DNA from: Flagellimonas marinaquae
GTDB lineage: Bacteria > Bacteroidota > Bacteroidia > Flavobacteriales > Flavobacteriaceae
Assembly (NCBI RefSeq): GCF_023716465.1
Contig: NZ_CP092415.1
Location: 2,519,501 to 2,583,500 of the forward strand
Direction of reading: 5' to 3'
DNA length: 64,000 nucleotides
In this document: piece after piece, positions 1 to 64,000 of the stretch
How positions within the stretch are numbered: the stretch's first letter is position 1
How the letters are laid out: every line of letters begins with the position of its first letter
Translations under genes and position numbers: made by a program
Notes under the pieces: generated by a model
The model's input: only the letters and a program-made list of their open reading frames with translations
What the model was told of the DNA's origin: nothing
Databases searched by the model: none

Positions 1-257
1 GTCATAATGTTGACGTAGGATAGGCTCTTCATTCTGACCGATGGACAGCTGCTCAAAGCGGCTTGCTCGACCTCTTTGGTGATCAGATCCGCATCTGCCA
101 TAAGGGATTTGGAGATGTCGTCCCTAAAAGAATCGATTTTGCGAAATGATAAAATTTCTCTGTTCTGCGCAAAATACGAGGCCACAGCTTCGCTCATGTC
201 GCGTAGTGCCAAAGATTTACGGTAGATACTAAGGGAGTTAAGAGAATTTCTCTCCAT
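1..257 (-). CDS. Conserved hypothetical protein, C-terminus beyond window edge
   Basis: A frame without stops runs on the minus strand from ATG at 257-255 to the window edge, giving about 85 residues that begin MERNSLNSLSIYRKSLALRD. There is no signal peptide or membrane segment; the visible part is polar and looks helical. I do not recognise a named domain, although the opening resembles small uncharacterised flavobacterial proteins. It is divergent from the Lrp-type regulator at 380, with 122 bp between them, so the two may share a control region. The 3' end is missing from the window. Existence as a gene is likely from length and frame; function is unknown. Confidence 0.6.
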   Translation of the reverse strand, partial: MERNSLNSLSIYRKSLALRDMSEAVASYFAQNREILSFRKIDSFRDDISKSLMADADLITKEVEQAALSSCPSVRMKSLSYVNIM

Positions 258-307
258 GATTTCACAGCAATTTTGAAACATAAAATTACACACGATTAGA
301 ATTTTTT

Positions 308-315
308 TACTTTTG
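308..315 (+). promoter_or_regulatory. TAnnTTTG promoter box before the Lrp-type gene
   Basis: TACTTTTG matches the Bacteroidota -7 box. It lies 64 bp before the start codon at 380. No TTTG at the usual 17-23 bp upstream distance is evident, so only the -7 element is claimed. Confidence 0.45.
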
Positions 316-379
316 TTATAAAAGCAATTGGTCGATTTTACTTTCGATTACAAAAAAATATAACTAATCTACTTTACAT

Positions 380-832
380 ATGAAGATAGATGATTTGAAT
401 TGGCAAATACTAAATCATTTACAACAAAATGCAAGGGAATCATTTGCCAATATTGGAAGGAAAATTGGGCTGACACCACCTGCTGTGGCCGAACGTGTAA
501 AGAAAATGGAAGACCTCGGAATTATTGAAAATTATGGCGCCAATATTTCCTATGTAGAAGCAGGTTATCAATTAAAGGCCATAATAATGCTCCGTGCATT
601 TATGGGTAAATTAAAACCGTTTTTGGATAAGGTAAAAACTTATCAAGAAGTGGTGAATTGTTATCGGATCACGGGCAACGAGAATATAATTATGGAAGTA
701 ATTCTAAAAGATCAGTCCCATTTGGAGAAATTTATAGACGAACTCATCGTATATGGAGAGTGTAGAACCCATATTGTGCTATCCAGTGTGGTAAGCAACG
801 CCCCTATCAAAAAAAGCAGGGGGAGTAAGTAA
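380..832 (+). CDS. Lrp/AsnC family transcriptional regulator
   Basis: A 150-residue protein of the usual Lrp/AsnC size. Residues 1-50 form the AsnC-type winged helix-turn-helix (LNWQILNHLQQNAR, then FANIGRKIGLTPPAVAERVK), and residues about 65-140 form the RAM ligand-binding and oligomerisation domain (CYRITGNENIIMEV). Proteins of this family bind DNA as dimers to hexadecamers and respond to amino acids or similar small molecules. The target cannot be read from the sequence. It stands alone on its strand after a TAnnTTTG box and opposite a divergent hypothetical gene. Autoregulation or control of the neighbour would be typical for the family but is inferred. Confidence 0.93.
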   Translation: MKIDDLNWQILNHLQQNARESFANIGRKIGLTPPAVAERVKKMEDLGIIENYGANISYVEAGYQLKAIIMLRAFMGKLKPFLDKVKTYQEVVNCYRITGNENIIMEVILKDQSHLEKFIDELIVYGECRTHIVLSSVVSNAPIKKSRGSK

Positions 833-893
833 CGAATTGTTAATTTGATGATTTCGAAACAGACTTTGGCTAGATTTTTGATAAAATTGAGTT

Positions 894-2315
894 ATGAAAA
901 AAACGATTTTGTTACCAATTCTGACTGTTTTTTGCACACTTTCTGTCTTTTCGCAACAAATGGTTTTAAAAAAGGGGGAAATAATTGAAAACCTTCCACT
1001 GAACGATACTACCGAAAACACGTATTCCTTATTTATTCCGAAAAAATTTTCCATGGATAAGAAGTGGCCTTTGCTTTTGGTCACCGATACCAAAGGCGAA
1101 GAAAAAAGTGCACTTTCCATGTTTGTTATGGCAGCGGAGAAAGAAGGTTATGTTTTGGCGGCACCAAAGTTATCGGACACTTTATCACTGACAAAAAATA
1201 TGCTGGTTACAAGTGGCACTATAAAAAGAATAACCGAAATGTTGCCCATACATACAGACCGAATTTACGCTGCAGGTCAGGATTCCGGCGGGCAGTTGGC
1301 CAGCTTGGTGCCAATACTCATTAAAGCTGTAAATGGCGCTATCTCCATAAATGCATCCCTTGCCAACAGGGAACTGATTAATATGAAAGAACCGTTTCAT
1401 TTTATCGCTATTGTAAACAAAGAAAATTACCGGTACCCCTATACGCTAACCGATGCTAAACTATTGGATCAATTTAAATTCCCAAATCAAGTGTTGTTGT
1501 ACGATGGAGATGGGGAGTGGCCAGGTGTTGCATATCTGGAGAAAGCAATGCAACTCTTTACTTTGGATGCCATGGGCCGAAATAGAATTCCAAAGGATAC
1601 CCTATATATGGAAAAAGCTTTTAAAAAAGATATCGCCCACTTAAATCAACTCGGTAAAATCGGGGATTTGCTCTGGAAAGAGCAATATATAACCGAAATG
1701 ATGTCCATGTACCGCGCCATGAAAAATATGGACTCACTTAGATCTGTGCAGCGTGATTTAAGAAGAAGCAAGGAGTACAAAGTAATGAAACGGGCGGAAA
1801 ACGCCGCTTTTTTACAAGAGAACATGCTAAAGGAAGATTATCAATATTATATGGATGAAGACCTTTATACCCACAATTACAATAATTTGGGGTGGTGGAA
1901 ATATCAAAAAACAGAGATCGAAAAGTTTATCGATGGGAGCAAACCGTTCGAAAAACAAATGGGGCATAGGTTAAAAGGTTTTGTAAATGCCCTTGCCGAA
2001 GATAATATAAGCATAGAAATGGCTGAGGAGGTCGTCGATGAAAATGCTTTGGCATTTTTGTACATGCTCAAAACAATTTTAGAACCTGGTAATTACGAAT
2101 ACTACCTAAAAACCATATCGTTGAGCGCAAAGAACGATGATTTTGGAACCTCCTTGTTCTATTTGGAAGAGCTTTTAAAAAAAGGGTTTAAGGATAAAGA
2201 AAAACTTTATAATATAGAGCATACCGCACTCTTCCGGATTATGCCCGAGTTCAACGAAATGGTCTCAAAGTATTTGGATGATGCCAGATACCACATTAAG
2301 ATAGAAGAAAACTAA
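894..2315 (+). CDS. Secreted alpha/beta-hydrolase-like protein, probably a pseudoenzyme
   Basis: A 473-residue protein with a signal peptide of about 20 residues ending in VFSQ. Residues about 44-230 look like an esterase or PHB-depolymerase-type alpha/beta hydrolase: a strand-rich start (YSLFIPKKF, PLLLVTD), then DRIYAAGQDSGGQLA at 122-136. That segment occupies the nucleophile elbow, normally G-x-S-x-G-G, but Asp130 stands where serine is expected. The C-terminal half (about 240-473) is charged, probably helical, and not recognised. It is likely periplasmic or surface exposed. It sits alone, 60 bp after the Lrp gene. Enzyme activity is doubtful; a binding role or an Asp nucleophile are alternatives. 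Confidence 0.6.
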   Translation: MKKTILLPILTVFCTLSVFSQQMVLKKGEIIENLPLNDTTENTYSLFIPKKFSMDKKWPLLLVTDTKGEEKSALSMFVMAAEKEGYVLAAPKLSDTLSLTKNMLVTSGTIKRITEMLPIHTDRIYAAGQDSGGQLASLVPILIKAVNGAISINASLANRELINMKEPFHFIAIVNKENYRYPYTLTDAKLLDQFKFPNQVLLYDGDGEWPGVAYLEKAMQLFTLDAMGRNRIPKDTLYMEKAFKKDIAHLNQLGKIGDLLWKEQYITEMMSMYRAMKNMDSLRSVQRDLRRSKEYKVMKRAENAAFLQENMLKEDYQYYMDEDLYTHNYNNLGWWKYQKTEIEKFIDGSKPFEKQMGHRLKGFVNALAEDNISIEMAEEVVDENALAFLYMLKTILEPGNYEYYLKTISLSAKNDDFGTSLFYLEELLKKGFKDKEKLYNIEHTALFRIMPEFNEMVSKYLDDARYHIKIEEN

Positions 2316-2356
2316 ATGTCCGCATAATTCAGTTATCTTGATTTGGTTTAGAACCG

Positions 2357-2364
2357 TATTTTTG
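2357..2364 (+). promoter_or_regulatory. TAnnTTTG promoter box before the DUF1684 gene
   Basis: TATTTTTG lies 17 bp before the ATG at 2381, with a TTG at 2338-2340 as a possible -33 element (16-bp gap). The predicted leader is only about 10 nt. Confidence 0.5.
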
Positions 2365-2380
2365 TACAAATACTTTCTGA

Positions 2381-3019
2381 ATGAAATATACCATATTACT
2401 TTCGGTTATTTTTTTGATTTCCTGCGGACAAGGTAAAAAGTATCACGACAATGATAAAGTCGAGCCCGCTACATCGGATTTGGTAGCGGATATTTTAAAG
2501 TATCAAAAGGAGCAAAATGAAAGTCTGAAAGATCCGGATACATCTCCCTTACCGGACAAATACAGGAAGAATTTTGAGGGTTTGGATTTTTTTGAGCCGG
2601 ATACGGCCTACCTGGTCAAGGCACGTTTTGAACGTACCCCTGATGCCACTCCTTTTATGATGCCCAGTACGACCGACTTGCAGTCCCAAGAAGTAGTTTA
2701 CGGTATTGCCCACTTTAGGCTCAACGGAAAGGAACATAAATTGGAAGTGTACCAAAGTCTGGATTTGATGGGGGAAGGAGGTTATGAAGATTACCTGTTT
2801 TTACCGTTTATGGACGAAACCAACGGAGAGGAAACCTATGCAGGGGGCAGGTATATTGATTTGACCATCCCAGAGGGGGATATATTGGTAATCGATTTTA
2901 ATAAATCATACAACCCTTATTGTGTTTATAATAAAAAGTACTCCTGCCCTCTAGTGCCAAGGCAAAATTATTTGAGAACTAATGTGAGAGCAGGAGTGAA
3001 AAACTTTATAAAGGATTAA
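2381..3019 (+). CDS. DUF1684 domain lipoprotein
   Basis: A 212-residue protein with a lipoprotein signal (lipobox LISC, Cys15), so probably anchored in a membrane on the periplasmic side. The body matches DUF1684: LPDKYRKNFEGLDFF near residue 57, a central strand-rich stretch, and the hallmark C-terminus NPYCVYNKKYSCPLVPRQN with two conserved cysteines. The biochemical role of DUF1684 is not established. The gene has its own promoter box and ends just before a bidirectional terminator, so it is probably monocistronic. Confidence 0.9.
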   Translation: MKYTILLSVIFLISCGQGKKYHDNDKVEPATSDLVADILKYQKEQNESLKDPDTSPLPDKYRKNFEGLDFFEPDTAYLVKARFERTPDATPFMMPSTTDLQSQEVVYGIAHFRLNGKEHKLEVYQSLDLMGEGGYEDYLFLPFMDETNGEETYAGGRYIDLTIPEGDILVIDFNKSYNPYCVYNKKYSCPLVPRQNYLRTNVRAGVKNFIKD

Positions 3020-3056
3020 AAAAAGCCTTAATCCCAATGGAATAAGGCTTTCGTTG
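3020..3056. terminator. Bidirectional intrinsic terminator
   Basis: Inverted repeat AAGCCTTA (3023-3030) / TAAGGCTT (3043-3050), flanked by A-run and T-rich sequence, lies between the converging DUF1684 and porin genes. Confidence 0.8.
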
Positions 3057-3077
3057 GTTTTTTAACAAGCATTGAGG

Positions 3078-4118
3078 TTAGAAGGAATAGATCGCAGCGA
3101 TCAAAAATGAAGATTGATTACTGGTAAAACCTCCGTCGCCATCCGCATAGGGCTCAAGGTCATTGCCCCAAGTATCCAAGCGTACCTCAGGTTTTATTAT
3201 TAGATTTTCCTTTGTAAAACTTCCGGTCAACGTTAAACCAAGTACTGGGGAGTCGTCCTCAAGGGCATCATCAGTGAAGGTCATGTATTCACCGCGAAGC
3301 CCAATGGCAAAACTATCGGAAGTCGTCAATTGTGGGTAGATCGCAGCTCCATAAAAACCAGTTCCTGTTTCGGAATTGTCGTTATAGGCTGCATTGATGC
3401 CGAAGAAGAAATCCTCGGTCACATCAAATCCACCGGTATAATCAATTTCAAAACCAAGGCCGCCACTTTTTCCACTATCGTAATATAGGTTCAGGAATTG
3501 ATCATAAAAACCTAGTTGGCCACCCAAGGAGTATTCACCAGAATCACTAATATCATTGGTATCCCATGGATTCATTACCGCAAGCATTAAGCTTACATCG
3601 TCCGATAGGGCAAAATCTGCTTTTATGCCCAAGTGCGAAAATGGTCCGTTGGAGAACAGGTAAGAAACACTATAGTTAAAGTTTGCCTGTGGGGCGATAA
3701 CCTCATACCCTAAAAAGGTGTTGAAACGACCCATGGTCAAGGTCGTACCTTCGGAGACATTCCAATACACATAGGCCTGGTTGATGATGCCGTTAAGTAC
3801 ATCATTTTCAAAAGTGGCCTCGGTACCTCTAGGTCCAAAAACCAAGTCAACTACGACACCAGTGTCTCCCATGTCATAGGTGCCTATCAGATTGGCCATG
3901 CCCAGTGCAAAACCAGTTTGGTTGGCAAAGGATGTAAAAGTTGCGGTATCCGCTTCTCCAGCATCCTTAAAGGTAGTTCTGTAATAAGCATCAACAGACC
4001 CGCTAAGGCTAAACTTGGAGGTGGTTTCTTCTTCCTGTGCAGAGACAGAAAATGATAGTGTTGAAATTATGGCAATCGCCATAATTTTTCCGAAATTTGT
4101 ATTCATAATCGTTTTCAT
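3078..4118 (-). CDS. Outer-membrane beta-barrel porin (OmpL-like, BBP2 type)
   Basis: A 346-residue protein with a signal peptide (residues 1-27, ending SVSAQ) followed by alternating amphipathic strands and a C-terminal aromatic residue (AAIYSF), as in outer-membrane barrels. Landmarks such as INQAYVYWN, LTMGRFNTFLGYEV and PQANFNYSVSYLF match putative beta-barrel porin-2. It probably forms a general or anion porin; the substrate is not shown. It lies 137 bp downstream of amtB on the same strand, with a hairpin between. Co-location with glnK-amtB suggests a role in uptake of nitrogen compounds across the outer membrane, which is inference. Confidence 0.8.
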   Translation of the reverse strand: MKTIMNTNFGKIMAIAIISTLSFSVSAQEEETTSKFSLSGSVDAYYRTTFKDAGEADTATFTSFANQTGFALGMANLIGTYDMGDTGVVVDLVFGPRGTEATFENDVLNGIINQAYVYWNVSEGTTLTMGRFNTFLGYEVIAPQANFNYSVSYLFSNGPFSHLGIKADFALSDDVSLMLAVMNPWDTNDISDSGEYSLGGQLGFYDQFLNLYYDSGKSGGLGFEIDYTGGFDVTEDFFFGINAAYNDNSETGTGFYGAAIYPQLTTSDSFAIGLRGEYMTFTDDALEDDSPVLGLTLTGSFTKENLIIKPEVRLDTWGNDLEPYADGDGGFTSNQSSFLIAAIYSF

Positions 4119-4198
4119 ATCATGATCATTTTAAGTTGTCCTTTTTATTAAGGACCGTTAGTTGTTTTATAGTGAGTTGTGTTTGAAAAGGTTATTTA

Positions 4199-4224
4199 AC
4201 GGAGCGTTTGGCAGAACGCTCCGT
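4199..4224 (-). terminator. Hairpin between amtB and the porin gene
   Basis: Inverted repeat ACGGAGCGTT (4199-4208) / AACGCTCCGT (4215-4224), loop of 6. It follows amtB on the minus strand but lacks a strong U-run, so it may attenuate or stabilise rather than fully stop the transcript, uncoupling porin and amtB levels. Confidence 0.55.
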
Positions 4225-4255
4225 TTCCTTTGGCAATCTTTTGTTATTTGTAGGG

Positions 4256-5536
4256 CTATTTATCTTGAGAAATGTGTTCCGGGTAGGCTTCCACGCCATG
4301 TTCGTGAATGTCCAAGCCGTCAATTTCTTCTTGTTCGGACACTCGTAGCCCAATGGTTTTCTTTAAAATAAAGAGAACTATAAAAGATGCAACGGCAGCC
4401 CAAATAATATAGGCCAATGACCCGTAGGTCTGTACCCATAAAAGTTTTCCGCTTCCTCCGTAGAACAATCCGCCGTCAAGTGCAAATAGGCCGATTAAAA
4501 CAGTTCCAAGGAAACCGCATACTCCGTGAACTGAAATCGCGCCCACGGGATCATCTATCTTAAGTTTTTTATCAATAAGTTCGATGGACACTACCACTAC
4601 TAGACCGCAGATCAAACCAATGGCAAGAGCTCCCCATGCATTTACTGAGCCACATCCGGCGGTAATTCCTACCAAACCGGCCAAAGCTCCATTGAGTGTC
4701 ATGGAAATGTCGGCTTTCCCATACCTTGCCCATGTAAAAAACAAGGCGGCTATGGCTCCTATTGCAGCAGCCAGGTTGGTGTTGATGATTACACTAGTGG
4801 CTCCAATGGTATCATCTCCGCCCCAGGCCAATTGTGAACCTCCGTTGAACCCGAACCATCCTAACCAGAGGATGAAAACACCCAATGCACCGAACGCCAT
4901 GTTGTGACCGGGAATTGCTTGTGCCTTGCCATCTACATATTTTCCGATTCTGGGCCCTACTAGTATCGCTGCCACCAAGGCTGCCGCACCACCAACGGCG
5001 TGTACTACCGAAGAACCTGCAAAATCAACAAATCCTGCAGTGTTGAGCCAGGCATCGTCGTCGAAAGGCCAGTACCAGCTACCGGAGATAGGATAGATAA
5101 GTGTGGTAAGGATAACAGAAAAAATTAGATACGTGGAAAATTTGGTCCGACCCGCAATAGCACCCGATACAATGGTTGCTGCGGTCGCGCAGAAAACTGT
5201 TTGGAAGAAAAGGTTGTACCAATCGTCGGCACTAAAAAAGAAGTACCCCTGATCTGACGGGCTGGATCTAAAAAAACCGCCACCTACAAGGTCGCTGCCA
5301 TACATAATGGCATAACCTACGGCCCAGAACATAACGGAGCCAGCGGCCAGGTCCATTATGTTTTTCATGATGATGTTGCCGGTGTTCTTACTGCGTGTAA
5401 AACCAATTTCCAATAAGGTGAACCCTGCCTGCATAAAAAATACCAAAATGGCCGCAAGGGTTATCCATAAAGCTCCCATATCGCCTGTAATGGCTTCCAC
5501 GGCTTTGTCTATTGCTTCTTGTTCTTGTACAATCAT
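4256..5536 (-). CDS. amtB: Ammonium transporter
   Basis: A 426-residue protein with eleven predicted membrane segments. It conducts ammonium/ammonia through the inner membrane. The twin pore histidines are visible in SSVVHAVGG and in AISVHGVCGFLGT. FGFNGGSQLAW and ITAGCGSVNAW are further family hallmarks. It carries a short N-terminal extension before the first membrane helix. The C-terminal tail (from about KKTIGLRVSEQEEIDGLDI) is the segment that binds PII in this family. It follows glnK by 32 bp, the classical arrangement in which GlnK blocks the pore when nitrogen is plentiful. Very secure. Confidence 0.97.
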   Translation of the reverse strand: MIVQEQEAIDKAVEAITGDMGALWITLAAILVFFMQAGFTLLEIGFTRSKNTGNIIMKNIMDLAAGSVMFWAVGYAIMYGSDLVGGGFFRSSPSDQGYFFFSADDWYNLFFQTVFCATAATIVSGAIAGRTKFSTYLIFSVILTTLIYPISGSWYWPFDDDAWLNTAGFVDFAGSSVVHAVGGAAALVAAILVGPRIGKYVDGKAQAIPGHNMAFGALGVFILWLGWFGFNGGSQLAWGGDDTIGATSVIINTNLAAAIGAIAALFFTWARYGKADISMTLNGALAGLVGITAGCGSVNAWGALAIGLICGLVVVVSIELIDKKLKIDDPVGAISVHGVCGFLGTVLIGLFALDGGLFYGGSGKLLWVQTYGSLAYIIWAAVASFIVLFILKKTIGLRVSEQEEIDGLDIHEHGVEAYPEHISQDK

Positions 5537-5568
5537 AATCTAAGTTTTTAAGTTTTTGGCTATTAGTG

Positions 5569-5907
5569 TTAGTTGATTCCTGCGCTTCCGCTTTCTTTGG
5601 TCCTTATTCGATAGGCTTCGATCACATCGGAGACAAATATTTTTCCGTCACCAACATTACCAGTGCTTGCCGTATCCAATAAAACATTCACGGTTTTTTC
5701 CAGAAAGTCATCGCTGACCACGATAACCAAATACCTTCGTTGTATTTCGCTAGTGCTGTACGATATACCACGATAGACGTGTCCAAGTTTTTCATTTCCA
5801 ACTCCTGTTACATCCCAGTAACTGAAGAAGTTGACCTCAATTTGATGTAAGGCTTTTTTAACCTCATCAAATTTGGATTTTCGAATAATTGCCTCGACTT
5901 TTTTCAT
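5569..5907 (-). CDS. glnK: PII nitrogen regulatory protein (GlnK-like)
   Basis: A 112-residue PII protein, first gene of the glnK-amtB-porin cluster. It has the PII body: KVEAIIRKSKFDEVKKAL at the start, the T-loop (about 37-58, GHVYRGISYSTSEIQRR) and the DGKIFVSDVIEAYRIRT block for ATP/ADP binding. The T-loop tyrosine in VYRG corresponds to Tyr51 of E. coli GlnK. The base of the loop reads GVGNEKLGH, not GFGRQKGH, so the glutamine that binds 2-oxoglutarate in the enterobacterial protein appears to be missing. It should bind AmtB and sense adenylate or carbon/nitrogen status, but its effector response may differ. Confidence 0.95.
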   Translation of the reverse strand: MKKVEAIIRKSKFDEVKKALHQIEVNFFSYWDVTGVGNEKLGHVYRGISYSTSEIQRRYLVIVVSDDFLEKTVNVLLDTASTGNVGDGKIFVSDVIEAYRIRTKESGSAGIN

Positions 5908-5930
5908 AATTAAGTAGTTAATTGTTGTTT

Positions 5931-5938
5931 CAAATATA
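5931..5938 (-). promoter_or_regulatory. TAnnTTTG promoter box for glnK-amtB
   Basis: On the minus strand TATATTTG lies 24 bp before the glnK ATG and matches the Bacteroidota -7 box. It implies a short leader. No sigma-54 -24/-12 pair is seen here. Confidence 0.55.
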
Positions 5939-5996
5939 TCTTAATTAAACAAAGGGGCTATAAAAAGAGGGGTGGTTGTAGTGATTTTTGTTACTA

Positions 5997-6028
5997 TAAA
6001 AAAAATACCCCTAATAATTTAGGGGTAT
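5997..6028 (-). terminator. Intrinsic terminator downstream of crcB
   Basis: Stem ATACCCCTAA (6005-6014) / TTAGGGGTAT (6019-6028) with a 4-nt loop. On the minus strand it is followed by a run of eight U. It lies about 150 bp after the crcB stop and would stop that transcript before glnK. Confidence 0.8.
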
Positions 6029-6179
6029 CCAATTTATAATAAACTTTTATCAATTATTTGTTGATCTTATGTTAACATATGGTGTTAAAACTTTGATTTT
6101 TTTCATAAAAAAGCTGATTCAACCCATAAAATGTTCAATATTTAACAAAAATTAACTAATATGATTTGGTTTGTAACGG

Positions 6180-6551
6180 CTAGGTTTGTTTGGCTAACCA
6201 TAAACCTAAAACAACCGACAAGATACCAAGGATTATACTGGCCATCATATAAATAGCGAAATTAAGGTAATCGCCACTTTTTAAAAATGTATGCTTTTCA
6301 AAAGCGAATGCGGAGAAAGTGGTAAAGCCACCACAAAAACCTGTGGCCAATAATAGGCTGTTGTTCTCGGAGAGTATATCGCCTTTAGCGGAAAAACCTA
6401 AAACAAGCCCGATGATAAGACAGCCCAAAATATTAACTGTAAAAGTACCGATAAAGAAATTCTGCGAAATGGAATTGAGGGGTTTTGATACTAGATAGCG
6501 CAATACGCTGCCAAATCCTCCTCCTAAAAAAACAAGTAAGGCCTGTTTCAT
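6180..6551 (-). CDS. crcB: Fluoride ion channel CrcB/Fluc
   Basis: A 123-residue protein with four membrane helices, the normal size for Fluc channels, which form dual-topology dimers that export fluoride. Landmarks: GGGFGSVLRYLVSK at residues 10-23, TVNILGC at 38-44, and GFCGGFTTFSAFAFEKH at 71-87, which carries the polar track phenylalanines and the Na-binding region. No fluoride riboswitch is recognisable upstream; the next gene on this strand begins 16 bp away and is a small membrane protein. Confidence 0.95.
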   Translation of the reverse strand: MKQALLVFLGGGFGSVLRYLVSKPLNSISQNFFIGTFTVNILGCLIIGLVLGFSAKGDILSENNSLLLATGFCGGFTTFSAFAFEKHTFLKSGDYLNFAIYMMASIILGILSVVLGLWLAKQT

Positions 6552-6567
6552 GCCTCAAAGTTACAAA

Positions 6568-6747
6568 CTAAACCGCTTTTTTGTATTCGGTTTCTAAAGA
6601 CTCCCGAGGAAAAAGCTTGGTAGTGGTAGATTCGGAAATTTTACGAATCGGTTTTGTAAATGTCTCCTTGGCGCCATTTACGCTGAAAATCAAAAGAATG
6701 GCGTTAATGGTAAGCAATACGAAAAGTATACTAAGAAAAACAGTCAT
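6568..6747 (-). CDS. Small one-helix membrane protein (microprotein family, long member)
   Basis: A 59-residue frame, too short for most gene callers. It begins MTVFLSILFVLLTINAILLI, forming one membrane helix with a buried Asn15, then FSVNGAKE and a basic, serine-rich tail ending KKAV. The first 27 residues align without gaps to two other small frames in this window (26413-26496 and 26568-26654): F at 4, L at 8, LL at 11-12, N at 15, LL at 18-19, SVN at 22-24, and K at 27. A TAnnTTTG box (TACTTTTG, minus, 6783-6776) stands 29 bp before the ATG, which supports expression. Function is unknown. It lies between crcB and another small membrane protein. Confidence 0.75.
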   Translation of the reverse strand: MTVFLSILFVLLTINAILLIFSVNGAKETFTKPIRKISESTTTKLFPRESLETEYKKAV

Positions 6748-6775
6748 TTAGGTTAGGTGCTAAAATATTGTTAAA

Positions 6776-6783
6776 CAAAAGTA
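6776..6783 (-). promoter_or_regulatory. TAnnTTTG promoter box for the 59-residue membrane protein
   Basis: TACTTTTG on the minus strand, 28 nt upstream of the ATG at 6747. A TTG at 6811-6809 is a possible but widely spaced -33 element. Confidence 0.5.
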
Positions 6784-6864
6784 CGGGTTTTCCTATAAGA
6801 ACGAAATCCAAGGGCTGTTAATGTTGTGAAAATGAGGATTTTTGTTGCGATTGCAATTAATCTG

Positions 6865-7053
6865 TTAATTTTTGAGAAAAAATTTAATAAGGAACAGTGT
6901 AACTATGAAAATCAGAAAAGAAACAAGAATCCAGATAACACCTTTATAATTTTTTTTGTGTAATTTTTTGTCTTTTCGATAAGAAAGGGAGATAATTGCC
7001 ACAAAAGCAATAAAAAACAAAGCTGCAAAAACAATCTGTCCTGTACTGAACAT
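6865..7053 (-). CDS. Small two-helix membrane protein, unknown function
   Basis: A 62-residue protein. Residues 5-24 (GQIVFAALFFIAFVAIISLS) form one membrane helix. A basic loop RKDKKLHKKNYKG follows, then a second helix at about 40-60. Both ends would lie on the same side, with the basic loop in the cytoplasm. It is not related to the one-helix family next door. Proteins of this shape are common and unnamed in flavobacteria. It starts 39 bp from the divergent pyrophosphohydrolase gene. No function can be assigned. Confidence 0.65.
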   Translation of the reverse strand: MFSTGQIVFAALFFIAFVAIISLSYRKDKKLHKKNYKGVIWILVSFLIFIVTLFLIKFFLKN

Positions 7054-7092
7054 ATTTTATATTTTTATGCAAAGCTAAATCAAAATTAGATA

Positions 7093-7479
7093 ATGGAAAG
7101 TAAAATAAAAGCCGTGGAATTATTCCACAATTCTTTTGGGCTTGGAGTTTCCCAACAGCCAAAAGCCAATTTGGGAGAAGAAAAAAATCTACTGCGATTT
7201 AGTTTAATGGACGAAGAGAATCGGGAATACTTGGAAGCGGCCAATAATAACGATTTGGTGGAAGTGGCCGATGCCTTGGGGGATATGTTGTATATTTTAT
7301 GTGGGACGATCTTGGAACATGGCATGCAATACAAAATTGAAGAGGTGTTCGAGGAAATACAGCGAAGCAATATGAGCAAGCTTGGTGCGGATGGTAAACC
7401 TATTTATAGGGAAGATGGGAAAGTGCTCAAAGGGCCAAACTATACCAGACCGGATATTCAAACGATAATGGATAAATAA
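7093..7479 (+). CDS. MazG-like nucleoside triphosphate pyrophosphohydrolase
   Basis: A 128-residue all-alpha NTP pyrophosphatase of the PRA-PH/MazG-like group. The metal-binding acidic pairs are visible: the E-x-x-E type site in MDEENREYLEAANN and the E-x-x-D type site in EVADALGDMLYILCG. The C-terminus contains GKPIYREDGKVLKGPNY, typical of the short Cof-like/PRA-PH family proteins. The likely reaction is hydrolysis of a (d)NTP to NMP and pyrophosphate for pool sanitation or turnover; the substrate is not readable from sequence. It ends at a strong bidirectional terminator shared with ilvE. Confidence 0.85.
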   Translation: MESKIKAVELFHNSFGLGVSQQPKANLGEEKNLLRFSLMDEENREYLEAANNNDLVEVADALGDMLYILCGTILEHGMQYKIEEVFEEIQRSNMSKLGADGKPIYREDGKVLKGPNYTRPDIQTIMDK

Positions 7480-7506
7480 AAAAGGCGCCGAAACGGCGCC
7501 TTTTTT
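7477..7506. terminator. Bidirectional intrinsic terminator between MazG-like gene and ilvE
   Basis: GGCGCCG (7484-7490) / CGGCGCC (7494-7500) with AAA loop, extended by an A-run on the left and a T-run on the right, so it works in both directions. Confidence 0.92.
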
Positions 7507-7507
7507 G

Positions 7508-8575
7508 TTAGATGACTTCGTGTCGCCATCCAAATTTATCTTCTGATCGGTTATATTGAATATCCGTGATTCTTTTTTTCAACAAGGACGCGTAGCTGTT
7601 ATCCACTTCGGGAAGTTCGTAATCCTTTCCATGGTAACCGAATCCAGAAATAGGAGATACTACAGCTGCGGTACCTGCTCCGAACATTTCTTTTAGGGAT
7701 CCGTTCTCTGCAGCTTCAACAAGTTCATGTACCGAGATTTTGCGGACTTCGGTTTTTATACCTTCATCCTCTGCAATTTTTAAAATGCTCTTTCTTGTGA
7801 TACCATCCAAAATACGATCACTTGTAGGTGCTGTCATCAATGTATCGTTGATCCGCACAAAAACATTCATAGCTCCCGCTTCTTCAATAAATTCATGGGT
7901 ATTGTCGTCTGTCCAGATTACTTGCTGGTAACCCTTGTCGGCCGCAAGTTTGGTAGGGTAAAACTGCCCGGCATAGTTGCCGCCCGCCTTGGCGTAGCCA
8001 ACACCGCCGTTTGCTGCCCTGGAATAGGTCTCCTCGATCAATACTTTTACTTTACCTGAAAAATAAGATCCAGAAGGCGCACAGGCAATTATAAATTTGT
8101 ACTCGTCCGCAGGAGATGCATGGAAACCATTGCCAGATGCAAAAACGAACGGTCTAATGTATAAAGAGCTTCCGGGATTTTGAGGAATCCAATCTTTTTC
8201 CAATTGGATCAAGGTTTGTAGTCCTTCCATAAAATAGGCTTCCGGTATTTCCGGAATCGCCAAACGTTGTGCTGATTTGTTCAATCTTTTGCAATTGTCC
8301 AAAGGTCTAAAGAGCCAAACCTTCCCGTTCTCATCCTTGTAGGCTTTCATTCCCTCAAAAATGGACTGTCCGTAATGGAAGATTTTGGCCGAAGGATCCA
8401 GCGTAATAGGTTGGTAAGGAACCACTTTTGGAGTGTTCCACTCGCCATTTTTATAGTCGCAAACCAACATATGGTCCGAATAGACACTTCCAAAGGAAAG
8501 ATTGTCAAAATCAATATCTTGGATTTTTGAAGATTTAGTCTTTTCTATAGCAATTTTGTTAGCCATTGTTTCCAT
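7508..8575 (-). CDS. ilvE: Branched-chain amino acid aminotransferase
   Basis: A 355-residue fold-type IV PLP enzyme that transfers the amino group between branched-chain amino acids and 2-oxoglutarate, the last step of Val/Leu/Ile synthesis. The length and features match the BCAT group II (eukaryote-like) branch: FEGMKAYKDENGKVWLFRP, YIRPFVFASG, the PLP lysine in GYAKAGGNYAGQFYPTK, EEAGAMNVF and the phosphate-binding GTAAVVSPI. The start is METMANK; the second Met (8566) is an alternative. The gene is probably alone on its transcript, bounded by a terminator and a divergent promoter region. Confidence 0.96.
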   Translation of the reverse strand: METMANKIAIEKTKSSKIQDIDFDNLSFGSVYSDHMLVCDYKNGEWNTPKVVPYQPITLDPSAKIFHYGQSIFEGMKAYKDENGKVWLFRPLDNCKRLNKSAQRLAIPEIPEAYFMEGLQTLIQLEKDWIPQNPGSSLYIRPFVFASGNGFHASPADEYKFIIACAPSGSYFSGKVKVLIEETYSRAANGGVGYAKAGGNYAGQFYPTKLAADKGYQQVIWTDDNTHEFIEEAGAMNVFVRINDTLMTAPTSDRILDGITRKSILKIAEDEGIKTEVRKISVHELVEAAENGSLKEMFGAGTAAVVSPISGFGYHGKDYELPEVDNSYASLLKKRITDIQYNRSEDKFGWRHEVI

Positions 8576-8632
8576 ATCACTTACATTTACAGTGTTAAAA
8601 TTAGCTATTTATTGTTAGTTTTGGACGATTCA

Positions 8633-8640
8633 CAAATCTA
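8633..8640 (-). promoter_or_regulatory. TAnnTTTG promoter box for ilvE
   Basis: TAGATTTG on the minus strand about 58 bp before the ilvE start; only the -7 element is clear. Confidence 0.45.
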
Positions 8641-8669
8641 AATGTTATACTTAATCTACATTTACTTAA

Positions 8670-9158
8670 ATGTTATCAAAAATGAGATATTTTAACACAA
8701 TTGCTACTGTATTTTTAGTAGGAGTTCTTTTTGTCTCCTGTAAACAAGAAACGATACAAGGGGATTATTTCGGTCAGGAATTCCAGGTTTCTGGAAAAGC
8801 GTCCAAAACCGCTGCACCTTTTGATCAAATTTCAGAGAAAGATTCGCTTCAGACCCAAATGATCGGTGAAATCAAAGAAGTTTGCCAGGCAAAAGGATGT
8901 TGGATGAAGGTTAAACTTGAATCCGATGAAGAAGTGTTTGTCCGGTTTAAGGATTATGGCTTTTTTGTGCCCAAGGATGCTGCGGGTAAGAAAGTTGTGA
9001 TGAACGGCGCCGCATTTTTAGAAGAAATGTCCGTAGAAGACCAAAAACACTATGCTGAGGATGAGGGTGCTTCTGAAGAAGAATTGGCCCAGATCACCGC
9101 CCCGAAAAGAACACTTAGGTTCGAAGCTGATGGTGTTTTGATTGCAAACCAGCCTTGA
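8670..9158 (+). CDS. DUF4920 domain lipoprotein
   Basis: A 162-residue protein with a lipoprotein signal (FVSCKQE, lipobox Cys24, or Cys20 if it begins at the second Met). The body matches DUF4920: YFGQEFQVSGKA, then IKEVCQAKGCWMKVKL with the paired cysteines, FVRFKDYGFFVPKDAAGK, and the acidic stretch before RTLRFEADGVLI. The fold is OB-like and the proteins lie in the periplasm; the role is unproven, though the C-x4-C site could bind metal or form a disulfide. Its stop overlaps the TTG start of mnmD, so the two are translationally coupled. Confidence 0.9.
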   Translation: MLSKMRYFNTIATVFLVGVLFVSCKQETIQGDYFGQEFQVSGKASKTAAPFDQISEKDSLQTQMIGEIKEVCQAKGCWMKVKLESDEEVFVRFKDYGFFVPKDAAGKKVVMNGAAFLEEMSVEDQKHYAEDEGASEEELAQITAPKRTLRFEADGVLIANQP

Positions 9159-9817
9159 AACGAAGAATAATCACGACAGGGGATGGTTCCAAGACCATTC
9201 AAATAGAGGATTGGAACGAACAATACCATTCCAAACATGGTGCGGTGCAAGAAGCTTACCATGTATTTATTGAACACGGGCTACGGTTGTTCAACAATAG
9301 ATCCATTACCATACTGGAAGTTGGTTTCGGTACAGGGCTTAATGCTCTTATTACATTATTGGAGGCTGCCAAACAACAACTAACGGTCGATTATATTGGA
9401 GTAGAGGCATTTCCTGTTTCTGTGGATGAAATATGCGTTCTGGATTATTGTAGGCAGTTGGGTGCAGATAATGTTGAAGCATCTTTTAATAAAATGCATA
9501 GTTCCAACTGGGAAGAAGAGGTAGCTATAACACCGGATTTTTCGTTGCTCAAACAAAAAAAGGATTTTAGGCAGATCGACGAGGAAAACCTTGTCGATCT
9601 TGTTTATTTTGATGCATTCGGGGCACGTGTGCAACCCGACCTGTGGACCGAAGAAATTTTCTCGATCATGCACAATGCACTCAAGAAAGAGGGCGTATTG
9701 GTCACGTATGCGGCAAAAGGTAGTGTAAGAAGGGCGATGCAGGCTGTTGGATTTACCGTGGAAAGGTTGCCTGGACCACCCGGAAAAAGAGAAATGTTAA
9801 GGGCTATAAAGATGTGA
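9155..9817 (+). CDS. mnmD: tRNA (5-methylaminomethyl-2-thiouridine)-methyltransferase, MnmD type
   Basis: A 220-residue protein of the DUF752/MnmD family, the stand-alone equivalent of the methyltransferase half of E. coli MnmC. It uses SAM to methylate the aminomethyl group on the wobble uridine of certain tRNAs. Visible marks: EQYHSKHGAVQEAYHVFIEHGL near the start, the SAM loop ILEVGFGTGLNALIT, DLVYFDAFGARVQPDLW, and the C-terminal LPGPPGKREMLRA. The start is TTG at 9155, overlapping the upstream TGA by three bases. No oxidase domain is fused. Confidence 0.93.
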   Translation: MKRRIITTGDGSKTIQIEDWNEQYHSKHGAVQEAYHVFIEHGLRLFNNRSITILEVGFGTGLNALITLLEAAKQQLTVDYIGVEAFPVSVDEICVLDYCRQLGADNVEASFNKMHSSNWEEEVAITPDFSLLKQKKDFRQIDEENLVDLVYFDAFGARVQPDLWTEEIFSIMHNALKKEGVLVTYAAKGSVRRAMQAVGFTVERLPGPPGKREMLRAIKM

Positions 9818-9900
9818 TTCCTAACAATTTGTTAACCCATGGTGCTTTACAGGGCTGTTTGGCACTAAAGTTTAAACAAATATGTTAAACCTAAATTAAG

Positions 9901-9914
9901 GTCTGATCAACAGA
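9901..9914 (+). repeat. Short inverted repeat before the epimerase gene
   Basis: GTCTG (9901-9905) / CAGAC (9911-9915 region), with spacer ATCAA, just upstream of a TAnnTTTG box at 9927-9934. It could be an operator half-site pair; too short to be certain. Confidence 0.25.
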
Positions 9915-9926
9915 CGATTAAACCTG

Positions 9927-9934
9927 TAAATTTG
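9927..9934 (+). promoter_or_regulatory. TAnnTTTG promoter box before the epimerase gene
   Basis: TAAATTTG, 15 bp before the ATG at 9949, suggesting a very short leader. Confidence 0.5.
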
Positions 9935-9948
9935 TACAAAATGTTGCT

Positions 9949-10893
9949 ATGAAGGTGTTGATAACAGGAGCTACGGGTTTGGTCGGGCAGGCCATTGTTA
10001 AGGTACTTCACGATAAAGGAATACCCGTAAATTATTTGACCACAAGTAAAAACAAGATTACCTCCCAAGAGGATTTTCAAGGTTATTATTGGAATCCTTC
10101 CAAGGGAGAAATAGATTTGGATTGCTTTAAAAATGTTCAAGCAATAATAAACTTGGCAGGTACCACCATTGCTAAACGTTGGACGCCAAATCACAGAAAA
10201 AAAGTTCTCCTAAGCCGAATTAATAGTCTGCAAACCTTAAAAAATGGATTGGAGCAATCCAATAATAAGGAAGTTGAATGCCTAATTTCTGCATCGGCGG
10301 TCGGGATATACCCAGATTCCATAAGTGACTTTTACGACGAGACCGAGACCAAAGTTGACGACGGTTTTTTGGGCGATGTGGTCCAAAAGTGGGAGGCGGA
10401 GGCCGACTCGTTTCAACAGTTGGACATAGATGTGGCCAAAATAAGAATTGGAATCGTATTGGACAAAGATGAAGGAGCTTTGCCCAAAATGTCGCAACCG
10501 GTCAAGAACTTTGTTGGGGCGCCCTTGGGCAGTGGTGATCAATGGCAATCTTGGATCCATATCGAAGATTTGGCACAAATGTTCGTGTTTGCCGTGGAGA
10601 ACAACCTCAAAGGAATTTATAACGGGGTTGCACCAAATCCGGTTACCAATACCAAAATGACCAAGGAATTGGCAAAAATATTGGACAGGCCTTTATGGTT
10701 GCCAAACATACCGGCATTTTTATTGAAGGCAATTTTGGGTAAAATGTCCGCCTTGGTATTGTCCAGCCAAAGGGTGAGCAGTAAAAAAATCGAGGAAGAA
10801 GGTTTCACATTTCAATACGTGAACATTTGCCAAGCATTAAGGAGCTTGTACAGTTCAGAAGCCTCGGATGTTCCAGCTTCTGTAGAGGCATAG
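9949..10893 (+). CDS. TIGR01777 family NAD-dependent epimerase/dehydratase-like protein
   Basis: A 314-residue extended short-chain dehydrogenase of the YfcH type. The N-terminal Rossmann motif is KVLITGATGLVGQAIVKVL (G-x-x-G-x-x-G at residues 7-13). A central INLAGTTIAKRW and SAVGIYPDS match the family, as does SWIHIEDLAQMF. The C-terminal DUF1731 segment follows (ILGKMSALVLSSQRVSSKKI). Substrates of this family are unknown; E. coli YfcH and the plant homologue involved in chloroplast division are members. It has its own promoter box and ends near a terminator. Confidence 0.93.
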   Translation: MKVLITGATGLVGQAIVKVLHDKGIPVNYLTTSKNKITSQEDFQGYYWNPSKGEIDLDCFKNVQAIINLAGTTIAKRWTPNHRKKVLLSRINSLQTLKNGLEQSNNKEVECLISASAVGIYPDSISDFYDETETKVDDGFLGDVVQKWEAEADSFQQLDIDVAKIRIGIVLDKDEGALPKMSQPVKNFVGAPLGSGDQWQSWIHIEDLAQMFVFAVENNLKGIYNGVAPNPVTNTKMTKELAKILDRPLWLPNIPAFLLKAILGKMSALVLSSQRVSSKKIEEEGFTFQYVNICQALRSLYSSEASDVPASVEA

Positions 10894-10924
10894 ACATATT
10901 TAATTTTATGACGATATTGATTAG

Positions 10925-10950
10925 AAAAGTCCGCTTAGGCGGCTTTTTTT
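10925..10950 (+). terminator. Intrinsic terminator after the epimerase gene
   Basis: AAAAGTCCGC / GCGGCTTTTTTT with a TTAG loop: a short GC stem with one mismatch and a strong T-run. Confidence 0.7.
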
Positions 10951-10961
10951 ATGATTTGCGG

Positions 10962-10974
10962 TGACATTTTGACA
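10962..10974 (+). promoter_or_regulatory. Candidate heat-shock operator in the grpE-dnaJ promoter
   Basis: TGACATTTTGACA overlaps the -33 element of the grpE promoter. Its reverse complement differs at one of 13 positions from the palindrome at 48098-48110 in front of hsp20. Shared sequence at two chaperone promoters suggests one regulator; no such operator is named here and the role is inference. Confidence 0.45.
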
Positions 10975-11000
10975 TTTTTGGACAATTGGCAGTACTTTTG
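10967..11000 (+). promoter_or_regulatory. Bacteroidota promoter of grpE-dnaJ
   Basis: TTTTG (10967-10971) and TACTTTTG (10993-11000), 21 bp apart, match both halves of the Bacteroidota housekeeping promoter. Transcription would begin near 11005, which rules out the in-frame start at 10986 and supports ATG at 11031. Confidence 0.7.
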
Positions 11001-11030
11001 CCACTTCAAATTCGAATAAAACAATTGAAC

Positions 11031-11606
11031 ATGAGCAATAAAAGTAAGGTTGAGGAAATAGAAGATGAGCCTAAAAAAGGGCAAACCGAAGAGAGTACTG
11101 AGCTGAACGATGATCATATAGAAACCAGCGACACGGAAGAAAACAATGAAGAATTGTCCGAGGAAGAAAAACTACGTGAAGATTTGGCCAAAGAGAAGGA
11201 AAAATTTTTAAGACTCTTTGCCGAATTTGAAAATTACAAGCGCAGGACGTCCAAAGAACGTATGGATCTTTTCAAAACGGCAGGACAAGAAGTCATGGTG
11301 GCATTGTTGCCCATTTTGGACGACTTTGATCGAGCTTTGAAAGAACTCTCCAAATCCCAGGACAAGGAAATGTTCAAAGGTGTGGAACTTATCAGCAATA
11401 AATTTAAAGAGACCCTGAAAAACAAAGGATTGGAGCCTGTACAGGCCGAACCTGGGGATACTTTTGATGCGGAAGTGCACGATGCCATAACCCAAATTCC
11501 TGCACCGGACAAAAAAATGAAAGGGAAAATAATCGATGTGGTCGAAAAAGGGTTCAAGCTCGGAGATCGTATCATTAGACACCCAAAAGTAGTAGTAGGA
11601 AACTAA
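11031..11606 (+). CDS. grpE: GrpE nucleotide exchange factor
   Basis: A 191-residue GrpE, which releases ADP from DnaK and so drives its chaperone cycle. It has an acidic, disordered N-terminus (EIEDEPKKGQTEESTE), a long helix with FLRLFAEFENYKRRTSKER, and the C-terminal beta domain with VQAEPGDTFDAEVHDAI and GFKLGDRIIRHPKVVV. I chose ATG at 11031 because the promoter box places the transcript start at about 11005; a longer frame from 10986 would begin inside the promoter. The next gene, dnaJ, begins 7 bp after the stop, so they form an operon; dnaK itself is not in the window. Confidence 0.95.
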   Translation: MSNKSKVEEIEDEPKKGQTEESTELNDDHIETSDTEENNEELSEEEKLREDLAKEKEKFLRLFAEFENYKRRTSKERMDLFKTAGQEVMVALLPILDDFDRALKELSKSQDKEMFKGVELISNKFKETLKNKGLEPVQAEPGDTFDAEVHDAITQIPAPDKKMKGKIIDVVEKGFKLGDRIIRHPKVVVGN

Positions 11607-11612
11607 GAGTGT

Positions 11613-12731
11613 ATGAAGGAGGATTATTACGAAATATTAGGAGTATCCAAAGGAGCTTCGGCCGCAGAAATAAAAAAAGCCTACAGGAAAAAGGCAATCG
11701 AGTACCACCCGGATAAAAACCCAGGCGATGCCAAAGCAGAAGAAATGTTCAAAAAATCTGCCGAAGCATACGAGGTATTGGGAAATCCGGACAAAAGGGC
11801 AAAATACGACCAGTTTGGCCATGCCGCGTTCGATGGCAGTGGAGGCTTTGGTGGCGGAGGTATGAACATGGACGATATCTTCAGTCAGTTCGGTGATATT
11901 TTTGGCGGTGCTTTTGGTGGAGGTGGATTCAGTGGTTTTGGCGGTTTTGGCGGTGGACAGCGAAGAACCAAAGGGAGCAATTTGCGCATCCGTGTAAAAC
12001 TCACCCTAGAGGAAGTTGCCAATGGAGTAGAGAAAAAGGTAAAAGTAAGACGCAAGCGACAAGCAGAGGGAGTTACCTATAAAACCTGCCCCACTTGTAA
12101 TGGAACCGGACAGATTACCAAGATCACCAATACGATATTGGGTAGAATGCAAACGGCGACCACATGTACCACTTGTGGCGGCGCCGGACAAACTATTGAT
12201 AAAAAGCCTGCAGGAGCAGATGCACAGGGATTAATTGTGGAAGAAGAAACAGTTTCCATTAAAATTCCACCAGGTGTAGAGGACGGTATGCAATTAAAAG
12301 TATCCGGCAAGGGTAATGATACTCCCGGAAACGGAATCGCAGGTGACCTCTTGGTAGCCATTGAAACCCTTGAACACGAAACGCTAAAGCGCGAAGGAGA
12401 CAATTTACATTACGACCTTTATATAAGTATGCCAGAAGCAGTTCTTGGAAGTTCCAAAGAAATAGATGCCATTGGCGGAAAGGTTCGTATAAAATTGGAA
12501 TCCGGTATTCAGTCGGGAAAAATTTTGAGACTCCGAGGAAAGGGAATCAATAGCCTAAATGGCTATGGCAGTGGTGATTTGCTGGTGCATGTAAACGTTT
12601 GGACCCCTAAAAACATAAATAAAGAGCAGAAGGAGTTTTTTGAACGTATGCAGGGCGACGACAACTTTGCCCCAAGTCCCGAAAAATCGGATAAATCCTT
12701 TTTTGAAAAGGTAAAAGACATGTTCTCTTAA
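11613..12731 (+). CDS. dnaJ: DnaJ chaperone (Hsp40) with reduced zinc finger
   Basis: A 372-residue type I Hsp40, co-chaperone of DnaK. The J-domain is at residues 1-70 with the HPD motif ([10 protein letters not shown]), followed by a Gly/Phe-rich linker ([19 protein letters not shown], about 75-120). Only two CxxCxGxG modules are visible, CPTCNGTG and CTTCGGAG, where the classical protein has four, so it should hold one zinc centre, not two. The C-terminal substrate-binding domains ([40 protein letters not shown]) are complete. It is cotranscribed with grpE. Confidence 0.95.
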
Positions 12732-12762
12732 GAATAAAAACCTTCTGTTTAAATAAAAAACG

Positions 12763-12855
12763 TATATTTGAAACTGATGTTGGGTGACCGATATCTAATT
12801 TTCTTTTTCATAGCAATTTTTTTCCCATCCTTGATTTTTTTAAGGGTGGGTTTTT
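12763..12855 (+). ncRNA. Candidate small RNA or small ORF between dnaJ and the ABC exporter
   Basis: A TAnnTTTG box (TATATTTG, 12763-12770) is followed 80 bp later by an intrinsic terminator (12824-12850), framing a transcript of about 80 nt. A 40-residue frame (ATG 12777, stop 12897-12899, MLGDRYLIFFFIAIFFPSLI) overlaps it, hydrophobic and possibly a membrane peptide, but it runs through the hairpin. Either reading is tentative. Confidence 0.3.
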
Positions 12856-12856
12856 G
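12824..12856 (+). terminator. Intrinsic terminator upstream of the NatAB-like operon
   Basis: CCCATCCTT (12824-12832) / AAGGGTGGG (12842-12850), nine pairs with one G-U, followed by TTTTTGTTTTT. Confidence 0.85.
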
Positions 12857-12890
12857 TTTTTATAGAAAATGCAGGTTATCTGCAAATACA

Positions 12891-12898
12891 TATCTTTG
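12891..12898 (+). promoter_or_regulatory. TAnnTTTG promoter box of the ABC exporter operon
   Basis: TATCTTTG, 15 bp before the ATG at 12913. No convincing -33 element at the normal spacing. Confidence 0.5.
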
Positions 12899-12912
12899 AA
12901 AAAATACTATAC

Positions 12913-13851
12913 ATGGATCATATCCTTGTTGCCGAAAATGTGACCAAATCGTACGGCAACTATACTGCCTTGAGCAACATATCTCTTCAAATACCCAAGA
13001 ACTGCATATACGGACTATTGGGTCCCAATGGTGCGGGCAAAACCTCGTTCATAAGAATTATTAATCAGATTACGCACCAAGATTCCGGAGAAATTTTTTT
13101 AAATGGAGAGCCGTTGGCGCCAAAGCATATCGCTTCCATAGGGTACTTGCCCGAGGAAAGAGGCTTGTACAAAAGCATGAAGGTAGGGGAGCAGGCCCTT
13201 TATTTGGCACAGTTAAAAGGGCTGTCCAAGAGCGAGGCCAAGACTCGATTAAAATATTGGTTCGATAGATTGGATATTGGGGATTGGTGGGATAAAAAGA
13301 TTCAGGAACTCTCTAAAGGCATGGCCCAGAAGATTCAATTTATTGTAACGGTATTGCACGAGCCAAAGTTGTTGATTTTTGATGAACCTTTTAGTGGTTT
13401 CGATCCAATAAACGCAAACATCATAAAAGACGAAATTCTGCAATTAAAGGAAAATGGAACTTCGATCATTTTCTCTACGCACCGGATGGAATCGGTCGAA
13501 GAACTTTGCGAGCACATTGCCTTGATCCATAAATCCGAGAAAATATTGGATGGGAAGCTATCCGACATCAAAAAGGCATACAAGAACAATATTTTTAATG
13601 TGGGCGTACAATTGGAATCGGACGTTGTTATATTCCTGCAAACACTAAAGGAAAAATTCAATATACTTTCCTCGGATATTGATGAGGTTGAGCAACAGGT
13701 TAATTTTAAGGTGCAGTTACCGTCGTCCCAAACAGGCGAAATTTTGACAGAACTTTCCAAAACTACGAACATAAATAGGTTTGAAGAAACCATTCCTTCG
13801 GCCAACGATATTTTTATACAAACCGTAAATAGCAAGGATAATGGCAAGTAA
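12913..13851 (+). CDS. ABC transporter ATP-binding protein (NatA/CcmA-type)
   Basis: A 312-residue ATPase subunit. Walker A is GPNGAGKTS (about residues 37-45), the signature is ELSKGMAQKIQ, and Walker B is LLIFDEPFSGFDP, followed by the switch His in FSTHRMES. The C-terminal extension (about 215-312) is DUF4162-like, seen in sodium- and drug-export ATPases. It overlaps the permease gene by 11 bp, so the two form one exporter. The closest recognisable group is the NatAB-type sodium extrusion or antibiotic exporters; the substrate is not shown. Confidence 0.93.
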   Translation: MDHILVAENVTKSYGNYTALSNISLQIPKNCIYGLLGPNGAGKTSFIRIINQITHQDSGEIFLNGEPLAPKHIASIGYLPEERGLYKSMKVGEQALYLAQLKGLSKSEAKTRLKYWFDRLDIGDWWDKKIQELSKGMAQKIQFIVTVLHEPKLLIFDEPFSGFDPINANIIKDEILQLKENGTSIIFSTHRMESVEELCEHIALIHKSEKILDGKLSDIKKAYKNNIFNVGVQLESDVVIFLQTLKEKFNILSSDIDEVEQQVNFKVQLPSSQTGEILTELSKTTNINRFEETIPSANDIFIQTVNSKDNGK

Positions 13852-15181
13852 GCTTGGACTGATCATAAAACGGGAATATTTGGCCAAGGTCCGAAATCGT
13901 TCCTTTATAGTGATGACGATATTGAGTCCACTTCTAATTGTTGGGATGATCGTGCTAATCGCTTATTTGGCAAAGATCAATGATGATGAAACAAGGGTCG
14001 TGTCGGTTCTTAACGAAAGTGCATTTTTTCTGGATGAATTAAAGCCTTCAAAAAGTACCTCCTACGTTTATTTTGATGATTTAACCTTGCAGCAAGCCAA
14101 AGATTCTACCAATACTTTGGAGTATTATGGATTGTTGTACATACCCAATCTGCCTTCGGTGGAAGAAGCTGCCAAAAATAGTTATCTGTTTACCAAGGAC
14201 AATCCCAATACATCCATAACAAAAGAATTGGAAGCCGTTTTTCAAAAAAAATTAAGACAAGATCGTTTGCAAAAGCTCGGGGTATCGGCAGAACAGTTCT
14301 CGAGCGTGGAAAAATCCTTTGAGATCAACCTGTCAACATTTGAAGGCGAAAAAAGTATCAAGGGAATCAATGAGATCAAGGCATTTATAGGAGGTGGTTT
14401 TGGTTATGCGATTATGATGTTCATTATCATTTACGGTGGGTTCGTTATGCGGAGCGTGATCGAAGAGAAAACCAGCCGGATCATAGAAGTGATCATATCT
14501 TCGGTAAAACCATTTCAGTTGATGCTGGGAAAAATAATAGGCAATTCTTTGGCAGGGATTACACAGTTTTCCATTTGGATCGTCTCTGCATCGGCATTAA
14601 TGTTTGTCGCTGTTCTAATTTTTGGGATAGATCTCTCGGCACTTTCCGGGGAATCGGCAATGCCTACAGGGCCGATGGGAAGCATGTCGCAATTGGGGGC
14701 AATGGATACCGAAATGATGCTGTATGCCAAGGAAATCTACGATATTCCTTGGGGGTTGCTCATTGTGTCCTTTTTTATCTACTTTATTCTCGGTTACCTT
14801 ATATATAGTTCCATTTATGCGGCGATCGGTGCAGCAGTGGATAATGAGACGGATACACAGCAATTTATCTTTCCTATTATATTACCTTTAATGTTGGCTA
14901 TTTATGTGGGATTCTTTTCTGTTTTTAGCAATCCTCACGGGCCCATTGCAGTTGGGTTTTCATTGTTTCCATTAACATCGCCCATTGTAATGTTGATGCG
15001 ATTACCGGGCGGGATTGGTGAGGGCGGCGTACCTTTATGGCAGTTTATCACCTCGATTTTGTTGTTGGTCATTACCTTTTTTGGTATTGTATCGTTGGCG
15101 GCCAAGATTTATAGAACAGGTATTTTAATGTACGGTAAAAAACCTACCTACAAGGAATTGATTAAATGGTTAAGATATTAG
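13841..15181 (+). CDS. ABC-2 type permease (NatB-like)
   Basis: A 446-residue permease of the ABC2_membrane_3 family. One membrane helix lies near the N-terminus (about 22-45, SFIVMTILSPLLIVGMIVLI), then an extracytoplasmic domain of about 130 residues, then five to six helices. MRSVIEEKTSRIIEVIISSVKPFQLMLGKIIG is the coupling region, and the sequence ends MYGKKPTYKELIKWLRY. It pairs with the ATPase encoded immediately upstream. With an MscS channel 7 bp downstream, ion or osmotic homeostasis is a reasonable inference. Confidence 0.92.
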   Translation: MASKLGLIIKREYLAKVRNRSFIVMTILSPLLIVGMIVLIAYLAKINDDETRVVSVLNESAFFLDELKPSKSTSYVYFDDLTLQQAKDSTNTLEYYGLLYIPNLPSVEEAAKNSYLFTKDNPNTSITKELEAVFQKKLRQDRLQKLGVSAEQFSSVEKSFEINLSTFEGEKSIKGINEIKAFIGGGFGYAIMMFIIIYGGFVMRSVIEEKTSRIIEVIISSVKPFQLMLGKIIGNSLAGITQFSIWIVSASALMFVAVLIFGIDLSALSGESAMPTGPMGSMSQLGAMDTEMMLYAKEIYDIPWGLLIVSFFIYFILGYLIYSSIYAAIGAAVDNETDTQQFIFPIILPLMLAIYVGFFSVFSNPHGPIAVGFSLFPLTSPIVMLMRLPGGIGEGGVPLWQFITSILLLVITFFGIVSLAAKIYRTGILMYGKKPTYKELIKWLRY

Positions 15182-15187
15182 GATCTT

Positions 15188-16075
15188 ATGCAAGAAGGCG
15201 CAGAGGACATAAAAGAAATTATTAAGGAGGATGTTTGGGGGACCATTAAGGATTTCCTCGACTTGGGGTTCCATCTTGGTGAAGGTGAAAAATCCATTGA
15301 CCTTACCATAGGTCTGCTCCTACTGTTAACGGTGACATTGATCGCCACAAAGTTTATCCTTAAATGGTTGCGCAACATCTTTACCAGGAAGATGGAACAA
15401 GAGGACAAACAAAAATTCTCCAGCGTTTTTAAATTTATCAATTATGTGATTTATCTGGTGGCCGTGCTTGTAACATTGAGCGCGGCCGGGGTGGATATCA
15501 CCCTGATCATTACGGCATCGGCGGCACTTTTTGTAGGGCTTGGCCTTGCATTGCAGGAGTTGTTCAAGGATATCCTTGGCGGAATATTTATAATCGTGGA
15601 CAAATCGCTCCAAGTAGGCGATGTAGTAGAGGTGGACGGTAAAGTGGGAAAGGTGTTCGAGATCAAATTAAGAACCACTAGGGCCATTACCCGCGACGAC
15701 AAAGTTCTTATTCTCCCCAACCATAAGTTTATAAGTGATATTGTCTACAACTACACCCAAAACCATAAAACCACTCGCGAAAAGGTTAGTGTGGGTGTGG
15801 CATATGGGAGCGATGTGGATTTGGTGACCAAAATATTGGAAGAAGTGGCCCATAATCAACGACAGGTACTCAAAAACCCCAAACCCTTTGTTTTATTCGA
15901 GGATTTTGGGGATTCCGCACTTATGTTCTCCGTGTATTTCTTTACCAATGATACCTTTAGGGATCCACGGATAAAAAGTGAGATGAGATATAAGATCAAT
16001 GCCAAGTTCAAGGAGAGCAACATTAGTATTCCTTTTCCGCAGCGCGATATACATATTATTCAGCCTAAACAATAA
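15188..16075 (+). CDS. Small-conductance mechanosensitive ion channel (MscS family)
   Basis: A 295-residue MscS homologue. Three membrane helices lie at about 36-56, 84-104 and 108-135. The pore-lining third helix, rich in Ala/Gly, reads ASAALFVGLGLALQELFKDI. The beta domain follows, with GGIFIIVDKSLQVGDVVEV and the conserved LPNHKFISDIVYNYT, and then the alpha/beta cage to the C-terminus. It opens when membrane tension rises and releases solutes on osmotic downshock. It is the third gene in the exporter operon, with a 6-bp gap, and its stop codon is directly followed by the next reading frame. Confidence 0.95.
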   Translation: MQEGAEDIKEIIKEDVWGTIKDFLDLGFHLGEGEKSIDLTIGLLLLLTVTLIATKFILKWLRNIFTRKMEQEDKQKFSSVFKFINYVIYLVAVLVTLSAAGVDITLIITASAALFVGLGLALQELFKDILGGIFIIVDKSLQVGDVVEVDGKVGKVFEIKLRTTRAITRDDKVLILPNHKFISDIVYNYTQNHKTTREKVSVGVAYGSDVDLVTKILEEVAHNQRQVLKNPKPFVLFEDFGDSALMFSVYFFTNDTFRDPRIKSEMRYKINAKFKESNISIPFPQRDIHIIQPKQ

Positions 16076-16978
16076 ATAGACATAAAAACCATAGTTCATC
16101 ATAGTACAATCTGGAAGTGGTTCGCTTTCATTGTAACACTAAGCAGTTCCAATCTTTGCGCGCAGAGCACGGATATTTTGAGGGTGGAGTATCTGAATAT
16201 TCCTGAAAATGATACAGGGATAAAGACACAGCGGTACAAAGCGTTGATAAATTTGCCCATAAAACTCAACGAGAAAAAAGATTACCTGATCACAGGATTG
16301 GAATATAACCGTTTCGATATGGGATATTCCGCCGATCTGCCGTTCGATAAAAGCGAGTTGATTCGATTTCATGTTCTTGATTTGAACCTGGGGTTTATAA
16401 CCAAATGGAACGAAAATTGGAACTTGGTGACCATACTTACACCTCGATTTGCCTCTAATTTTGTTAGCGGTACCATTACAGACGATTTTTTTATGAACGC
16501 AACCGCTACTTTTTGGAAGGAACGGGCCGATGCGGATAAACCTTACCGTATTGTACTTGGTTTAACCTACAACAGCACAACAGGATTGCCGGTACCATTG
16601 CCATTGGTGAATTACTATAGAAAATTTCATCCTAATTGGTCGTTTACCTTCGGGATACCTAAATCCAGTATTAAGCATCACATCAACAACAGGCACTCTT
16701 TGGAAATGGCATTATTATTGGATGGTTACTTCATAAATCTTCAGAACGGAATTGAACTGGAGAATGGTCAGGTGGCTTCAAAAATATCGTTGACCTCTTT
16801 ACTGGGAACTTTGGTGTATCAGTACAATATTTCCAAGCGGATGTCCATTTTTGCCATGTTGGGGAAAACCATTGTTCAAGAAGGAATGTTAAGAAATGAT
16901 GATCAAGGCAAGGTTTATTTATTGAATGACGAGTCAAATTTTTATATTAGGACTGGTTTCAAAATTGGAATTTTTTAA
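16076..16978 (+). CDS. DUF6268-like outer-membrane beta-barrel protein, apparent ATA start
   Basis: Residues from 16178 onward (RVEYLNIPENDTGIKTQRYK) form a strand-rich protein ending SNFYIRTGFKIGIF, the pattern of a small outer-membrane barrel; DUF6268 is the family I would test. The same frame continues upstream without a stop to 16076 and encodes a convincing signal peptide: KWFAFIVTLSSSNLCAQ, with cleavage after LCA. No ATG, GTG or TTG precedes it; ATA at 16076 or 16082 are the only plausible starts, and the MscS stop TAA is immediately before. The TTG at 16178 would remove the signal peptide. Either an AUA start is used or an ATG has mutated. The encoded protein is otherwise intact. Confidence 0.6.
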   Translation: MDIKTIVHHSTIWKWFAFIVTLSSSNLCAQSTDILRVEYLNIPENDTGIKTQRYKALINLPIKLNEKKDYLITGLEYNRFDMGYSADLPFDKSELIRFHVLDLNLGFITKWNENWNLVTILTPRFASNFVSGTITDDFFMNATATFWKERADADKPYRIVLGLTYNSTTGLPVPLPLVNYYRKFHPNWSFTFGIPKSSIKHHINNRHSLEMALLLDGYFINLQNGIELENGQVASKISLTSLLGTLVYQYNISKRMSIFAMLGKTIVQEGMLRNDDQGKVYLLNDESNFYIRTGFKIGIF

Positions 16979-16988
16979 AACGTAGCAT

Positions 16989-18152
16989 ATGTCTAAAATT
17001 TTGGTGATCGAAGATGAATCGGCAATTAGAAGAGTACTGGTGAAAATATTGGCAGAAGAGAGCGATGATTATAATGTAGTGGAGGCCGAGGATGGCAAAG
17101 CAGGGATCGATCTGATTAAAAAAGAAGATTTCGACCTTGTACTTTGCGATATTAAAATGCCAAAAATGGACGGTGTCGAAGTTTTGGAGGCCGCTAAAAA
17201 AATTAAGCCCGAAATACCATTTATAATGATTTCCGGCCACGGTGATCTGGATACCGCCGTGAATACCATGAGATTGGGTGCCTATGATTATATTTCCAAA
17301 CCACCGGACCTTAATCGATTGCTTACTACGGTTAGGAATGCCTTGGATAGAAAAGAGCTGGTGGTCGAGAACAAAGTGCTCAAGAAAAAAATATCCAAAA
17401 ATTATGAAATGATCGGTGAGAGCAATGAAATTGGATCAATAAAGGAGATGATCGAAAAAGTGGCCCCGACCGATGCAAGAGTGCTTATTACGGGCTCCAA
17501 TGGTACCGGAAAGGAATTGGTGGCACACTGGCTGCACGAAAAAAGCCCGCGTTCTTCTTCGCCATTTGTAGAGGTCAATTGTGCGGCGATTCCGTCCGAA
17601 TTGATAGAGAGTGAACTCTTTGGGCACGTGAAAGGTGCATTTACCTCTGCGGTAAAGGACAGGGCAGGAAAATTTGAAGCAGCCAACAAGGGGACCATTT
17701 TTTTGGACGAAATCGGGGATATGAGCCTTTCCGCACAGGCAAAAGTCTTGCGTGCCCTCCAAGAGAACAAGATAAGCCGTGTAGGTTCCGATAAGGATAT
17801 AAAGGTGGATGTTCGCGTGCTGGCGGCTACCAATAAAGATTTAAAAAAAGAGATCGAGGAAGGAAAATTCCGGGAAGATCTTTATCATCGTTTAGCGGTA
17901 ATCTTGATCAAAGTACCGGCCCTTAATGATAGGCGTGATGATATACCATTGCTCATAGAGCATTTTTCCAATAAAATAGCATCCGAACAAGGAACCGGGC
18001 AAAAAACGTTCTCCAAAAAGGCGATAGACCTGCTCAAAAGTTATGACTGGACGGGCAATGTGCGGGAACTCAGAAATGTAGTGGAGCGTTTGATCATTTT
18101 AGGTGGTAAGGAGGTATCCGAAGAGGATGTGAAGTTATTTGCCAGCAAGTAA
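16989..18152 (+). CDS. Sigma-54 activator-type response regulator lacking an HTH domain
   Basis: A 387-residue NtrC-like protein. The receiver domain (1-120) has the phosphoacceptor Asp54 (LVLCDIKMPKMDG) and Lys104. The AAA+ domain (about 140-370) has Walker A GSNGTGKE (169-176), the sigma-54 contact loop GAFTSA (216-221; usually GAFTGA), Walker B TIFLDEIGDM (236-245), arginine finger region FREDLYHRL, and sensor II GNVRELRN. The sequence ends at residue 387, where NtrC proteins continue into a Fis-type helix-turn-helix, so it has no DNA-binding domain. It probably activates sigma-54 polymerase from solution. No cognate histidine kinase is adjacent. Confidence 0.92.
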   Translation: MSKILVIEDESAIRRVLVKILAEESDDYNVVEAEDGKAGIDLIKKEDFDLVLCDIKMPKMDGVEVLEAAKKIKPEIPFIMISGHGDLDTAVNTMRLGAYDYISKPPDLNRLLTTVRNALDRKELVVENKVLKKKISKNYEMIGESNEIGSIKEMIEKVAPTDARVLITGSNGTGKELVAHWLHEKSPRSSSPFVEVNCAAIPSELIESELFGHVKGAFTSAVKDRAGKFEAANKGTIFLDEIGDMSLSAQAKVLRALQENKISRVGSDKDIKVDVRVLAATNKDLKKEIEEGKFREDLYHRLAVILIKVPALNDRRDDIPLLIEHFSNKIASEQGTGQKTFSKKAIDLLKSYDWTGNVRELRNVVERLIILGGKEVSEEDVKLFASK

Positions 18153-18153
18153 T

Positions 18154-18918
18154 TTACTGGCAATTCTCCAATTCCGCTAGGGCCTCTTTTGTTAAAGTTT
18201 TTACGCGTTGGTGGTATTCTTTTTTATGTTGGGATAGTTTGGTATTGAGCAATATTAACCGTGATTCCTCATAAATATTCGTAATAAACCTTCGGGCATC
18301 TTCACAATCTACATCGGACACCACTTTGTTCAATGAAGACTCAAAGCCCAAAAGACATTGGTGGACCTGTTTTTTTACCGTGGAGCCTTGTGTCAACATC
18401 ATGCCATCGTCAAAATCCAGGACATCCGAAGTGTTCATTACCAATACGTTGCTTCCGTACTCACTGGAGGTTTCTTTTTCGAAATCCTTTAGGACTTTAA
18501 TGCCGATGATCGTAGTCTCTAAAGCTTTGTGCAATTCCAATTTTGAGTTGTTAAGATCACTGGCCTTGGTCGCCGATTTTAACATGGAAAGTGTGGTTTC
18601 AAGACTTTCAATGGCACCTTCACAACCACAATCCAAAAAATTATCCTTGGTCTTCTCGATTCCGTTCAATGCCTTGTAAGCGTGGTACCTGGCCATGTTC
18701 AGGTTCTTGGACATTGCAGCATCTTCTATTTTACTTTTGATGTATTCCAGATTGGAACTTGCATACTGGCAAGCATTGGTGGGTTTGCTAAAGGAGCTCA
18801 ATAGTAAAAGAACTATTAAACCAATAGCAAAGACTATTAGTAGAAGTAGGTTCTTCCTTTTCATAACGCTTTTAGATTTGGGACTTTGCGTCACTGATTT
18901 TTCTAAAGTTACATGCAC
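18154..18918 (-). CDS. Membrane-anchored protein of unknown function
   Basis: A 254-residue protein, or 236 if it begins at MKRKNLL (18864). A short basic N-terminus precedes one membrane helix (about 23-43, NLLLLIVFAIGLIVLLLLS), and the rest is a helical, probably periplasmic domain. It contains cysteines in NACQYAS, DCGCEGAI and SDVDCEDA that could form disulfides. SLETTLSMLKSATKASDLNNSK suggests helical hairpins. I do not recognise a family. It converges with the sigma-54 activator with a single base between the stops. Confidence 0.6.
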   Translation of the reverse strand: MHVTLEKSVTQSPKSKSVMKRKNLLLLIVFAIGLIVLLLLSSFSKPTNACQYASSNLEYIKSKIEDAAMSKNLNMARYHAYKALNGIEKTKDNFLDCGCEGAIESLETTLSMLKSATKASDLNNSKLELHKALETTIIGIKVLKDFEKETSSEYGSNVLVMNTSDVLDFDDGMMLTQGSTVKKQVHQCLLGFESSLNKVVSDVDCEDARRFITNIYEESRLILLNTKLSQHKKEYHQRVKTLTKEALAELENCQ

Positions 18919-19044
18919 AGCACCTAAACGGGGAATTAGATCGATTAAATAACCAACTTTGGGTACAAGAGGTCAAAATATCGATGAAATACACTGATTG
19001 GGTTACAGTTGAAGGTATAAGCAAAAAGAATTATATTCATTCCC

Positions 19045-19929
19045 ATGAAAAAAATCAGAACAGAAGAATATAGGATAAAGGATACTATTAAACTCTCTGA
19101 ATTAGCGACCCATGAAGATTTCGACCTATCCGACAAAGAGTTAAAGGAGAAACTGGGGGAAGTCCGTAAAGACTTGGGAGAGTTCCAGGATACGTTATAT
19201 GCCCACGGCAAATATGGGGTGCTGGTTTGTTTACAGGGAATAGATACAGCAGGGAAGGATAGTCTAATTCGCGAAGTATTTAAGGATTTTAATGCTCGTG
19301 GCGTTGTAGTTCACAGTTTTAAGGTGCCCTCTGCAAAAGAAAAAAAGCACGACTATATTTGGCGACATTATATTGCACTGCCCGAAAGGGGAAAGTTCTC
19401 GGTCTTTAATAGGACACATTACGAGAATGTGTTGGTCACAAAGGTGCATCCAGAATATATTTTGGGCGAAAATCTACCCAACGTTCAAACCGTGAATGAT
19501 ATTGACGATGAGTTTTGGGCCAAACGCTACAGGCAAATCAATGATTTTGAAAGGCACATTGCGGAGAACGGAACCATTATTTTTAAATTTTTCCTGCACC
19601 TGTCCAAAGAAGAACAGCGCCAACGTTTGTTGAGAAGATTGGAGCTTAAGCGAAAAAATTGGAAATTTTCCCCTGCCGATCTTGAGGAAAGAAAGCTTTG
19701 GGACACGTACGAGGCATGCTACGAAGAGGCTCTGAACAAAACAGCTAAAGAACACGCACCTTGGTATGTAATTCCTGCGGACAATAAAAAAGCGGCAAGG
19801 TTAATAGTGGCCACCATTATGTTGGAAGCGTTAAAAAAGTACAAAGATATTCGCGAACCCGAGCTTGACGATGAAATAAAAGCTAACTTGGAAATGTTTA
19901 AACAACAACTGGAAAAAGAAACCCCATGA
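19045..19929 (+). CDS. ppk2: Polyphosphate kinase 2 family protein
   Basis: A 294-residue PPK2 that transfers phosphate between polyphosphate and nucleotides. Walker A is GIDTAGKDSL (65-74). The polyphosphate tunnel region and Walker B are HDYIWRHYIALPERGKFSVF and NRTHYENVL (122-130). The lid carries RLLRRLELKRKNWKFSP, and the C-terminus has APWYVIPADNKKAARL. The length and NRTHYE motif match the single-domain, class III-like branch. Which nucleotide (AMP/ADP/GDP) it prefers cannot be read safely. It overlaps the M28 peptidase gene by 4 bp. Confidence 0.94.
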   Translation: MKKIRTEEYRIKDTIKLSELATHEDFDLSDKELKEKLGEVRKDLGEFQDTLYAHGKYGVLVCLQGIDTAGKDSLIREVFKDFNARGVVVHSFKVPSAKEKKHDYIWRHYIALPERGKFSVFNRTHYENVLVTKVHPEYILGENLPNVQTVNDIDDEFWAKRYRQINDFERHIAENGTIIFKFFLHLSKEEQRQRLLRRLELKRKNWKFSPADLEERKLWDTYEACYEEALNKTAKEHAPWYVIPADNKKAARLIVATIMLEALKKYKDIREPELDDEIKANLEMFKQQLEKETP

Positions 19930-21323
19930 GAACAATCTTATTTTTGACCATTTTTCTCGTCAGTACACCATTTTTTTCTCAGAACGAAGATGAAAAACAA
20001 ATCAAGGCAATCTATGACAAAGCCTTGACCAACGGTAAAGCTTATGATTGGCTCAATCACTTGTCCAATCAAATAGGAGGGAGGTTATCCGGGTCCGTGC
20101 AGGCACAACAAGCTGTAGATTACACCAAGGCCCAACTAGAACTGCTCGGATTGGACAAAGTTTGGTTGCAACCTGTAATGGTGCCAAAATGGGTTAGGGG
20201 CATACCTGAATTTGCTTATTTGGAGACCAAGCCAGGCTTAACCACCAATGTACCCATTTGTGCGCTCGGTGGTTCGGTTGCTACACCGGATGGAGGTTTA
20301 AAGGCCAGCGTGGTCGAAGTACAGGGGATAGAAGACCTTGAGAAATTGGGCAAAGAAGCCATACAGGGCAAAATAGTCTTTTACAACCGCCCCATGGATC
20401 CAACTAAAATAAACACCTTTTCTGCGTATGCCAGTTGTGCGGACCAACGCTATTCTGGAGCAGCAGAAGCATCTAAATATGGGGCAGTGGGAGTTATTGT
20501 ACGCTCCTTGAACCTTAGATTGGACGATTACCCGCACACAGGATCTATGGCCTATGGAAATATTCCGGTAAACCAGAGGATTCCAGCGGCGGCCATAAGC
20601 ACCAAGGGAGCCGAGCTTTTAAGTACCACTCTAAAGCTAAATCCGGATGCAAAATTTTATTTTAAACAAAATTGCAAGCAATTGGACGATGTTATGTCCT
20701 ATAACGTGATAGGAGAAATAACGGGCAGTATTTATCCCGATGAAATTATGCTGGTTGGTGGGCATCTGGATTCCTGGGATTTGGGGGATGGCTCACATGA
20801 TGATGGGGCCGGATGCGTACAAAGTATGGATGTGTTACGGCTGTTGAAGGAAACCGGTTATAAACCCAAACGAACCCTACGTGTTGTATTGTTTATGAAT
20901 GAAGAGAACGGCTTGCGAGGCGGTAAGGAATATGCCAAAGTGGCCCAGAGTAAAAAGGAGAAGCATATTTTTGCACTTGAGAGTGATTCCGGAGGATTTA
21001 CGCCACGGGGTTTTTCCATAGATGCCGACCCGGAAAACCTTAAACAGATCCAGGGCTGGAGAAGTTTGTTTGAACCATATTTGATTCATCTCTTTCAAGA
21101 AGGAGGCAGTGGTGCCGATATTGGCCCTTTAAAAAACGATGGAATTGTACTTGCAGGTTTACGACCCGATTCGCAACGTTATTTTGATCATCACCACGCA
21201 GAAACCGACACTTTTGAACATGTAAATAAACGAGAGTTGGAACTTGGCGCGGCAACAATGGCAAGTTTGGTTTATCTTATAGACAAATACGGTACTGTTC
21301 CCCCCACGAAAATCAAAGGGTAA
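19926..21323 (+). CDS. Secreted M28 family zinc peptidase (carboxypeptidase Q-like)
   Basis: A 465-residue peptidase with a signal peptide (1-18, ending TPFFSQ). A PA-domain-like insert lies at about 120-250. The two-zinc site is visible: His280 and Asp282 in VGGHLDSWDLGD, Asp292 in HDDGAGC, the catalytic and zinc glutamates in MNEENGLRGG (Glu326/327), Asp354 in ESDSGGF, and the C-terminal His in DHHHAETDTF (422-424). It probably removes residues from peptides outside the cytoplasm. It starts inside the ppk2 stop (4-bp overlap) and ends at a terminator. Confidence 0.95.
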   Translation: MRTILFLTIFLVSTPFFSQNEDEKQIKAIYDKALTNGKAYDWLNHLSNQIGGRLSGSVQAQQAVDYTKAQLELLGLDKVWLQPVMVPKWVRGIPEFAYLETKPGLTTNVPICALGGSVATPDGGLKASVVEVQGIEDLEKLGKEAIQGKIVFYNRPMDPTKINTFSAYASCADQRYSGAAEASKYGAVGVIVRSLNLRLDDYPHTGSMAYGNIPVNQRIPAAAISTKGAELLSTTLKLNPDAKFYFKQNCKQLDDVMSYNVIGEITGSIYPDEIMLVGGHLDSWDLGDGSHDDGAGCVQSMDVLRLLKETGYKPKRTLRVVLFMNEENGLRGGKEYAKVAQSKKEKHIFALESDSGGFTPRGFSIDADPENLKQIQGWRSLFEPYLIHLFQEGGSGADIGPLKNDGIVLAGLRPDSQRYFDHHHAETDTFEHVNKRELELGAATMASLVYLIDKYGTVPPTKIKG

Positions 21324-21347
21324 TCTATTAAAATTAACAGGTAGATG

Positions 21348-21379
21348 CCGTCCTTACCCAAAATAGGGACGGTTTTTTT
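21348..21379 (+). terminator. Terminator after the M28 peptidase
   Basis: CCGTCC (21348-21353) / GGACGG (21367-21372) followed by seven T. Confidence 0.8.
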
Positions 21380-21385
21380 ATGGAA

Positions 21386-21949
21386 TTAAGATTTTTTTTC
21401 TTTTCTCATCCGCTTTGGGCCATACCACAACCAAAATCCAGTTATGGTAAAAACCAAGAGTGAGGTTCCCATTACAGTGGTATACCCGAGTTTAATATAG
21501 CCATCGGTGGATAGGTAATCGTCTAGTAAAGACCCATCGTGTACGGCTTCTAAAAAGTCGGATCTTCTTTGGCCGATGGAAAGAACGTTCCCGTTTGCCC
21601 CGTCCAATTGGATTTCGTAAAAAGAATCAATAAAAACAAATTTAACGGAGCCTTTTTCCTGTCTAAGATCTATTCGGTCCAAAGCCAAATCTAAATCTTT
21701 GGAGACCTTGCTATGTAGGGTGTTGCATGCAATGGTGTGCAGGCTGTCCATGGAAAGCCATTCCTTTAAATTGGTGGAGGTTCCTTCTTGTGTTTCCGGG
21801 AGAATATAACCGTTGGAATTCTTCTTCCACCCTAAAAGAAGTCCAGAGATCGAGATAATAAAGAAAAATATAAATAGTAAAGCTCCTGTGGTTCTATGTA
21901 CTTTTCGAAAGATTCGTAATACTTTGGCCTGCTTCTTCCTTTTGCCCAT
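21386..21949 (-). CDS. PepSY-associated membrane protein
   Basis: A 187-residue protein with a basic start, a membrane helix at about 22-41 (GALLFIFFFIISISGLLLGW), a periplasmic domain of about 110 residues with a PepSY-like section (YEIQLDGANGNVLSIGQRR), and a second helix near residues 155-175 ending in LWYGPKRMRKEKKS. The HRTTGALL start is typical of PepSY-TM proteins found near iron and redox genes. Its function is unproven. It converges on the peptidase gene with a terminator between. Confidence 0.85.
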   Translation of the reverse strand: MGKRKKQAKVLRIFRKVHRTTGALLFIFFFIISISGLLLGWKKNSNGYILPETQEGTSTNLKEWLSMDSLHTIACNTLHSKVSKDLDLALDRIDLRQEKGSVKFVFIDSFYEIQLDGANGNVLSIGQRRSDFLEAVHDGSLLDDYLSTDGYIKLGYTTVMGTSLLVFTITGFWLWYGPKRMRKEKKS

Positions 21950-22090
21950 TCCTGCCTATTAAAAACCTTAAATATCTACAAAATTTATCAAATCCGAGAG
22001 CGGTTCTGTCTCCGATTTAACCAAAAAGAGTGCATTTAACAAAAATTTTAGAATGTTGCGCTCGCTATGGAAAGTATATGGCACAGGACA

Positions 22091-22378
22091 TCAATTGCCG
22101 GCAAAGGGAGTGTTAAATAGACCTACGGCCAATTCGATCCAAACCAATAAAAACAAAATAAATATGGCTAAAAGAATAAGGGACCTTTTATTGCGAGATC
22201 GGGTTTTGCGGTGTACAAAATCAATGGTAAAACCTATGATCGAAAGTAGAATGCCGGCGCCGATAAAATCGAATAACGACCAATTTACTTCGGATGAGAA
22301 CTGCATGGCCACAAAGGGTACGGCCAACAAAACTGCAATCGAAAAAAGAATAAAAATCTGTCTTTTGCTGATTAACAT
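22091..22378 (-). CDS. Small three-helix membrane protein, unknown function
   Basis: A 95-residue protein with three predicted membrane helices: about 8-27 (FILFSIAVLLAVPFVAMQF), 36-53 and 67-88. A basic cluster HRKTRSRNKRS separates helices two and three and would sit in the cytoplasm. No named family recognised. It begins 44 bp after the end of the upstream 129-residue gene on the same strand and may be cotranscribed with it. Confidence 0.7.
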   Translation of the reverse strand: MLISKRQIFILFSIAVLLAVPFVAMQFSSEVNWSLFDFIGAGILLSIIGFTIDFVHRKTRSRNKRSLILLAIFILFLLVWIELAVGLFNTPFAGN

Positions 22379-22422
22379 GGTGGAAATGGAAGTTTAGAGG
22401 AATGTACCATTGTAAACAGTAT

Positions 22423-22812
22423 TTAGTACCATACAACATCCAGTTTTTGTAGTTCTCCATCCAAATCTTTGATGGATTCGGGAGCTATGATCAAAGTGTT
22501 TATTACAAATTCTTTCGAATCTGTTTTTAGGATATAGTCGCCCGCAAATTTTCTGATACGATCAACCTCCCCAAGCTTTACTTTTTTTCCAAAAGGTGAA
22601 TTCTTTTTGATCCAACCGTCCGAGATGGTGAGGTATTTGTTTTGTCTTTGATACAAATACAAACCAAAATAGATCATGGAAAATAAGCCTAAACCGTAAT
22701 CATGCCAATCAGTTCCTTCGGAAGAAAAGTAATTAGTGATAAACCACAATAACCACAACATGCCCAAAGCTAGGTTTATGTTCAAGTGTCTATTTCTGTA
22801 TTTTATCTTCAA
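22423..22812 (-). CDS. Membrane-anchored protein with a PH-like C-terminal region
   Basis: A 129-residue protein. Two membrane segments lie within the first 55 residues (LALGMLWLLWFITNYF; GLGLFSMIYFGLYLYQ). The C-terminal part (YLTISDGWIKKNSPFGKKV, then VINTLIIAPESIKDL) has the strand pattern of bacterial PH-like domains, which is inference from pattern only. Function unknown. It is the first of two small membrane protein genes on this strand. Confidence 0.65.
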   Translation of the reverse strand: MKIKYRNRHLNINLALGMLWLLWFITNYFSSEGTDWHDYGLGLFSMIYFGLYLYQRQNKYLTISDGWIKKNSPFGKKVKLGEVDRIRKFAGDYILKTDSKEFVINTLIIAPESIKDLDGELQKLDVVWY

Positions 22813-22980
22813 TTTTGGAGGTGCTTACATTAAAAGTAGTAAAAAATCAGGTTCTTGTGTGTTGCTAAATGGAAATATAATTGTTGGGCACTCGTAAAGA
22901 CCACATGTCTTGTGTTCCGGATACTGCACGTTAGCGCAATGATGTGTTTATACTTGTTTTTGAATCCATATTGGAAGCCT

Positions 22981-23412
22981 TTATTTTGATTTAGCTCTCG
23001 TTAACCCATAAACTATATTGATCGGAAATATGAATTGAACTAAAAGTATTAGCAAGACCAGGACCGATATGACGGCACTTAGATAGTTATTGAATTTATA
23101 TTCCATAATATCGGTCCGATAAAATCCGCTCAATATCCAGACCAGTAGAATCCCTCCAAAAGTGAAGCCTACATGGATCCAAATCAAACGATTTAATTGT
23201 TTCCTTACGGCCTCTTTCATCAATGCATACCCCAAGCCCATAATTCCAAAAAGTATGCAGGCAAGAATGGCAAGGTCCCAAAAGGAGGCAACGTAATAAG
23301 TGTCGTAAAGGCCTACATCCAAAACATCATCCCCATGCCATAACCCAATTACCAAGAATAAGGGTATGGCGAGCAAAAAATAGAGATAAGGTTTGTCGAT
23401 TAATTGGCGCAT
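22981..23412 (-). CDS. COX1 C-terminal-like membrane protein without heme ligands
   Basis: A 143-residue protein with four predicted membrane helices (about 8-24, 43-65, 75-97 and 110-132). DVGLYDTYYVASFWD (32-46) recalls the HDTYYVVAHFH signature of cytochrome oxidase subunit I. What follows also resembles its last helices: RLIWIHVGFTFGGIL, then FNNYLSAVISVLVLLILLVQ and INIVYGL. The two heme-ligand histidines of the signature are absent. It looks like a short relative or remnant of the C-terminal third of subunit I, without catalytic capacity. No other oxidase subunit is adjacent. Membership in the oxidase superfamily is inference. Confidence 0.6.
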   Translation of the reverse strand: MRQLIDKPYLYFLLAIPLFLVIGLWHGDDVLDVGLYDTYYVASFWDLAILACILFGIMGLGYALMKEAVRKQLNRLIWIHVGFTFGGILLVWILSGFYRTDIMEYKFNNYLSAVISVLVLLILLVQFIFPINIVYGLTRAKSK

Positions 23413-23476
23413 TTTGATTATGGCAAAAATGGTTTGTCCCGATTATTTTACCATAAATATAACGAATTACCGAACC

Positions 23477-23986
23477 TTATTTTTGATAAGCCCCAGAAGA
23501 ATAGGTCAATTCGTAGCTATGGGTGTAGATTTCAAAGACAATCCCAAAAGGATCTTCCACATAGACCATTTTATACGGTTTTTCATTGGGATAATATTCC
23601 CTAATGGGCATTCTCTGTTTACCGCCGGCCTCGACTATTTTTTTGGTTAAATTTTCAATATCCGGATCTTGCACGCAAAAGTGAAAAAGTCCAGTATTGA
23701 ATGGATTAAACTCGGGAGCTTCTTTTTTTCCGTGTGAAAAGGCGAACAGTTCAATTCCAATACCATCCGAAGTGGACATGTGGGCAATTTCAAATTCTTC
23801 CCAATCCTCTCCAAAAACATCTATGCACATTTGTCCAATGGCGGTGTCGGTCTCTTTCTTTACTGTGGATGGAGGCATTATAACATACCAACCCATAACG
23901 TTTTCGTAAAATTCAACAGCTTTTTTAATGTCTGGAACCGTTATTCCGATATGGGAAAAGGACTTGGGATATGTATTCTCTTTCAT
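23477..23986 (-). CDS. VOC superfamily (glyoxalase/dioxygenase fold) protein
   Basis: A 169-residue single-domain VOC protein. FSHIGITVPDIKKAVEFYENVMGW at the start is a typical vicinal-oxygen-chelate half-module with a metal-ligand His. FNTGLFHFCVQDPDIE supplies a second half-module His, and VYVEDPFGIVFEIYTHSYEL carries the C-terminal Glu. The fold covers lactoylglutathione lyases, dioxygenases and resistance proteins; the substrate here is unknown. It is probably monocistronic. Confidence 0.9.
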   Translation of the reverse strand: MKENTYPKSFSHIGITVPDIKKAVEFYENVMGWYVIMPPSTVKKETDTAIGQMCIDVFGEDWEEFEIAHMSTSDGIGIELFAFSHGKKEAPEFNPFNTGLFHFCVQDPDIENLTKKIVEAGGKQRMPIREYYPNEKPYKMVYVEDPFGIVFEIYTHSYELTYSSGAYQK

Positions 23987-24113
23987 GTTGCTATGGTTTT
24001 AAATGCAAAGTTCCACAAATTTTATGGGATGAGGAGAAAGAAGGCTTATCGGATTTGTGTTATATCCAACAAAAAGATGTGCAAAAATTACAGTTTAATT
24101 GTCGCGTAGTGTT

Positions 24114-24581
24114 TTAAAGGACTAATTTGAGCACTATCATATCTTTTAATCGAATTCCGTTTTCGTAAATGGGCATATCGTAATTTTTTAAAAAGAACGA
24201 CTTCCTAATTGAGTCCATTTCGAAACCACATTTTAGGTAAAATAATAGTTGTAAAACAGATGCATCTCCTGTGCCTACCAAAATTTCCTGCTTCCCCGTT
24301 TTTTGATAATATCGCTTTACCCAATTTATAATGTTTTTGCCAATGCCTTTATTTTGATATGCTTTGTCAACAGCAATATTTTTTATCTCGATCACCGATT
24401 TATTAAGTTGTTCAATGGCGACTACTGCTATGGTTTTATGGTTTTGTTCAAGGATAAAAACTTCACAATGGTTTATGTAGGTGTCAATTACCGCTTTCGA
24501 TTCGTCGGCCAACAACAGTAATCTGTAGGGGAGTTCGCCGTTTAACGGCTCCATTTCGAATTCAATTTTTACCTTATCCAT
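24114..24581 (-). CDS. GNAT family N-acetyltransferase
   Basis: A 155-residue GNAT enzyme. The acetyl-CoA pyrophosphate-binding motif A is VDKAYQNKGIGKNIINWVKR (Q/R-x-x-G-x-G/A). The preceding strand is SVIEIKNIAV, and GTGDASVLQLLFYLKCGFE is the usual motif B region. The acceptor is unknown. Its start overlaps the stop of the upstream membrane gene by 8 bp, so the two are transcribed together. Confidence 0.9.
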   Translation of the reverse strand: MDKVKIEFEMEPLNGELPYRLLLLADESKAVIDTYINHCEVFILEQNHKTIAVVAIEQLNKSVIEIKNIAVDKAYQNKGIGKNIINWVKRYYQKTGKQEILVGTGDASVLQLLFYLKCGFEMDSIRKSFFLKNYDMPIYENGIRLKDMIVLKLVL

Positions 24582-24987
24582 TGGTGGTAGAAAATAATAG
24601 TGTTAAAAGTATCCCCAAAATAGCTAAAAACAAGACAATTATAGGATACCAAAAATGAGATCCGGCCGAATACATTCCATAACCATTTATGCCCTGCGCA
24701 ATTAGAGCCACAAAAAGGTAGGTCCAAGTGGACCAGGATAAATTTTTTCTGATTCCAAAGTGCGTTAAAGCGAACATGGATGTTCCCGCAGACATTAATC
24801 CTCCACCTGCGGAATGTAGCATTAGCATTGATAAACTTTCTGCTTTTCTAAATAGTTCGGAGTCCTCTGGATTTCCAAGATAATTTAGATGGACATCCAA
24901 ATAATGGGTAATAAACTGATCTCCTAGACCTCCAATAAACATTAAAATGCTCGAAACATACAATAGAACAATACCTGTTTTCCTCAT
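24574..24987 (-). CDS. Four-helix membrane protein, unknown function
   Basis: A 137-residue protein from MRKTGIVLL (24987); a longer frame to 25047 adds 20 residues that spoil the N-terminal helix pattern. Four membrane helices are predicted (about 5-25, 48-70, 82-102 and 108-130). SAGGGLMSAGTSMFAL and GMYSAGSHFWYPIIVL are notable Gly/Ser-rich stretches. It resembles uncharacterised DoxX-sized flavobacterial membrane proteins but I cannot name a family. It overlaps the downstream acetyltransferase. Confidence 0.65.
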   Translation of the reverse strand: MRKTGIVLLYVSSILMFIGGLGDQFITHYLDVHLNYLGNPEDSELFRKAESLSMLMLHSAGGGLMSAGTSMFALTHFGIRKNLSWSTWTYLFVALIAQGINGYGMYSAGSHFWYPIIVLFLAILGILLTLLFSTTNG

Positions 24988-25428
24988 TTTTGATTTAATT
25001 AAAGTATAAAGTTTAGCTTGGAGTGCAATTGGGATACTCACAAACATGCTGAGGTTGAACCAGTATTTGTTTTATCTGGTATTGCGTAAATTTTTTATGT
25101 TACCAGATATAGAATTAACTGTAATGGCAACCAGTTAATTGTGGGTCAAAGATATACCTTTTTTCTTTTGCCGGAAGGTAAGCGCCTAATTGAGAATATT
25201 GGTTGTTTCAATTTACTTTCTCATTTCAAAAAAAAATATTTTGTATGGATTCACCGATCAATAGAGCATAAAATGGTCAATGTGACATCCCAAAAGCTTT
25301 TATTGTAATGGTCGATGGTACATTGAATCTACACTCCCGTTTTTTGACCTAAAGCATAAAGCCCTATCTTTGCAGCCTTGGAAAAATCCGAGAACCACGT
25401 ATTCTAATAATCTATTAATCAAGATACA
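24988..25428. other. Intergenic stretch with two inverted repeats and divergent promoter boxes
   Basis: No convincing gene. It holds ATCTGGTA (25074-25081) / TACCAGAT (25101-25108) and AATTAACTG (25113-25121) / CAGTTAATT (25132-25140), neither followed by a T-run. A minus-strand TAnnTTTG box (TATCTTTG, 25154-25147) could serve the membrane gene, and the promoter of the immunophilin lies at 25342-25372. Confidence 0.5.
25342..25372 (+). promoter_or_regulatory. Bacteroidota promoter of the dual immunophilin
   Basis: TTTTG (25342-25346) and TATCTTTG (25365-25372) are 18 bp apart, a good match to both promoter halves, giving a leader of about 50 nt before ATG at 25429. Confidence 0.7.
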
Positions 25429-26361
25429 ATGCAAGACGGAATCTACGCAAAATTCAATACCACCAAAGGTGAAATTTTGGTAAAACTTACTCACGATAAA
25501 ACACCGGGGACCGTGGGCAATTTTGTTGCACTGGCAGAAGGAAATATGGAGAACAGCGTAAAACCACAGGGCAAACCATATTACGATGGCTTAAAGTTCC
25601 ATAGAGTAATCGCCGATTTTATGATACAGGGCGGATGCCCAACAGGAACAGGGACCGGGGACCCTGGTTATAAGTTTGATGATGAGTTCCATCCCGACCT
25701 TATACATGATGGTCCCGGTGTACTTTCAATGGCCAATGCCGGACCCGGAACCAATGGAAGCCAGTTTTTTATTACCCATGTGGCCACACCTTGGTTGGAC
25801 AACAAGCACACAGTGTTTGGAAAGGTGGCGGAAGGTCAGGATATTGTAGATGCCATTGCACAAGGGGACGCTATAGAAACTTTGGAAATTGTACGAGTTG
25901 GTGAAGAGGCCAAAAAATGGAATGCCATTGAGGCTTTTCGAACGTTCGAGGGAGCCAGGGAAAAACGTATAGCCGAGCAAAAGGCTCAAGCCGAGGCGGA
26001 AATGGAAAAATTGGCTGCAGGTTTTGGAAAGACCGATAGTGGACTACGTTACCAAATTATCCAAAAGGGAAGCGGTTCTAAAGCGGAAAAAGGTAAAACC
26101 GTGTCCGTACATTATGAAGGTGCATTGGCCAACGGTCAGGTTTTTGATTCATCCTACAAAAGAAATCAACCCATAGATTTTGCTCTTGGTGTAGGGCAAG
26201 TAATTCCCGGATGGGACGAGGGTATTGGACTATTGCAAGTAGGGGATAAGGCCAGATTTGTGATTCCATCCCATTTGGCTTATGGTAGCGCAGGAGCCGG
26301 AGGGGTAATTCCTCCCAATGCTACACTGATTTTTGACGTGGAGTTAATGAATGTAAAATAA
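25429..26361 (+). CDS. Dual-domain peptidylprolyl isomerase (cyclophilin-FKBP fusion)
   Basis: A 310-residue protein that joins two unrelated proline isomerases. Residues 1-160 are a cyclophilin: [13 protein letters not shown] with the catalytic Arg, [20 protein letters not shown], and [15 protein letters not shown] charged helical linker (about 165-197, [19 protein letters not shown]) follows. Residues 198-310 are an [45 protein letters not shown] and [14 protein letters not shown]. There is no signal peptide, so it acts in the cytoplasm on protein folding. Such fusions are known as dual-family immunophilins. It has a strong promoter and its own terminator. Confidence 0.96.
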
Positions 26362-26388
26362 AATAATCCTTCTTAGATTATATAGGTG

Positions 26389-26415
26389 AAGCTTCCAGAA
26401 ATGGAAGCTTTTTTA
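26389..26415. terminator. Terminator after the dual immunophilin
   Basis: AAGCTTCCA (26389-26397) / TGGAAGCTT (26402-26410), GAAA tetraloop, followed by T6. The T-run overlaps the stop of the small minus-strand gene. Confidence 0.9.
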
Positions 26416-26496
26416 TTTGGCCCGGTTTACGCTCAATAGCAATAAACAAAAATTAAGGGCAAGCAGAACTAATAGTACGCTAAAAAAAGTGGTCAT
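26413..26496 (-). CDS. 27-residue one-helix microprotein
   Basis: The frame begins MTTFFSVLLVLLALNFCLLL and ends LSVNRAK, stop TAA. It is essentially a single membrane helix with a central Asn15 and a short basic tail. It aligns without gaps to the N-terminus of the 59-residue protein at 6568-6747 and to the 28-residue frame at 26568-26654. The hydrophobic pattern and the SVN.(A/S)K ending are kept while wobble positions vary, which supports coding. No promoter box is seen directly upstream, so it may depend on a transcript shared with its neighbour. Function unknown. Confidence 0.6.
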   Translation of the reverse strand: MTTFFSVLLVLLALNFCLLLLSVNRAK

Positions 26497-26567
26497 GGTT
26501 GTAAGTGTTTATTCCGTAACAATTCAACGTTAAAAAACCCTACCTATTGTCCGTGTTAAAAATTAAG

Positions 26568-26654
26568 CTACTTTTTAGAACCGTTTACACTCCAGGCCAA
26601 TAGTAACGCATTTACGATCAAAAGGAAGGTGAGTACTCCAAAAAAGGTGTTCAT
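26568..26654 (-). CDS. 28-residue one-helix microprotein
   Basis: The frame begins MNTFFGVLTFLLIVNALLLA and ends WSVNGSKK, stop TAG. It lies 71 bp upstream of its sister frame on the same strand. Asn15, the LL pairs and SVNG are shared with the two other members. It would form one short membrane helix with the lysines in the cytoplasm. It lies between the immunophilin and cold-shock genes; no known protein family is recognised. Too short for routine annotation, supported mainly by the three-way similarity. Confidence 0.6.
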   Translation of the reverse strand: MNTFFGVLTFLLIVNALLLAWSVNGSKK

Positions 26655-26745
26655 TGCTATAGGTTTAATGGTTGTGGGGAACAAAGCTTGTTTACCCAAT
26701 AGATAGCAAAAAAGAAAATGGTTGCGTAGGGATTTAAAAAAATAA

Positions 26746-26774
26746 AAAAGGCCCGAGCATTGCTCGGGCCTTAA
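26746..26774 (-). terminator. Terminator after the cold-shock gene
   Basis: AAGGCCCGAGC (26748-26758) / GCTCGGGCCTT (26762-26772), ATT loop, followed on the minus strand by T6ATT7. Very strong. Confidence 0.93.
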
Positions 26775-26796
26775 CTATAAAAAAGTATGCTATAAC

Positions 26797-26991
26797 TTAT
26801 TCCGCAACTTGTACATTAACGGCGTTTAATCCTTTTTTACCTTGTTGTAGTTCGAATTCTACAACATCACCTTCTCTAATTTCATCGATCAAACCTGAAA
26901 TGTGTACGAAGTGATCTGTGTTTGAACCATCTTCAGTGATAAATCCGTAACCTTTAGAATCATTGAAGAATTTTACTGTTCCTTTACTCAT
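26797..26991 (-). CDS. cspA: Cold-shock domain protein
   Basis: A 64-residue single CSD protein that binds single-stranded nucleic acids. RNP1 is KGYGFITED and RNP2 is DHFVHISGL; the N-terminus GTVKFFNDSKGYGF and the C-terminus QQGKKGLNAVNVQVAE are standard. It acts as an RNA chaperone; whether it is cold-induced is not shown by sequence. It is monocistronic: a TAnnTTTG box lies 30 bp upstream (TACCTTTG, minus, 27028-27021) and a strong terminator follows. Confidence 0.97.
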   Translation of the reverse strand: MSKGTVKFFNDSKGYGFITEDGSNTDHFVHISGLIDEIREGDVVEFELQQGKKGLNAVNVQVAE

Positions 26992-27020
26992 AATATAAAT
27001 TGAAAAAAATTAATTGGCTC

Positions 27021-27028
27021 CAAAGGTA
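27021..27028 (-). promoter_or_regulatory. TAnnTTTG promoter box of the cold-shock gene
   Basis: TACCTTTG on the minus strand, 29 bp before the ATG at 26991. Confidence 0.55.
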
Positions 27029-27075
27029 CGTTTAATTTATTGGGTATCAGGTTTTTTTTCAAATATTAATTAAAA

Positions 27076-27714
27076 TTAATTTGTAGGGTCCGGCGTCAAT
27101 CGTAAATATGGCTTAATTTCCTCGACCCCTTTGGTAAAGATTCCCTTGGCCTCTTCCGTTGGAATTGCTGGGCTTACCACCACTTTTTCGCCATTTTTCC
27201 AGTTGGCAGGAGTGGCTACTTTGTGGTTTGCGGTCAATTGCAAAGAATCGATTACTCGCAACAGTTCGTAAAAATTACGTCCTGTGGAGGCCGGATAGGT
27301 TAGGGTAAGTTTAATTTTTTTATCGGGATCTATAATAAATACGGAGCGAACAGTAAGGGTGTCATCAGCATTTGGGTGAATCATGTCGTACAAGTCGGAT
27401 ACTTTTCTTTCCACATCGGCCACTATGGGAAAGTTGACTTCGGTATTCTGGGTTTCGTTTATGTCCTTTATCCAATCCATGTGCGATGCGGCACCATCTA
27501 CACTTAGGGCCATCATTTTTACGTTTCTTTTGTCGAATTCGTCCTTAAACTTGGCGGCAGTGCCTAATTCCGTGGTGCAGACAGGGGTAAAATCCGCAGG
27601 GTGCGAAAACAGGATGCCCCAGCTATCTCCTAAATATTCATAAAAATTAAGTGTTCCTTGGGAGGTAACCGCGGTAAAATCCGGAGCGGTATCCCCTAAT
27701 CTTAAAGTTGCCAT
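27076..27714 (-). CDS. 1-Cys type peroxiredoxin (Prx6 family)
   Basis: A 212-residue peroxiredoxin that reduces hydrogen peroxide and organic peroxides. The peroxidatic cysteine lies in HPADFTPVCTTELG (about residue 46). The Prx6-type C-terminal domain follows, with WKNGEKVVVSPAIPTEEAK near the end and GRNFYELLRVIDSLQL before it. Only the peroxidatic cysteine is visible, as in 1-Cys enzymes, so the reductant would be an external thiol. A TAnnTTTG box lies at 27758-27751 on the minus strand. It is monocistronic. Confidence 0.95.
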   Translation of the reverse strand: MATLRLGDTAPDFTAVTSQGTLNFYEYLGDSWGILFSHPADFTPVCTTELGTAAKFKDEFDKRNVKMMALSVDGAASHMDWIKDINETQNTEVNFPIVADVERKVSDLYDMIHPNADDTLTVRSVFIIDPDKKIKLTLTYPASTGRNFYELLRVIDSLQLTANHKVATPANWKNGEKVVVSPAIPTEEAKGIFTKGVEEIKPYLRLTPDPTN

Positions 27715-27750
27715 ATATTTTAGATTTTAAAGTTTATAAAAAGTACTCTA

Positions 27751-27758
27751 CAAAATTA
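27751..27758 (-). promoter_or_regulatory. TAnnTTTG promoter box of the peroxiredoxin gene
   Basis: TAATTTTG on the minus strand, 37 bp before the ATG at 27714. Confidence 0.5.
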
Positions 27759-27868
27759 CTAGATTATTTGGTCAAATTATTATGTATCAGTTAAAACTGT
27801 ATTAAAATCTTAGAAAGAATCCCTTGGGATGCTAGCTTTAGCTAAACGAAGATTCTTATTTTTAAGGC

Positions 27869-28411
27869 ATGGAAAAAGAAACTTTGGAACAATTAAAATA
27901 TCCGATTGGTAAATTCGAAGTGCCGAAAACCATTTCGAGTAGCCATTTGGAGGGATGGATAGCCGTTTTGGAAGAATTACCGGGGAAGTTGAGCGATTTG
28001 GTCTCCGCACTTTCGACCGATCAATTGGAAACTCCTTACCGCCCCGGAGGATGGACGGTTAGGCAACTGGTGCATCATATTTCCGATAGCCACCACAATA
28101 GCTATATTCGGTTTAAATGGGCCTTAACGGAAAATACGCCTGTTATAAAGCCATACAATGAAAAAGAGTGGGCAGAACTTTTTGATAGCCGTACCGCTCC
28201 GGTTCAAATGTCGTTGGATCATTTAAAAGCAGTACACGCAAAACTAGTTTTTTTGATAAAGGGTTTGTCCGAGGAGGATCTACAGCGATCATTTGTTCAC
28301 CCCGATGGAAACCTGCAATCCACCCTCAAGGAAAATATTGGACGATATGCATGGCATGGAACGCATCATTATACCCAAATAAAAAATTTAATTGAACGGG
28401 AGGGTTGGTAG
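27869..28411 (+). CDS. YfiT/BstA-like DinB superfamily metal-binding protein
   Basis: A 180-residue DinB-like four-helix bundle. The three metal-ligand histidines are in LVHHISDSHHNSY (first), and YAWHGTHHYTQI (second and third). WTVRQLVHHISDSHHN and RPGGWTVRQL match the YfiT family of putative metal-dependent hydrolases, whose characterised relatives in Firmicutes are bacillithiol S-transferases. A thiol transferase role here is plausible, given nearby redox genes, but not shown. It converges with the GNAT gene with 1 bp between stops. Confidence 0.92.
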   Translation: MEKETLEQLKYPIGKFEVPKTISSSHLEGWIAVLEELPGKLSDLVSALSTDQLETPYRPGGWTVRQLVHHISDSHHNSYIRFKWALTENTPVIKPYNEKEWAELFDSRTAPVQMSLDHLKAVHAKLVFLIKGLSEEDLQRSFVHPDGNLQSTLKENIGRYAWHGTHHYTQIKNLIEREGW

Positions 28412-28412
28412 G

Positions 28413-28967
28413 CTAAAGGGTTTTGGTCAAAATCCACATGTGCTTTTCCGAGGGCTTTACATTCGGAAGCACAACTTCGCTTTCTCTTTTAATGGAGTAG
28501 CCATTGTTTTTATAAAAATGAATAGGATTTCCCTTTTTCATGGTATCCAACCAAACCACTTTTTTATTTAATTTTACAGCCATCTCCTCAATAATAAGAA
28601 GCAATTGTTTGCCAATTCCCTTACCTGAGTGTTTTTTGAGTAGATAGATTTTTTCCGCTTTTATGGCGTCCGTATCAGGAATTTCATCGATTCCGCAGTT
28701 TATTATCAATTTTAGGATACCGACAGCTACAGTATTATGGTATACGATGTAATTCAATGTATCGGGGTCCTGTAGTTCTTCAAAGACCACTTCTTTCGTT
28801 AACCATTTCGAAATATAAGGTGAAGGGTCGTTGTGCTGCCATAAATGACAATAATGCTCACTGTAGGATGCTATTGCAACCTCTAAATAAGTGCCAAGAT
28901 TATAGCTGTCTGTTGGTTGTATGGTTAGAGCAGCGGAATCCATAACGCAATTTAGTAGGTCGACCAT
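28413..28967 (-). CDS. GNAT family N-acetyltransferase
   Basis: A 184-residue GNAT protein. The CoA-binding motif is LLKKHSGKGIGKQLLLIIEE, preceded by AIKAEKIYLL, and followed by KKVVWLDTMKKGNPIHFYKNNGYS, the usual motif B with a tyrosine general acid candidate. The acceptor is unknown. Its start overlaps the 3' end of the redoxin gene by 16 bp, so the two are cotranscribed. Confidence 0.9.
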   Translation of the reverse strand: MVDLLNCVMDSAALTIQPTDSYNLGTYLEVAIASYSEHYCHLWQHNDPSPYISKWLTKEVVFEELQDPDTLNYIVYHNTVAVGILKLIINCGIDEIPDTDAIKAEKIYLLKKHSGKGIGKQLLLIIEEMAVKLNKKVVWLDTMKKGNPIHFYKNNGYSIKRESEVVLPNVKPSEKHMWILTKTL

Positions 28968-29512
28968 TTAATATTACAGCCCAAACTGGGTTTTTGATCC
29001 CGAAATACCTCCTTGTTTTCCAGAACGGCATCCATTGCATTTTTTAGGTCGGTACCGGACAAGGGTATGTTGTTTCCAGGTCTGGAATCATCTAACTGAC
29101 CTCTATAAACTAGTCTCATATCCGAATTAAAAAGATAAAAATCGGGTGTGCAGGCAGCATCATATGCCTTGGCGACCTGCTGGGTCTTGTCGTACAGATA
29201 TGGAAAAGGATAGCCTTCTTCCTTGGCTTTCACCGTCATTAAATGGGGGGCATCTTGCGGATAGTTTTCCACATCGTTGCTGGAGATGGCAATAAAGTTA
29301 ATGCCTTTTTGCTGATATGTTTGGGCCAGTTTGACCAGCATGGAATTTACATGGACCACAAAAGGACAGTGGTTGCATATAAACATGACCACAGTGCCTT
29401 TTTCCCCTTTCATATCTACTAAAGAAAGGGTTTGTGCCGATACGGTGTCCCACAGTTCAAAATCGGGGGCTTGTGTGCCTAGGGGAAGCATATTGCTAGG
29501 AGTGCGTGCCAT
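28952..29512 (-). CDS. Thioredoxin-like AhpC/TSA family redoxin
   Basis: A 186-residue redoxin. LGTQAPDFELWDTV is the AhpC/TSA start, and VVMFICNHCPFVVHVN holds a C-N-H-C redox centre in place of the thioredoxin CGPC. ACTPDFYLFNSDMRLVYRGQLDDSRPG is the cis-Pro-containing loop (TPDF). No signal peptide, so cytoplasmic. This group is annotated as thioredoxin family protein with no proven substrate; disulfide or peroxide reduction is likely. It forms a transcript with the downstream acetyltransferase. Confidence 0.92.
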   Translation of the reverse strand: MARTPSNMLPLGTQAPDFELWDTVSAQTLSLVDMKGEKGTVVMFICNHCPFVVHVNSMLVKLAQTYQQKGINFIAISSNDVENYPQDAPHLMTVKAKEEGYPFPYLYDKTQQVAKAYDAACTPDFYLFNSDMRLVYRGQLDDSRPGNNIPLSGTDLKNAMDAVLENKEVFRDQKPSLGCNIKWSTY

Positions 29513-29560
29513 GTTTCCTGGGTTTTATGTTGCAAAAATTACGAGCAGTACAAAAATAAA

Positions 29561-29590
29561 AAACGACCTGCAGAAAAACAGGTCGTTTTA
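29561..29590 (-). terminator. Terminator after the DUF3276 gene
   Basis: AAACGACCTG (29561-29570) / CAGGTCGTTT (29579-29588), followed on the minus strand by TTTATTTTTG. Confidence 0.85.
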
Positions 29591-29611
29591 ATTTTAAAGG
29601 GAATAACTTTT

Positions 29612-29986
29612 TTAGATGTCGTCGAAACTTACATCGGTAAAGTTGTTCTCGGAAGGGCTTCCGTTTTCGCTGAAGCTTTCTTCCTCCTTTTTAAAATCTT
29701 TCTGGTGGCGTTCGGAAATTACTTCGGTACCTTTTTCATCGATAATGTAATCCATCATCTCTTCCATTATTTCCCGAAAAGCGCTAAAATCTTCTTTATA
29801 AAGATAGATTTTGTGCTTTTTGTAATGGAAAGAACCATCATCGTGCGTAAACTTTTTACTTTCTGTGATGGTAAGGTAATAATCTCCGGCCTTGGTACTT
29901 CTTACATCAAAAAAGTAGGTTCTTCTCCCTGCTCTTAAGACTTTCGAATAAATCTCTTCCTGATCCATTGTATCTTTCTGGCCCAT
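29612..29986 (-). CDS. PUR family DNA/RNA-binding protein (DUF3276)
   Basis: A 124-residue protein from MGQKDTMDQEEIY (29986). The core, YSKVLRAGRRTYFFDVRS to EIMEEMMDYIID, is the PUR-like DUF3276 fold that binds single-stranded nucleic acid; the acidic tail (EEESFSENGSPSENNF) is typical. A frame starting at 30028 adds 14 residues, MVLEFNIVPNTLY, which overlap a near-match to a promoter box (CATTTTTG on the minus strand, just upstream), so I prefer the internal start. Its cellular role in Bacteroidota is not established. Confidence 0.92.
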   Translation of the reverse strand: MGQKDTMDQEEIYSKVLRAGRRTYFFDVRSTKAGDYYLTITESKKFTHDDGSFHYKKHKIYLYKEDFSAFREIMEEMMDYIIDEKGTEVISERHQKDFKKEEESFSENGSPSENNFTDVSFDDI

Positions 29987-30061
29987 ATGGTATAGTGTAT
30001 TTGGTACTATGTTGAATTCTAGTACCAAAAATGTGAAAAAAAAGCTAATTCAGCAACTTTT

Positions 30062-31816
30062 TTATGATTCTTTACCAGAGAGTTGGTCAATATAGAGCTC
30101 TTTATAATACCCTTCGGTATTGTTCAGTTCCTCGTGGGTGCCCTGTTGAATAATCTTTCCTTTGTCGAGCACAATGATCTTGTCGGCGTTCTTGGCAGAA
30201 GATACCCTATGGCTAACGATCAGCGTAGTTTTGCTCTCGGAAACCCTTTTTAGGTTGTTCAAGATTTCTTCTTCGGTTTCGGTATCCACTGCGGAGAGGC
30301 AGTCATCAAAAAGATAGATCTTGGGGTCTTTTAACAATGCCCGGGCAATGGATACCCGTTGTTTTTGACCACCGCTCAATGTAATTCCACGTTCCCCTAA
30401 AATTGTATGGTACTTTTTGGCAAATCCTTCAATATTTTTGTGTACCACAGCTTTTTTTGCAACCTCCACAATGTCGTTGTGTGATGCATTTTCGTTACCA
30501 AAACGGATATTGTTCTCAATAGTATCCGAAAACAGGAATGCATCCTGTGGCACGGCACCAATGGAACTGCGAAGGCTGTCCAAATTAAGGTCTTGGACGG
30601 GAACTCCATCGATCAACACCTCACCGGAGGAAGTATCGTACAAACGTGCGACCAAATCCAATATGGTGGATTTTCCCGAGCCTGTTTTGCCTAAAATAGC
30701 AACAGTTTCTCCTGCTTTTATGGAGAAGGATACATTTTTCAATGCAGTAATATTTGTATCCTCGTAGGTAAAGGTTACATTTTTGAATTCGATATTGCCC
30801 ACAATCGGGGTCGGGGACTTCACTTTGTTCAGAATGGAGGGTTCTTCCTTTAAAAACTCGTTGATACGCTTTTGAGAGGCTTCAGCCCTTTGTACTATAG
30901 AAGTAAGCCAACCTACTATGGCAACGGGCCACGTAAGCATGTTAACGTAAAGAATAAATTCTGCGATGATCCCTATGGTTTCAATTTCGCCATTTATGTA
31001 CTGTTGCCCGCCAATATAGATTACAAAAACATTGCTTATTCCGATCAATAGGATCATTAAAGGAAAAAACCAGGCATTTACCTTTGCAAGTGCCATACTG
31101 GTATCCTTGCCTTCTTGTGCCAGCTCCCTTAATTCGCTATTTATCCTTGGCTCAATACTGTAGGCCTTGATCACGGATATTCCTGAAAACGATTCCTGGG
31201 TAAACGTGGAAAGTGTGGAAAGATACTCTTGTACCTTGGTGCTCCTTTTGTGTATTATTTTACTGATCTGGTAGATCAGAACGGATAGAATGGGGAGTGG
31301 CAGTAAGGTGTATGCTGCAAGCGTGGGTGCTTTTATAAACATTAAGGGTATCAAACAGACAAATAGTGTTAGGGTTTGGATGCCGTACATTATGGCAGGG
31401 CCACCATATAATCGAACCTGGTTGATATCTTCGCTTATCCGGTTCATTAAATCCCCGATCCTATTTTTTTTATAAAAGTTAAGGCTGAGCAGTTGGTAAT
31501 GATCAAAAACCTCATTTTTAAGATCGTATTCGATATATCGGGATACATTTATAATGGTCTGTCTCATTAAAAAAGTAAAGAGACCTGATAAAATTGCGGC
31601 TCCGACGATAACCAAAATATATTGCAACAACAATCCTTTTGCTTCCGATAAGTTGATTGCGTTTGAGGCAAAATCCTCGACAGCCTGTATGGATTTGTTC
31701 ACATACGATGGCATGATGAGGGAAAAAACACGGGCAATAATGGTGATCAAAATCCCCAGTAACAATTTGAGCCAGTATTTTTTAAAGTATTTATTTAGGT
31801 GTTTAAGTTCCTTCAT
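30062..31816 (-). CDS. ABC exporter with fused membrane and ATPase domains
   Basis: A 584-residue half-transporter from MKELKHLNKYFKKYWL (31816). Six membrane helices occupy about 15-310; the ATPase follows with Walker A GKTGSGKST, signature LSGGQKQR and Walker B LFDDCLSAVD, then the switch His in IVSHRV. It works as a homodimer or heterodimer exporting lipids, peptides or drugs (MsbA/MdlB-like). The frame extends to 31975, but the TAnnTTTG box at 31869-31862 (minus) would place the transcript start near 31855, excluding that extension. Substrate unknown. Confidence 0.94.
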   Translation of the reverse strand: MKELKHLNKYFKKYWLKLLLGILITIIARVFSLIMPSYVNKSIQAVEDFASNAINLSEAKGLLLQYILVIVGAAILSGLFTFLMRQTIINVSRYIEYDLKNEVFDHYQLLSLNFYKKNRIGDLMNRISEDINQVRLYGGPAIMYGIQTLTLFVCLIPLMFIKAPTLAAYTLLPLPILSVLIYQISKIIHKRSTKVQEYLSTLSTFTQESFSGISVIKAYSIEPRINSELRELAQEGKDTSMALAKVNAWFFPLMILLIGISNVFVIYIGGQQYINGEIETIGIIAEFILYVNMLTWPVAIVGWLTSIVQRAEASQKRINEFLKEEPSILNKVKSPTPIVGNIEFKNVTFTYEDTNITALKNVSFSIKAGETVAILGKTGSGKSTILDLVARLYDTSSGEVLIDGVPVQDLNLDSLRSSIGAVPQDAFLFSDTIENNIRFGNENASHNDIVEVAKKAVVHKNIEGFAKKYHTILGERGITLSGGQKQRVSIARALLKDPKIYLFDDCLSAVDTETEEEILNNLKRVSESKTTLIVSHRVSSAKNADKIIVLDKGKIIQQGTHEELNNTEGYYKELYIDQLSGKES

Positions 31817-31861
31817 ATTGGAGAAAGGCAATTTTAGCTTCCAAATTTGCGGACAATCCCG

Positions 31862-31869
31862 CAAAGATA
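31862..31869 (-). promoter_or_regulatory. TAnnTTTG promoter box of the ABC exporter
   Basis: TATCTTTG on the minus strand, 46 bp before the chosen ATG at 31816. Confidence 0.6.
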
Positions 31870-31916
31870 TACCATACCGTACAAAGTAAATGTTATAAAA
31901 CTGATAAGAAAACAAC

Positions 31917-31952
31917 TTTGGTAGGTAAGATTCAAATATAAGATTACTTTTG
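31917..31952 (+). promoter_or_regulatory. Bacteroidota promoter of nusB
   Basis: TTTG (31917-31920) and TACTTTTG (31945-31952), 24 bp apart, 42 bp before the nusB ATG. It is divergent from the ABC exporter promoter. Confidence 0.6.
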
Positions 31953-31993
31953 CCGTGTGAAAGCCGAACAATCACTTTAAAAGTTCTTTAAAC

Positions 31994-32941
31994 ATGCTCA
32001 CCAGAAGGCACATTAGAGTAAAAGTTATGCAGTGCATATATGCATTGGTGCAATCCAAGGACGATTCTTTGCAAAAACAAGAAAAGTTCCTGCGAGTAAG
32101 TATAGACAATATGTACGTTCTGTATCTTTTGATTTTAAGCCTCTTGGCCGAACTTCACCGTTTGGCGGAAAAACATGTGAACCATGCATCCAAAAAATAT
32201 GTGGCCACGGAAGAAGATACATACCCCGATCCCCGAAAATTTGTAAAAAACCGACTGTTGTTGCAATTGGTGAACAACGAAGCATTGAAGAGCGAACTGT
32301 CCGATCGCAAATTGAACAATTGGTATTTGAACGATGAGTATGTGAAGATCATACACAAAGCGATCGTGACCAGTGACATTTACAAGGAATACATGTTGAG
32401 CGGAGACGACAGTTATTCGGACGACCGTAAGTTGGTGATACAACTGTTCAAGGAAATTATTGCCCCTAACGAAAAAATCTACGATTATTTTGAAGATGAT
32501 AAATTGACCTGGGTAGACGATTTTCCAATTGTAAATACATTTTTGGTAAAACGTTTAAAGAAGGCCAAACCAGATTCCGGTGACCGTTTCTTTTTACCGG
32601 CATTGTTAAAAGATCAACAGGATATGGACTTTGCAAACGACCTGTTGACCAAGACCTTGCTCAACGATGCCAAATGGGAAAAAGAAATCGAGGGAAAAAC
32701 ACCGAACTGGGACAACGACAGAATCGCGGAGATTGACTCCATCATCCTAAAAATGGCAATTTGCGAGCTGCTCAATTTCCCATCGATTCCCGAAAAAGTA
32801 ACCCTGAACGAGTACTTGGAGATAGCCAAGGAGTATTCCACTCCCAAGAGCAGCATATTTATAAATGGGGTTTTGGATAAATTGGCCAAGGAATACAAAA
32901 CCGATGGAAGACTGCAAAAAATAGGAAGGGGTCTACAGTAA
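31994..32941 (+). CDS. nusB: Transcription antitermination factor NusB, extended form
   Basis: A 315-residue NusB, roughly twice the E. coli length. It begins TRRHIRVKVMQCIYALVQS, the usual NusB N-terminal helix. The middle part (about 60-215) is an insertion rich in charged residues with no recognised domain. The C-terminal end contains the canonical DNDRIAEIDSIILKMAICEL and TLNEYLEIAKEYSTPKS, then FINGVLDKLAKE. The protein joins NusE in rRNA antitermination. Long NusB is common in Flavobacteriaceae. It is the first gene of an operon with the DUF1573 gene and yajC. Confidence 0.94.
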   Translation: MLTRRHIRVKVMQCIYALVQSKDDSLQKQEKFLRVSIDNMYVLYLLILSLLAELHRLAEKHVNHASKKYVATEEDTYPDPRKFVKNRLLLQLVNNEALKSELSDRKLNNWYLNDEYVKIIHKAIVTSDIYKEYMLSGDDSYSDDRKLVIQLFKEIIAPNEKIYDYFEDDKLTWVDDFPIVNTFLVKRLKKAKPDSGDRFFLPALLKDQQDMDFANDLLTKTLLNDAKWEKEIEGKTPNWDNDRIAEIDSIILKMAICELLNFPSIPEKVTLNEYLEIAKEYSTPKSSIFINGVLDKLAKEYKTDGRLQKIGRGLQ

Positions 32942-32979
32942 ACAATTATTCCTTAATTTTGGAAAAACAAATTTTAATC

Positions 32980-33456
32980 ATGAAAAAAATAACAACAATT
33001 TTTAGTTTGATCATGGTGGTTGCCCTAACCAGCGTATCATGCAAGGACAAAGCATCTGAAAAAATAGTTGCTGACAATGTTGAAAGCGCCGTTAACAGAG
33101 ATGAAGCAGATAAAATGGTGCCGGTAATGACTTTTGAAAAGACCGAGCACGATTTTGGTACCATAGAAAGGGGTGCAGCTCAAGAAACTGTTTTTACTTT
33201 CACCAACACGGGTAATGCCCCACTAATTATTACCGATGCCAAGAGTAGCTGCGGTTGTACAGTTCCAAATCCGCCAAAAGAACCTATTGCACCGGGAGAG
33301 ACCGGTGAGCTTACTGTAAGGTTCAATGGTTCTGGTCAAAATCAGGTTACAAAGACCATTACGGTAACAGCAAATACGGCCAAAGGTTCGGAGCTATTAA
33401 GAATCAAAGCTTTTGTACAGGCGCCTGGAGCAGTTCCAGCGGGTCCTGTTAAATAA
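32980..33456 (+). CDS. DUF1573 domain lipoprotein
   Basis: A 158-residue protein from MKKITTIFSL (32980); an in-frame TTG at 32959 is unlikely because it would place seven extra residues before the signal peptide. Lipobox VSCKDK (Cys22). The DUF1573 (ASH-like, immunoglobulin-type) domain follows: MTFEKTEHDFGTIERG, VFTFTNTGNAPLIITDAKSS, CGCTVPNPPKEPIAPGE and VRFNGSG. The CGC motif may bind metal. Role unproven. It lies 38 bp after nusB and 13 bp before yajC. Confidence 0.9.
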   Translation: MKKITTIFSLIMVVALTSVSCKDKASEKIVADNVESAVNRDEADKMVPVMTFEKTEHDFGTIERGAAQETVFTFTNTGNAPLIITDAKSSCGCTVPNPPKEPIAPGETGELTVRFNGSGQNQVTKTITVTANTAKGSELLRIKAFVQAPGAVPAGPVK

Positions 33457-33469
33457 TTAAAAGACCTCA

Positions 33470-33760
33470 ATGGAAAACCTAGGACAATTTTTACCTCTGA
33501 TATTGATTTTTGCAGTGGCCTATTTTTTTATGATTCGCCCACAGATCAAGCGTCAGAAGGATGAGAAAAAATTCGCTTCAGAATTGAAAAAGGGTGATAA
33601 AATTATCACTAAAAGTGGATTGCACGGCAAAATAGTGGAACTGAACGACAAGGATTTTTCCTGTGTTATCGAAACCATGGCTGGCCGATTAAAATTCGAC
33701 CGTTCCGCCATTTCCATGGAAATGAGCCAAAAGTTGAACAAACCCGCAGAAAAAAAGTAA
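33470..33760 (+). CDS. yajC: Preprotein translocase subunit YajC
   Basis: A 96-residue protein with one membrane helix at about 7-24 (LPLILIFAVAYFFMIRP) followed by the conserved QIKRQKDEKKF and the KKGDKIITKSGLHGKIVEL domain. It associates with SecDF and YidC at the Sec translocon. Third gene of the nusB operon, a common flavobacterial arrangement. Terminated 29 bp downstream. Confidence 0.95.
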   Translation: MENLGQFLPLILIFAVAYFFMIRPQIKRQKDEKKFASELKKGDKIITKSGLHGKIVELNDKDFSCVIETMAGRLKFDRSAISMEMSQKLNKPAEKK

Positions 33761-33788
33761 GCGTATTTTTAAGATATACATATTAAGG

Positions 33789-33828
33789 CGTCCCTTGGAA
33801 GTTAAAATTTCAAGGGACGTTTTTTTTT
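33789..33828 (+). terminator. Terminator of the nusB-DUF1573-yajC operon
   Basis: CGTCCCTTG (33789-33797) / CAAGGGACG (33811-33819) followed by nine T. Confidence 0.92.
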
Positions 33829-33933
33829 GCTATGGATGTACTAGGACCCTTCCCGAAGAAAGATTAAAAGTGAACTATGGGGTAGGTAAATGGTTGGTAC
33901 CGAAAAACAGAATTTAAATAACCGGGATGTTGC

Positions 33934-34524
33934 TTAGCGGTATTTGTCGTTCAGCCCGACCCCGTCCTTGATCATAGGGATAATCTTTTCCAATCTTCGT
34001 AGTTTCGTTTTCTCCTGTTTGGCCTCGGCAATATATTCACAGAATTCCTTTTGCTTGTAGGGCGTAAACTTCTCAAAATCAACCTGTAATTGTGGATTTT
34101 TGGTCAATTCGGATAACAATAACTCGGGAATAACAACCTTTTTGGATTTTTCAGGTTTGATCTCTAAACCTTTTTTTTGGTTTTCCAAGGCCTCTTTCAT
34201 GTAATCCAACACGGTTTTTTTGTCCACTTCATCTAAATCGTGGAACTTCCAATGGCGCATGCCTTTGGTTTTGCCTTCCTGTGCATTTTCCAGTACATTT
34301 TTTGGGTCTTTTAAGTATGCTCCGTTAAAGAACCATACCCCAAAATAGTTCTTGAACTTGCTGATGCCGAAAACATTTTTACCCTTACAAGTATACACGG
34401 GAATACTCCATTTAAAATCCTCCTCAGCGCCAGATTTTAAGGCCAATTCCCTTAATAGGGCAATACCATCCCTAAAGGGATGCTCCTTCTCATAATAACC
34501 TTTTATTTTTTCGGATTTGTCCAT
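33934..34524 (-). CDS. YdeI/OmpD-associated family protein (DUF1801 type)
   Basis: A 196-residue protein from MDKSEKIKGYYEKE (34524), directly after the pepT stop; a frame from 34557 overlaps pepT. The N-terminal part has the DUF1801 fold: FRDGIALLRELAL, EEDFKWSIPVYTCKGKNV and YFGVWFFNGAYLKDPKNVL. The C-terminal part carries the bacteriocin-protection YdeI/OmpD-associated segment, FEKFTPYKQKEFCEYIAEAK. The role is unclear; relatives affect resistance phenotypes. Same transcript as pepT. Confidence 0.88.
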   Translation of the reverse strand: MDKSEKIKGYYEKEHPFRDGIALLRELALKSGAEEDFKWSIPVYTCKGKNVFGISKFKNYFGVWFFNGAYLKDPKNVLENAQEGKTKGMRHWKFHDLDEVDKKTVLDYMKEALENQKKGLEIKPEKSKKVVIPELLLSELTKNPQLQVDFEKFTPYKQKEFCEYIAEAKQEKTKLRRLEKIIPMIKDGVGLNDKYR

Positions 34525-34526
34525 TC

Positions 34527-35756
34527 TCACTTGATTTGACTTGCTGTAAGTTCGCAAATTTTTACGATGACCTTTACCGCTTTTTCCATGCTTTCCAATG
34601 GAACGTACTCGTACTTGCCATGAAAATTATGGCCGCCAGCAAAAATATTGGGGCAGGGTAGTCCCATAAAGCTTAGTTGGGAACCGTCCGTTCCCCCTCG
34701 AATCGGTTTTATGATCGGTTCTATTTGTAGTGATTTCATGGCCTCTTCGGCGATTTCCACAATATGGAAGACAGGCTCTACTTTCTCCCTCATGTTTTTG
34801 TATTGGTCTTCTATGCTCAATTCTATGTATTCCCCATGTTTTTTGTTGAGTTTGGCCTGTATATCCACTAGGAGGTCTTTTCTTGCCTGAAAATGAACTG
34901 CATCGTGATCCCGGATTATCAGCTCTATTTCTGCTTTCTCAATTTCACCCTTAATTTTATGTACATGAAAAAAACCTTCCCGACCTGTAGTGTGTTCCGG
35001 CACTTCGCTCGGTGGTAAGTGCGTTAAAAAGTCGTTGGCAATGCCAATGGCATTAATCATTTTGTTCTTGGCATACCCAGGATGCACACTCTTCCCGGTA
35101 ATCAAAATTTTTGCTTTGGCCGCATTAAAGTTCTCGTATTCCAGTTCACCTACTTGACTGCCGTCCATAGTGTAGGCCCATTCGGCACCAAATTTTTCCA
35201 CATCGAATTTATGGGCTCCGCGACCTATTTCTTCGTCGGGCGTGAAAGCTATCCGGATAGTGCCGTGTTTTATTTCGGGGTGTTGGATCAGGTATTCCAT
35301 AGCCGTGATTATTTCAGCAATACCGGCTTTATCGTCCGCTCCAAGCAATGTGGTTCCGTCCGTGGTAATCAAAGTTTGACCTTCGTATGCTTTTAGGTCC
35401 TCAAAATAATCGGGAGATAAAACAATATTTTTTAATTTGTTCAATACAATGTCCTTCCCATCGTAATTCTCAATGATCTGTGGCTTCACATTCCTTCCAG
35501 AAAAATCGGGAGAGGTATCAAAATGTGAAATAAAACCAATGGTCGGTACTTTTTTTTCAACATTGCTCGGCAGGGTGGCCATGATGTAGGCATTCTCATC
35601 AATAGACACCTCTTGCATACCAATTTGATGGAGCTCCATCACCAGTTTTTTGGCGAGGTCCCATTGTTTTTCGGTGCTAGGGGTGGTTTTGGAGTAGGGG
35701 TCACTTTGGGTATCCGTGGTCACATATTCCAAGAATCGAGCTAATAATTTATCCAT
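34527..35756 (-). CDS. pepT: Peptidase T (tripeptide aminopeptidase)
   Basis: A 409-residue M20B zinc peptidase that removes the N-terminal residue of tripeptides in the cytoplasm. Zinc ligands and catalytic residues are visible in [38 protein letters not shown], and the C-terminal [11 protein letters not shown]; the dimerisation region includes [19 protein letters not shown]. Full length. It is followed immediately by the YdeI-like gene. Confidence 0.96.
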
Positions 35757-35848
35757 GTTCGTTGGGCATTTTCATCAAAAATAATGCTTATTCAAATGCA
35801 ATTTTAGAAATCATCGGCATTAATGCCTATCTTTCAGAAACCAAATAA

Positions 35849-36280
35849 TTGCACCCACCATTGAAATTTGTAATAGCATCTCTTTTTTTACTTTACGGCG
35901 TTTTCAGCTTTGCCCAAATGGACTGTATTTTGGGTGTTGGAGGGCGTGATAATGAGACCATTGCCAAAGTTTTTGAGCTAACGGAAGTCCAGCGTGAAAA
36001 CCTGAAAAACTGGAGTGCCGAGCTAAAAGTGCGTAACGATATTTTGGAGGACAAGGCTAAGTTCTTAATGAAAAAGAACGAAGAAAGCTCTCCGGAGGTG
36101 TTGCTGGCGGTCAGTAAAAAATATGCAACGATAATGGACAGCATGCGGCAGAATATTCGAATGATGGATAAACGGCTGCTCAGTACGTTTACCGAATCCC
36201 AGTATGACAAATATGTAAAAATGTGCGATCAACTAACTTTACGCCCTATCTACATAAATAGGTCGGTCAACGAAAATTGA
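35849..36280 (+). CDS. Secreted helical protein, loosely Spy/CpxP-like
   Basis: A 143-residue protein with a signal peptide (KFVIASLFLLYGVFSFAQ). It begins with TTG, either at 35849 or more likely at 35861, which gives the cleaner signal peptide; no ATG is available. A near-match to the promoter box (TATCTTTC, 35828-35835) is upstream. The mature part is helical and charged, with LTEVQRENLKNW and FTESQYDKYVKMC, echoing the LTxxQ motifs of periplasmic Spy-like proteins. Function unknown; the relation is inference. Confidence 0.65.
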   Translation: MHPPLKFVIASLFLLYGVFSFAQMDCILGVGGRDNETIAKVFELTEVQRENLKNWSAELKVRNDILEDKAKFLMKKNEESSPEVLLAVSKKYATIMDSMRQNIRMMDKRLLSTFTESQYDKYVKMCDQLTLRPIYINRSVNEN

Positions 36281-36284
36281 TCGA

Positions 36285-36319
36285 TTTGTCCAGAACTGTT
36301 TTAAGAGTTTTTATTTTTG
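36285..36319 (+). promoter_or_regulatory. Bacteroidota promoter of pyrD
   Basis: TTTG (36285-36288) and TATTTTTG (36312-36319), 23 bp apart. The box overlaps an in-frame TTG at 36317, so translation starts at ATG 36338. Confidence 0.65.
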
Positions 36320-36337
36320 TCCAAAATCCCATTTTGC

Positions 36338-37378
36338 ATGTATAAATTTTTGATCCGCCCGGTACTTTTTTTGCTTGATGCTGAGGCTGCGCACCATTTT
36401 TCCTTTTCGGCAATTAAGTTATTCTCCAAACTTGGTTTTGGCGGGCTTTTTAGGAGTGTTTTTGCCATGGACGATCCTAGGTTGGAGCGCGAGGTTTTTG
36501 GGGTCAAGTTTAAAAATCCGGTAGGATTGGCAGCTGGCTTTGATAAGGATGCCAAATTGTACAACGAATTCTCCGATTTTGGTTTTGGCTTTGTGGAAAT
36601 TGGAACGGTAACACCAAAACCGCAGCCGGGAAATCCTAAAAAGCGCTTGTTCCGTCTGCTCGATGACAAAGCCATTATTAACCGAATGGGTTTTAATAAT
36701 AATGGGGTTTTCGAAGCGGTCGAACAATTAAAGAAAAAACATCGCGTAATTGTTGGGGGAAATATTGGGAAGAACAAAATTACTGCGAACCAAGATGCGA
36801 TCAAGGATTATCTGATATGTTTTGAAGCCCTGTTCGAACATGTGGATTATTTTGTGGTCAATGTAAGTTCACCCAACACGCCCGGGCTCAGAGAGCTACA
36901 GGATAAGGAACCGTTGACCAAATTGTTGAAAAAACTAAAGATCCACAATGGTAAACTGGCCAAAAAGTTGAATAAGAAAGAAAAGCCAATTTTATTAAAA
37001 ATTGCGCCGGATTTAACAGATGACCAACTGCTGGATATTATTTCGATCGTAACGGATACACAAATAGAAGGGGTGATCGCCACCAATACGACCATAGAAA
37101 GAAAGGGGTTGAAGTCGCACCTTATTTTAACCGAAGAAAAAGGTGGCCTGAGTGGCAAACCTTTGACTCAAAGGAGTACAGCGGTTATTCGCTTTTTGTC
37201 GGAAAAAAGCAATAAGGCATTCCCGATTATTGGCGTGGGCGGTATCCACTCCCCGGAAGATGCAATGGAAAAATTGGAGGCGGGAGCGGATTTGGTACAG
37301 TTGTACACCGGATTTATTTATGAGGGTCCTGGGCTTATCAAAAAAATAAACAAGGCCATTTTGGAAAAAATGGGCTAA
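36338..37378 (+). CDS. pyrD: Dihydroorotate dehydrogenase (quinone), class 2
   Basis: A 346-residue membrane-associated flavoenzyme that oxidises dihydroorotate to orotate in pyrimidine synthesis and passes electrons to quinone. The N-terminal helices ([20 protein letters not shown]) form the quinone site. FMN and substrate motifs: GAVTP-like [43 protein letters not shown] with the catalytic Ser, [10 protein letters not shown], and [20 protein letters not shown]. It begins at ATG 36338, downstream of a complete promoter. Probably cotranscribed with the LysE-type exporter. Confidence 0.96.
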
Positions 37379-37384
37379 AATTAT

Positions 37385-38041
37385 ATGCAAAGTCTCGTTT
37401 TGTTTCTGGAAACTATCAATTATCCCATATTGATCGGTTTTTTGGTGTCCTCAATTGCCCTTGCCCTGTCGCCGGGTCCAGATAATATTTTTGTGTTGGC
37501 ACAAAGTATCAGCAACGGTACAAAAGCGGGAATGGCCACAGTTTTTGGTTTGGTGTCCGGTTGTTTGGTGCACACTACCTTGTTGGCATTTGGGGTTTCT
37601 GAAATCATAAAACGGAGCGATGCATTGTTTTTTGCCATTAAGCTGTTCGGTGCCGTGTATCTGTTGTTTCTGGCCTATAAAGTGTATCAAAGTGATGCCT
37701 CTATTATGCTCGACAAAGAAGGGCAGCCTGCTAAATCACCAAGGAATCTTTTTTGGACGGGATTTACCATGAATGTCCTGAATCCTAAGGTCACCATTTT
37801 CTTCTTGGCATTTTTTCCAGGTTTTTTATTCAGTGATATACTTGATACCGTGATTCAGTTTTACGCTCTTGGACTACTTTTCATGCTTTCGGCCTTATTG
37901 GTCTTTGGTACAATAGCTTTTTTGGCCGGTAGTATTTCCAATTATTTGACCGGGAATAAAAAAGCGGGGATATACCTAAAATGGGTGCAGATAATTGTGT
38001 TTATGGGTATTGCGGTTTATCTATTTCTATCGGATAAATAA
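37385..38041 (+). CDS. LysE family amino acid exporter
   Basis: A 218-residue LysE/RhtB-type transporter with six membrane helices. LALSPGPDNIFVLAQSIS is the family signature near residue 30, followed by GTKAGMATVFGLVSG, and LFWTGFTMNVLNPKVTIFFLAFFP. It exports an amino acid or a derivative; the substrate is not shown. It begins 6 bp after pyrD and 21 bp before the HMG-CoA lyase gene, so the three probably form an operon. Confidence 0.93.
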   Translation: MQSLVLFLETINYPILIGFLVSSIALALSPGPDNIFVLAQSISNGTKAGMATVFGLVSGCLVHTTLLAFGVSEIIKRSDALFFAIKLFGAVYLLFLAYKVYQSDASIMLDKEGQPAKSPRNLFWTGFTMNVLNPKVTIFFLAFFPGFLFSDILDTVIQFYALGLLFMLSALLVFGTIAFLAGSISNYLTGNKKAGIYLKWVQIIVFMGIAVYLFLSDK

Positions 38042-38062
38042 GTAGTATTTTTACGGATACAT

Positions 38063-38926
38063 ATGTCAAAAGTAAAACTCATAGAATGTCCACGGGATGC
38101 CATGCAGGGGATAAAAACCTTTATTCCAACGCAGGAAAAGGTAAAATACATCCAGTCCTTGTTGGGTTGTGGTTTTGATACCATCGATTTTGGAAGTTTT
38201 GTATCCCCAAAAGCTATTCCGCAGATGAGGGATACTGCTGAGGTTTTGGCCAGTTTGGATTTGTCGCGGACACAGAGTAAGCTCCTATCGATCGTTGCCA
38301 ATGTGAGAGGGGCGGAAGATGCCTGTAAGCACGCAGCCATTGATTATTTGGGTTTTCCATTCTCTATTTCGGAAAACTTTCAAATGCGTAATACCCACAA
38401 GACGATCGATCAGTCCGTGGAAACCCTAAAAGGGATATTGGAATTGGCCGACACCCACAATAAAGAAGTGGTCACCTATATTTCTATGGGATTCGGGAAT
38501 CCTTATGGTGATCCTTGGGATGTGGATATTGTAGGCGAGTGGACGGAAAAATTAGCAGCAATGGGAGCCCGCATACTTTCGTTATCGGATACCATTGGGA
38601 GTTCCACGCCCGAAGTAATCGACTATTTGTTTTCCAACCTGATTCCAAAATTCCCGGAAATCGAATTCGGGGCCCATTTGCACACCACACCGACCAAATG
38701 GCACGAGAAAGTGGATGCAGCCTACAAAGCAGGCTGTCGTCGTTTTGATGGGGCCGTTCAAGGTTTTGGTGGTTGCCCCATGGCCAAGGACGAGCTTACC
38801 GGAAACATGCCCACGGAAAAAATGCTTTCCTATTTTACGACGGAAAAGGCTGATACGGGTGTTAACTGGATGGTCTTTGAGGCTGCTTACAATAAGGCGA
38901 CAGAATTGTTTTCCGAATATCATTAA
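38063..38926 (+). CDS. Hydroxymethylglutaryl-CoA lyase
   Basis: A 287-residue HMGL-like TIM barrel that cleaves HMG-CoA to acetyl-CoA and acetoacetate, the last step of leucine degradation. Conserved features: IECPRDAMQGIKTFIPTQEK (substrate Arg), VSPKAIPQMRDTAEVL, EFGAHLHTTPTKW (metal His pair), and the active-site cysteine loop VQGFGGCPMAKDELTGN. The length is slightly under the mitochondrial enzyme, without a targeting peptide. It closes the pyrD transcript and is followed by a terminator. Confidence 0.93.
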   Translation: MSKVKLIECPRDAMQGIKTFIPTQEKVKYIQSLLGCGFDTIDFGSFVSPKAIPQMRDTAEVLASLDLSRTQSKLLSIVANVRGAEDACKHAAIDYLGFPFSISENFQMRNTHKTIDQSVETLKGILELADTHNKEVVTYISMGFGNPYGDPWDVDIVGEWTEKLAAMGARILSLSDTIGSSTPEVIDYLFSNLIPKFPEIEFGAHLHTTPTKWHEKVDAAYKAGCRRFDGAVQGFGGCPMAKDELTGNMPTEKMLSYFTTEKADTGVNWMVFEAAYNKATELFSEYH

Positions 38927-38928
38927 AA

Positions 38929-38955
38929 AAGGCAACCCATAAGGATTGCCTTCTA
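38929..38955. terminator. Bidirectional terminator between HMG-CoA lyase and TonB receptor genes
   Basis: AAGGCAA (38929-38935) / TTGCCTT (38946-38952) with A-rich and T-rich flanks. Confidence 0.75.
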
Positions 38956-38977
38956 TTTCTTTTGAGCAAACTATTAA

Positions 38978-41197
38978 TTAATATTTGAGCTCTATTCCTG
39001 CATAGATCCCAAATGGATGTCCAGGCCGTAGTCCGGCAGGAACTCTGGCAACTGCATATTTTTCATCCAATAGATTGATCATGTTGGCAGTAAGGGCTAT
39101 GTGGTCGTTGAATTTATACCGGCCTCCAAAGTCCATAATAAAATTTGAACTTACCTTCTCGTTGGCAGGTATGGGACCTGAGCCCGCCAAAGTTCGGAAT
39201 GCTCCGTTGTATCTGCCGCTAAGGTTTATCTCAAATTTATCGTGCTCCAATGATAAAGAGGTGTTGAACTGATGCTTGGAAATATAAGGTAGCTCATCCC
39301 CTGAAGAAACCTCACCCCAAATGTCGTTATTGCTTCCAAAATCGTTCATGAATTCTGTATCGGTGAACGTGTATCCAAACGTGAGGGGCAATTGAAAATT
39401 TGGGTTGTTCTCCAAGATGTTGTAGTTGAGCAAAAGTTCCACACCTTGTACATTTACCTCACCGGCATTAAACTGATCTAGTGAACCAGTTCCGCCCGTG
39501 GCGGCCAGATCACTTCCCAAAAGGTTACTGTAATCGTTATAAAAACCAACAATTTCTCCAGAAATCCCTAAGAATGAGAATCGGGTTCCCAGCTCAGAAT
39601 TTACGCTCTCTTCCGGGTCTTCACCGGGTTGGTTGCTTGGAGGGGAAAATCCTTTGTGGATACCACCAAAAACGGATAGGTCATTAAAGTTATAGTTGAA
39701 ACCAATACCGGGAATAAATACATCAACATTGTTGCGTCTTTCAGAAATATCGGTGCCGGCACGTTGTACATCGTCTGTACCGTAATTCAATCTTTCCAAT
39801 GAAATGTTCTCGTAACGAAGACCAGGGGTCAAGGTCAAGTTGTTTATTTTTAGTTTGTACATGGCGTATGATGCGAAAGCCTTGGCACTGCTGATGCGGT
39901 TGGCATTGGTTCCGGGAATACCGGCATTTACCAATTCCATGTTTCCGTTTACCATGGCGTAATCGTCTATCCATTGAAAGCGATCTTCTTCGTCGTAATG
40001 GTAGCGCAATCCAATTTCCAGATCATGGTAGGTGTTTGCTCCGCTCCAGTGATAGTCCAATTTGGTTTGAACACCGGTGGATAAATAATCACGGTTGTTG
40101 TTTCTGGAGTTAAGGAAATCGTTCGCACCGCTGTTTGATGAACCTTTAACCAGGTCGAGGTAGGGTTCGTAGGTATTGGGGTCGTTAAAAATAGTACCGA
40201 TACCTTCCCGTTCACCATCAATGGTAACGTAATCTACCTTATACCAGTTTCTGCTAAAATCGTTGTAATAACCGGTTGTGGTAATCCTGAATTGATTATT
40301 GAACTTTAAAGCGTATGTTCCCATTACCTGAAAATGTTCCGCATTCATTTCATCATTTTGGGAGCCAGCATAACGGTCGAAAGGATTGGCGTTAAAATCT
40401 TCTTGAGTAAGTCCTAGGTAAGTCTCATGGGAAGTTTCATCAGAGTATTGAAATTTGAGCTCAAACTCTTGTCCAAGCTTAGCTTCTGCATTGGTATTGA
40501 GCCTAACCTTGGCAACTAGATCATTCTTGTCAAACCCTGTATTATCATCATTCCGAAGGTTTTTAAATCCATTTGAATTGTAGTTGAGGTATTCAACAGA
40601 GTACCCAAAATTTTTGTAACTATCACCAAGTTGAGCATGTACTCTACCAGTATCAAAGCTTCCGTAGCTACTGTTCAGAAAAATTCCGAAGTTATCGGGA
40701 ATTTCTGTAGAGATCATATTTATGGCACCTCCAGTGGTGTAGGGTCCAAATTGAACCTGACTGCTTCCCTTTAAAATTTCAACGGCCTGCATCCTTGCAA
40801 TGGTGGGGAAATAATAGGCAGAGGGTGCGCTGTAGGGTGCCGGAGCTATAAGGACACCATCTTCCATTAAGGTTATTTTAGAGCTTCGTTCGGGAGAAGT
40901 TCCTCTTAAACTGATGTTGGGACGTAGCCCAAAGCCATCTTCTTCATAAATATTTACGCCGGGAACTGCACGCAGTACTCGGTTTACATCGGTATAATTA
41001 AACTTTTTGATTTCCTCGGGAGAAACGTAGTATGATGAACCCGTTCTGTTTTTTGCGACAAATTTGCTCCCAAAAATAACTTTGGCGGATAGCACCACTT
41101 CGTTCAATTCTATTAGTGTGGAATCACTGTTGGATGCCTGTTGCCCGGAAACAAGCAGGATACAAAAAAATGCGATGATTGTAGTTAGTCGATACAT
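38978..41197 (-). CDS. TonB-dependent outer-membrane receptor (FecA-like)
   Basis: A 739-residue receptor from MYRLTTIIAFFCILLVSGQQ (41197), which supplies the signal peptide; a frame to 41266 is excluded because the promoter box lies inside it. The plug domain (about 50-170) contains NRVLRAVPGVNIYEEDGFG, PNISLRGTSPERSSKI and VEILKGSSQVQFGPYTTGG. A 22-strand barrel follows and ends with aromatic HPFGIYAGIELKY. It imports a ligand, perhaps ferric citrate or another siderophore, driven by TonB. There is no N-terminal signalling domain and no adjacent sigma factor or SusD, so it is not a polysaccharide system. Confidence 0.93.
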   Translation of the reverse strand: MYRLTTIIAFFCILLVSGQQASNSDSTLIELNEVVLSAKVIFGSKFVAKNRTGSSYYVSPEEIKKFNYTDVNRVLRAVPGVNIYEEDGFGLRPNISLRGTSPERSSKITLMEDGVLIAPAPYSAPSAYYFPTIARMQAVEILKGSSQVQFGPYTTGGAINMISTEIPDNFGIFLNSSYGSFDTGRVHAQLGDSYKNFGYSVEYLNYNSNGFKNLRNDDNTGFDKNDLVAKVRLNTNAEAKLGQEFELKFQYSDETSHETYLGLTQEDFNANPFDRYAGSQNDEMNAEHFQVMGTYALKFNNQFRITTTGYYNDFSRNWYKVDYVTIDGEREGIGTIFNDPNTYEPYLDLVKGSSNSGANDFLNSRNNNRDYLSTGVQTKLDYHWSGANTYHDLEIGLRYHYDEEDRFQWIDDYAMVNGNMELVNAGIPGTNANRISSAKAFASYAMYKLKINNLTLTPGLRYENISLERLNYGTDDVQRAGTDISERRNNVDVFIPGIGFNYNFNDLSVFGGIHKGFSPPSNQPGEDPEESVNSELGTRFSFLGISGEIVGFYNDYSNLLGSDLAATGGTGSLDQFNAGEVNVQGVELLLNYNILENNPNFQLPLTFGYTFTDTEFMNDFGSNNDIWGEVSSGDELPYISKHQFNTSLSLEHDKFEINLSGRYNGAFRTLAGSGPIPANEKVSSNFIMDFGGRYKFNDHIALTANMINLLDEKYAVARVPAGLRPGHPFGIYAGIELKY

Positions 41198-41236
41198 TGT
41201 GTTAATTAAGACTGAGTTTAAATAAAAAAATCGGCG

Positions 41237-41267
41237 CAAAATTACTACTAACTTTAGGTAAAGCAAA
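41237..41267 (-). promoter_or_regulatory. Bacteroidota promoter of the TonB receptor gene
   Basis: On the minus strand, TTTG (41267-41264) and TAATTTTG (41244-41237) are 19 bp apart, an exact match to both halves. The predicted leader is about 35 nt. No Fur-box-like palindrome is recognised. Confidence 0.7.
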
Positions 41268-41400
41268 GCTTATTTGGAATAAATAAATTTAACGACAGAG
41301 CATTTAACATTTTTGGGTAGTCTACCAACATACTGCAAGACCAAATCAAAAATGTAAAAACATAAAGTGTTAGTAGGTTCGACGTTGTTTAAAATAGTGG

Positions 41401-41408
41401 TATATTTG
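41401..41408 (+). promoter_or_regulatory. TAnnTTTG promoter box of guaB
   Basis: TATATTTG, 24 bp before the guaB ATG. A -33 TTG at 41385-41387 is too close (13 bp) to be confident. Confidence 0.5.
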
Positions 41409-41431
41409 CACGCAATTAATCCGTAATTGCA

Positions 41432-42904
41432 ATGGAAGCTCACCTAAACAAAATTGTTGGCGAAGGACTTACTTATGATGACGTTCTTCTTGTGCCGGCA
41501 TATTCCGAAATACTTCCCCGAGAAGTCAACATTCAATCAAGATTTACCAAAAACATTACCATAAATGTGCCCATTGTTTCTGCGGCCATGGATACTGTGA
41601 CCGAATCCCGAATGGCAATTGCCATGGCAAGGGAGGGTGGTATTGGCGTTCTTCACAAAAACATGACCATAGAAGACCAGGCGCTAAAGGTCAGAAAAGT
41701 GAAACGTGCGGAAAGTGGAATGATCATGGATCCAGTTACACTTCCGTTGGATTCAACTGTACGAGACGCTAAAGCCAGCATGAAAGAGCATAGTATTGGT
41801 GGTATTCCCATTGTTGACGCAGAAAAAAAATTGATCGGTATCGTAACCAATCGTGATCTCCGATTCGAAAAGAACGATGGTCGCCCTATTTCAGAGGTAA
41901 TGACCTCTGAAAATTTGGTGACCGTGGGAGAGGGCACCTCTTTACAACAGGCCGAAGTAATTCTTCAGGAAAACAAGATCGAAAAACTTCCTGTGGTCAA
42001 TCAAAAGGAGGAACTGGTCGGTCTGATCACTTTTAGGGACATTACCAAACTTACCCAAAAACCCATTGCGAACAAGGACCAATATGGGCGTTTACGCGTA
42101 GCCGCTGCCATTGGAGTAACGGGAGATGCTGTTGATCGTGCCGGTGCATTGGTAAAAGCCGGGGTCGATGCTATTATTATAGATACGGCACATGGGCATA
42201 CCAAAGGTGTGGTGGGTATACTTAAGGAAGTCAAGAAATCCTTCCCCGAATTGGATGTCGTGGTAGGTAATATTGCTACGGCCGAAGCTGCAAGATATTT
42301 GGTGGAAGCGGGTGCGGATGCTGTTAAGGTAGGTATTGGACCAGGATCTATCTGTACCACACGCGTGGTGGCAGGTGTCGGTTTCCCACAGTTTTCAGCA
42401 GTTTTAGAGGTTGCCGCTGCACTAAAAGGAACCGGGGTTCCGGTAATTGCCGATGGTGGAATTCGGTATACCGGAGACATTCCCAAGGCTATAGCAGCTG
42501 GAGCAGATACAGTAATGTTGGGTTCGTTGTTGGCAGGAACAAAAGAATCGCCTGGCGAGACGATAATTTACGAGGGACGTAAATTTAAATCTTACCGTGG
42601 CATGGGCTCTGTTGAGGCAATGAAGCAAGGTAGCAAGGACCGATACTTTCAAGATGTGGAGGACGATATTAAAAAACTGGTTCCCGAAGGAATTGTAGGT
42701 CGCGTACCTTACAAAGGTGAGTTAATGGAAAGTATGCACCAATTTATTGGTGGTCTGCGCGCTGGAATGGGGTATTGTGGCGCAAAAGATATCGAAACTT
42801 TAAAAGAGAGTGGTCGATTTGTAAAAATTACTTCGAGCGGCATTCACGAAAGTCATCCGCACGATGTGACTATTACGAAAGAAAGTCCAAATTATAGTAG
42901 ATAA
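41432..42904 (+). CDS. guaB: IMP dehydrogenase
   Basis: A 490-residue enzyme that oxidises IMP to XMP with NAD, the committed step to [19 protein letters not shown] near the start, two CBS domains (about 95-210) that bind regulatory nucleotides, the active-site loop [16 protein letters not shown] with the catalytic Cys, and [19 protein letters not shown] are all present. Full length. It is alone on its transcript, with its own promoter box and a hairpin immediately after the stop. Confidence 0.97.
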
Positions 42905-42912
42905 ATATTGAA

Positions 42913-42940
42913 ACGCTGGGGGGCAATTACTTCCCAGCGT
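42913..42940. terminator. Hairpin after guaB overlapping the stop of the thioredoxin-like gene
   Basis: ACGCTGGG (42913-42920) / CCCAGCGT (42933-42940). The stop codon of the convergent gene lies in the loop. The U-run is weak, so termination is likely but not certain. Confidence 0.6.
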
Positions 42941-43442
42941 AGCTTTTCCAGTCTTGATCTTTATAGATGTTCTCGCCAAAATACTTGGCGATCTGCATAA
43001 AAGGTTCCACTTGTTGATAACCGGGCACGGGTGAAAGCATATTTAGTTTTTCGTCCAAGAAGACTACAGTGGGGTAGCTCATGCGCCCTTGCAACAGCGC
43101 CGCTGCCAACTCGTGATAGCCTCTTCTGCCCGAAGGTATGTACTTAAAGGTTTTTCCCTGATATTCAATAGGGTCTTTGCCTTCAGCATCCATTTTTACC
43201 ATATAGAAATTATCCTGCATATATTTGGAAACCTCAGGGTTTTGAAATGTATTCTTGTCCATTTTCTTGCACCATCCACACCAATCGGTATACACATCAA
43301 CAAAGATTTTTTTAGGGCTTGCATCCGTTTTGGATAACTGGACGGCTTCATCCCAAGAAATCCAATTAATTTCTTGAGCTTGGGCGTTAAAGCCTATCAA
43401 TACTATAAAAAGTAAACTGATTTGGGTAAAAATTGAGCGCAT
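42927..43442 (-). CDS. Periplasmic thioredoxin-like protein
   Basis: A 171-residue protein with a signal peptide (1-22, ending AQAQ). The thioredoxin fold carries the redox motif DWCGWCKKMDKNTF, with C-G-W-C typical of the DUF255/thioredoxin-7 group. The fold continues as VVFLDEKLNMLSPVPGYQQ. It probably reduces or forms disulfides in the periplasm. It is convergent with guaB, whose hairpin overlaps its stop codon. No partner gene is obvious nearby. Confidence 0.92.
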   Translation of the reverse strand: MRSIFTQISLLFIVLIGFNAQAQEINWISWDEAVQLSKTDASPKKIFVDVYTDWCGWCKKMDKNTFQNPEVSKYMQDNFYMVKMDAEGKDPIEYQGKTFKYIPSGRRGYHELAAALLQGRMSYPTVVFLDEKLNMLSPVPGYQQVEPFMQIAKYFGENIYKDQDWKSYAGK

Positions 43443-43540
43443 AGTCGTTATTTTTGACGCAATTGTCGTCTTATCTCTACAAAACTAACGAAAATTATGC
43501 CAAAAAAGTATTGATTTTAACAGCTTGATAGGGCTTACTT

Positions 43541-44779
43541 CTATTTTACCGGTTGCTCTTGCGGAACATTAAAAACATCCTTGATGTCCACTTGGTTGCG
43601 CAGGATATCATCAAAAGTTTCTCTTTTTCGTATTAAATGTGCCTTGCCTTGGTACCAAAGTACTTCAGCGGGGCGGTATCTGGAGTTGTAGTTGCTTGCC
43701 ATGGTAAAGCAATACGCACCGGCATTTCTAAAGCAAAGTATATCGCCCTCCGAGATTTCGTTGATCCTGCGGTTACTCCCAAAAGTATCCGTTTCACAAA
43801 TGTAACCTACCACAGAATAGTAGCGTTCCCTGCCTTTTGGATTGGATATGTTGATTATTTCGTGATTAGATCCATATAGCATTGGACGAATCAAGTGATT
43901 GAAACCAGAATCGACACTTGCAAAAACGGTTGAAGTGGTTTGCTTCACTACATTCACTTTGGCCAAGAAATAGCCGGCTTCGCTTACCAAAAATTTTCCT
44001 GGTTCAAAGGCAAGTGTCAGTTCGCGGCCATAATCCTTGCAAAATGCATTGAACTTTTTGGTCAGTTTTTTGCCCAACTCATCAACGTTGGTCTCAATGT
44101 CCCCTGCTTTATATGGCACTTTAAATCCACTGCCAAAATCGATAAACTCTAAATCTTTGAAATTTTTAGCCGTTTCGAACAAAATTTCAGAGGCATAGAG
44201 GAATACATCAATATCCAAAATATCGCTTCCCGTGTGCATGTGTATGCCATTGATGTTCATGTTGGTAACCTCCACAATACGCAATAGATGCGGTATTTGG
44301 TGGATACTGATGCCAAATTTTGAATCGATATGGCCAACAGAAATCTTGGAATTTCCTCCAGCCATTACGTGCGGATTTATTCGGATACATACAGGAATGT
44401 CTGGATGCTTGCTGCCGAATTGCTCCAAAATGGAGAGGTTGTCTATATTGATTTGAACGCCAAGGGCGGCCGCTTCCTCTATTTCCTCCAGGGAAACCCC
44501 GTTTGGCGTAAAAATAATGGACTCTGGTTTAAAGCCTGCCAAAAGGCCCAAATTGACCTCTTGTATGGATACGGTGTCCAAACCGCTACCCAAACTATTT
44601 AATAATCTAAGGACGCTTATATTGGAAAGGGCTTTCGCAGCATAGTTCAACTTTAGCTTTGGCACTCCTTTAAAAGCGTTGGTCAGCTTTTTATATTGCG
44701 ATGTGATTTTATCGGCATCGTACACGTATAATGGTGCACCAAATTGTTCGGTAAGTTGAAGTAATTCCTTAGAGTTCAT
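43541..44779 (-). CDS. lysA: Diaminopimelate decarboxylase
   Basis: A 412-residue PLP enzyme, fold type III, that converts meso-diaminopimelate to lysine. The PLP lysine is Lys49 in LNYAAKALSN. INIDNLSILEQFG, IDFGSGFKVPYKAG, FEPGKFLVSEAGYFLAK, and the substrate-contact CETDTFGSNR and RNAGAYCFTMASNYN motifs are complete. It stands alone between the thioredoxin-like and Lon-N genes, while dapD, an earlier step of the same pathway, is at the far end of the window. Confidence 0.96.
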   Translation of the reverse strand: MNSKELLQLTEQFGAPLYVYDADKITSQYKKLTNAFKGVPKLKLNYAAKALSNISVLRLLNSLGSGLDTVSIQEVNLGLLAGFKPESIIFTPNGVSLEEIEEAAALGVQINIDNLSILEQFGSKHPDIPVCIRINPHVMAGGNSKISVGHIDSKFGISIHQIPHLLRIVEVTNMNINGIHMHTGSDILDIDVFLYASEILFETAKNFKDLEFIDFGSGFKVPYKAGDIETNVDELGKKLTKKFNAFCKDYGRELTLAFEPGKFLVSEAGYFLAKVNVVKQTTSTVFASVDSGFNHLIRPMLYGSNHEIINISNPKGRERYYSVVGYICETDTFGSNRRINEISEGDILCFRNAGAYCFTMASNYNSRYRPAEVLWYQGKAHLIRKRETFDDILRNQVDIKDVFNVPQEQPVK

Positions 44780-44942
44780 GTTAATTACATATTTTGAGCA
44801 AAACTAGGTTTTGTAGGTGGGTTACGCAAAAAAGAAATTTCAAAATATAAATATATAACAAAATGTTTTAAATAAAACATCAAAACTTAAATAAGGTTGT
44901 TCTTTTGGATTCTGATCTGTATTTTTAGAGGAAATTGGAATT

Positions 44943-45581
44943 ATGAAGCTACCCTTATTTCCACTACAATCCGTTTTTTTTCCTGGAGAAACAGTGCCAC
45001 TTCACATTTTTGAGGATCGTTATAAGCAATTGATCAACGATTGTAGGAATGAGGCGCTCACTTTTGGTATCCCGGTCTATATCAACAATGCCATCAACTA
45101 TGGAACTGAAGTGCAATTGGTGGAAGTTGTAAATACCTATGAATCCGGTGAAATGGACGTGGTATGTGTGGCGCGTCAGGTTTTTAAAGTGTTGAGTTTT
45201 GAAAAACAATTGGAAGGAAAGCTATACGCTGGAGGCGAAGTGGAGTTTTTGGAAACGGAAAATGACGCAAATGATCGTCTAAGGGAGGAAGTGATTCAAA
45301 AGGTTGAGGCGCTCTACGATATTATGGACGTTCCCTTTACCAAAACATCGCCCAAACAATTCAACAGCTACTCCCTAGCCCATAAAATGGGGCTTTCTTT
45401 TGAGCAAGAATATGAGTTATTGCTTATTAAGAAGGAAACCGATCGATTAAACTTTATAAAAACACATTTGGAGGCTGCGACCAGTATACTTACCGAAGTG
45501 AACCGTGCCAAAGAGGTTATCGAGATGAACGGGCACTTCAAAAACTTTGATCCGCTCGATTTTCAAGATTTTACATTGTAG
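44943..45581 (+). CDS. Stand-alone Lon N-terminal (substrate-binding) domain protein
   Basis: A 212-residue protein with the LON substrate-binding domain without protease. LPLFPLQSVFFPGETVPLHIFEDRYKQLI is the LON-N start, VQLVEVVNTYESGEMDVVCVARQVFKV the middle, and the C-terminal half is helical. Such proteins may select or guard substrates, but the role is not established. It lies 164 bp from lysA, divergent, with AT-rich sequence between. Confidence 0.9.
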   Translation: MKLPLFPLQSVFFPGETVPLHIFEDRYKQLINDCRNEALTFGIPVYINNAINYGTEVQLVEVVNTYESGEMDVVCVARQVFKVLSFEKQLEGKLYAGGEVEFLETENDANDRLREEVIQKVEALYDIMDVPFTKTSPKQFNSYSLAHKMGLSFEQEYELLLIKKETDRLNFIKTHLEAATSILTEVNRAKEVIEMNGHFKNFDPLDFQDFTL

Positions 45582-45650
45582 CCATCCGTGGAATCAATAA
45601 AAAGCCCATAATTTATACTTGGGTATCAATTATTCATTTAACAACTTCAA

Positions 45651-45681
45651 TTTGTCAGCGTTGTTTTCTATTTTTGTCAGC
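45651..45681 (+). repeat. Direct repeat TTTGTCAGC in the sucC promoter region
   Basis: TTTGTCAGC occurs at 45651-45659 and at 45673-45681, 22 bp apart, i.e. about two helical turns. The second copy overlaps the TAnnTTTG box TATTTTTG (45669-45676), 26 bp before the ATG. Possible activator or repressor site. Confidence 0.35.
45669..45676 (+). promoter_or_regulatory. TAnnTTTG promoter box of sucC
   Basis: TATTTTTG, 26 bp before the ATG at 45702. Confidence 0.5.
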
Positions 45682-45701
45682 AAACAAAAGTAAATTCACA
45701 G

Positions 45702-46895
45702 ATGAATCTTCACGAATATCAAGGAAAAGAGATTTTAGCCAGTTTTGGTGTTAGGATCCAAAGAGGGATAGTTGCTCACAACGCCAAGGAAGCGGTAGAT
45801 GCCGCAAAACAACTTACACAGGAAACCGGAACCGGATGGCACGTTATCAAAGCGCAGGTTCATGCAGGTGGCCGTGGAAAGGGCGGAGGAGTTAAACTGG
45901 CCAAAAACTTGAAAGAAGTAGAAGAATTGGCAGGAAGTATTATCGGGATGAACCTGGTTACCCCGCAAACATCGGCAGAAGGGAAAAAAGTACATCAGGT
46001 TTTGGTAGCTGAGGATGTGTATTATCCCGGCGATAGTGAGACCAGCGAGTTTTATATGTCCGTTCTTTTAAATAGAGGTACGGGTAGAAACATGATCATG
46101 TATTCCACTGAAGGTGGGATGGATATAGAAGAAGTGGCGGAAAAAACGCCGCACCTTATTTTTACCGAAGAAGTTGATCCTGGTTTGGGCCTGTTGCCGT
46201 TCCAGGCGAGAAGAATTGCCTTTAACCTTGGCCTGTCCGGTACTGCGTTCAAAGAAATGGTAAAGTTCGTGATGTCGCTCTATAAGGCATATGTGGAAAG
46301 TGATTCCAGTCTTTTTGAGATCAATCCGGTTTTGAAAACATCGGACGATAAGATTATGGCGGTAGATGCCAAAGTTACCATAGACGATAATGCGCTGTAC
46401 AGAAGAAAGGCTTACGCAGAGATGCGTGATCTGCGCGAAGAGAATCCGATCGAAGTAGAAGCTCGTGAAGTTGGTTTGAATTATGTGGATTTGGATGGTA
46501 ATGTAGGCTGTATGGTAAATGGGGCCGGTTTGGCCATGGCCACTATGGATTTGATCAAAATGGCCGGAGGAGAACCGGCGAACTTTTTGGATGTAGGTGG
46601 GACCGCCGATGCCAAAAGGGTGGAAGAAGCTTTCCGTATTATCCTGAAGGATCCTAACGTAAAAGCTATCTTGATCAATATTTTTGGTGGTATTGTTCGT
46701 TGTGACCGTGTTGCCCAAGGTGTGGTTGATGCGTACAAGAACATGGGTGATGCCATTCAAGTGCCGATTATTGTAAGATTGCAAGGGACCAATGCAGAGT
46801 TGGCCAAAGAAATTATAGACAACTCAGGGTTGGCCGTGCATTCCGCGGTACAGTTTAAAGAAGCGGCAGATAAGGTCGAGGAGGTTCTGAGCTAG
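45702..46895 (+). CDS. sucC: Succinyl-CoA synthetase beta subunit
   Basis: A 397-residue subunit of the TCA-cycle enzyme that converts succinyl-CoA to succinate with ATP or GTP formation. The ATP-grasp N-terminus (MNLHEYQGKEILASFG, then KAQVHAGGRGKGGGVKLAK) and the C-terminal catalytic domain with INIFGGIVRCDRVAQGVVDA are standard. The alpha subunit gene (sucD) is not adjacent in this window. It has its own promoter and terminator. Confidence 0.97.
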   Translation: MNLHEYQGKEILASFGVRIQRGIVAHNAKEAVDAAKQLTQETGTGWHVIKAQVHAGGRGKGGGVKLAKNLKEVEELAGSIIGMNLVTPQTSAEGKKVHQVLVAEDVYYPGDSETSEFYMSVLLNRGTGRNMIMYSTEGGMDIEEVAEKTPHLIFTEEVDPGLGLLPFQARRIAFNLGLSGTAFKEMVKFVMSLYKAYVESDSSLFEINPVLKTSDDKIMAVDAKVTIDDNALYRRKAYAEMRDLREENPIEVEAREVGLNYVDLDGNVGCMVNGAGLAMATMDLIKMAGGEPANFLDVGGTADAKRVEEAFRIILKDPNVKAILINIFGGIVRCDRVAQGVVDAYKNMGDAIQVPIIVRLQGTNAELAKEIIDNSGLAVHSAVQFKEAADKVEEVLS

Positions 46896-46918
46896 TCTTG
46901 ACCATTTAAAAATATCCA

Positions 46919-46955
46919 AAAAGGGCAATGTTAACAAAACATTGCCCTTTTTGTT
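46919..46955 (+). terminator. Terminator after sucC
   Basis: GGGCAATGTT (46923-46932) / AACATTGCCC (46938-46947), flanked by AAAAA and TTTTTGTTTTTT. Confidence 0.93.
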
Positions 46956-47151
46956 TTTTGTAGTGGATATCCGATGCATCAGTGTCGTTTTTGCCCGAAA
47001 TTCTTATCTCATTAATTATGAGCCTGTTTTGATTTAGAACGATTTTTTAAAGTTCATTTTTGGGTTTATAAAGAGTATTTGCCCAACGTTAAGGACATTA
47101 AACATTTGTTAAATCGATAAAAAGTGTAATAATTTACTTTTTAAATCGTCT

Positions 47152-47159
47152 TATTTTTG
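47152..47159 (+). promoter_or_regulatory. TAnnTTTG promoter box of the 111-residue secreted protein
   Basis: TATTTTTG, 84 bp before the ATG at 47243. Confidence 0.45.
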
Positions 47160-47242
47160 TGGTGTCTTAAAAAAAGGACCTTAATCGGGACTTGTTTTTA
47201 GCAAATCATTAATCATTCAATTTTAATCAAAAAACAAAAATC

Positions 47243-47578
47243 ATGAAAAAATTAAGAACTGTTTCAGTAGCGTTGGCACTTATGGCAACCATGAGCGCAT
47301 TTGCAACAAAAGGAAAAAAAGCGACCAAGGAGAACAATCTTTCCGGTCAGATTTATGAAATGTTGAAGGATAATCAATTCAACGCAGATCATAAGGATTT
47401 GACTGCCGAGGTTCGTTTTATCGTAACAGAAAAAGGCGAATTGTTGGTTCTCTCTGTTGAAACCAAAAACGATGTTTTGGAGGGCTTTGTTAAGAGTCGT
47501 TTAAATTACCAAAAGGTGGAATTAACAAATGTTGCTCCCGGAAGAGTATATGAGCTTCCAGTAAAAATTACCGCGTAA
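47243..47578 (+). CDS. Small secreted protein with a TonB-C-like pattern
   Basis: A 111-residue protein with a signal peptide (MKKLRTVSVALALMATMSAFA). The mature part, LSGQIYEMLKDNQFN and AEVRFIVTEKGELLVLSVE, has the strand order of TonB C-terminal-like domains (VxF.V...G). It lacks any energy-transducing helix, so it would be a free periplasmic protein. A TonB-C relation is inference; the role is unknown. It is flanked by its own promoter box and a terminator. Confidence 0.7.
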   Translation: MKKLRTVSVALALMATMSAFATKGKKATKENNLSGQIYEMLKDNQFNADHKDLTAEVRFIVTEKGELLVLSVETKNDVLEGFVKSRLNYQKVELTNVAPGRVYELPVKITA

Positions 47579-47603
47579 TACACGGGAATTGTTTGAGTTA
47601 GTT

Positions 47604-47635
47604 AGAAAAAAGCCCTGAATTTCAGGGCTTTTTTG
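47604..47635 (+). terminator. Terminator after the small secreted protein gene
   Basis: AGCCCTGAA (47611-47619) / TTCAGGGCT (47621-47629) flanked by A6 and T6. Confidence 0.9.
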
Positions 47636-47695
47636 TACTAAAAAGTATGGTTTTGAAGTTATCTACAGTAGGATCGATAACCAAAACCAAGCTTT

Positions 47696-48097
47696 ATGGG
47701 TACTCACAAAGAAAAATTGAGCATTCTTTCGCAAATGATCGCCTTTGCCAGGGTAGATCATTCGATAAAGCAGTCAGAGTACGATTTTTTGCTTCAGGTG
47801 GCACATACCCTCGGCATTGGTAAAGATATCTTCGAAGGGCTTCTTAAGGAAAAATCCCCTAAGGTCCGCTTAAAGACCCAAGCAGAGCGCATAGTACAAT
47901 TCCATAGACTTATCCTTCTTATGAATATCGACAAGGAACAACATAGGAAGGAAATAGACAAACTCTATAATATCGGACTAAAAATGGGGCTCCCGCCGGC
48001 GGCTATCAGTCAGGTTTTGGAGGTTATGCACCGTTATCCGGACAATATTGTACCGCCCGATGTGCTGATCAATATCTTTAAGGCGTATTATAATTAA
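47696..48097 (+). CDS. TerB-like helical protein
   Basis: A 133-residue all-helical protein. SILSQMIAFARVDHSIKQSEYDFLLQVAHTLGI has the paired-acidic, EF-hand-like helix pattern of TerB/DjlA N-terminal domains; a second, similar unit follows at IVQFHRLILLMNIDKEQHRKEIDKLYNIGLKMG. TerB-like domains occur in tellurite-resistance and membrane-stress systems but also as unlinked proteins. No other ter gene is present, so tellurite resistance is not implied. Its stop lies inside the operator-like palindrome of the hsp20 promoter. Confidence 0.75.
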   Translation: MGTHKEKLSILSQMIAFARVDHSIKQSEYDFLLQVAHTLGIGKDIFEGLLKEKSPKVRLKTQAERIVQFHRLILLMNIDKEQHRKEIDKLYNIGLKMGLPPAAISQVLEVMHRYPDNIVPPDVLINIFKAYYN

Positions 48098-48142
48098 TGT
48101 CAAAATGACATTTTTTTCACCCTCAAACACGTCAAAATGACA
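48097..48142. promoter_or_regulatory. Two copies of a TGTCAAAATGACA palindrome upstream of hsp20
   Basis: ATGTCAAAATGACAT (48097-48111) is a perfect palindrome with a 3-bp centre. CGTCAAAATGACAT (48130-48143) is a near-perfect second copy, centres 32 bp apart (three helical turns). A T-rich box lies just after the second copy. The same 13-mer, one base changed and inverted, overlaps the grpE promoter. The most economical reading is a stress-response operator; the regulator is unknown. Confidence 0.5.
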
Positions 48143-48212
48143 TAGATTTTGTGTTGGTACAGGTTTTGCTTTTTACTGGTTGATTTAGATGTTTAACTAA
48201 AATTGAATCGCC

Positions 48213-48638
48213 ATGAGTATAGTAAAAAGAAATAACCTGTTTTTTCCATCATTGATGAATGATTTTATGGGTCCTGATTGGTTCGGTGGAACAGAGAAGT
48301 GGAATACTTCCGTACCTGCAGTAAATATAAAGGACAATACAGAAGGTTTTGAATTGGAACTTGCTGTTCCTGGTATGAAAAAAGAAGACTTTACCGTAGA
48401 AATCGATAACGATGTACTTACCATTGCCAGTGAAGTAAAAACTGAAAATGAAGAAAATAAGGACAACTACACAAGAAAGGAGTTCTCGTTCACATCGTTC
48501 AAAAGGGCATTCACATTGCCGGAAACCGTAGATGGATCTAAAATAGATGCGAAGTACGAAGATGGGATACTAAAACTGATGTTGCCCAAAAAGCAAGAGG
48601 CATTGCCAAAACCCAAAAGACTGATTGAAATAGGATAA
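48213..48638 (+). CDS. Hsp20/alpha-crystallin small heat-shock protein
   Basis: A 141-residue sHSP. The alpha-crystallin domain (about 35-120) contains GFELELAVPGMKKEDFTVEI, RKEFSFTSFKRAFTLPETVD and the C-terminal LKLMLPKKQ; the final IxI-like motif is degenerate (PKRLIEIG). It forms oligomers that hold unfolded proteins. Two TGTCAAAATGACA palindromes lie upstream. It is followed by a terminator shared with uvrB. Confidence 0.95.
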   Translation: MSIVKRNNLFFPSLMNDFMGPDWFGGTEKWNTSVPAVNIKDNTEGFELELAVPGMKKEDFTVEIDNDVLTIASEVKTENEENKDNYTRKEFSFTSFKRAFTLPETVDGSKIDAKYEDGILKLMLPKKQEALPKPKRLIEIG

Positions 48639-48697
48639 GGCACTAGAACACCAACTAAAGGTGTTTCATGATGGTTGGATTAGTTGGTTAGTTGAGG

Positions 48698-48735
48698 CGC
48701 GCTCCGGCATTTGCTGGAGCGCGTTTTTTATTTTT
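48698..48735. terminator. Terminator between hsp20 and uvrB
   Basis: CGCGCTCC (48698-48705) / GGAGCGCG (48716-48723), followed by TTTTTTATTTTTTTT. It lies between convergent genes. Confidence 0.9.
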
Positions 48736-50716
48736 TTTCTTGCAACATTTTTATTTCGTCCCTTAATTTGGCGGCTTCCATAAAGTTGAGTTCTTTGGCA
48801 GCTTTTTCCATGGCCTTTCTTTTTTCGCGAATCAGTTTTTCTTTTTGATCTTCCGTAATATAGTTTAGATCTGGCTCGGCGGCACGTAACTCTTCTTTTT
48901 GAAAGTGGTAGGTGGATACCGAGTTTTTGGCAAGTGCACTGTCCAGGTTTTTCTTGAGTGCGGTAGGGGTTATGTTATTTTCTTTATTGTAGGTAATTTG
49001 CTTTTCCCTGCGATAATTGGTTTCGTCTATGGTTTTTTGCATGCTTTCCGTAATCTTGTCGGCATACATAATGGCTTTCCCGTTCAAGTTTCTTGCAGCA
49101 CGCCCTACGGTTTGGGTGAGCGAGCGGTTACTTCTTAAAAAACCTTCCTTATCGGCATCCAGTATGGCAACTAGGGAAACTTCCGGTAGATCCAATCCTT
49201 CTCGCAAAAGGTTTACTCCGATCAAGACATCAAAAAGTCCCTTGCGCAGGTCTTGAATGATCTCCACCCTTTCCAAAGTGTCCACATCACTGTGAATGTA
49301 TCGACAGCGAACATCAATTCTGGTTAAATATTTGGTGAGCTCCTCGGCCATACGCTTGGTCAGTGTCGTGACCAAGGTACGTTCATCCAATTCTACACGT
49401 TGTTGGATTTCTTCAACAAGGTCATCGATCTGGTTTTCGCTGGGGCGAACTTCGATTATAGGGTCCAGCAACCCCGTTGGTCGGATAATCTGTTCCACAT
49501 AAATACCTTCGCTCAATTCCAGTTCGTAGTCAGCGGGAGTGGCACTAACGTATAGTACTTGATTTTGTAGGGCTTCAAATTCTTCAAACTTTAACGGACG
49601 GTTGTCCATTGCCGCCGGTAACCGGAATCCATATTCCACCAAGTTTTCCTTTCTAGATCGGTCGCCGCCATACATGGCATGTACTTGCGGTATGGTAACA
49701 TGGCTTTCATCGATCACCATTAAATAATCATCTGGAAAATAATCCAGCAAACAGAAAGGTCTGGTGCCCGGTTTTCTGCCGTCAAGGTACCGAGAGTAGT
49801 TCTCGATTCCTGAACAATAGCCTAGTTCGCGAATCATTTCCAAATCAAAATTGGTGCGTTCCTCCAAACGTTTGGCCTCTAAAGGCCTGCCGATTTCCTT
49901 AAAATAATCCACTTGTTTTACCAAATCGTCCTGAATCTCGCGAATTGCATTTTGTAATACATCCGGGGAGGTAACAAACATATTTGCGGGATAAATGTTC
50001 AAGGTGTCGTAAACCTCTATAACGTTATTGTTGTACGGGTCCAATGCTTCGATTTCCTCAATTTCATCACCAAAAAAATGGATACGGAACGCATGGTCGG
50101 CATATCCTGGAAAAACATCGACCACATCTCCTTTTACCCTAAAATTTCCATTTCTGAAATCTGCAGTGGTCCTTGCGTACAGGCTCTGTACCAACTGTTT
50201 TAAAAACTTGGTCCTAGAAATAACTTGATCCCTATGAATGGTGATAACGTTTTTTTGAAATTCTATCGGATTTCCGATACCGTACAAACAGGATACCGAC
50301 GCTACAACCAGGACGTCCCTTCTTCCGGATAAGAGAGAGGAGGTGGCACTTAAACGCAATTTCTCGATATCCTCGTTTATGGAAAGGTCTTTTTCTATAT
50401 AAAGTCCACTGGTCGGGATATAGGCTTCAGGTTGATAATAATCATAGTAGGACACGAAATATTCGACCGCATTGTTCGGAAAAAATTGTTTGAACTCTGA
50501 ATATAGTTGTGCCGCCAAAGTTTTGTTGTGTGCCAAAACCAGAGTAGGCCGTTGAACGGATTCCACAACGTTGGCCACGGTAAATGTTTTTCCCGATCCG
50601 GTTACGCCGAGCAAGGTTTGGTGTGCTGTTTTGGACTCAATGCCCTCGACCAATTGTTTTATCGCCTGCGGCTGATCGCCGGTAGGTTTAAAATCGGAAA
50701 CTACCTGAAATTTCAT
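48728..50716 (-). CDS. uvrB: UvrB, excinuclease ABC subunit B
   Basis: A 662-residue helicase-like subunit that verifies DNA damage and recruits UvrC. Walker A GVTGSGKTFT (about 39-48), the beta-hairpin region YYDYYQPEAYIP, Walker-B-type DESHVTIPQVHAMY, the motif VSLVAILDADKEGFLRS, RSLTQTVGRAARN, and the C-terminal UVR motif (KAMEKAAKELNFMEAAKLRDEI) are all complete. It lies downstream of the type B-sorted protein on the same strand, 48 bp apart. Confidence 0.97.
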   Translation of the reverse strand: MKFQVVSDFKPTGDQPQAIKQLVEGIESKTAHQTLLGVTGSGKTFTVANVVESVQRPTLVLAHNKTLAAQLYSEFKQFFPNNAVEYFVSYYDYYQPEAYIPTSGLYIEKDLSINEDIEKLRLSATSSLLSGRRDVLVVASVSCLYGIGNPIEFQKNVITIHRDQVISRTKFLKQLVQSLYARTTADFRNGNFRVKGDVVDVFPGYADHAFRIHFFGDEIEEIEALDPYNNNVIEVYDTLNIYPANMFVTSPDVLQNAIREIQDDLVKQVDYFKEIGRPLEAKRLEERTNFDLEMIRELGYCSGIENYSRYLDGRKPGTRPFCLLDYFPDDYLMVIDESHVTIPQVHAMYGGDRSRKENLVEYGFRLPAAMDNRPLKFEEFEALQNQVLYVSATPADYELELSEGIYVEQIIRPTGLLDPIIEVRPSENQIDDLVEEIQQRVELDERTLVTTLTKRMAEELTKYLTRIDVRCRYIHSDVDTLERVEIIQDLRKGLFDVLIGVNLLREGLDLPEVSLVAILDADKEGFLRSNRSLTQTVGRAARNLNGKAIMYADKITESMQKTIDETNYRREKQITYNKENNITPTALKKNLDSALAKNSVSTYHFQKEELRAAEPDLNYITEDQKEKLIREKRKAMEKAAKELNFMEAAKLRDEIKMLQEKK

Positions 50717-50764
50717 GCTGTAAAAATACTAAAGGATGTTCCTAAAAGGAAGTAAAAAGGGATA

Positions 50765-52495
50765 TTATCTTTTTAAGGAAAAATGCCCTTTGAACTCCCG
50801 GTCCGAATCATCAATGGCCATGTACCAATAATCTCCGGCGGGTAAGCTGCGCCCGGCCAAATTTCCGTCCCAACCCAGGGAATATTGCGAAATTTGTTTT
50901 ATAAATGTACCGTAGCGATCAAAGATTCGGATACTTTTAAAAACAATTTCTTGCGTCCCTGTTGGCTGTATAAACTGCCAATAATCGTTTATGTTGTCCC
51001 CATTGGGCGTAAAGAATTTTGGAAATCCCTCCACGGTCAAGTCCTGGGCGAATTTTTGCTGGGCAATGCCACAACCGTTCTTGTCCCTAACATAGAAGAT
51101 GTGGCTTCCGGGTGCCACATTGTTAAAAACATTGCTGTCCAAATATGGGCCATCTATATCATCTATGGCATATTCGTAATCTCCGTTACCTGATGCAACT
51201 ACGGTTATTCGAAGTGAGGAGACCAGAGTCTCGGCCATTATATTTTCTATGGTTGCCATTTCCGATGAAACGACCTCGAATACTTGACTCGAGGGACATT
51301 CAATGGTATTGCCATTTTGATTGATCGTATTGTAGGCTTCGTACCTGTACCTGCCGTTTTCAGTGATGGTAACGTCACTGGTGTCCGAGATTAGGGACTC
51401 ATTTTCAAATTGATCTATCCGAAACCACCGGTAACCTTCTGCAATGTCGGTTGAATTGATGATTAGTGGGCCATTGTTATCGCAAGAGGATATGGTAGCG
51501 GGAAAATCTATTTCCGGGTTTACAATAACGTATTCCCCAGTATCAAAATCCAAAAAGGGGCCACATCCCAACAAGGTGGTAAAACTGGTCTGGGTGCACC
51601 CTTCTGCTGCCCCTGCATCGTTAAAAGGAACAATTGTGATAAAAAAAGTTTTATTTGATTCAAAATTAACGACCGGGGTGGAATTGCTATAAAATGTGGA
51701 GCCGTCAAGAATGTCCGTGCCCGTAGGTGTTGTGCCAATGGTAACGATGTATCCTGTTGCATCGGGTACGGCATGCCATTCCAATACAGGAGATAGCGGT
51801 ACATTGGTTTCTCCGTTCAGCGGATAAATAATATTGGTGCAATCGGGTATTTCGGATTCGGCCCGTGTTGTAAATTGTTGATAGGTACAGCCCATTGCCG
51901 TTCCCAATGCGTTGTATGGTACAATTGATGCGTAAATAGGGGTCTCCGGGGGTAGATCGGTTATTGGGTTATAGGTAAGGGTGTTGCCAACATCAAAATT
52001 ATTCAGAAGTTCCGTGCCTCCAGGTGTTGTGCCCAAACTAAGATTGTAGCCCGTTGCAGCGTACACATAGGACCAGGATATGTTGGTATTTGGATTTATG
52101 TCCACAGCGTTGTTCAATGGATTGGTTATTTCGGTACATTCTGGAACTGTGGAAATGGGTTCTGTGGTAAAACTGTAGCTTGGACAGGTAATATTGGGCT
52201 GGTCAAAAAAGAAAAGGGTTATCGTTACATAAATAGTGGTATTGGCAGGTAGTCCAAGTGGCGGTACATAGGAAGATCCACTGGCAAATTGTGTGCTCAG
52301 GATGTCGTCGCCCCCGGGTGTTGTTCCCATGGTTATATTGTAGGAGGGAACTCCATCTACCGATTCCCAATCAATTGTGGCGTCCAAAGGAACATTTGTA
52401 GCTCCATTGGCAGGGTAAACCGGATTAGGGCAATCCTGGGCCCAAAAGGAATGGTTGGCCAGGAGTGCCCATAAAATTAATATTCTGTTCAGCAT
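50765..52495 (-). CDS. Secreted repeat protein with T9SS type B (gliding-motility) C-terminal domain
   Basis: A 576-residue protein with a signal peptide (MLNRILILWALLANHSFWAQ), then three related repeats of about 95 residues (roughly 20-110, 113-205, 208-300). Each repeat has the pattern C.... P.NGATNVPL ... W ... YN ... G TTPGG and ends C....FTT, so likely immunoglobulin/fibronectin-like. A further Ig-like stretch follows, and the end (FFTPNGDNINDYWQF to ending GHFSLKR) is the gliding-motility-associated/T9SS type B sorting domain. It should be exported by the type IX system and shown on the surface, perhaps as an adhesin. Cargo function unknown. Confidence 0.9.
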   Translation of the reverse strand: MLNRILILWALLANHSFWAQDCPNPVYPANGATNVPLDATIDWESVDGVPSYNITMGTTPGGDDILSTQFASGSSYVPPLGLPANTTIYVTITLFFFDQPNITCPSYSFTTEPISTVPECTEITNPLNNAVDINPNTNISWSYVYAATGYNLSLGTTPGGTELLNNFDVGNTLTYNPITDLPPETPIYASIVPYNALGTAMGCTYQQFTTRAESEIPDCTNIIYPLNGETNVPLSPVLEWHAVPDATGYIVTIGTTPTGTDILDGSTFYSNSTPVVNFESNKTFFITIVPFNDAGAAEGCTQTSFTTLLGCGPFLDFDTGEYVIVNPEIDFPATISSCDNNGPLIINSTDIAEGYRWFRIDQFENESLISDTSDVTITENGRYRYEAYNTINQNGNTIECPSSQVFEVVSSEMATIENIMAETLVSSLRITVVASGNGDYEYAIDDIDGPYLDSNVFNNVAPGSHIFYVRDKNGCGIAQQKFAQDLTVEGFPKFFTPNGDNINDYWQFIQPTGTQEIVFKSIRIFDRYGTFIKQISQYSLGWDGNLAGRSLPAGDYWYMAIDDSDREFKGHFSLKR

Positions 52496-52523
52496 TACAT
52501 GATTCTGTGCATCCTACAAGATA

Positions 52524-53357
52524 CTACAAATCACGTTTTTTTAATAATGCGTAGGATAAGTAGATAAAAATCACTGTCCAAAGGATGACTACCAAAAACT
52601 CATACCAATATACATGGTAATCGAATCTCATATCCTCTCCTATCTGTTGACCAATATTCTGTACGGCCGATAACCTTGTGAAGGGTTCTTTTATTAAATT
52701 GGACATGGATTGCAATGGAAAAAATTGTTTTATGGTCTTGGCCGCTTCCCAGCTCATAACTTTCCAACCGAGCAAACCAAAAACTACTTGCTCCAAAATA
52801 GTCCATAAAATTAAGAACCCCAGTGCAAAGGCCGAACGCTTGACCAATATTCCCAAGAACAGGCAAAAAGAGAAAAAGCCGACCAGTTTAAAGAAGAACG
52901 CTGGTAAAAACTCCATGTCCGAAAAAATAATGGACATTTCGTCGTAATCGGAATAGATCAGGCCAAGGACCATGGAAACCACAAACACAAATATGGTGGA
53001 AATAAGCGCAAAACTGATTACGGTAAGGACTTTGGAAAGGATAAACTCTTTTTTGGAAAGGCCATCTATCAGGTTTTGTTTTATGGTCTTGTTGCTGTAT
53101 TCGTTGGACATCATGGAAACGATTACAATGGCCAAAAATAGTTTAAAAAGGGCGGTGACAAAGGTGTTAAAGTGCCAGATATAGGGAAAATTGAATATCC
53201 CTTGATCCGCCAGATGAAATTGTACCGGGCCAATATCAAATTTAATGGCCGCGATGAGCGCAATGGAAGTTAAAAGCACAAAATAGGAGATAATAAGCAC
53301 CTTGCTGGCCCTATTGTTCCATAATTTTATAAATTCTATTTGTAGGAGACGTAACAT
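52524..53357 (-). CDS. ABC-2 type transporter permease
   Basis: A 277-residue permease with six membrane helices (about 20-40, 60-80, 110-130, 150-170, 178-198 and 245-265). The N-terminus LLQIEFIKLWNNRASKVLII is typical of the ABC-2 family, and NEYSNKTIKQNLIDGLSKKEF is the coupling region. It is encoded 4 bp after the ATPase gene and forms its partner. The substrate is unknown; relatives export lipids or antimicrobials, or serve as NatAB-like exporters. Confidence 0.92.
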   Translation of the reverse strand: MLRLLQIEFIKLWNNRASKVLIISYFVLLTSIALIAAIKFDIGPVQFHLADQGIFNFPYIWHFNTFVTALFKLFLAIVIVSMMSNEYSNKTIKQNLIDGLSKKEFILSKVLTVISFALISTIFVFVVSMVLGLIYSDYDEMSIIFSDMEFLPAFFFKLVGFFSFCLFLGILVKRSAFALGFLILWTILEQVVFGLLGWKVMSWEAAKTIKQFFPLQSMSNLIKEPFTRLSAVQNIGQQIGEDMRFDYHVYWYEFLVVILWTVIFIYLSYALLKKRDL

Positions 53358-53361
53358 TCGT

Positions 53362-54258
53362 TTATTGATTTTTGGTCAAGGTTAAAAATTGTTCTTCGAG
53401 ACTTTCTTTCCGTTTTACGAGGTGAGATAGGACAATACCCTGGTCAAACAGCATTTTGTTTAAGCTTTCGGCATCCATTTCTTCCTTTAAATAGGCCGTA
53501 AGCGTACCGTTAAAGTTTTCGATTTTCCCGAAGCTGGCACTTTTTTCGAGCAGCTCTTGCAATTGCTCTAGATTTTCGCACTTCAATTCAAAAAAACCAT
53601 GACTGGCCAGCATACTATCTACCGGCCCGGAATATAAATTCTCTCCTTTTCTAAGAATGATGACATGGGAACATACTTTTTCAACTTCGTCCAATAAATG
53701 AGAAGCCAATAAAATGGTTGTGCCTTGGCTCGCAATTTTTTTGATGATCTCCCGTATTTGATGGATTCCTTGGGGGTCCAGGCCATTGGTAGGTTCGTCC
53801 AAGATGAGTATTTCGGGGTCGTTGAGCAGGGCAGAGGCAATGGCCATGCGCTGTTTCATCCCCAGCGAATAGGTTTTGAACTTACTGTTCCTGCGGTCCC
53901 ACAGACCTACCAATTCCAGTTTTTCCTGAATTTTGGATTCGGGTACATCTTTGATCTTACAGACCAACCTTAAATTTTGAATCGCGTTCATGTACGGATA
54001 AAAGTTGGGACGTTCAATTATGGCCCCGACCTTTTTTAGGGCGTCATGGGTGGTGGTGTTGCCATCGAACCAATTAAAATCGCCCGAGGTTCGGTTCACA
54101 ACGTTCAGGATAATTCCCAATGTGGTGGATTTGCCACTCCCATTGGGTCCTAAAATGCCATAAACGTTACCTTTTTCTATTGTAAAAGAAAGATCTTTTA
54201 CGGCTGTTAGGTAACCAAATTTTTTTGTAAGATGGTTTACGGTAAGTATTGTTTCCAA
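53362..54258 (-). CDS. ABC transporter ATP-binding protein
   Basis: A 298-residue ATPase. Walker A GPNGSGKST (about 38-46), signature TYSLGMKQRMAIA, Walker B ILILDEPTNGLDPQG, switch His LASHLLDE. The C-terminal part (about 215-298) is the extended domain found in bacitracin- and copper-type ABC-2 exporters (BcrA/NosF). Together with the following permease it makes a second exporter in this window, separate from the NatAB-like one at 12.9 kb. Transcribed divergently from the 358-residue protein at 54337. Confidence 0.93.
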   Translation of the reverse strand: METILTVNHLTKKFGYLTAVKDLSFTIEKGNVYGILGPNGSGKSTTLGIILNVVNRTSGDFNWFDGNTTTHDALKKVGAIIERPNFYPYMNAIQNLRLVCKIKDVPESKIQEKLELVGLWDRRNSKFKTYSLGMKQRMAIASALLNDPEILILDEPTNGLDPQGIHQIREIIKKIASQGTTILLASHLLDEVEKVCSHVIILRKGENLYSGPVDSMLASHGFFELKCENLEQLQELLEKSASFGKIENFNGTLTAYLKEEMDAESLNKMLFDQGIVLSHLVKRKESLEEQFLTLTKNQ

Positions 54259-54336
54259 AAGATGCTATCGTTTTTTGAATGGTTTATACTAACTTGACGA
54301 TATTATTTGCAAATTGTTACAAAATAATCGAACACA

Positions 54337-55413
54337 ATGTCGGAAGAAAAATTAATGTCGAAAAAGAAACCTGCCTATCCCATAAGTAAGGAGCTGGATG
54401 AATATTTGGATTATTACAATAGAAAAATCGAAATTCCGATCCATTATGATGACTTGTTGCGCTTTTCAGGAAGCGTTGCCGTTTACGATGCCAAGGATGA
54501 GGATACACTTTGGGTGCGCGTGTTTTATCCGGAGTTCGATAGGGATGAAATAGACCTGGCCCTAAAAAGAGTGTATTCCAGTTTTGTTTCCGATGGCAGT
54601 GATTCCATTTTTCAATATTTGAACGTGGATTATGTGGACTATTGCACTTTTGGAAACTCCAAGCCTTTTCGAATCAAGGTCCGGAACATCCTTAACGATA
54701 ACTATACCTTGTTCTATGTTAAAAAAACAGACGCTTCTAGAGTATATGGTTTGGAATTGGAGCATATGCTCTCCCCTTATAATTTAAACTTTGTGATCTA
54801 TGAGAATACACTTATCGAAGAGCATATTGTTGGTATTCCCGGAGATGTTTTTATGAAGAACAACCTGCCCGAATGTACCGAATTCGAAAAATCGCAGATT
54901 GCCAAGGAGTTTGTTAAGTTCAACGAAAGGAGCATGATCCGGCTCTTAGGGGACATGCGTTCTTATAATTACGTAATTGTTCCCACTCACGATTTTGATA
55001 GTGTAGTCTATAAAATAAGGGCCATAGATTTTGATCAACAATGCTATGAAGGCAATATAAAGGTATATCGCCCCCAGTTTTTTAAAGAGAACAAGACCAT
55101 GGTGGATTTGGTGCAAGGTAAATTGACCATAGATTCCGTTAACCAATATATTGTAGAGGAGCGTTCCATAATCGCAAAACGGATACTTAGTTGGGGGCGC
55201 CGCCTTAAACGCTTGTTGGATGTTTGCGCATTGGATACCATTGCTCCACCGGAAAACATAGAAATGCTAAAAAACCAATTGCAGGACCTTACGGGCGATA
55301 TTAATTTTAGGGACAGCAAGAACATGGGCGAAATTTTGACCCACGCCTTGGATTTTGTGAAACGTAACTATGAGGATGTGAGTATGAAACAGATTATTGA
55401 AAAAAAATTCTAA
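54337..55413 (+). CDS. Conserved hypothetical protein, 358 residues, kinase-like pattern
   Basis: A cytoplasmic 358-residue protein without membrane segments. SKKKPAYPISKELDEYLDYYN opens it, and SGSVAVYDAKDEDTLWVRVFY follows. VIYENTLIEEHIVGIPGDVF and YVIVPTHDFDSVVYKIRAIDFDQQ look like the hinge and metal-binding D-F-D of a protein-kinase-like or HipA-like fold, but no clear catalytic loop is seen. This is a pattern impression only. I do not recognise a named family. It converges with the nucleoid-associated protein gene, with a 4-bp overlap of the two stops. Confidence 0.6.
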   Translation: MSEEKLMSKKKPAYPISKELDEYLDYYNRKIEIPIHYDDLLRFSGSVAVYDAKDEDTLWVRVFYPEFDRDEIDLALKRVYSSFVSDGSDSIFQYLNVDYVDYCTFGNSKPFRIKVRNILNDNYTLFYVKKTDASRVYGLELEHMLSPYNLNFVIYENTLIEEHIVGIPGDVFMKNNLPECTEFEKSQIAKEFVKFNERSMIRLLGDMRSYNYVIVPTHDFDSVVYKIRAIDFDQQCYEGNIKVYRPQFFKENKTMVDLVQGKLTIDSVNQYIVEERSIIAKRILSWGRRLKRLLDVCALDTIAPPENIEMLKNQLQDLTGDINFRDSKNMGEILTHALDFVKRNYEDVSMKQIIEKKF

Positions 55414-56468
55414 CTTTTCTGTTCCTTGTTAAAATACACGAGGTAATAGTACATCTGTCGTTCCTCGTCCCAACCTTTTTCCACAAACTTCTCTGCCGAA
55501 TCAGGGTTGATGAAATCCATCTTGATCTGAATATTGGTGTCCAGATTGATTACGTTCTTGATTTTTTTACGGGCATCGCTCACCGCTTTGTTGGCAATGT
55601 CAAAATTAGAAACGTCCTCAATGCTGTACTTGGGTCCTTTTTCTACTTTATAATGCTTAAACTCTGGAATTAAGTCGGGATTTTCCATTACCTCGTTCAA
55701 AAAGGAGGTCTCCTCAAAGTTGTCGTTTTTGGCAAAGTGGTTTACAGCGCGGTTCATGAACAATACCTCTTGCTGTTTGTCCTCTGCGGGCAAAACAACA
55801 TCCTTGGCAAAGTTCTGGCAGAACTTAAGGTAGTTTTTTGTGTAAAAGTTCTCATCCGTTAAAGGCGAAACTCCCAAAAAGTTTTCCAGCCAATATTTGG
55901 CGTCATATCGGTTGCTGTCCACAGATAATATCCTAAAACCTTCTTCTCGGTCCACGTTAAAAACTATGCACCCCTTATCCAATTTATTGATATTGATTCC
56001 CTGGCGTATTAAAATTTCCAAGTTGCGTTCGTTTTCCTCGAACTGAAGAAAGTCGTGCTTTAGCTCACTCTTAAAAATACCTACGGCATCCGTTTTTTTA
56101 TTGTCGATTACCATATCGGAGAAATGCACCACATAAACCTCCCCGCTTTTAATGTGAGGGTGGTTGGATTGCTCAAACAGATGCGTGGTTATTTTTTTGG
56201 ATAATCGATGGTTATCGGAGGGGTTGTCGAAAATCTCGGTAACCGCCGTACACACCTCATTGAATTCCAAATCCACTTCGTGGCTAAACTTATAATAGTT
56301 TTCTTCCTTTTCGCGAAAGGGCTTAAAAAAGTATTCCTTTAATAAGCCTGCCATTTCATCGTTCAGGGAAAAAGGCTCTGCGGATAAAAAAGCAGATTCG
56401 TTTTTGCTCTTGTTGCCAACTCGGTGAAGCGATATACTTTCAATTTGGGCGGAATATAAGTTCAGCAT
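55410..56468 (-). CDS. Nucleoid-associated protein (NdpA/YejK family)
   Basis: A 352-residue protein of the NdpA group. IESISLHRVGNKSKNESAFLSAEPF opens the domain, and YVVHFSDMVIDNKKTDAVGIFKSE, DKGCIVFNVDREEGFRIL, YWLENFLGVSP and NYLKFCQNFAKDVV are conserved. YejK binds the bacterial nucleoid, with an uncertain role. Its stop overlaps that of the convergent 358-residue protein. It begins 44 bp after the end of the pRiA4b-like gene on the same strand, so it may be the last gene of the operon that starts at tsaC. Confidence 0.88.
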   Translation of the reverse strand: MLNLYSAQIESISLHRVGNKSKNESAFLSAEPFSLNDEMAGLLKEYFFKPFREKEENYYKFSHEVDLEFNEVCTAVTEIFDNPSDNHRLSKKITTHLFEQSNHPHIKSGEVYVVHFSDMVIDNKKTDAVGIFKSELKHDFLQFEENERNLEILIRQGININKLDKGCIVFNVDREEGFRILSVDSNRYDAKYWLENFLGVSPLTDENFYTKNYLKFCQNFAKDVVLPAEDKQQEVLFMNRAVNHFAKNDNFEETSFLNEVMENPDLIPEFKHYKVEKGPKYSIEDVSNFDIANKAVSDARKKIKNVINLDTNIQIKMDFINPDSAEKFVEKGWDEERQMYYYLVYFNKEQKS

Positions 56469-56512
56469 TATTTGGATCGGGGATTATTGGTTAAAATTTA
56501 GGCGGTGCTATT

Positions 56513-57016
56513 TTAGTTCCAGTTTTCGTCAAAGTCCATATCGTCGTAACTGTCCAGAAGGTCGTCAAAATTTCCTCCATCATCGTTGGGCTTTGCTTCG
56601 AATTGTTTTTCCGGTGGGGCATCCGGTAATTCGCCAAAGGTGAACAATACATTGGGATAAACACGGCCATCTTCTTTTTCCACAATATCGGCAAGCTCCA
56701 CAAAAAAGGTCCACATGCTAAAAAAGTCGTACACGTAAATCAGTTTGGGGCTGTCCTTGGTCAGAATATCGTCCAACGAGGTTTCGTTCATCAGGCGAAT
56801 ATCGGAGCCATTTTCACTCATATCAAAAAGAGCGATTTCTTCATCTTGATTCCATTCTTCGTCACAAGTATAAAATGAGGCCATTTCACTTCCCTCAAAG
56901 CCAAAAGCTTGGGTAATGGCGTTGTGGAAATCCTCCAAGTTACTTTGGTCCTCAATTTCGATATCCCGAAAGATATCTTCCTCAGCATCAAGTATTATCC
57001 TGATTTTATAAATCAT
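56513..57016 (-). CDS. pRiA4b ORF-3-like protein
   Basis: A 167-residue protein of the plasmid pRiA4b ORF-3 family. IYKIRIILDAEEDIFRDIEI and LEDFHNAITQAFGFEGSEMASFY are the family core (a beta-sheet and helix fold); FFSMWTFFVELADIVEK follows. The tail is very acidic (NFDDLLDSYDDMDFDENWN). Despite the plasmid name and passenger occurrence on IS1096-type elements, the family is common on chromosomes. Function unknown. It starts 44 bp after the ctaA stop. Confidence 0.85.
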   Translation of the reverse strand: MIYKIRIILDAEEDIFRDIEIEDQSNLEDFHNAITQAFGFEGSEMASFYTCDEEWNQDEEIALFDMSENGSDIRLMNETSLDDILTKDSPKLIYVYDFFSMWTFFVELADIVEKEDGRVYPNVLFTFGELPDAPPEKQFEAKPNDDGGNFDDLLDSYDDMDFDENWN

Positions 57017-57059
57017 CCATCAAATTTTAGAGTGGGCACAAAGGTACAATAAATAGCAG

Positions 57060-58073
57060 TTATTTGGTGAACCTGTGCAAGGTAAACGTCATCGCGGCCA
57101 AAAGGAAAAAAGCGCCAATTTGATGCACGATGCCCAGCCAAAGTGGCACGGCATAAATCAATGTGAGCACACCCAATATAAATTGAACAAAAACTAGGGC
57201 CAACAAAGTTTTTAGTCCTTTTTCCTGGAGGGCGGTTTTGGATATTTTTCGTGTTCGGTACCAAATCACCCCAATCAAAGCGACCACAATGTAAGCCAGG
57301 TACCGATGTACAAACTGTACGCCGCTTTTTCCTTCGTAAAAGTTCTTTATTACGGGCTGTTGTTCTATATAAACGGTTTCGTGCATTAGTTTGCCCTCGT
57401 TCATCAGAGGCCAGTGGTTGTGAATAAAGCCGGCATCCAAACCTGCAACAAAGGCACCCCATACTATTTGAAGCAACAAGACCACCAGGCCTACGCGGAT
57501 CAAGTTCCTTATTTTGGTGTCGACTTCTTTTCGATTTGGATAGATTAGGTCCAAGGCCACCCAAAAACTATAAGCGAACGTTAAGAATGCAGTGGTCAAA
57601 TGGGCTGCCAACCTGTAGTGCGATACATCCGGACGGTCCACAAGGCCGCTTTTTACCATATACCAGCCCAAAAAACCTTGAAACCCGCCCATAAAGAGCA
57701 GAATCAAACTTTTTTTAATGGTAGGTCTATCCAGCTTCTTGGCTATCAAAAAGTAAATAAACGGTAAAATAAAAACGATTCCGATAAATCGTCCAATGAC
57801 CCTGTGCAGCCATTCCCAAAAGTAAATGTCCTTGAATTCCTCGATTCCAAAATGATAGTTGAGTTTTTGGTACTCGGGATATTGCTTGTAGAGTTCAAAG
57901 GCTTCTTCCCATTCTTGTTCGTTCATGGGGGGGATTGTACCTTGAATAAGTTTATAATCGGAAATGGACAGCCCCGAGTGGGTAAGTCGGGTGATGCCTC
58001 CCACCAAAACCATGACAAAAATGAGAAAACATCCAGTTAACAACCAATACACTACATATTTGTTCTTTTTCAT
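57060..58073 (-). CDS. ctaA: Heme A synthase (CtaA/Cox15)
   Basis: A 337-residue membrane protein with eight helices that oxidises heme O to heme A for aa3-type oxidases. LTGCFLIFVMVLVGGITRLT is the conserved first helix (GG.TRLT.SGLS). The heme-ligand histidines lie in WEWLHRVIGRFIG, HYRLAAHLTTAF, HRYLAYIVVAL and IVHQIGAFFLL. Its start overlaps the preceding CCA transferase gene by 4 bp. Confidence 0.95.
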   Translation of the reverse strand: MKKNKYVVYWLLTGCFLIFVMVLVGGITRLTHSGLSISDYKLIQGTIPPMNEQEWEEAFELYKQYPEYQKLNYHFGIEEFKDIYFWEWLHRVIGRFIGIVFILPFIYFLIAKKLDRPTIKKSLILLFMGGFQGFLGWYMVKSGLVDRPDVSHYRLAAHLTTAFLTFAYSFWVALDLIYPNRKEVDTKIRNLIRVGLVVLLLQIVWGAFVAGLDAGFIHNHWPLMNEGKLMHETVYIEQQPVIKNFYEGKSGVQFVHRYLAYIVVALIGVIWYRTRKISKTALQEKGLKTLLALVFVQFILGVLTLIYAVPLWLGIVHQIGAFFLLAAMTFTLHRFTK

Positions 58074-59500
58074 TCGGAATGGACTTTTAGATTCATTTTT
58101 TCGCCCTTTTTTAACATAAAGTTGTAGGCCGCTTCATATTCGTTGGGGATTTCTCCCTCTAAGATTGCTTCTTTGATCGCGTCTTTAATAATGCCTATTT
58201 CTTTGGATGGTTTTAGGTTGAAGGTTTTCATGATCTCTTCGCCGGAAACCGGAGGTTGAAAGTTTCGGATGTGATCCCGTTCTTCGACTTCGACTATTTT
58301 TTGGCGAACGATCTTAAAATTGTTCTTGTATTTTTTTTGTTTTTTGGGGTTCTTGGTGGTAATGTCCGCTTCGCAAAGGGTCATTAGGTCTTCGACGTGA
58401 TCACCGGCATCGAACACCAATCGCCTTACCGCAGAATCGGTTACATGGTCTTCGGACAGTATAATGGGCCGTGAGCTCATCAATACCATTTTTTGAACGA
58501 ATTTCATTTTATCGTTCAATGGCATTCGTAGTCTTTTAAAAAGTTTATAGACCATTTTAGCACCGACAAACTCATGGGCATGGAAGGTCCAACCTATTTT
58601 TTTATGGAATTTCTTGGTAGGTGCCTTTCCAATATCGTGAAGCAGTGCCGCCCAACGCAGCCAAAGATTGTCCGTTGTTTGTGCAATATTGTCCACTACC
58701 TCCAATGTGTGCCAAAAATTGTCCTTATGGCGTTGTCCCTCTATTTCTTCGATGCCTTGTAAGGCCGTTAGTTCAGGTAGAATTAAAGGAAGAAGTCCGG
58801 TTTTGTGCATCAGTGTAAAGCCTAGCGACGGTTGGGAACTCATCAATATTTTGTTGAGTTCGTCCACAATACGTTCCTTGGATACAATTTTTATTCGATC
58901 CTTGTGCTCTGCAATGGCCTGGAGAGATGGCAATTCGATGGTAAAGCGCAATTGTGAGGCAAATCGTATGGCTCGCATCATCCTCAATGGATCGTCCGAG
59001 TATGTGATGCCCGGCTCCAAGGGCGTGCGGATAAGTTGTTTGGCCAAATCCGCCAAACCATCAAAAGGATCTAAAAGTTGACCAAAATTGGATTGGTTCA
59101 GTGCCAATGCCATGGCGTTTATGGTAAAGTCGCGACGGTTTTGGTCATCTTCGAGCGTGCCATCTTCGACAATGGGTTTACGGCTGTCTCGGTTGTAGCT
59201 TTCTTTTCGGGCGCCCACAAATTCCAGTTCCAGGTCTTTGTATTTTATCATGGCCGTACCGAAATTTTTAAAAACGGAAATATCCGGTTTGCCCTTTAAT
59301 TTGGAAGCCACTTTTTTGGCCAATTCAATGCCGCTGCCAATGGCAACAATATCGATATCTTTTGGGGTATTTCGTTCTAAAAAATAGTCACGGACATACC
59401 CACCGATCACATAGGAATCTGTTCCGAGCTCATCAGAAGCTTCGCCAATAAGTTTAAAAATAGGGTGCTGTATTGCGGCTGTATGGAATTCCTTCGTCAT
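58070..59500 (-). CDS. cca: CCA tRNA nucleotidyltransferase with HD domain
   Basis: A 476-residue class II tRNA nucleotidyltransferase-like protein. The catalytic head is VIGGYVRDYFLERNTPKDID with the D-x-D carboxylates, then RRDFTINAMALALN and DDPLRMMRAIRFASQ. An HD phosphohydrolase domain follows (ALLHDIGKAPTKKF). It adds or repairs the 3' CCA of tRNAs, or polyadenylates RNA in some relatives. It overlaps ctaA by 4 bp and follows tsaC by 2 bp. Confidence 0.93.
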   Translation of the reverse strand: MTKEFHTAAIQHPIFKLIGEASDELGTDSYVIGGYVRDYFLERNTPKDIDIVAIGSGIELAKKVASKLKGKPDISVFKNFGTAMIKYKDLELEFVGARKESYNRDSRKPIVEDGTLEDDQNRRDFTINAMALALNQSNFGQLLDPFDGLADLAKQLIRTPLEPGITYSDDPLRMMRAIRFASQLRFTIELPSLQAIAEHKDRIKIVSKERIVDELNKILMSSQPSLGFTLMHKTGLLPLILPELTALQGIEEIEGQRHKDNFWHTLEVVDNIAQTTDNLWLRWAALLHDIGKAPTKKFHKKIGWTFHAHEFVGAKMVYKLFKRLRMPLNDKMKFVQKMVLMSSRPIILSEDHVTDSAVRRLVFDAGDHVEDLMTLCEADITTKNPKKQKKYKNNFKIVRQKIVEVEERDHIRNFQPPVSGEEIMKTFNLKPSKEIGIIKDAIKEAILEGEIPNEYEAAYNFMLKKGEKMNLKVHSE

Positions 59501-59502
59501 TC

Positions 59503-60063
59503 TTATTCCCGGATGACCTTCACCTTACCGTTGTTACTTAACTTAATTATGGAAGAAGGAGAAGGGTTTTTGTTTTCGTTCTGCAAATTTACCACATAGT
59601 CCACTCCTTTTAAAATTTCTTGATCAATATCCTTGAATTGTTTTGGGGTAGGATTACCAGAAATATTGGCCGAAGTTGACACAATGGGTTTTCTGAATTT
59701 ATTGATGAGGTATTGGCAAAATTTGTCCGATGCAACCCGAATGGCCAGGGTGTTGTCCGCAGCAACCAGGTTGTCGGCAATGCCTATAGGGTCGTCAAAA
59801 ACTATGGTGGTGGGTTTTGTGGCCAGATCCATAATATCGTACGCGACCTCGGGCACCTGTTTTACATGTCGTTCCAGCATGGCTTGGTTGGCAACCAAAC
59901 ATATCAGTGCTTTGGAGTCCTCTCTTTTTTTTAGGGCGTATACCTTTTTTACGGCCTCGGGATTGGTGGCATCGCAACCTATGCCCCAAACCGTATCGGT
60001 AGGGTAGAGGATGAGCCCGCCTTCTTGCAGAACTCGGTTACAATTATTGATTTCTTCGGTCAT
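59503..60063 (-). CDS. tsaC: Threonylcarbamoyl-AMP synthase (TsaC/YciO family)
   Basis: A 186-residue Sua5/YciO/YrdC domain protein that makes threonylcarbamoyl-AMP for the t6A modification of tRNA. LYPTDTVWGIGCDATNPEAVKKVY, KALICLVANQ, PTTIVFDD and IVSTSANISGNPTP are the family motifs. It lacks the extra Sua5 domain, so it is the short TsaC form. First gene of the operon with cca and ctaA, combining two tRNA maturation enzymes. Confidence 0.94.
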   Translation of the reverse strand: MTEEINNCNRVLQEGGLILYPTDTVWGIGCDATNPEAVKKVYALKKREDSKALICLVANQAMLERHVKQVPEVAYDIMDLATKPTTIVFDDPIGIADNLVAADNTLAIRVASDKFCQYLINKFRKPIVSTSANISGNPTPKQFKDIDQEILKGVDYVVNLQNENKNPSPSSIIKLSNNGKVKVIRE

Positions 60064-60089
60064 ATGGTATAATCAGCGTTTAAAATGTT

Positions 60090-61211
60090 TTATTTTTTAG
60101 ATGAAACTATATCCTTGGCTAAATCGTAAAGCTTGCCTATTTGTCTTTTTTGTTCATAATGCTGTTCCATATGGTTTCTTCCTGCCATCCCCATAGATTT
60201 AGCTAACTGAAAATTATTACATAATTCGGTCATGTATTCTGCCATTTTATTTATGTCTTTTTCATCGACCAAAAAACCAGTTTTATTATGAACAACAAGT
60301 TCTTTGATGCCTGCGTGTTTTGTGCTTACTATTGGTAGACCGGAAGATGCAGCTTCCATAATACTGACAGGAGAACCTTCCATGTCCCCATTTGGAGCTG
60401 TAATTGAATGCTGAACAAAAGCCAGTGAAGATTTCATTAAAATTGAAATTTCTTTTTGACTTAAAATTCCAGTGAAGGTTACAGATTTTCCTATGCCAAG
60501 ATTCGAGATCAAATCTTGACATTCGTTGTAGAGGCCATTTTTGTTCCCTACAAAAATTAGTTTTGAATCCGGATGTTTTTGTAAGACTGAATTAAATGCT
60601 TTAATTGTGTACAATGGTCCTTTTTTTGCGGTTAACCTTCCTACTGCTAGAAATGTTTTTTGTTGAGCAGGCTCGGTGTTCGACTCAAACATTGAAGTAT
60701 TTACTCCACAAGGAATAATTTGTATTTTGCTTTTCGGGGCACCGAGTCCAATGAGTTGTGATTTCATGTCGTTTGAAACAACAATTATGTTTGAGGCATA
60801 GTCAAACAATTTTACATATTTGTGTTTGTATTCATTTAGTAATTTTTTGTCCGTTGCATCATGTCCATGAAAAATGACTATTAAGGGTATATTCAGGGCT
60901 TTACAAGGGGCGACCATATGAGATGCACTCATTCCGTAATTCGCTAGGACAACATCGATTTTATTTTTATTGAGATATTTTTTTACTCCATAATCGCTAA
61001 AGTAGTTATTTCTGCCCACCAGGATTTTTATCATTTTGTGAAAAATCCAAAAGAGATATGGGTTTAAAAGACTGCCGTTTTCCATTCTCTCCGGATACCT
61101 CCCACTATGAATGGTATATGTTTCGCAAAGTGATTTGAATTCCTTTATTTGGTCCCTAATGAAGGTTTCGGAATATGCGTGTTTTTCTGTTCGTGTAATG
61201 CAGATTTTCAT
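60090..61211 (-). CDS. GT4 family glycosyltransferase
   Basis: A 373-residue retaining GT-B enzyme. DVVLANYGMSASHMVAPCKA and IVIFHGHDATDKKLLNEYKH suit the N-terminal domain, and AVGRLTAKKGPLYTIKAFNSVL plus the E-x7-E-like EGSPVSIMEAASSGLPIVS sit in the C-terminal donor domain. It probably adds a sugar to a surface polysaccharide or lipid. Donor and acceptor are unknown. Codon use and AT content are slightly higher than the housekeeping neighbours by eye. Convergent context with two further glycosyltransferases suggests a small surface-glycan locus. Confidence 0.92.
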   Translation of the reverse strand: MKICITRTEKHAYSETFIRDQIKEFKSLCETYTIHSGRYPERMENGSLLNPYLFWIFHKMIKILVGRNNYFSDYGVKKYLNKNKIDVVLANYGMSASHMVAPCKALNIPLIVIFHGHDATDKKLLNEYKHKYVKLFDYASNIIVVSNDMKSQLIGLGAPKSKIQIIPCGVNTSMFESNTEPAQQKTFLAVGRLTAKKGPLYTIKAFNSVLQKHPDSKLIFVGNKNGLYNECQDLISNLGIGKSVTFTGILSQKEISILMKSSLAFVQHSITAPNGDMEGSPVSIMEAASSGLPIVSTKHAGIKELVVHNKTGFLVDEKDINKMAEYMTELCNNFQLAKSMGMAGRNHMEQHYEQKRQIGKLYDLAKDIVSSKK

Positions 61212-61335
61212 ATTGGATAGTTTTTGATTTAAACAGCCTCTAATTATTAAGTTGGATAACTAGGTGTTCCTTAACCTTCATTATGGTAAGTTTAGAATCG
61301 CAAAATTAAGGATATGAGATAACATTTAATATTTC

Positions 61336-61343
61336 TATTTTTG
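61336..61343 (+). promoter_or_regulatory. TAnnTTTG promoter box directly before the GT2 start codon
   Basis: TATTTTTG ends 5 bp before ATG (61349). Since transcription starts a few bases after this box, the mRNA would be leaderless or nearly so. Confidence 0.5.
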
Positions 61344-61348
61344 CCAAG

Positions 61349-62182
61349 ATGAACCCACAGGAAAAAGAATCTCCGAAAATATCAGTAATCATAAGTACGT
61401 ACAATGCCGAAGAGTGGTTAAAAAAAGTACTTTGGGGCTTCAATTGCCAAATCTTCAAGGATTTTGAAGTGGTTATTGCCGATGATGGATCTGGTCCAAA
61501 GACCAAAGAATTATTGGATGAGATGTCCGAAAATGTTTTTTACAATATTATCCATGTTTGGCAGGAGGACGATGGTTTCCAGAAGTCAAGGATCCTTAAC
61601 AAGGCAGTCGAAGCTTGCAATGCGGAGTATATTATAATGACGGATGGTGATTGTATTCCAAGAGAAGACTTTGTGGAGGTGCATTACATTAACAAAGAAC
61701 CCAGGTATTTTATTTCGGGAGGGTACTACATGTTGCCCATGAACATATCCAAGTTGATTACACTGGAGGATATTGAAAAACAAAACTGCTTTAACATCCA
61801 TTGGCTCAAAGAAAAGGGGATTCCAAAAACTTTTAAAAACAATAAACTAACGGCGAGTGGCCTATTCTCTAAATTGCTCAATACCATAACTCCGACGAAC
61901 GCTAGTTGGAACGGACATAACTCTTCGGGTTGGAAGAAGGATATTTTGAACGTGAACGGTTTTGATGAGCGGATGCAATACGGCGGGCAGGATCGCGAAC
62001 TGGGTGAACGTTTGTTCAATTTTGGAATAAAATCTAAGCAATTGCGCTATAGTGCCGTTTGTGTGCATTTAGATCATAAACGAGGCTATAAAACGCCCGA
62101 ATCCATTGCAAAGAACCAAGCCATACGTAAGGAGACCAGATCTAACAAATTGGTGTGGACGCACTATGGCATTACCAAATAA
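61349..62182 (+). CDS. GT2 family glycosyltransferase with galactosyltransferase-like C-terminus
   Basis: A 277-residue inverting GT-A enzyme. ISVIISTYNAEEWLKKVLWG is the opening, VVIADDGSGPKT and IIMTDGDCIPREDFVEVHY carry the nucleotide and D-x-D motifs. The C-terminal GWKKDILNVNGFDERMQYGG to QDRELGERL resembles the galactosyltransferase (GT7-C) donor loop, so a beta-galactosyl or GalNAc-type transfer is plausible. It is preceded by a promoter box with no leader. Its 3' end overlaps that of the convergent GT2 by 19 bp. Confidence 0.92.
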   Translation: MNPQEKESPKISVIISTYNAEEWLKKVLWGFNCQIFKDFEVVIADDGSGPKTKELLDEMSENVFYNIIHVWQEDDGFQKSRILNKAVEACNAEYIIMTDGDCIPREDFVEVHYINKEPRYFISGGYYMLPMNISKLITLEDIEKQNCFNIHWLKEKGIPKTFKNNKLTASGLFSKLLNTITPTNASWNGHNSSGWKKDILNVNGFDERMQYGGQDRELGERLFNFGIKSKQLRYSAVCVHLDHKRGYKTPESIAKNQAIRKETRSNKLVWTHYGITK

Positions 62183-62967
62183 TAGGCCAGTTGATTCTTT
62201 TTTTCCAACCTTTTTAATTCTCGGAACCTCTCCAAAACACCAAGGGCGTTTAAATAGCAAATAGTCCATCCTTTTTTGCCATCAAGAATTCCTAGGCGCA
62301 AAATGTAGTGGTTAAAGAATTTCCACGCTGGCTTTATAATCATTAAAAGGTAGTTGAAGTGTTTTTCCCTATAAAAATCCTCTTTTGCTTTTAGTTGGCC
62401 ATATTTCAACATTTTGCCCTTGTAGTCCTGATAGTCCTTGTAGCAATAATGGATAAGCTTTTCTTGGAGAATTCCAGATGTTCCATCGACAACCAAGGTT
62501 TCGTGAACTATTTTTTTATCGGTGAAATGTGCTTTGCTTTTGCGGAACAATCTATAATTTTTGTCTGTTTGCCAACCGCTAAAGTTCAATCGCTCGTTTT
62601 GGAACATAAACTGGCGGTAGAACCAATAGGCTTCATCTGCGTTTTCCTTATTGATGGTTTCAATAATTTCTGTTTGCAGACTTTTGGTCACAACTTCATC
62701 TGCATCTAAAAACAAGACCCAATCATTAGAGGATTGCTTTAGCGCAAAGGATTTCTGTGCAGTAAAATTTTTAAATGGATTTTGAATTACCCTTACCTTC
62801 GGATGGCTTAACAGATACTCGTATGTGCCGTCCGTACTGTAAGAGTCTACAACCACGATTTCATCAGTAAAAGAAACGGAATCGATACATTTCTCAATGT
62901 ATCCAATTTCGTTATAGGTGATTATGAGTGCTGATAATTTTTGCTTTGGGGTGCGTAATCCAGCCAT
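62164..62967 (-). CDS. GT2 family glycosyltransferase (WaaE/KdtX-like)
   Basis: A 267-residue inverting GT-A enzyme. LSALIITYNEIGYIEKCIDS and IVVVDSYSTDGTYEYLLSHP, then WVLFLDADEVVTKSL with the D-x-D motif, and YWFYRQFMFQNERLNFSGWQ match the LPS core glucosyltransferase-type WaaE/KdtX subfamily. A lipopolysaccharide or other surface glycan acceptor is probable. The last 19 bp overlap the end of the convergent GT2 gene. A TAnnTTTG box (TAGATTTG, minus, 63002-62995) lies 28 bp upstream. Confidence 0.93.
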   Translation of the reverse strand: MAGLRTPKQKLSALIITYNEIGYIEKCIDSVSFTDEIVVVDSYSTDGTYEYLLSHPKVRVIQNPFKNFTAQKSFALKQSSNDWVLFLDADEVVTKSLQTEIIETINKENADEAYWFYRQFMFQNERLNFSGWQTDKNYRLFRKSKAHFTDKKIVHETLVVDGTSGILQEKLIHYCYKDYQDYKGKMLKYGQLKAKEDFYREKHFNYLLMIIKPAWKFFNHYILRLGILDGKKGWTICYLNALGVLERFRELKRLEKKNQLAYYLVMP

Positions 62968-62994
62968 ATTTATTGGTGTAGTGTTTTGGTGTTT

Positions 62995-63002
62995 ACAAAT
63001 CT
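62995..63002 (-). promoter_or_regulatory. TAnnTTTG promoter box of the WaaE-like glycosyltransferase
   Basis: TAGATTTG on the minus strand, 27 bp before the ATG at 62967. Confidence 0.5.
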
Positions 63003-63130
63003 ATAACAAAAAAAAGGCGTAAAAATTGTTTTGCCGTTTATTTTTCTTACAACAATCGACAACGACGTTTCCCTACCCGGTTTTTGTTAAAAATAGTTTT
63101 TGACATGTATTTAGTAGAGGCTGGAATAGT

Positions 63131-63169
63131 GTTTGGGTTGCTTTAATTTTAATAAAAAACAACCCAAAC
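63131..63169. repeat. Perfect 10-bp inverted repeat downstream of dapD
   Basis: GTTTGGGTTG (63131-63140) / CAACCCAAAC (63160-63169), 19-nt AT-rich loop, no U-run on either side. It may stabilise the dapD transcript end, or be a weak terminator or protein-binding site. Confidence 0.45.
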
Positions 63170-63221
63170 TGTATATTTTGATTCCGTTTTTTAAAAAATC
63201 AGAAGATCGGAACGCCTTGAT

Positions 63222-64000
63222 CTAAACTGCAACATTGTGCTCGCGCAAGGCATTGTTCAACGATGTTTTCTTGTCGGTGCTCTCCTTTCGTTTGCCAATG
63301 ATCAAGGCGCATGGCACTTGGTAATCTCCGGCAGGAAAATTTTTGGTGTAGCTGCCCGGTATCACAACCGATCTTGCGGGAACACGACCTTTCAGTTCAA
63401 CAGGCTCACTCCCTGTTACATCAATAATTTTCGTAGAAGCCGTTAAAACCACATTTGCTCCCAAAACAGCCTCCTTTTCAACACGGACCCCTTCCACAAC
63501 AATACATCTGGAGCCGATAAATGCATTGTCCTCAATAATTACTGGAGCAGCTTGCAATGGTTCTAAAACCCCACCGATACCTACACCACCACTTAAATGG
63601 ACGTTTTTACCAATTTGAGCACAACTGCCCACCGTGGCCCAAGTATCCACCATGGTCCCCTCGTCCACATAGGCACCAATGTTTACATAACTTGGCATTA
63701 AAATGGTTCCTTTGGAAATATAAGCTCCGTGCCTTGCCACGGCATGGGGTACCACACGAACACCTTTTTCTTTGTATCCTCTTTTCAAGGGAATCTTGTC
63801 GTGATATTCAAAAATACCAGCTTCGAGGACCTCCATTTTTTGTATGGGGAAGTATAGCACTACCGCTTTTTTTACCCATTCATTTATTTGCCAACCATTT
63901 TCCGTGGGTTCTGCGCATCGAAGCTCGCCAAGATCAATAAGGTCTATTACTTCTCTAATGGCCATCTGGGTCTTTTCGTCTTCCAATAATGATCTATTGT
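63222..64000 (-). CDS. dapD: Tetrahydrodipicolinate N-succinyltransferase (N-terminus beyond window)
   Basis: The frame is open to the window edge; residues upstream of the apparent TTG at 63986 (NRSLL) fit the family, so the true start lies about a dozen residues outside. The protein succinylates tetrahydrodipicolinate on the lysine/diaminopimelate pathway. After the N-terminal helical domain (MAIREVIDLIDLGELRCAEP, VKKAVVLYFPIQKMEV), a left-handed beta-helix of hexapeptide repeats follows (GTILMPSYVNIGAYVDEGTM to VGSCAQIGKNVHLSGGVGIG). The C-terminus holds VIPGSYTKNFPAGDYQVPCA. lysA, a later step, lies 19 kb away. Confidence 0.95.
   Translation of the reverse strand, partial: NRSLLEDEKTQMAIREVIDLIDLGELRCAEPTENGWQINEWVKKAVVLYFPIQKMEVLEAGIFEYHDKIPLKRGYKEKGVRVVPHAVARHGAYISKGTILMPSYVNIGAYVDEGTMVDTWATVGSCAQIGKNVHLSGGVGIGGVLEPLQAAPVIIEDNAFIGSRCIVVEGVRVEKEAVLGANVVLTASTKIIDVTGSEPVELKGRVPARSVVIPGSYTKNFPAGDYQVPCALIIGKRKESTDKKTSLNNALREHNVAV

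What the first reader, a model, noticed from the sequence alone, without database searches (positions are those of the whole stretch)
26413..26654. Tandem pair of 27- and 28-residue membrane microproteins related to a third at 6568-6747
Three unannotated frames share an ungapped pattern: F at 4, L at 8, LL at 11-12, N at 15, LL at 18-19, SVN at 22-24, A/S-K at 26-27. Two are little more than one membrane helix, and the third (59 residues) adds a basic cytoplasmic tail. A polar Asn in mid-helix and a fixed SVN exit sequence suggest helix-helix contact or a membrane partner, not random hydrophobic translation. The pair sits between a folding enzyme and a cold-shock gene. I know of no named family with this pattern.
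Basis: partly seen in the sequence, partly recalled or inferred. Interest (0 to 1): 0.75.

Follow-up and report, generated by a model that had tools for sequence, protein, structure and literature searches.

The report
Stress-switched membrane microproteins of marine flavobacteria
Three tiny related membrane proteins in a marine bacterium look like real, conserved genes; the two side-by-side ones appear to be switched on by two different envelope-sensing regulators while the third looks always on, which points to a small stress-response module that my searches did not find described.

Summary
The 27-, 28- and 59-residue frames behave as protein genes: dN/dS about 0.10-0.18 in the genus, fixed gene neighbourhoods, relatives in 121 of 299 Flavobacteriaceae genomes, and no Pfam, NCBIfam or PDB match at cut-off. 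Conservation follows one helix face (positions 4, 8, 11, 15, 18, 22, with invariant Asn15 and Ser22), as for a transmembrane heptad contact. The larger finding is the promoters: three paralogues, three promoter types. [quoted passage not shown] The 27-mer (A) has GTAGGG-N16-TGTT, the element of an ECF-FecR-TonB-receptor locus. The 59-mer (C) has a housekeeping-type box. In 40 genus genomes, 94 of 99 B-type sites are assigned to the recA region (66) or to microprotein B (28). I infer a membrane module with one constitutive and two stress-induced single-helix subunits that meet through the same face. Expression, sigma identity and partner are untested.

The parts
26568..26654 (-). microprotein B, 28 aa, first gene of the pair
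   Evidence: dN/dS 0.10 in the genus
26413..26496 (-). microprotein A, 27 aa, second gene of the pair
   Evidence: dN/dS 0.18 in the genus
6568..6747 (-). microprotein C, 59 aa: same helix plus a tail ending YKKAV (YK[KE]A[VI] in 31 of 38 aligned)
   Evidence: dN/dS 0.13; AlphaFold helix 2-24, tail low confidence
26700..26727 (-). promoter-like element of B, ACGCAACC-N14-TATCTA (ECF_B type)
   Evidence: strict form 27 of 33 B loci, relaxed form 33 of 33 B, 0 of 33 A, 0 of 36 C; same element at the ECF sigma operon beside recA
26518..26543 (-). promoter-like element of A, GTAGGG-N16-TGTT (ECF_A type), in the gap between B and A
   Evidence: 33 of 33 A loci with spacer exactly 16, 0 of 33 B, 0 of 36 C; same element at fecR and a divergent lipoprotein gene of an ECF locus
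6776..6783 (-). TAnnTTTG box (TACTTTTG), housekeeping-type promoter of C
   Evidence: 33 of 36 C loci against 5.3 in shuffles; sequence; consensus in PMC9723704
26735..26775 (-). region of the terminator hairpin behind the cold-shock gene, separating it from B
   Evidence: fold -21.2 kcal/mol, z -6.4
26385..26425 (-). hairpin region just behind A (stretch folded overlaps its end), weak terminator
   Evidence: fold -12.1 kcal/mol, z -2.3
6180..6551 (-). crcB/fluC, 16 nt downstream of C, conserved neighbour
   Evidence: PF02537; synteny 20 of 20 genus C loci
6865..7053 (-). 62-aa hydrophobic protein upstream of C, conserved neighbour
   Evidence: synteny 20 of 20 genus C loci
26797..26991 (-). 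cold-shock protein gene, conserved neighbour of the pair
   Evidence: PF00313; 19 of 20 genus pair loci
25429..26361 (+). cyclophilin-FKBP fusion isomerase gene, conserved neighbour of the pair
   Evidence: PF00160 + PF00254; 20 of 20 genus pair loci

Best explanation
A family of single-span membrane microproteins in which a constitutive member (C, with a tail) and two stress-induced members (B and A, almost tailless) share one oligomerising helix face. Shown here by sequence: the genes are conserved as proteins; each orthologue group keeps its own promoter type; the B element is also that of an ECF sigma operon beside recA whose next gene codes for a membrane protein (ending in a beta-barrel domain in the home genome); the A element is also that of an ECF-FecR-TonB-receptor locus. 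Inferred: the two ECF sigma factors transcribe B and A when their sensors are triggered; the helix sits N-out/C-in by the positive-inside rule; the 4-8-11-15-18-22 face with Asn15 drives homo- or hetero-assembly, so that B and A join, replace or block C at a common membrane partner and so tune it under stress.
For: Conservation: 60 of 60 genus genomes, 121 of 299 family genomes, dN/dS 0.10-0.18. Promoters (200 nt upstream): relaxed B element 33 of 33 B, 0 of 33 A, 0 of 36 C; A element 33 of 33 A, 0 of 33 B, 0 of 36 C, spacer always 16; TAnnTTTG 33 of 36 C against 5 of 33 B and 5 of 33 A. Shuffles gave at most 0.08 loci for the relaxed B and the A element. These loci were picked by protein, not by motif; 12 of the 33 are from 12 other genera. 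Sigma link: B element at 30 of 30 ECF_B loci in the looser scan, 29 of 30 by the strict regex, A element at 0 of 30; A element at 18 of 30 ECF_A-like loci, 9 of 9 of the closest (77% identity or more, home locus included), B element at 0 of 30. Genome-wide, strict B pattern: 3 sites in the home genome against 0 for the reversed control; 99 in 40 genus genomes against 14; 66 assigned to the recA region, 28 to microprotein B, 5 elsewhere. Of 13 single-copy relatives 9 have the relaxed B element, 3 the A element, 1 neither, none both. The B link survives loss of synteny in L130 and L142. Helix face: conservation repeats at 100 degrees per residue, 0 of 10000 permutations as strong.
Against: No expression, proteomic or binding data. 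The elements could be operators rather than sigma sites. Looser patterns are not enriched in the home genome: A pattern 9 hits against 8 reversed and 1 against 1; loose B patterns 2 against 4 and 13 against 19; so the case for A rests on position and conservation. 12 of 30 ECF_A-like loci lack the A element and one of the 18 (L242) has it only about 1.1 kb away. One ECF_B locus (L216) has a loose A-like match; one C locus has a bare ACGCAACC; with uncorrected starts one of 33 A loci scored for the B element. The six face positions were chosen after seeing the conservation, so their p of about 1e-5 is flattering. A shared face is compatible with self-assembly only. No partner gene was found. 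Twenty of the 33 pair loci are genus relatives of the window's and not independent.
Confidence: 0.6

Rival explanations
1. B and A are outputs of the two ECF systems that feed back on them: the microprotein binds the transmembrane segment of its own anti-sigma factor or of the protease that cuts it, to damp or prolong the response.
For: In the genus B is nearly the only place of its element outside the recA region (66 of 99 recA region, 28 B, 5 other), as expected of a dedicated feedback gene. The frames behind ECF_B have a membrane segment in 30 of 30 loci; the FecR protein has a hydrophobic stretch by eye.
Against: A, B and C share one face, whereas FecR and the barrel protein are unrelated; C is not linked to either ECF element. 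No co-variation test was made.
Confidence: 0.2
2. They are toxins of type I toxin-antitoxin pairs: short hydrophobic proteins, duplicated in tandem, silenced by an antisense RNA.
For: Size, hydrophobicity and tandem copies.
Against: Fixed neighbours across genera, purifying selection, few copies per genome, separate promoter types. By eye, the conserved non-coding blocks in 14 aligned loci are accounted for by promoters and terminators; antisense promoters were not scanned for.
Confidence: 0.06
3. The elements are binding sites of ordinary transcription factors, and the ECF genes are merely other targets of those factors.
For: No biochemical proof of sigma recognition.
Against: Two-box form with fixed spacing (16 in 33 of 33 for A), 20-50 nt before the start codon of A and 32-143 nt, median 44, before that of B; placement at two unrelated ECF loci with no cross-over by the strict forms, the usual sign of ECF autoregulation (general knowledge).
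Confidence: 0.12
4. The frames are spurious and the conserved thing is an RNA (leader or sRNA).
For: Short frames in gaps with conserved non-coding sequence around them.
Against: dN/dS 0.10-0.18, divergence concentrated at third positions, and the protein pattern is kept where DNA is not.
Confidence: 0.02

Closest known systems
Dma/Das systems (dual membrane-spanning anti-sigma and its ECF21 sigma) of Bacteroides thetaiotaomicron, PMC13088901 (abstract, introduction and passages seen)
   Same: ECF sigma gene next to a gene for a protein with a short start, one membrane helix and, in the home genome, a C-terminal outer-membrane beta-barrel domain
   Different: Here beside recA with a lipoprotein without Pfam match; the paper reports NigD1 and vesiculation as Das1 output, here the conserved protein target outside the sigma operon is a microprotein. 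ECF21 membership was not tested.
FecI/FecR-type surface signalling: ECF sigma, FecR anti-sigma, TonB-dependent receptor
   Same: ECF gene, then FecR (PF04773, PF16344), then an overlapping frame with CarbopepD_reg_2 and TonB Plug domains
   Different: The element also precedes a large divergent lipoprotein gene and microprotein A
Stress-induced small membrane proteins such as AcrZ and MgtS of E. coli (recalled, not looked up)
   Same: One short helix, stress-linked expression, thought to act by binding a larger membrane protein
   Different: No family or structure match found for A, B or C; here a three-member set with three promoter types
Sigma-E-dependent sRNAs MicA and RybB of E. coli (recalled)
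   Same: Each ECF element here also precedes one ORF-poor short stretch ending in a hairpin
   Different: Only candidates; no transcription data

Membership tests
Dma/Das (ECF21) system, for the regulator of B | ECF sigma gene adjacent to the anti-sigma gene | tested here: met
   30 of 30 ECF_B loci are followed by a frame of 400 or more codons starting at -1 to +61 nt; ECF domains PF04542/PF08281 in the home protein
Dma/Das (ECF21) system, for the regulator of B | anti-sigma protein with cytoplasmic start, one inner-membrane helix and a C-terminal outer-membrane beta-barrel | tested here: met
   hydrophobic segment starting at residue 41-53 in 30 of 30; PF13568 at 246-461, 29 bits against a cut-off of 27, in the home protein only; barrel not checked in the other 29; anti-sigma activity not testable
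Dma/Das (ECF21) system, for the regulator of B | sigma factor in group ECF21 | not testable with these tools
   no ECF group models at hand
Dma/Das (ECF21) system, for the regulator of B | NigD-like lipoprotein output (reported for Das1; not for Das2) | tested here: inconclusive
   the operon lipoprotein has no Pfam or NCBIfam match; a NigD gene elsewhere was not sought
FecI/FecR/receptor signalling, for the regulator of A | ECF sigma followed by FecR-domain protein | tested here: met
   PF04773 E 5e-22, PF16344 E 3e-10
FecI/FecR/receptor signalling, for the regulator of A | TonB-dependent receptor gene at the locus | tested here: met
   frame L230:4415-6499 overlaps the end of fecR and runs off the stretch; PF07715 E 9e-7, PF13715 E 2e-12; home genome only
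Type I toxin-antitoxin | antisense RNA overlapping the toxin gene | tested here: inconclusive
   no further conserved block seen by eye in 14 aligned loci; no transcript data
Type I toxin-antitoxin | growth arrest on overexpression | not testable with these tools
   needs an experiment
Any named protein family | match over the curated cut-off | tested here: not met
   Pfam and NCBIfam, three proteins, sub-threshold only; Pfam, 38 sequences of C, one weak match in one member; PDB sequences none at E <= 1 for the C profile

The most novel reading that the evidence does not exclude
A three-paralogue membrane microprotein module in which a constitutive subunit is exchanged, through a transmembrane heptad interface, for one of two tailless subunits, each called up by a different envelope sensor (one spanning both membranes, one coupled to a TonB-dependent receptor), so that one membrane machine is retuned according to which signal is felt. 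Microprotein B would be the main conserved protein output of a Dma-like sigma system in Flavobacteriaceae.
Probability: 0.3. Interest if true: 0.85.

Novelty: new variant of a known kind. Interest (0 to 1): 0.7.

Why it matters
It gives a concrete, nearly single-protein target for a Dma-like ECF system beside recA (a match in 55 of 60 Flavobacteriaceae genomes at E <= 1e-20, 50 of 60 at E <= 1e-50), and short promoter elements that predict its targets. It suggests duplicated microproteins of under 30 residues kept apart by promoter more than by protein sequence, and it makes the question of what a bare helix does in stress directly testable by two deletions and one interaction assay. It also shows how conserved genes of this length can escape annotation.

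Tried and rejected
Known families: Pfam, NCBIfam and PDB gave only sub-threshold matches. Rfam found nothing at the two candidate sRNA loci or a pair locus. Spread beyond the family: a 52-sequence model in 395 class genomes matched 5 at E <= 0.001, all of the same family; at least nine same-family genomes also gave no match there, so absence elsewhere is weak. The family count (121 of 299 at E <= 0.01) will hold about three chance hits. AlphaFold of C gave one confident helix and a low-confidence tail, no partner information; it was not searched against fold libraries. Type I toxin, leader RNA and transcription-factor readings were considered and rated low.

Missteps: the script stopped with an error after eight loci; one search failed; one search read minus-strand loci in the wrong direction and is superseded. 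One search used wrong coordinates for five of six rows and was replaced. In one search the microprotein positions were typed from the capped list, two of them as placeholders without strand that cannot match; 19 of 99 sites stayed unassigned, of which 6 were settled from loci and 13 by fetching them: in all 10 to the recA-region genes, 4 to microprotein B, 5 elsewhere. The class 'recA-flanking pair' (56 sites) rests on geometry (opposite strands, 0.9-1.7 kb apart); the genes were seen only where a fetched locus reached them.

Full report
Observation. I call them B (26568-26654, 28 aa), A (26413-26496, 27 aa) and C (6568-6747, 59 aa), all on the minus strand. In the home genome only these three score well (E 2.7e-11 or better; the next has E 0.475). 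The window comes from the Muricauda/Allomuricauda/Flagellimonas group, judged by the named relatives of C.

Real genes. A model of the three matched 60 of 60 same-genus genomes, 58 with three or more copies, and 121 of 299 genomes of the family at E <= 0.01. In 20 genus pair loci the isomerase gene adjoins in 20 and the cold-shock gene in 19; in 20 genus C loci the 62-aa frame, crcB and PII adjoin in 20. Of 40 loci from other genera, 22 show the pair or a single copy beside the isomerase gene, 13 show C among its usual neighbours, and 5 show no window neighbour. Pooled dN/dS for genus pairs with pS < 0.55 is 0.10 (B), 0.18 (A) and 0.13 (C), with divergence highest at third positions. These are pooled, non-independent pair counts on very short genes found by protein match, and two C genes of other length were dropped, but all point the same way.

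Helix face. In 52 aligned sequences (three of them the window's) M1, L11, N15 and S22 are invariant and F4 (51), L8 (48) and L18 (49) nearly so. Positions 4, 8, 11, 15, 18, 22 are spaced 4-3-4-3-4 and carry 4.16 bits on average against 2.51 elsewhere in residues 3-24 (permutation p about 1e-5, flattered because the positions were picked after seeing the data); conservation repeats at 100 degrees per residue, with 0 of 10000 permutations as strong. That is the signature of one buried helix face with a polar Asn in the middle. Each protein has a 19-residue stretch of mean hydropathy 2.3-2.9 and AlphaFold gives one confident helix, residues 2-24 of C, with a loose tail. The tail varies but ends YK[KE]A[VI] in 31 of 38 sequences, which I read as a docking end. 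Positive charges lie after the helix, so C-in is likely (inference).

Three promoters. Upstream of B lies ACGCAACC-N14/15-yATCTa: strict form in 27 of 33 B loci, relaxed form in 33 of 33; 0 of 33 A and 0 of 36 C have either (one C locus has the bare octamer). Upstream of A lies GTAGGG-N16-TGTT in 33 of 33 A loci, spacer 16 every time, and in 0 of 33 B and 0 of 36 C. Upstream of C is TAnnTTTG in 33 of 36 (shuffles 5.3; B 5 of 33, A 5 of 33), the housekeeping -7 box of flavobacteria (PMC9723704, section 15 part 1 read, passages). Shuffled sequences gave at most 0.08 loci for the relaxed B and the A element. Thirteen single-copy relatives: 9 B-type by the relaxed form, 3 A-type, 1 neither, none both (all). 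In the earlier count, before start codons were corrected, one A locus scored for the B element. The loci had been chosen by protein only; the 12 pair loci from outside the genus come from 12 genera.

Which sigma. In the home genome the B element also stands before a lipoprotein-ECF sigma operon beside recA. That ECF protein had a match at E <= 1e-20 in 55 of 60 family genomes, 50 of them at E <= 1e-50; the other five are likely paralogues. All 30 loci fetched, the home one included, show the element before the ECF gene or its operon in the looser scan, 29 by the strict regex (L201 differs in one base of the octamer). The next gene codes for a protein with a short start and a membrane segment (30 of 30) and, in the home protein, a C-terminal outer-membrane barrel domain. 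This is the layout of the Dma anti-sigma factors described in Bacteroides (PMC13088901, abstract, introduction and passages seen). The A element stands before fecR and before a divergent lipoprotein gene of another ECF locus, where a TonB-receptor frame follows fecR; it is present in 18 of 30 related loci, including 9 of 9 of the closest (77% identity or more), 8 of those on both sides; L242 among the 18 has it only about 1.1 kb off. By the strict forms there is no cross-over: 0 of 30 ECF_A-like loci have the B element and 0 of 30 ECF_B loci the A element; L216 has a loose A-like match.

Size of the B regulon. In 40 genus genomes the strict B pattern occurs 99 times, its reversed control 14 times; the home genome has 3 against 0. 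I assign 66 sites to the recA region (56 by geometry, 10 by the gene downstream), 28 to microprotein B, 5 elsewhere. The second recA-region site precedes a short, ORF-poor stretch with a strong hairpin before trhO, perhaps an sRNA. Counts of looser patterns in the home genome are no evidence: B 2 against 4 reversed and 13 against 19; A 9 against 8 and 1 against 1.

Reading. The simplest account is that gene duplication gave one constitutive and two stress-driven versions of the same helix, kept apart mainly by promoter. Because the face is common to all three, they probably bind each other or one partner; B and A, almost without a tail, would join, replace or block C. Promoter assignment is well supported, sigma identity is likely, and the action at the membrane is inference. 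A feedback role on the anti-sigma factors is the strongest rival.

Novelty. The literature searches listed no paper on such microproteins or on these two elements; I saw the top 1-15 rows of each, mostly titles and abstract openings, subscription journals are mostly not held, and supplements were not read. Small stress-induced membrane proteins are a known kind, hence 'new variant'.

Noticed in passing
G000:C1:1639578-1639606 (+), L153:1498-1640: B-type element between recA and trhO followed by about 110 nt without a clear frame and a strong hairpin (117 nt fold z -5.6). In 14 aligned copies (two are the same home locus) most share GTACTAACTC and a later AGCTATGAAAA-like block. Candidate stress sRNA. 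In F. psychrophilum yceA/trhO is listed with an SM6 promoter that the authors take as ECF-type (PMC9723704).
   Followed up: partly
G000:C1:252295-252320 (-), L231:2675-2821: A-type element followed by about 70 nt with no ATG frame of 20 or more codons listed on that strand (one 38-codon TTG frame) and a strong terminator between a bshC-like and a phosphoglucomutase-like gene (names recalled); candidate second stress sRNA, fold z -2.8.
   Followed up: partly
L190:3476-3919 (-): Lipoprotein in front of the recA-linked ECF gene has no Pfam or NCBIfam match, yet similar frames recur in many family loci.
   Followed up: partly
L230:1082-2839 (-): A 585-residue lipoprotein divergent from the ECF/FecR pair, repetitive by eye, with no Pfam or NCBIfam match.
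   Followed up: no
window 6865-7053 (-): 62-residue hydrophobic protein upstream of C in 20 of 20 genus C loci, below cut-off in Pfam; possible partner of C.
   Followed up: no
L160 and L175: Two other home-genome ECF genes have CAACC-N16/17-GTCT[AT] sites 50-60 nt upstream, so related ECF promoters may be common here.
   Followed up: no
L130, L142: Relatives outside the usual neighbourhood, with Cys in place of Val after the invariant Ser, still carry the B-type element.
   Followed up: partly
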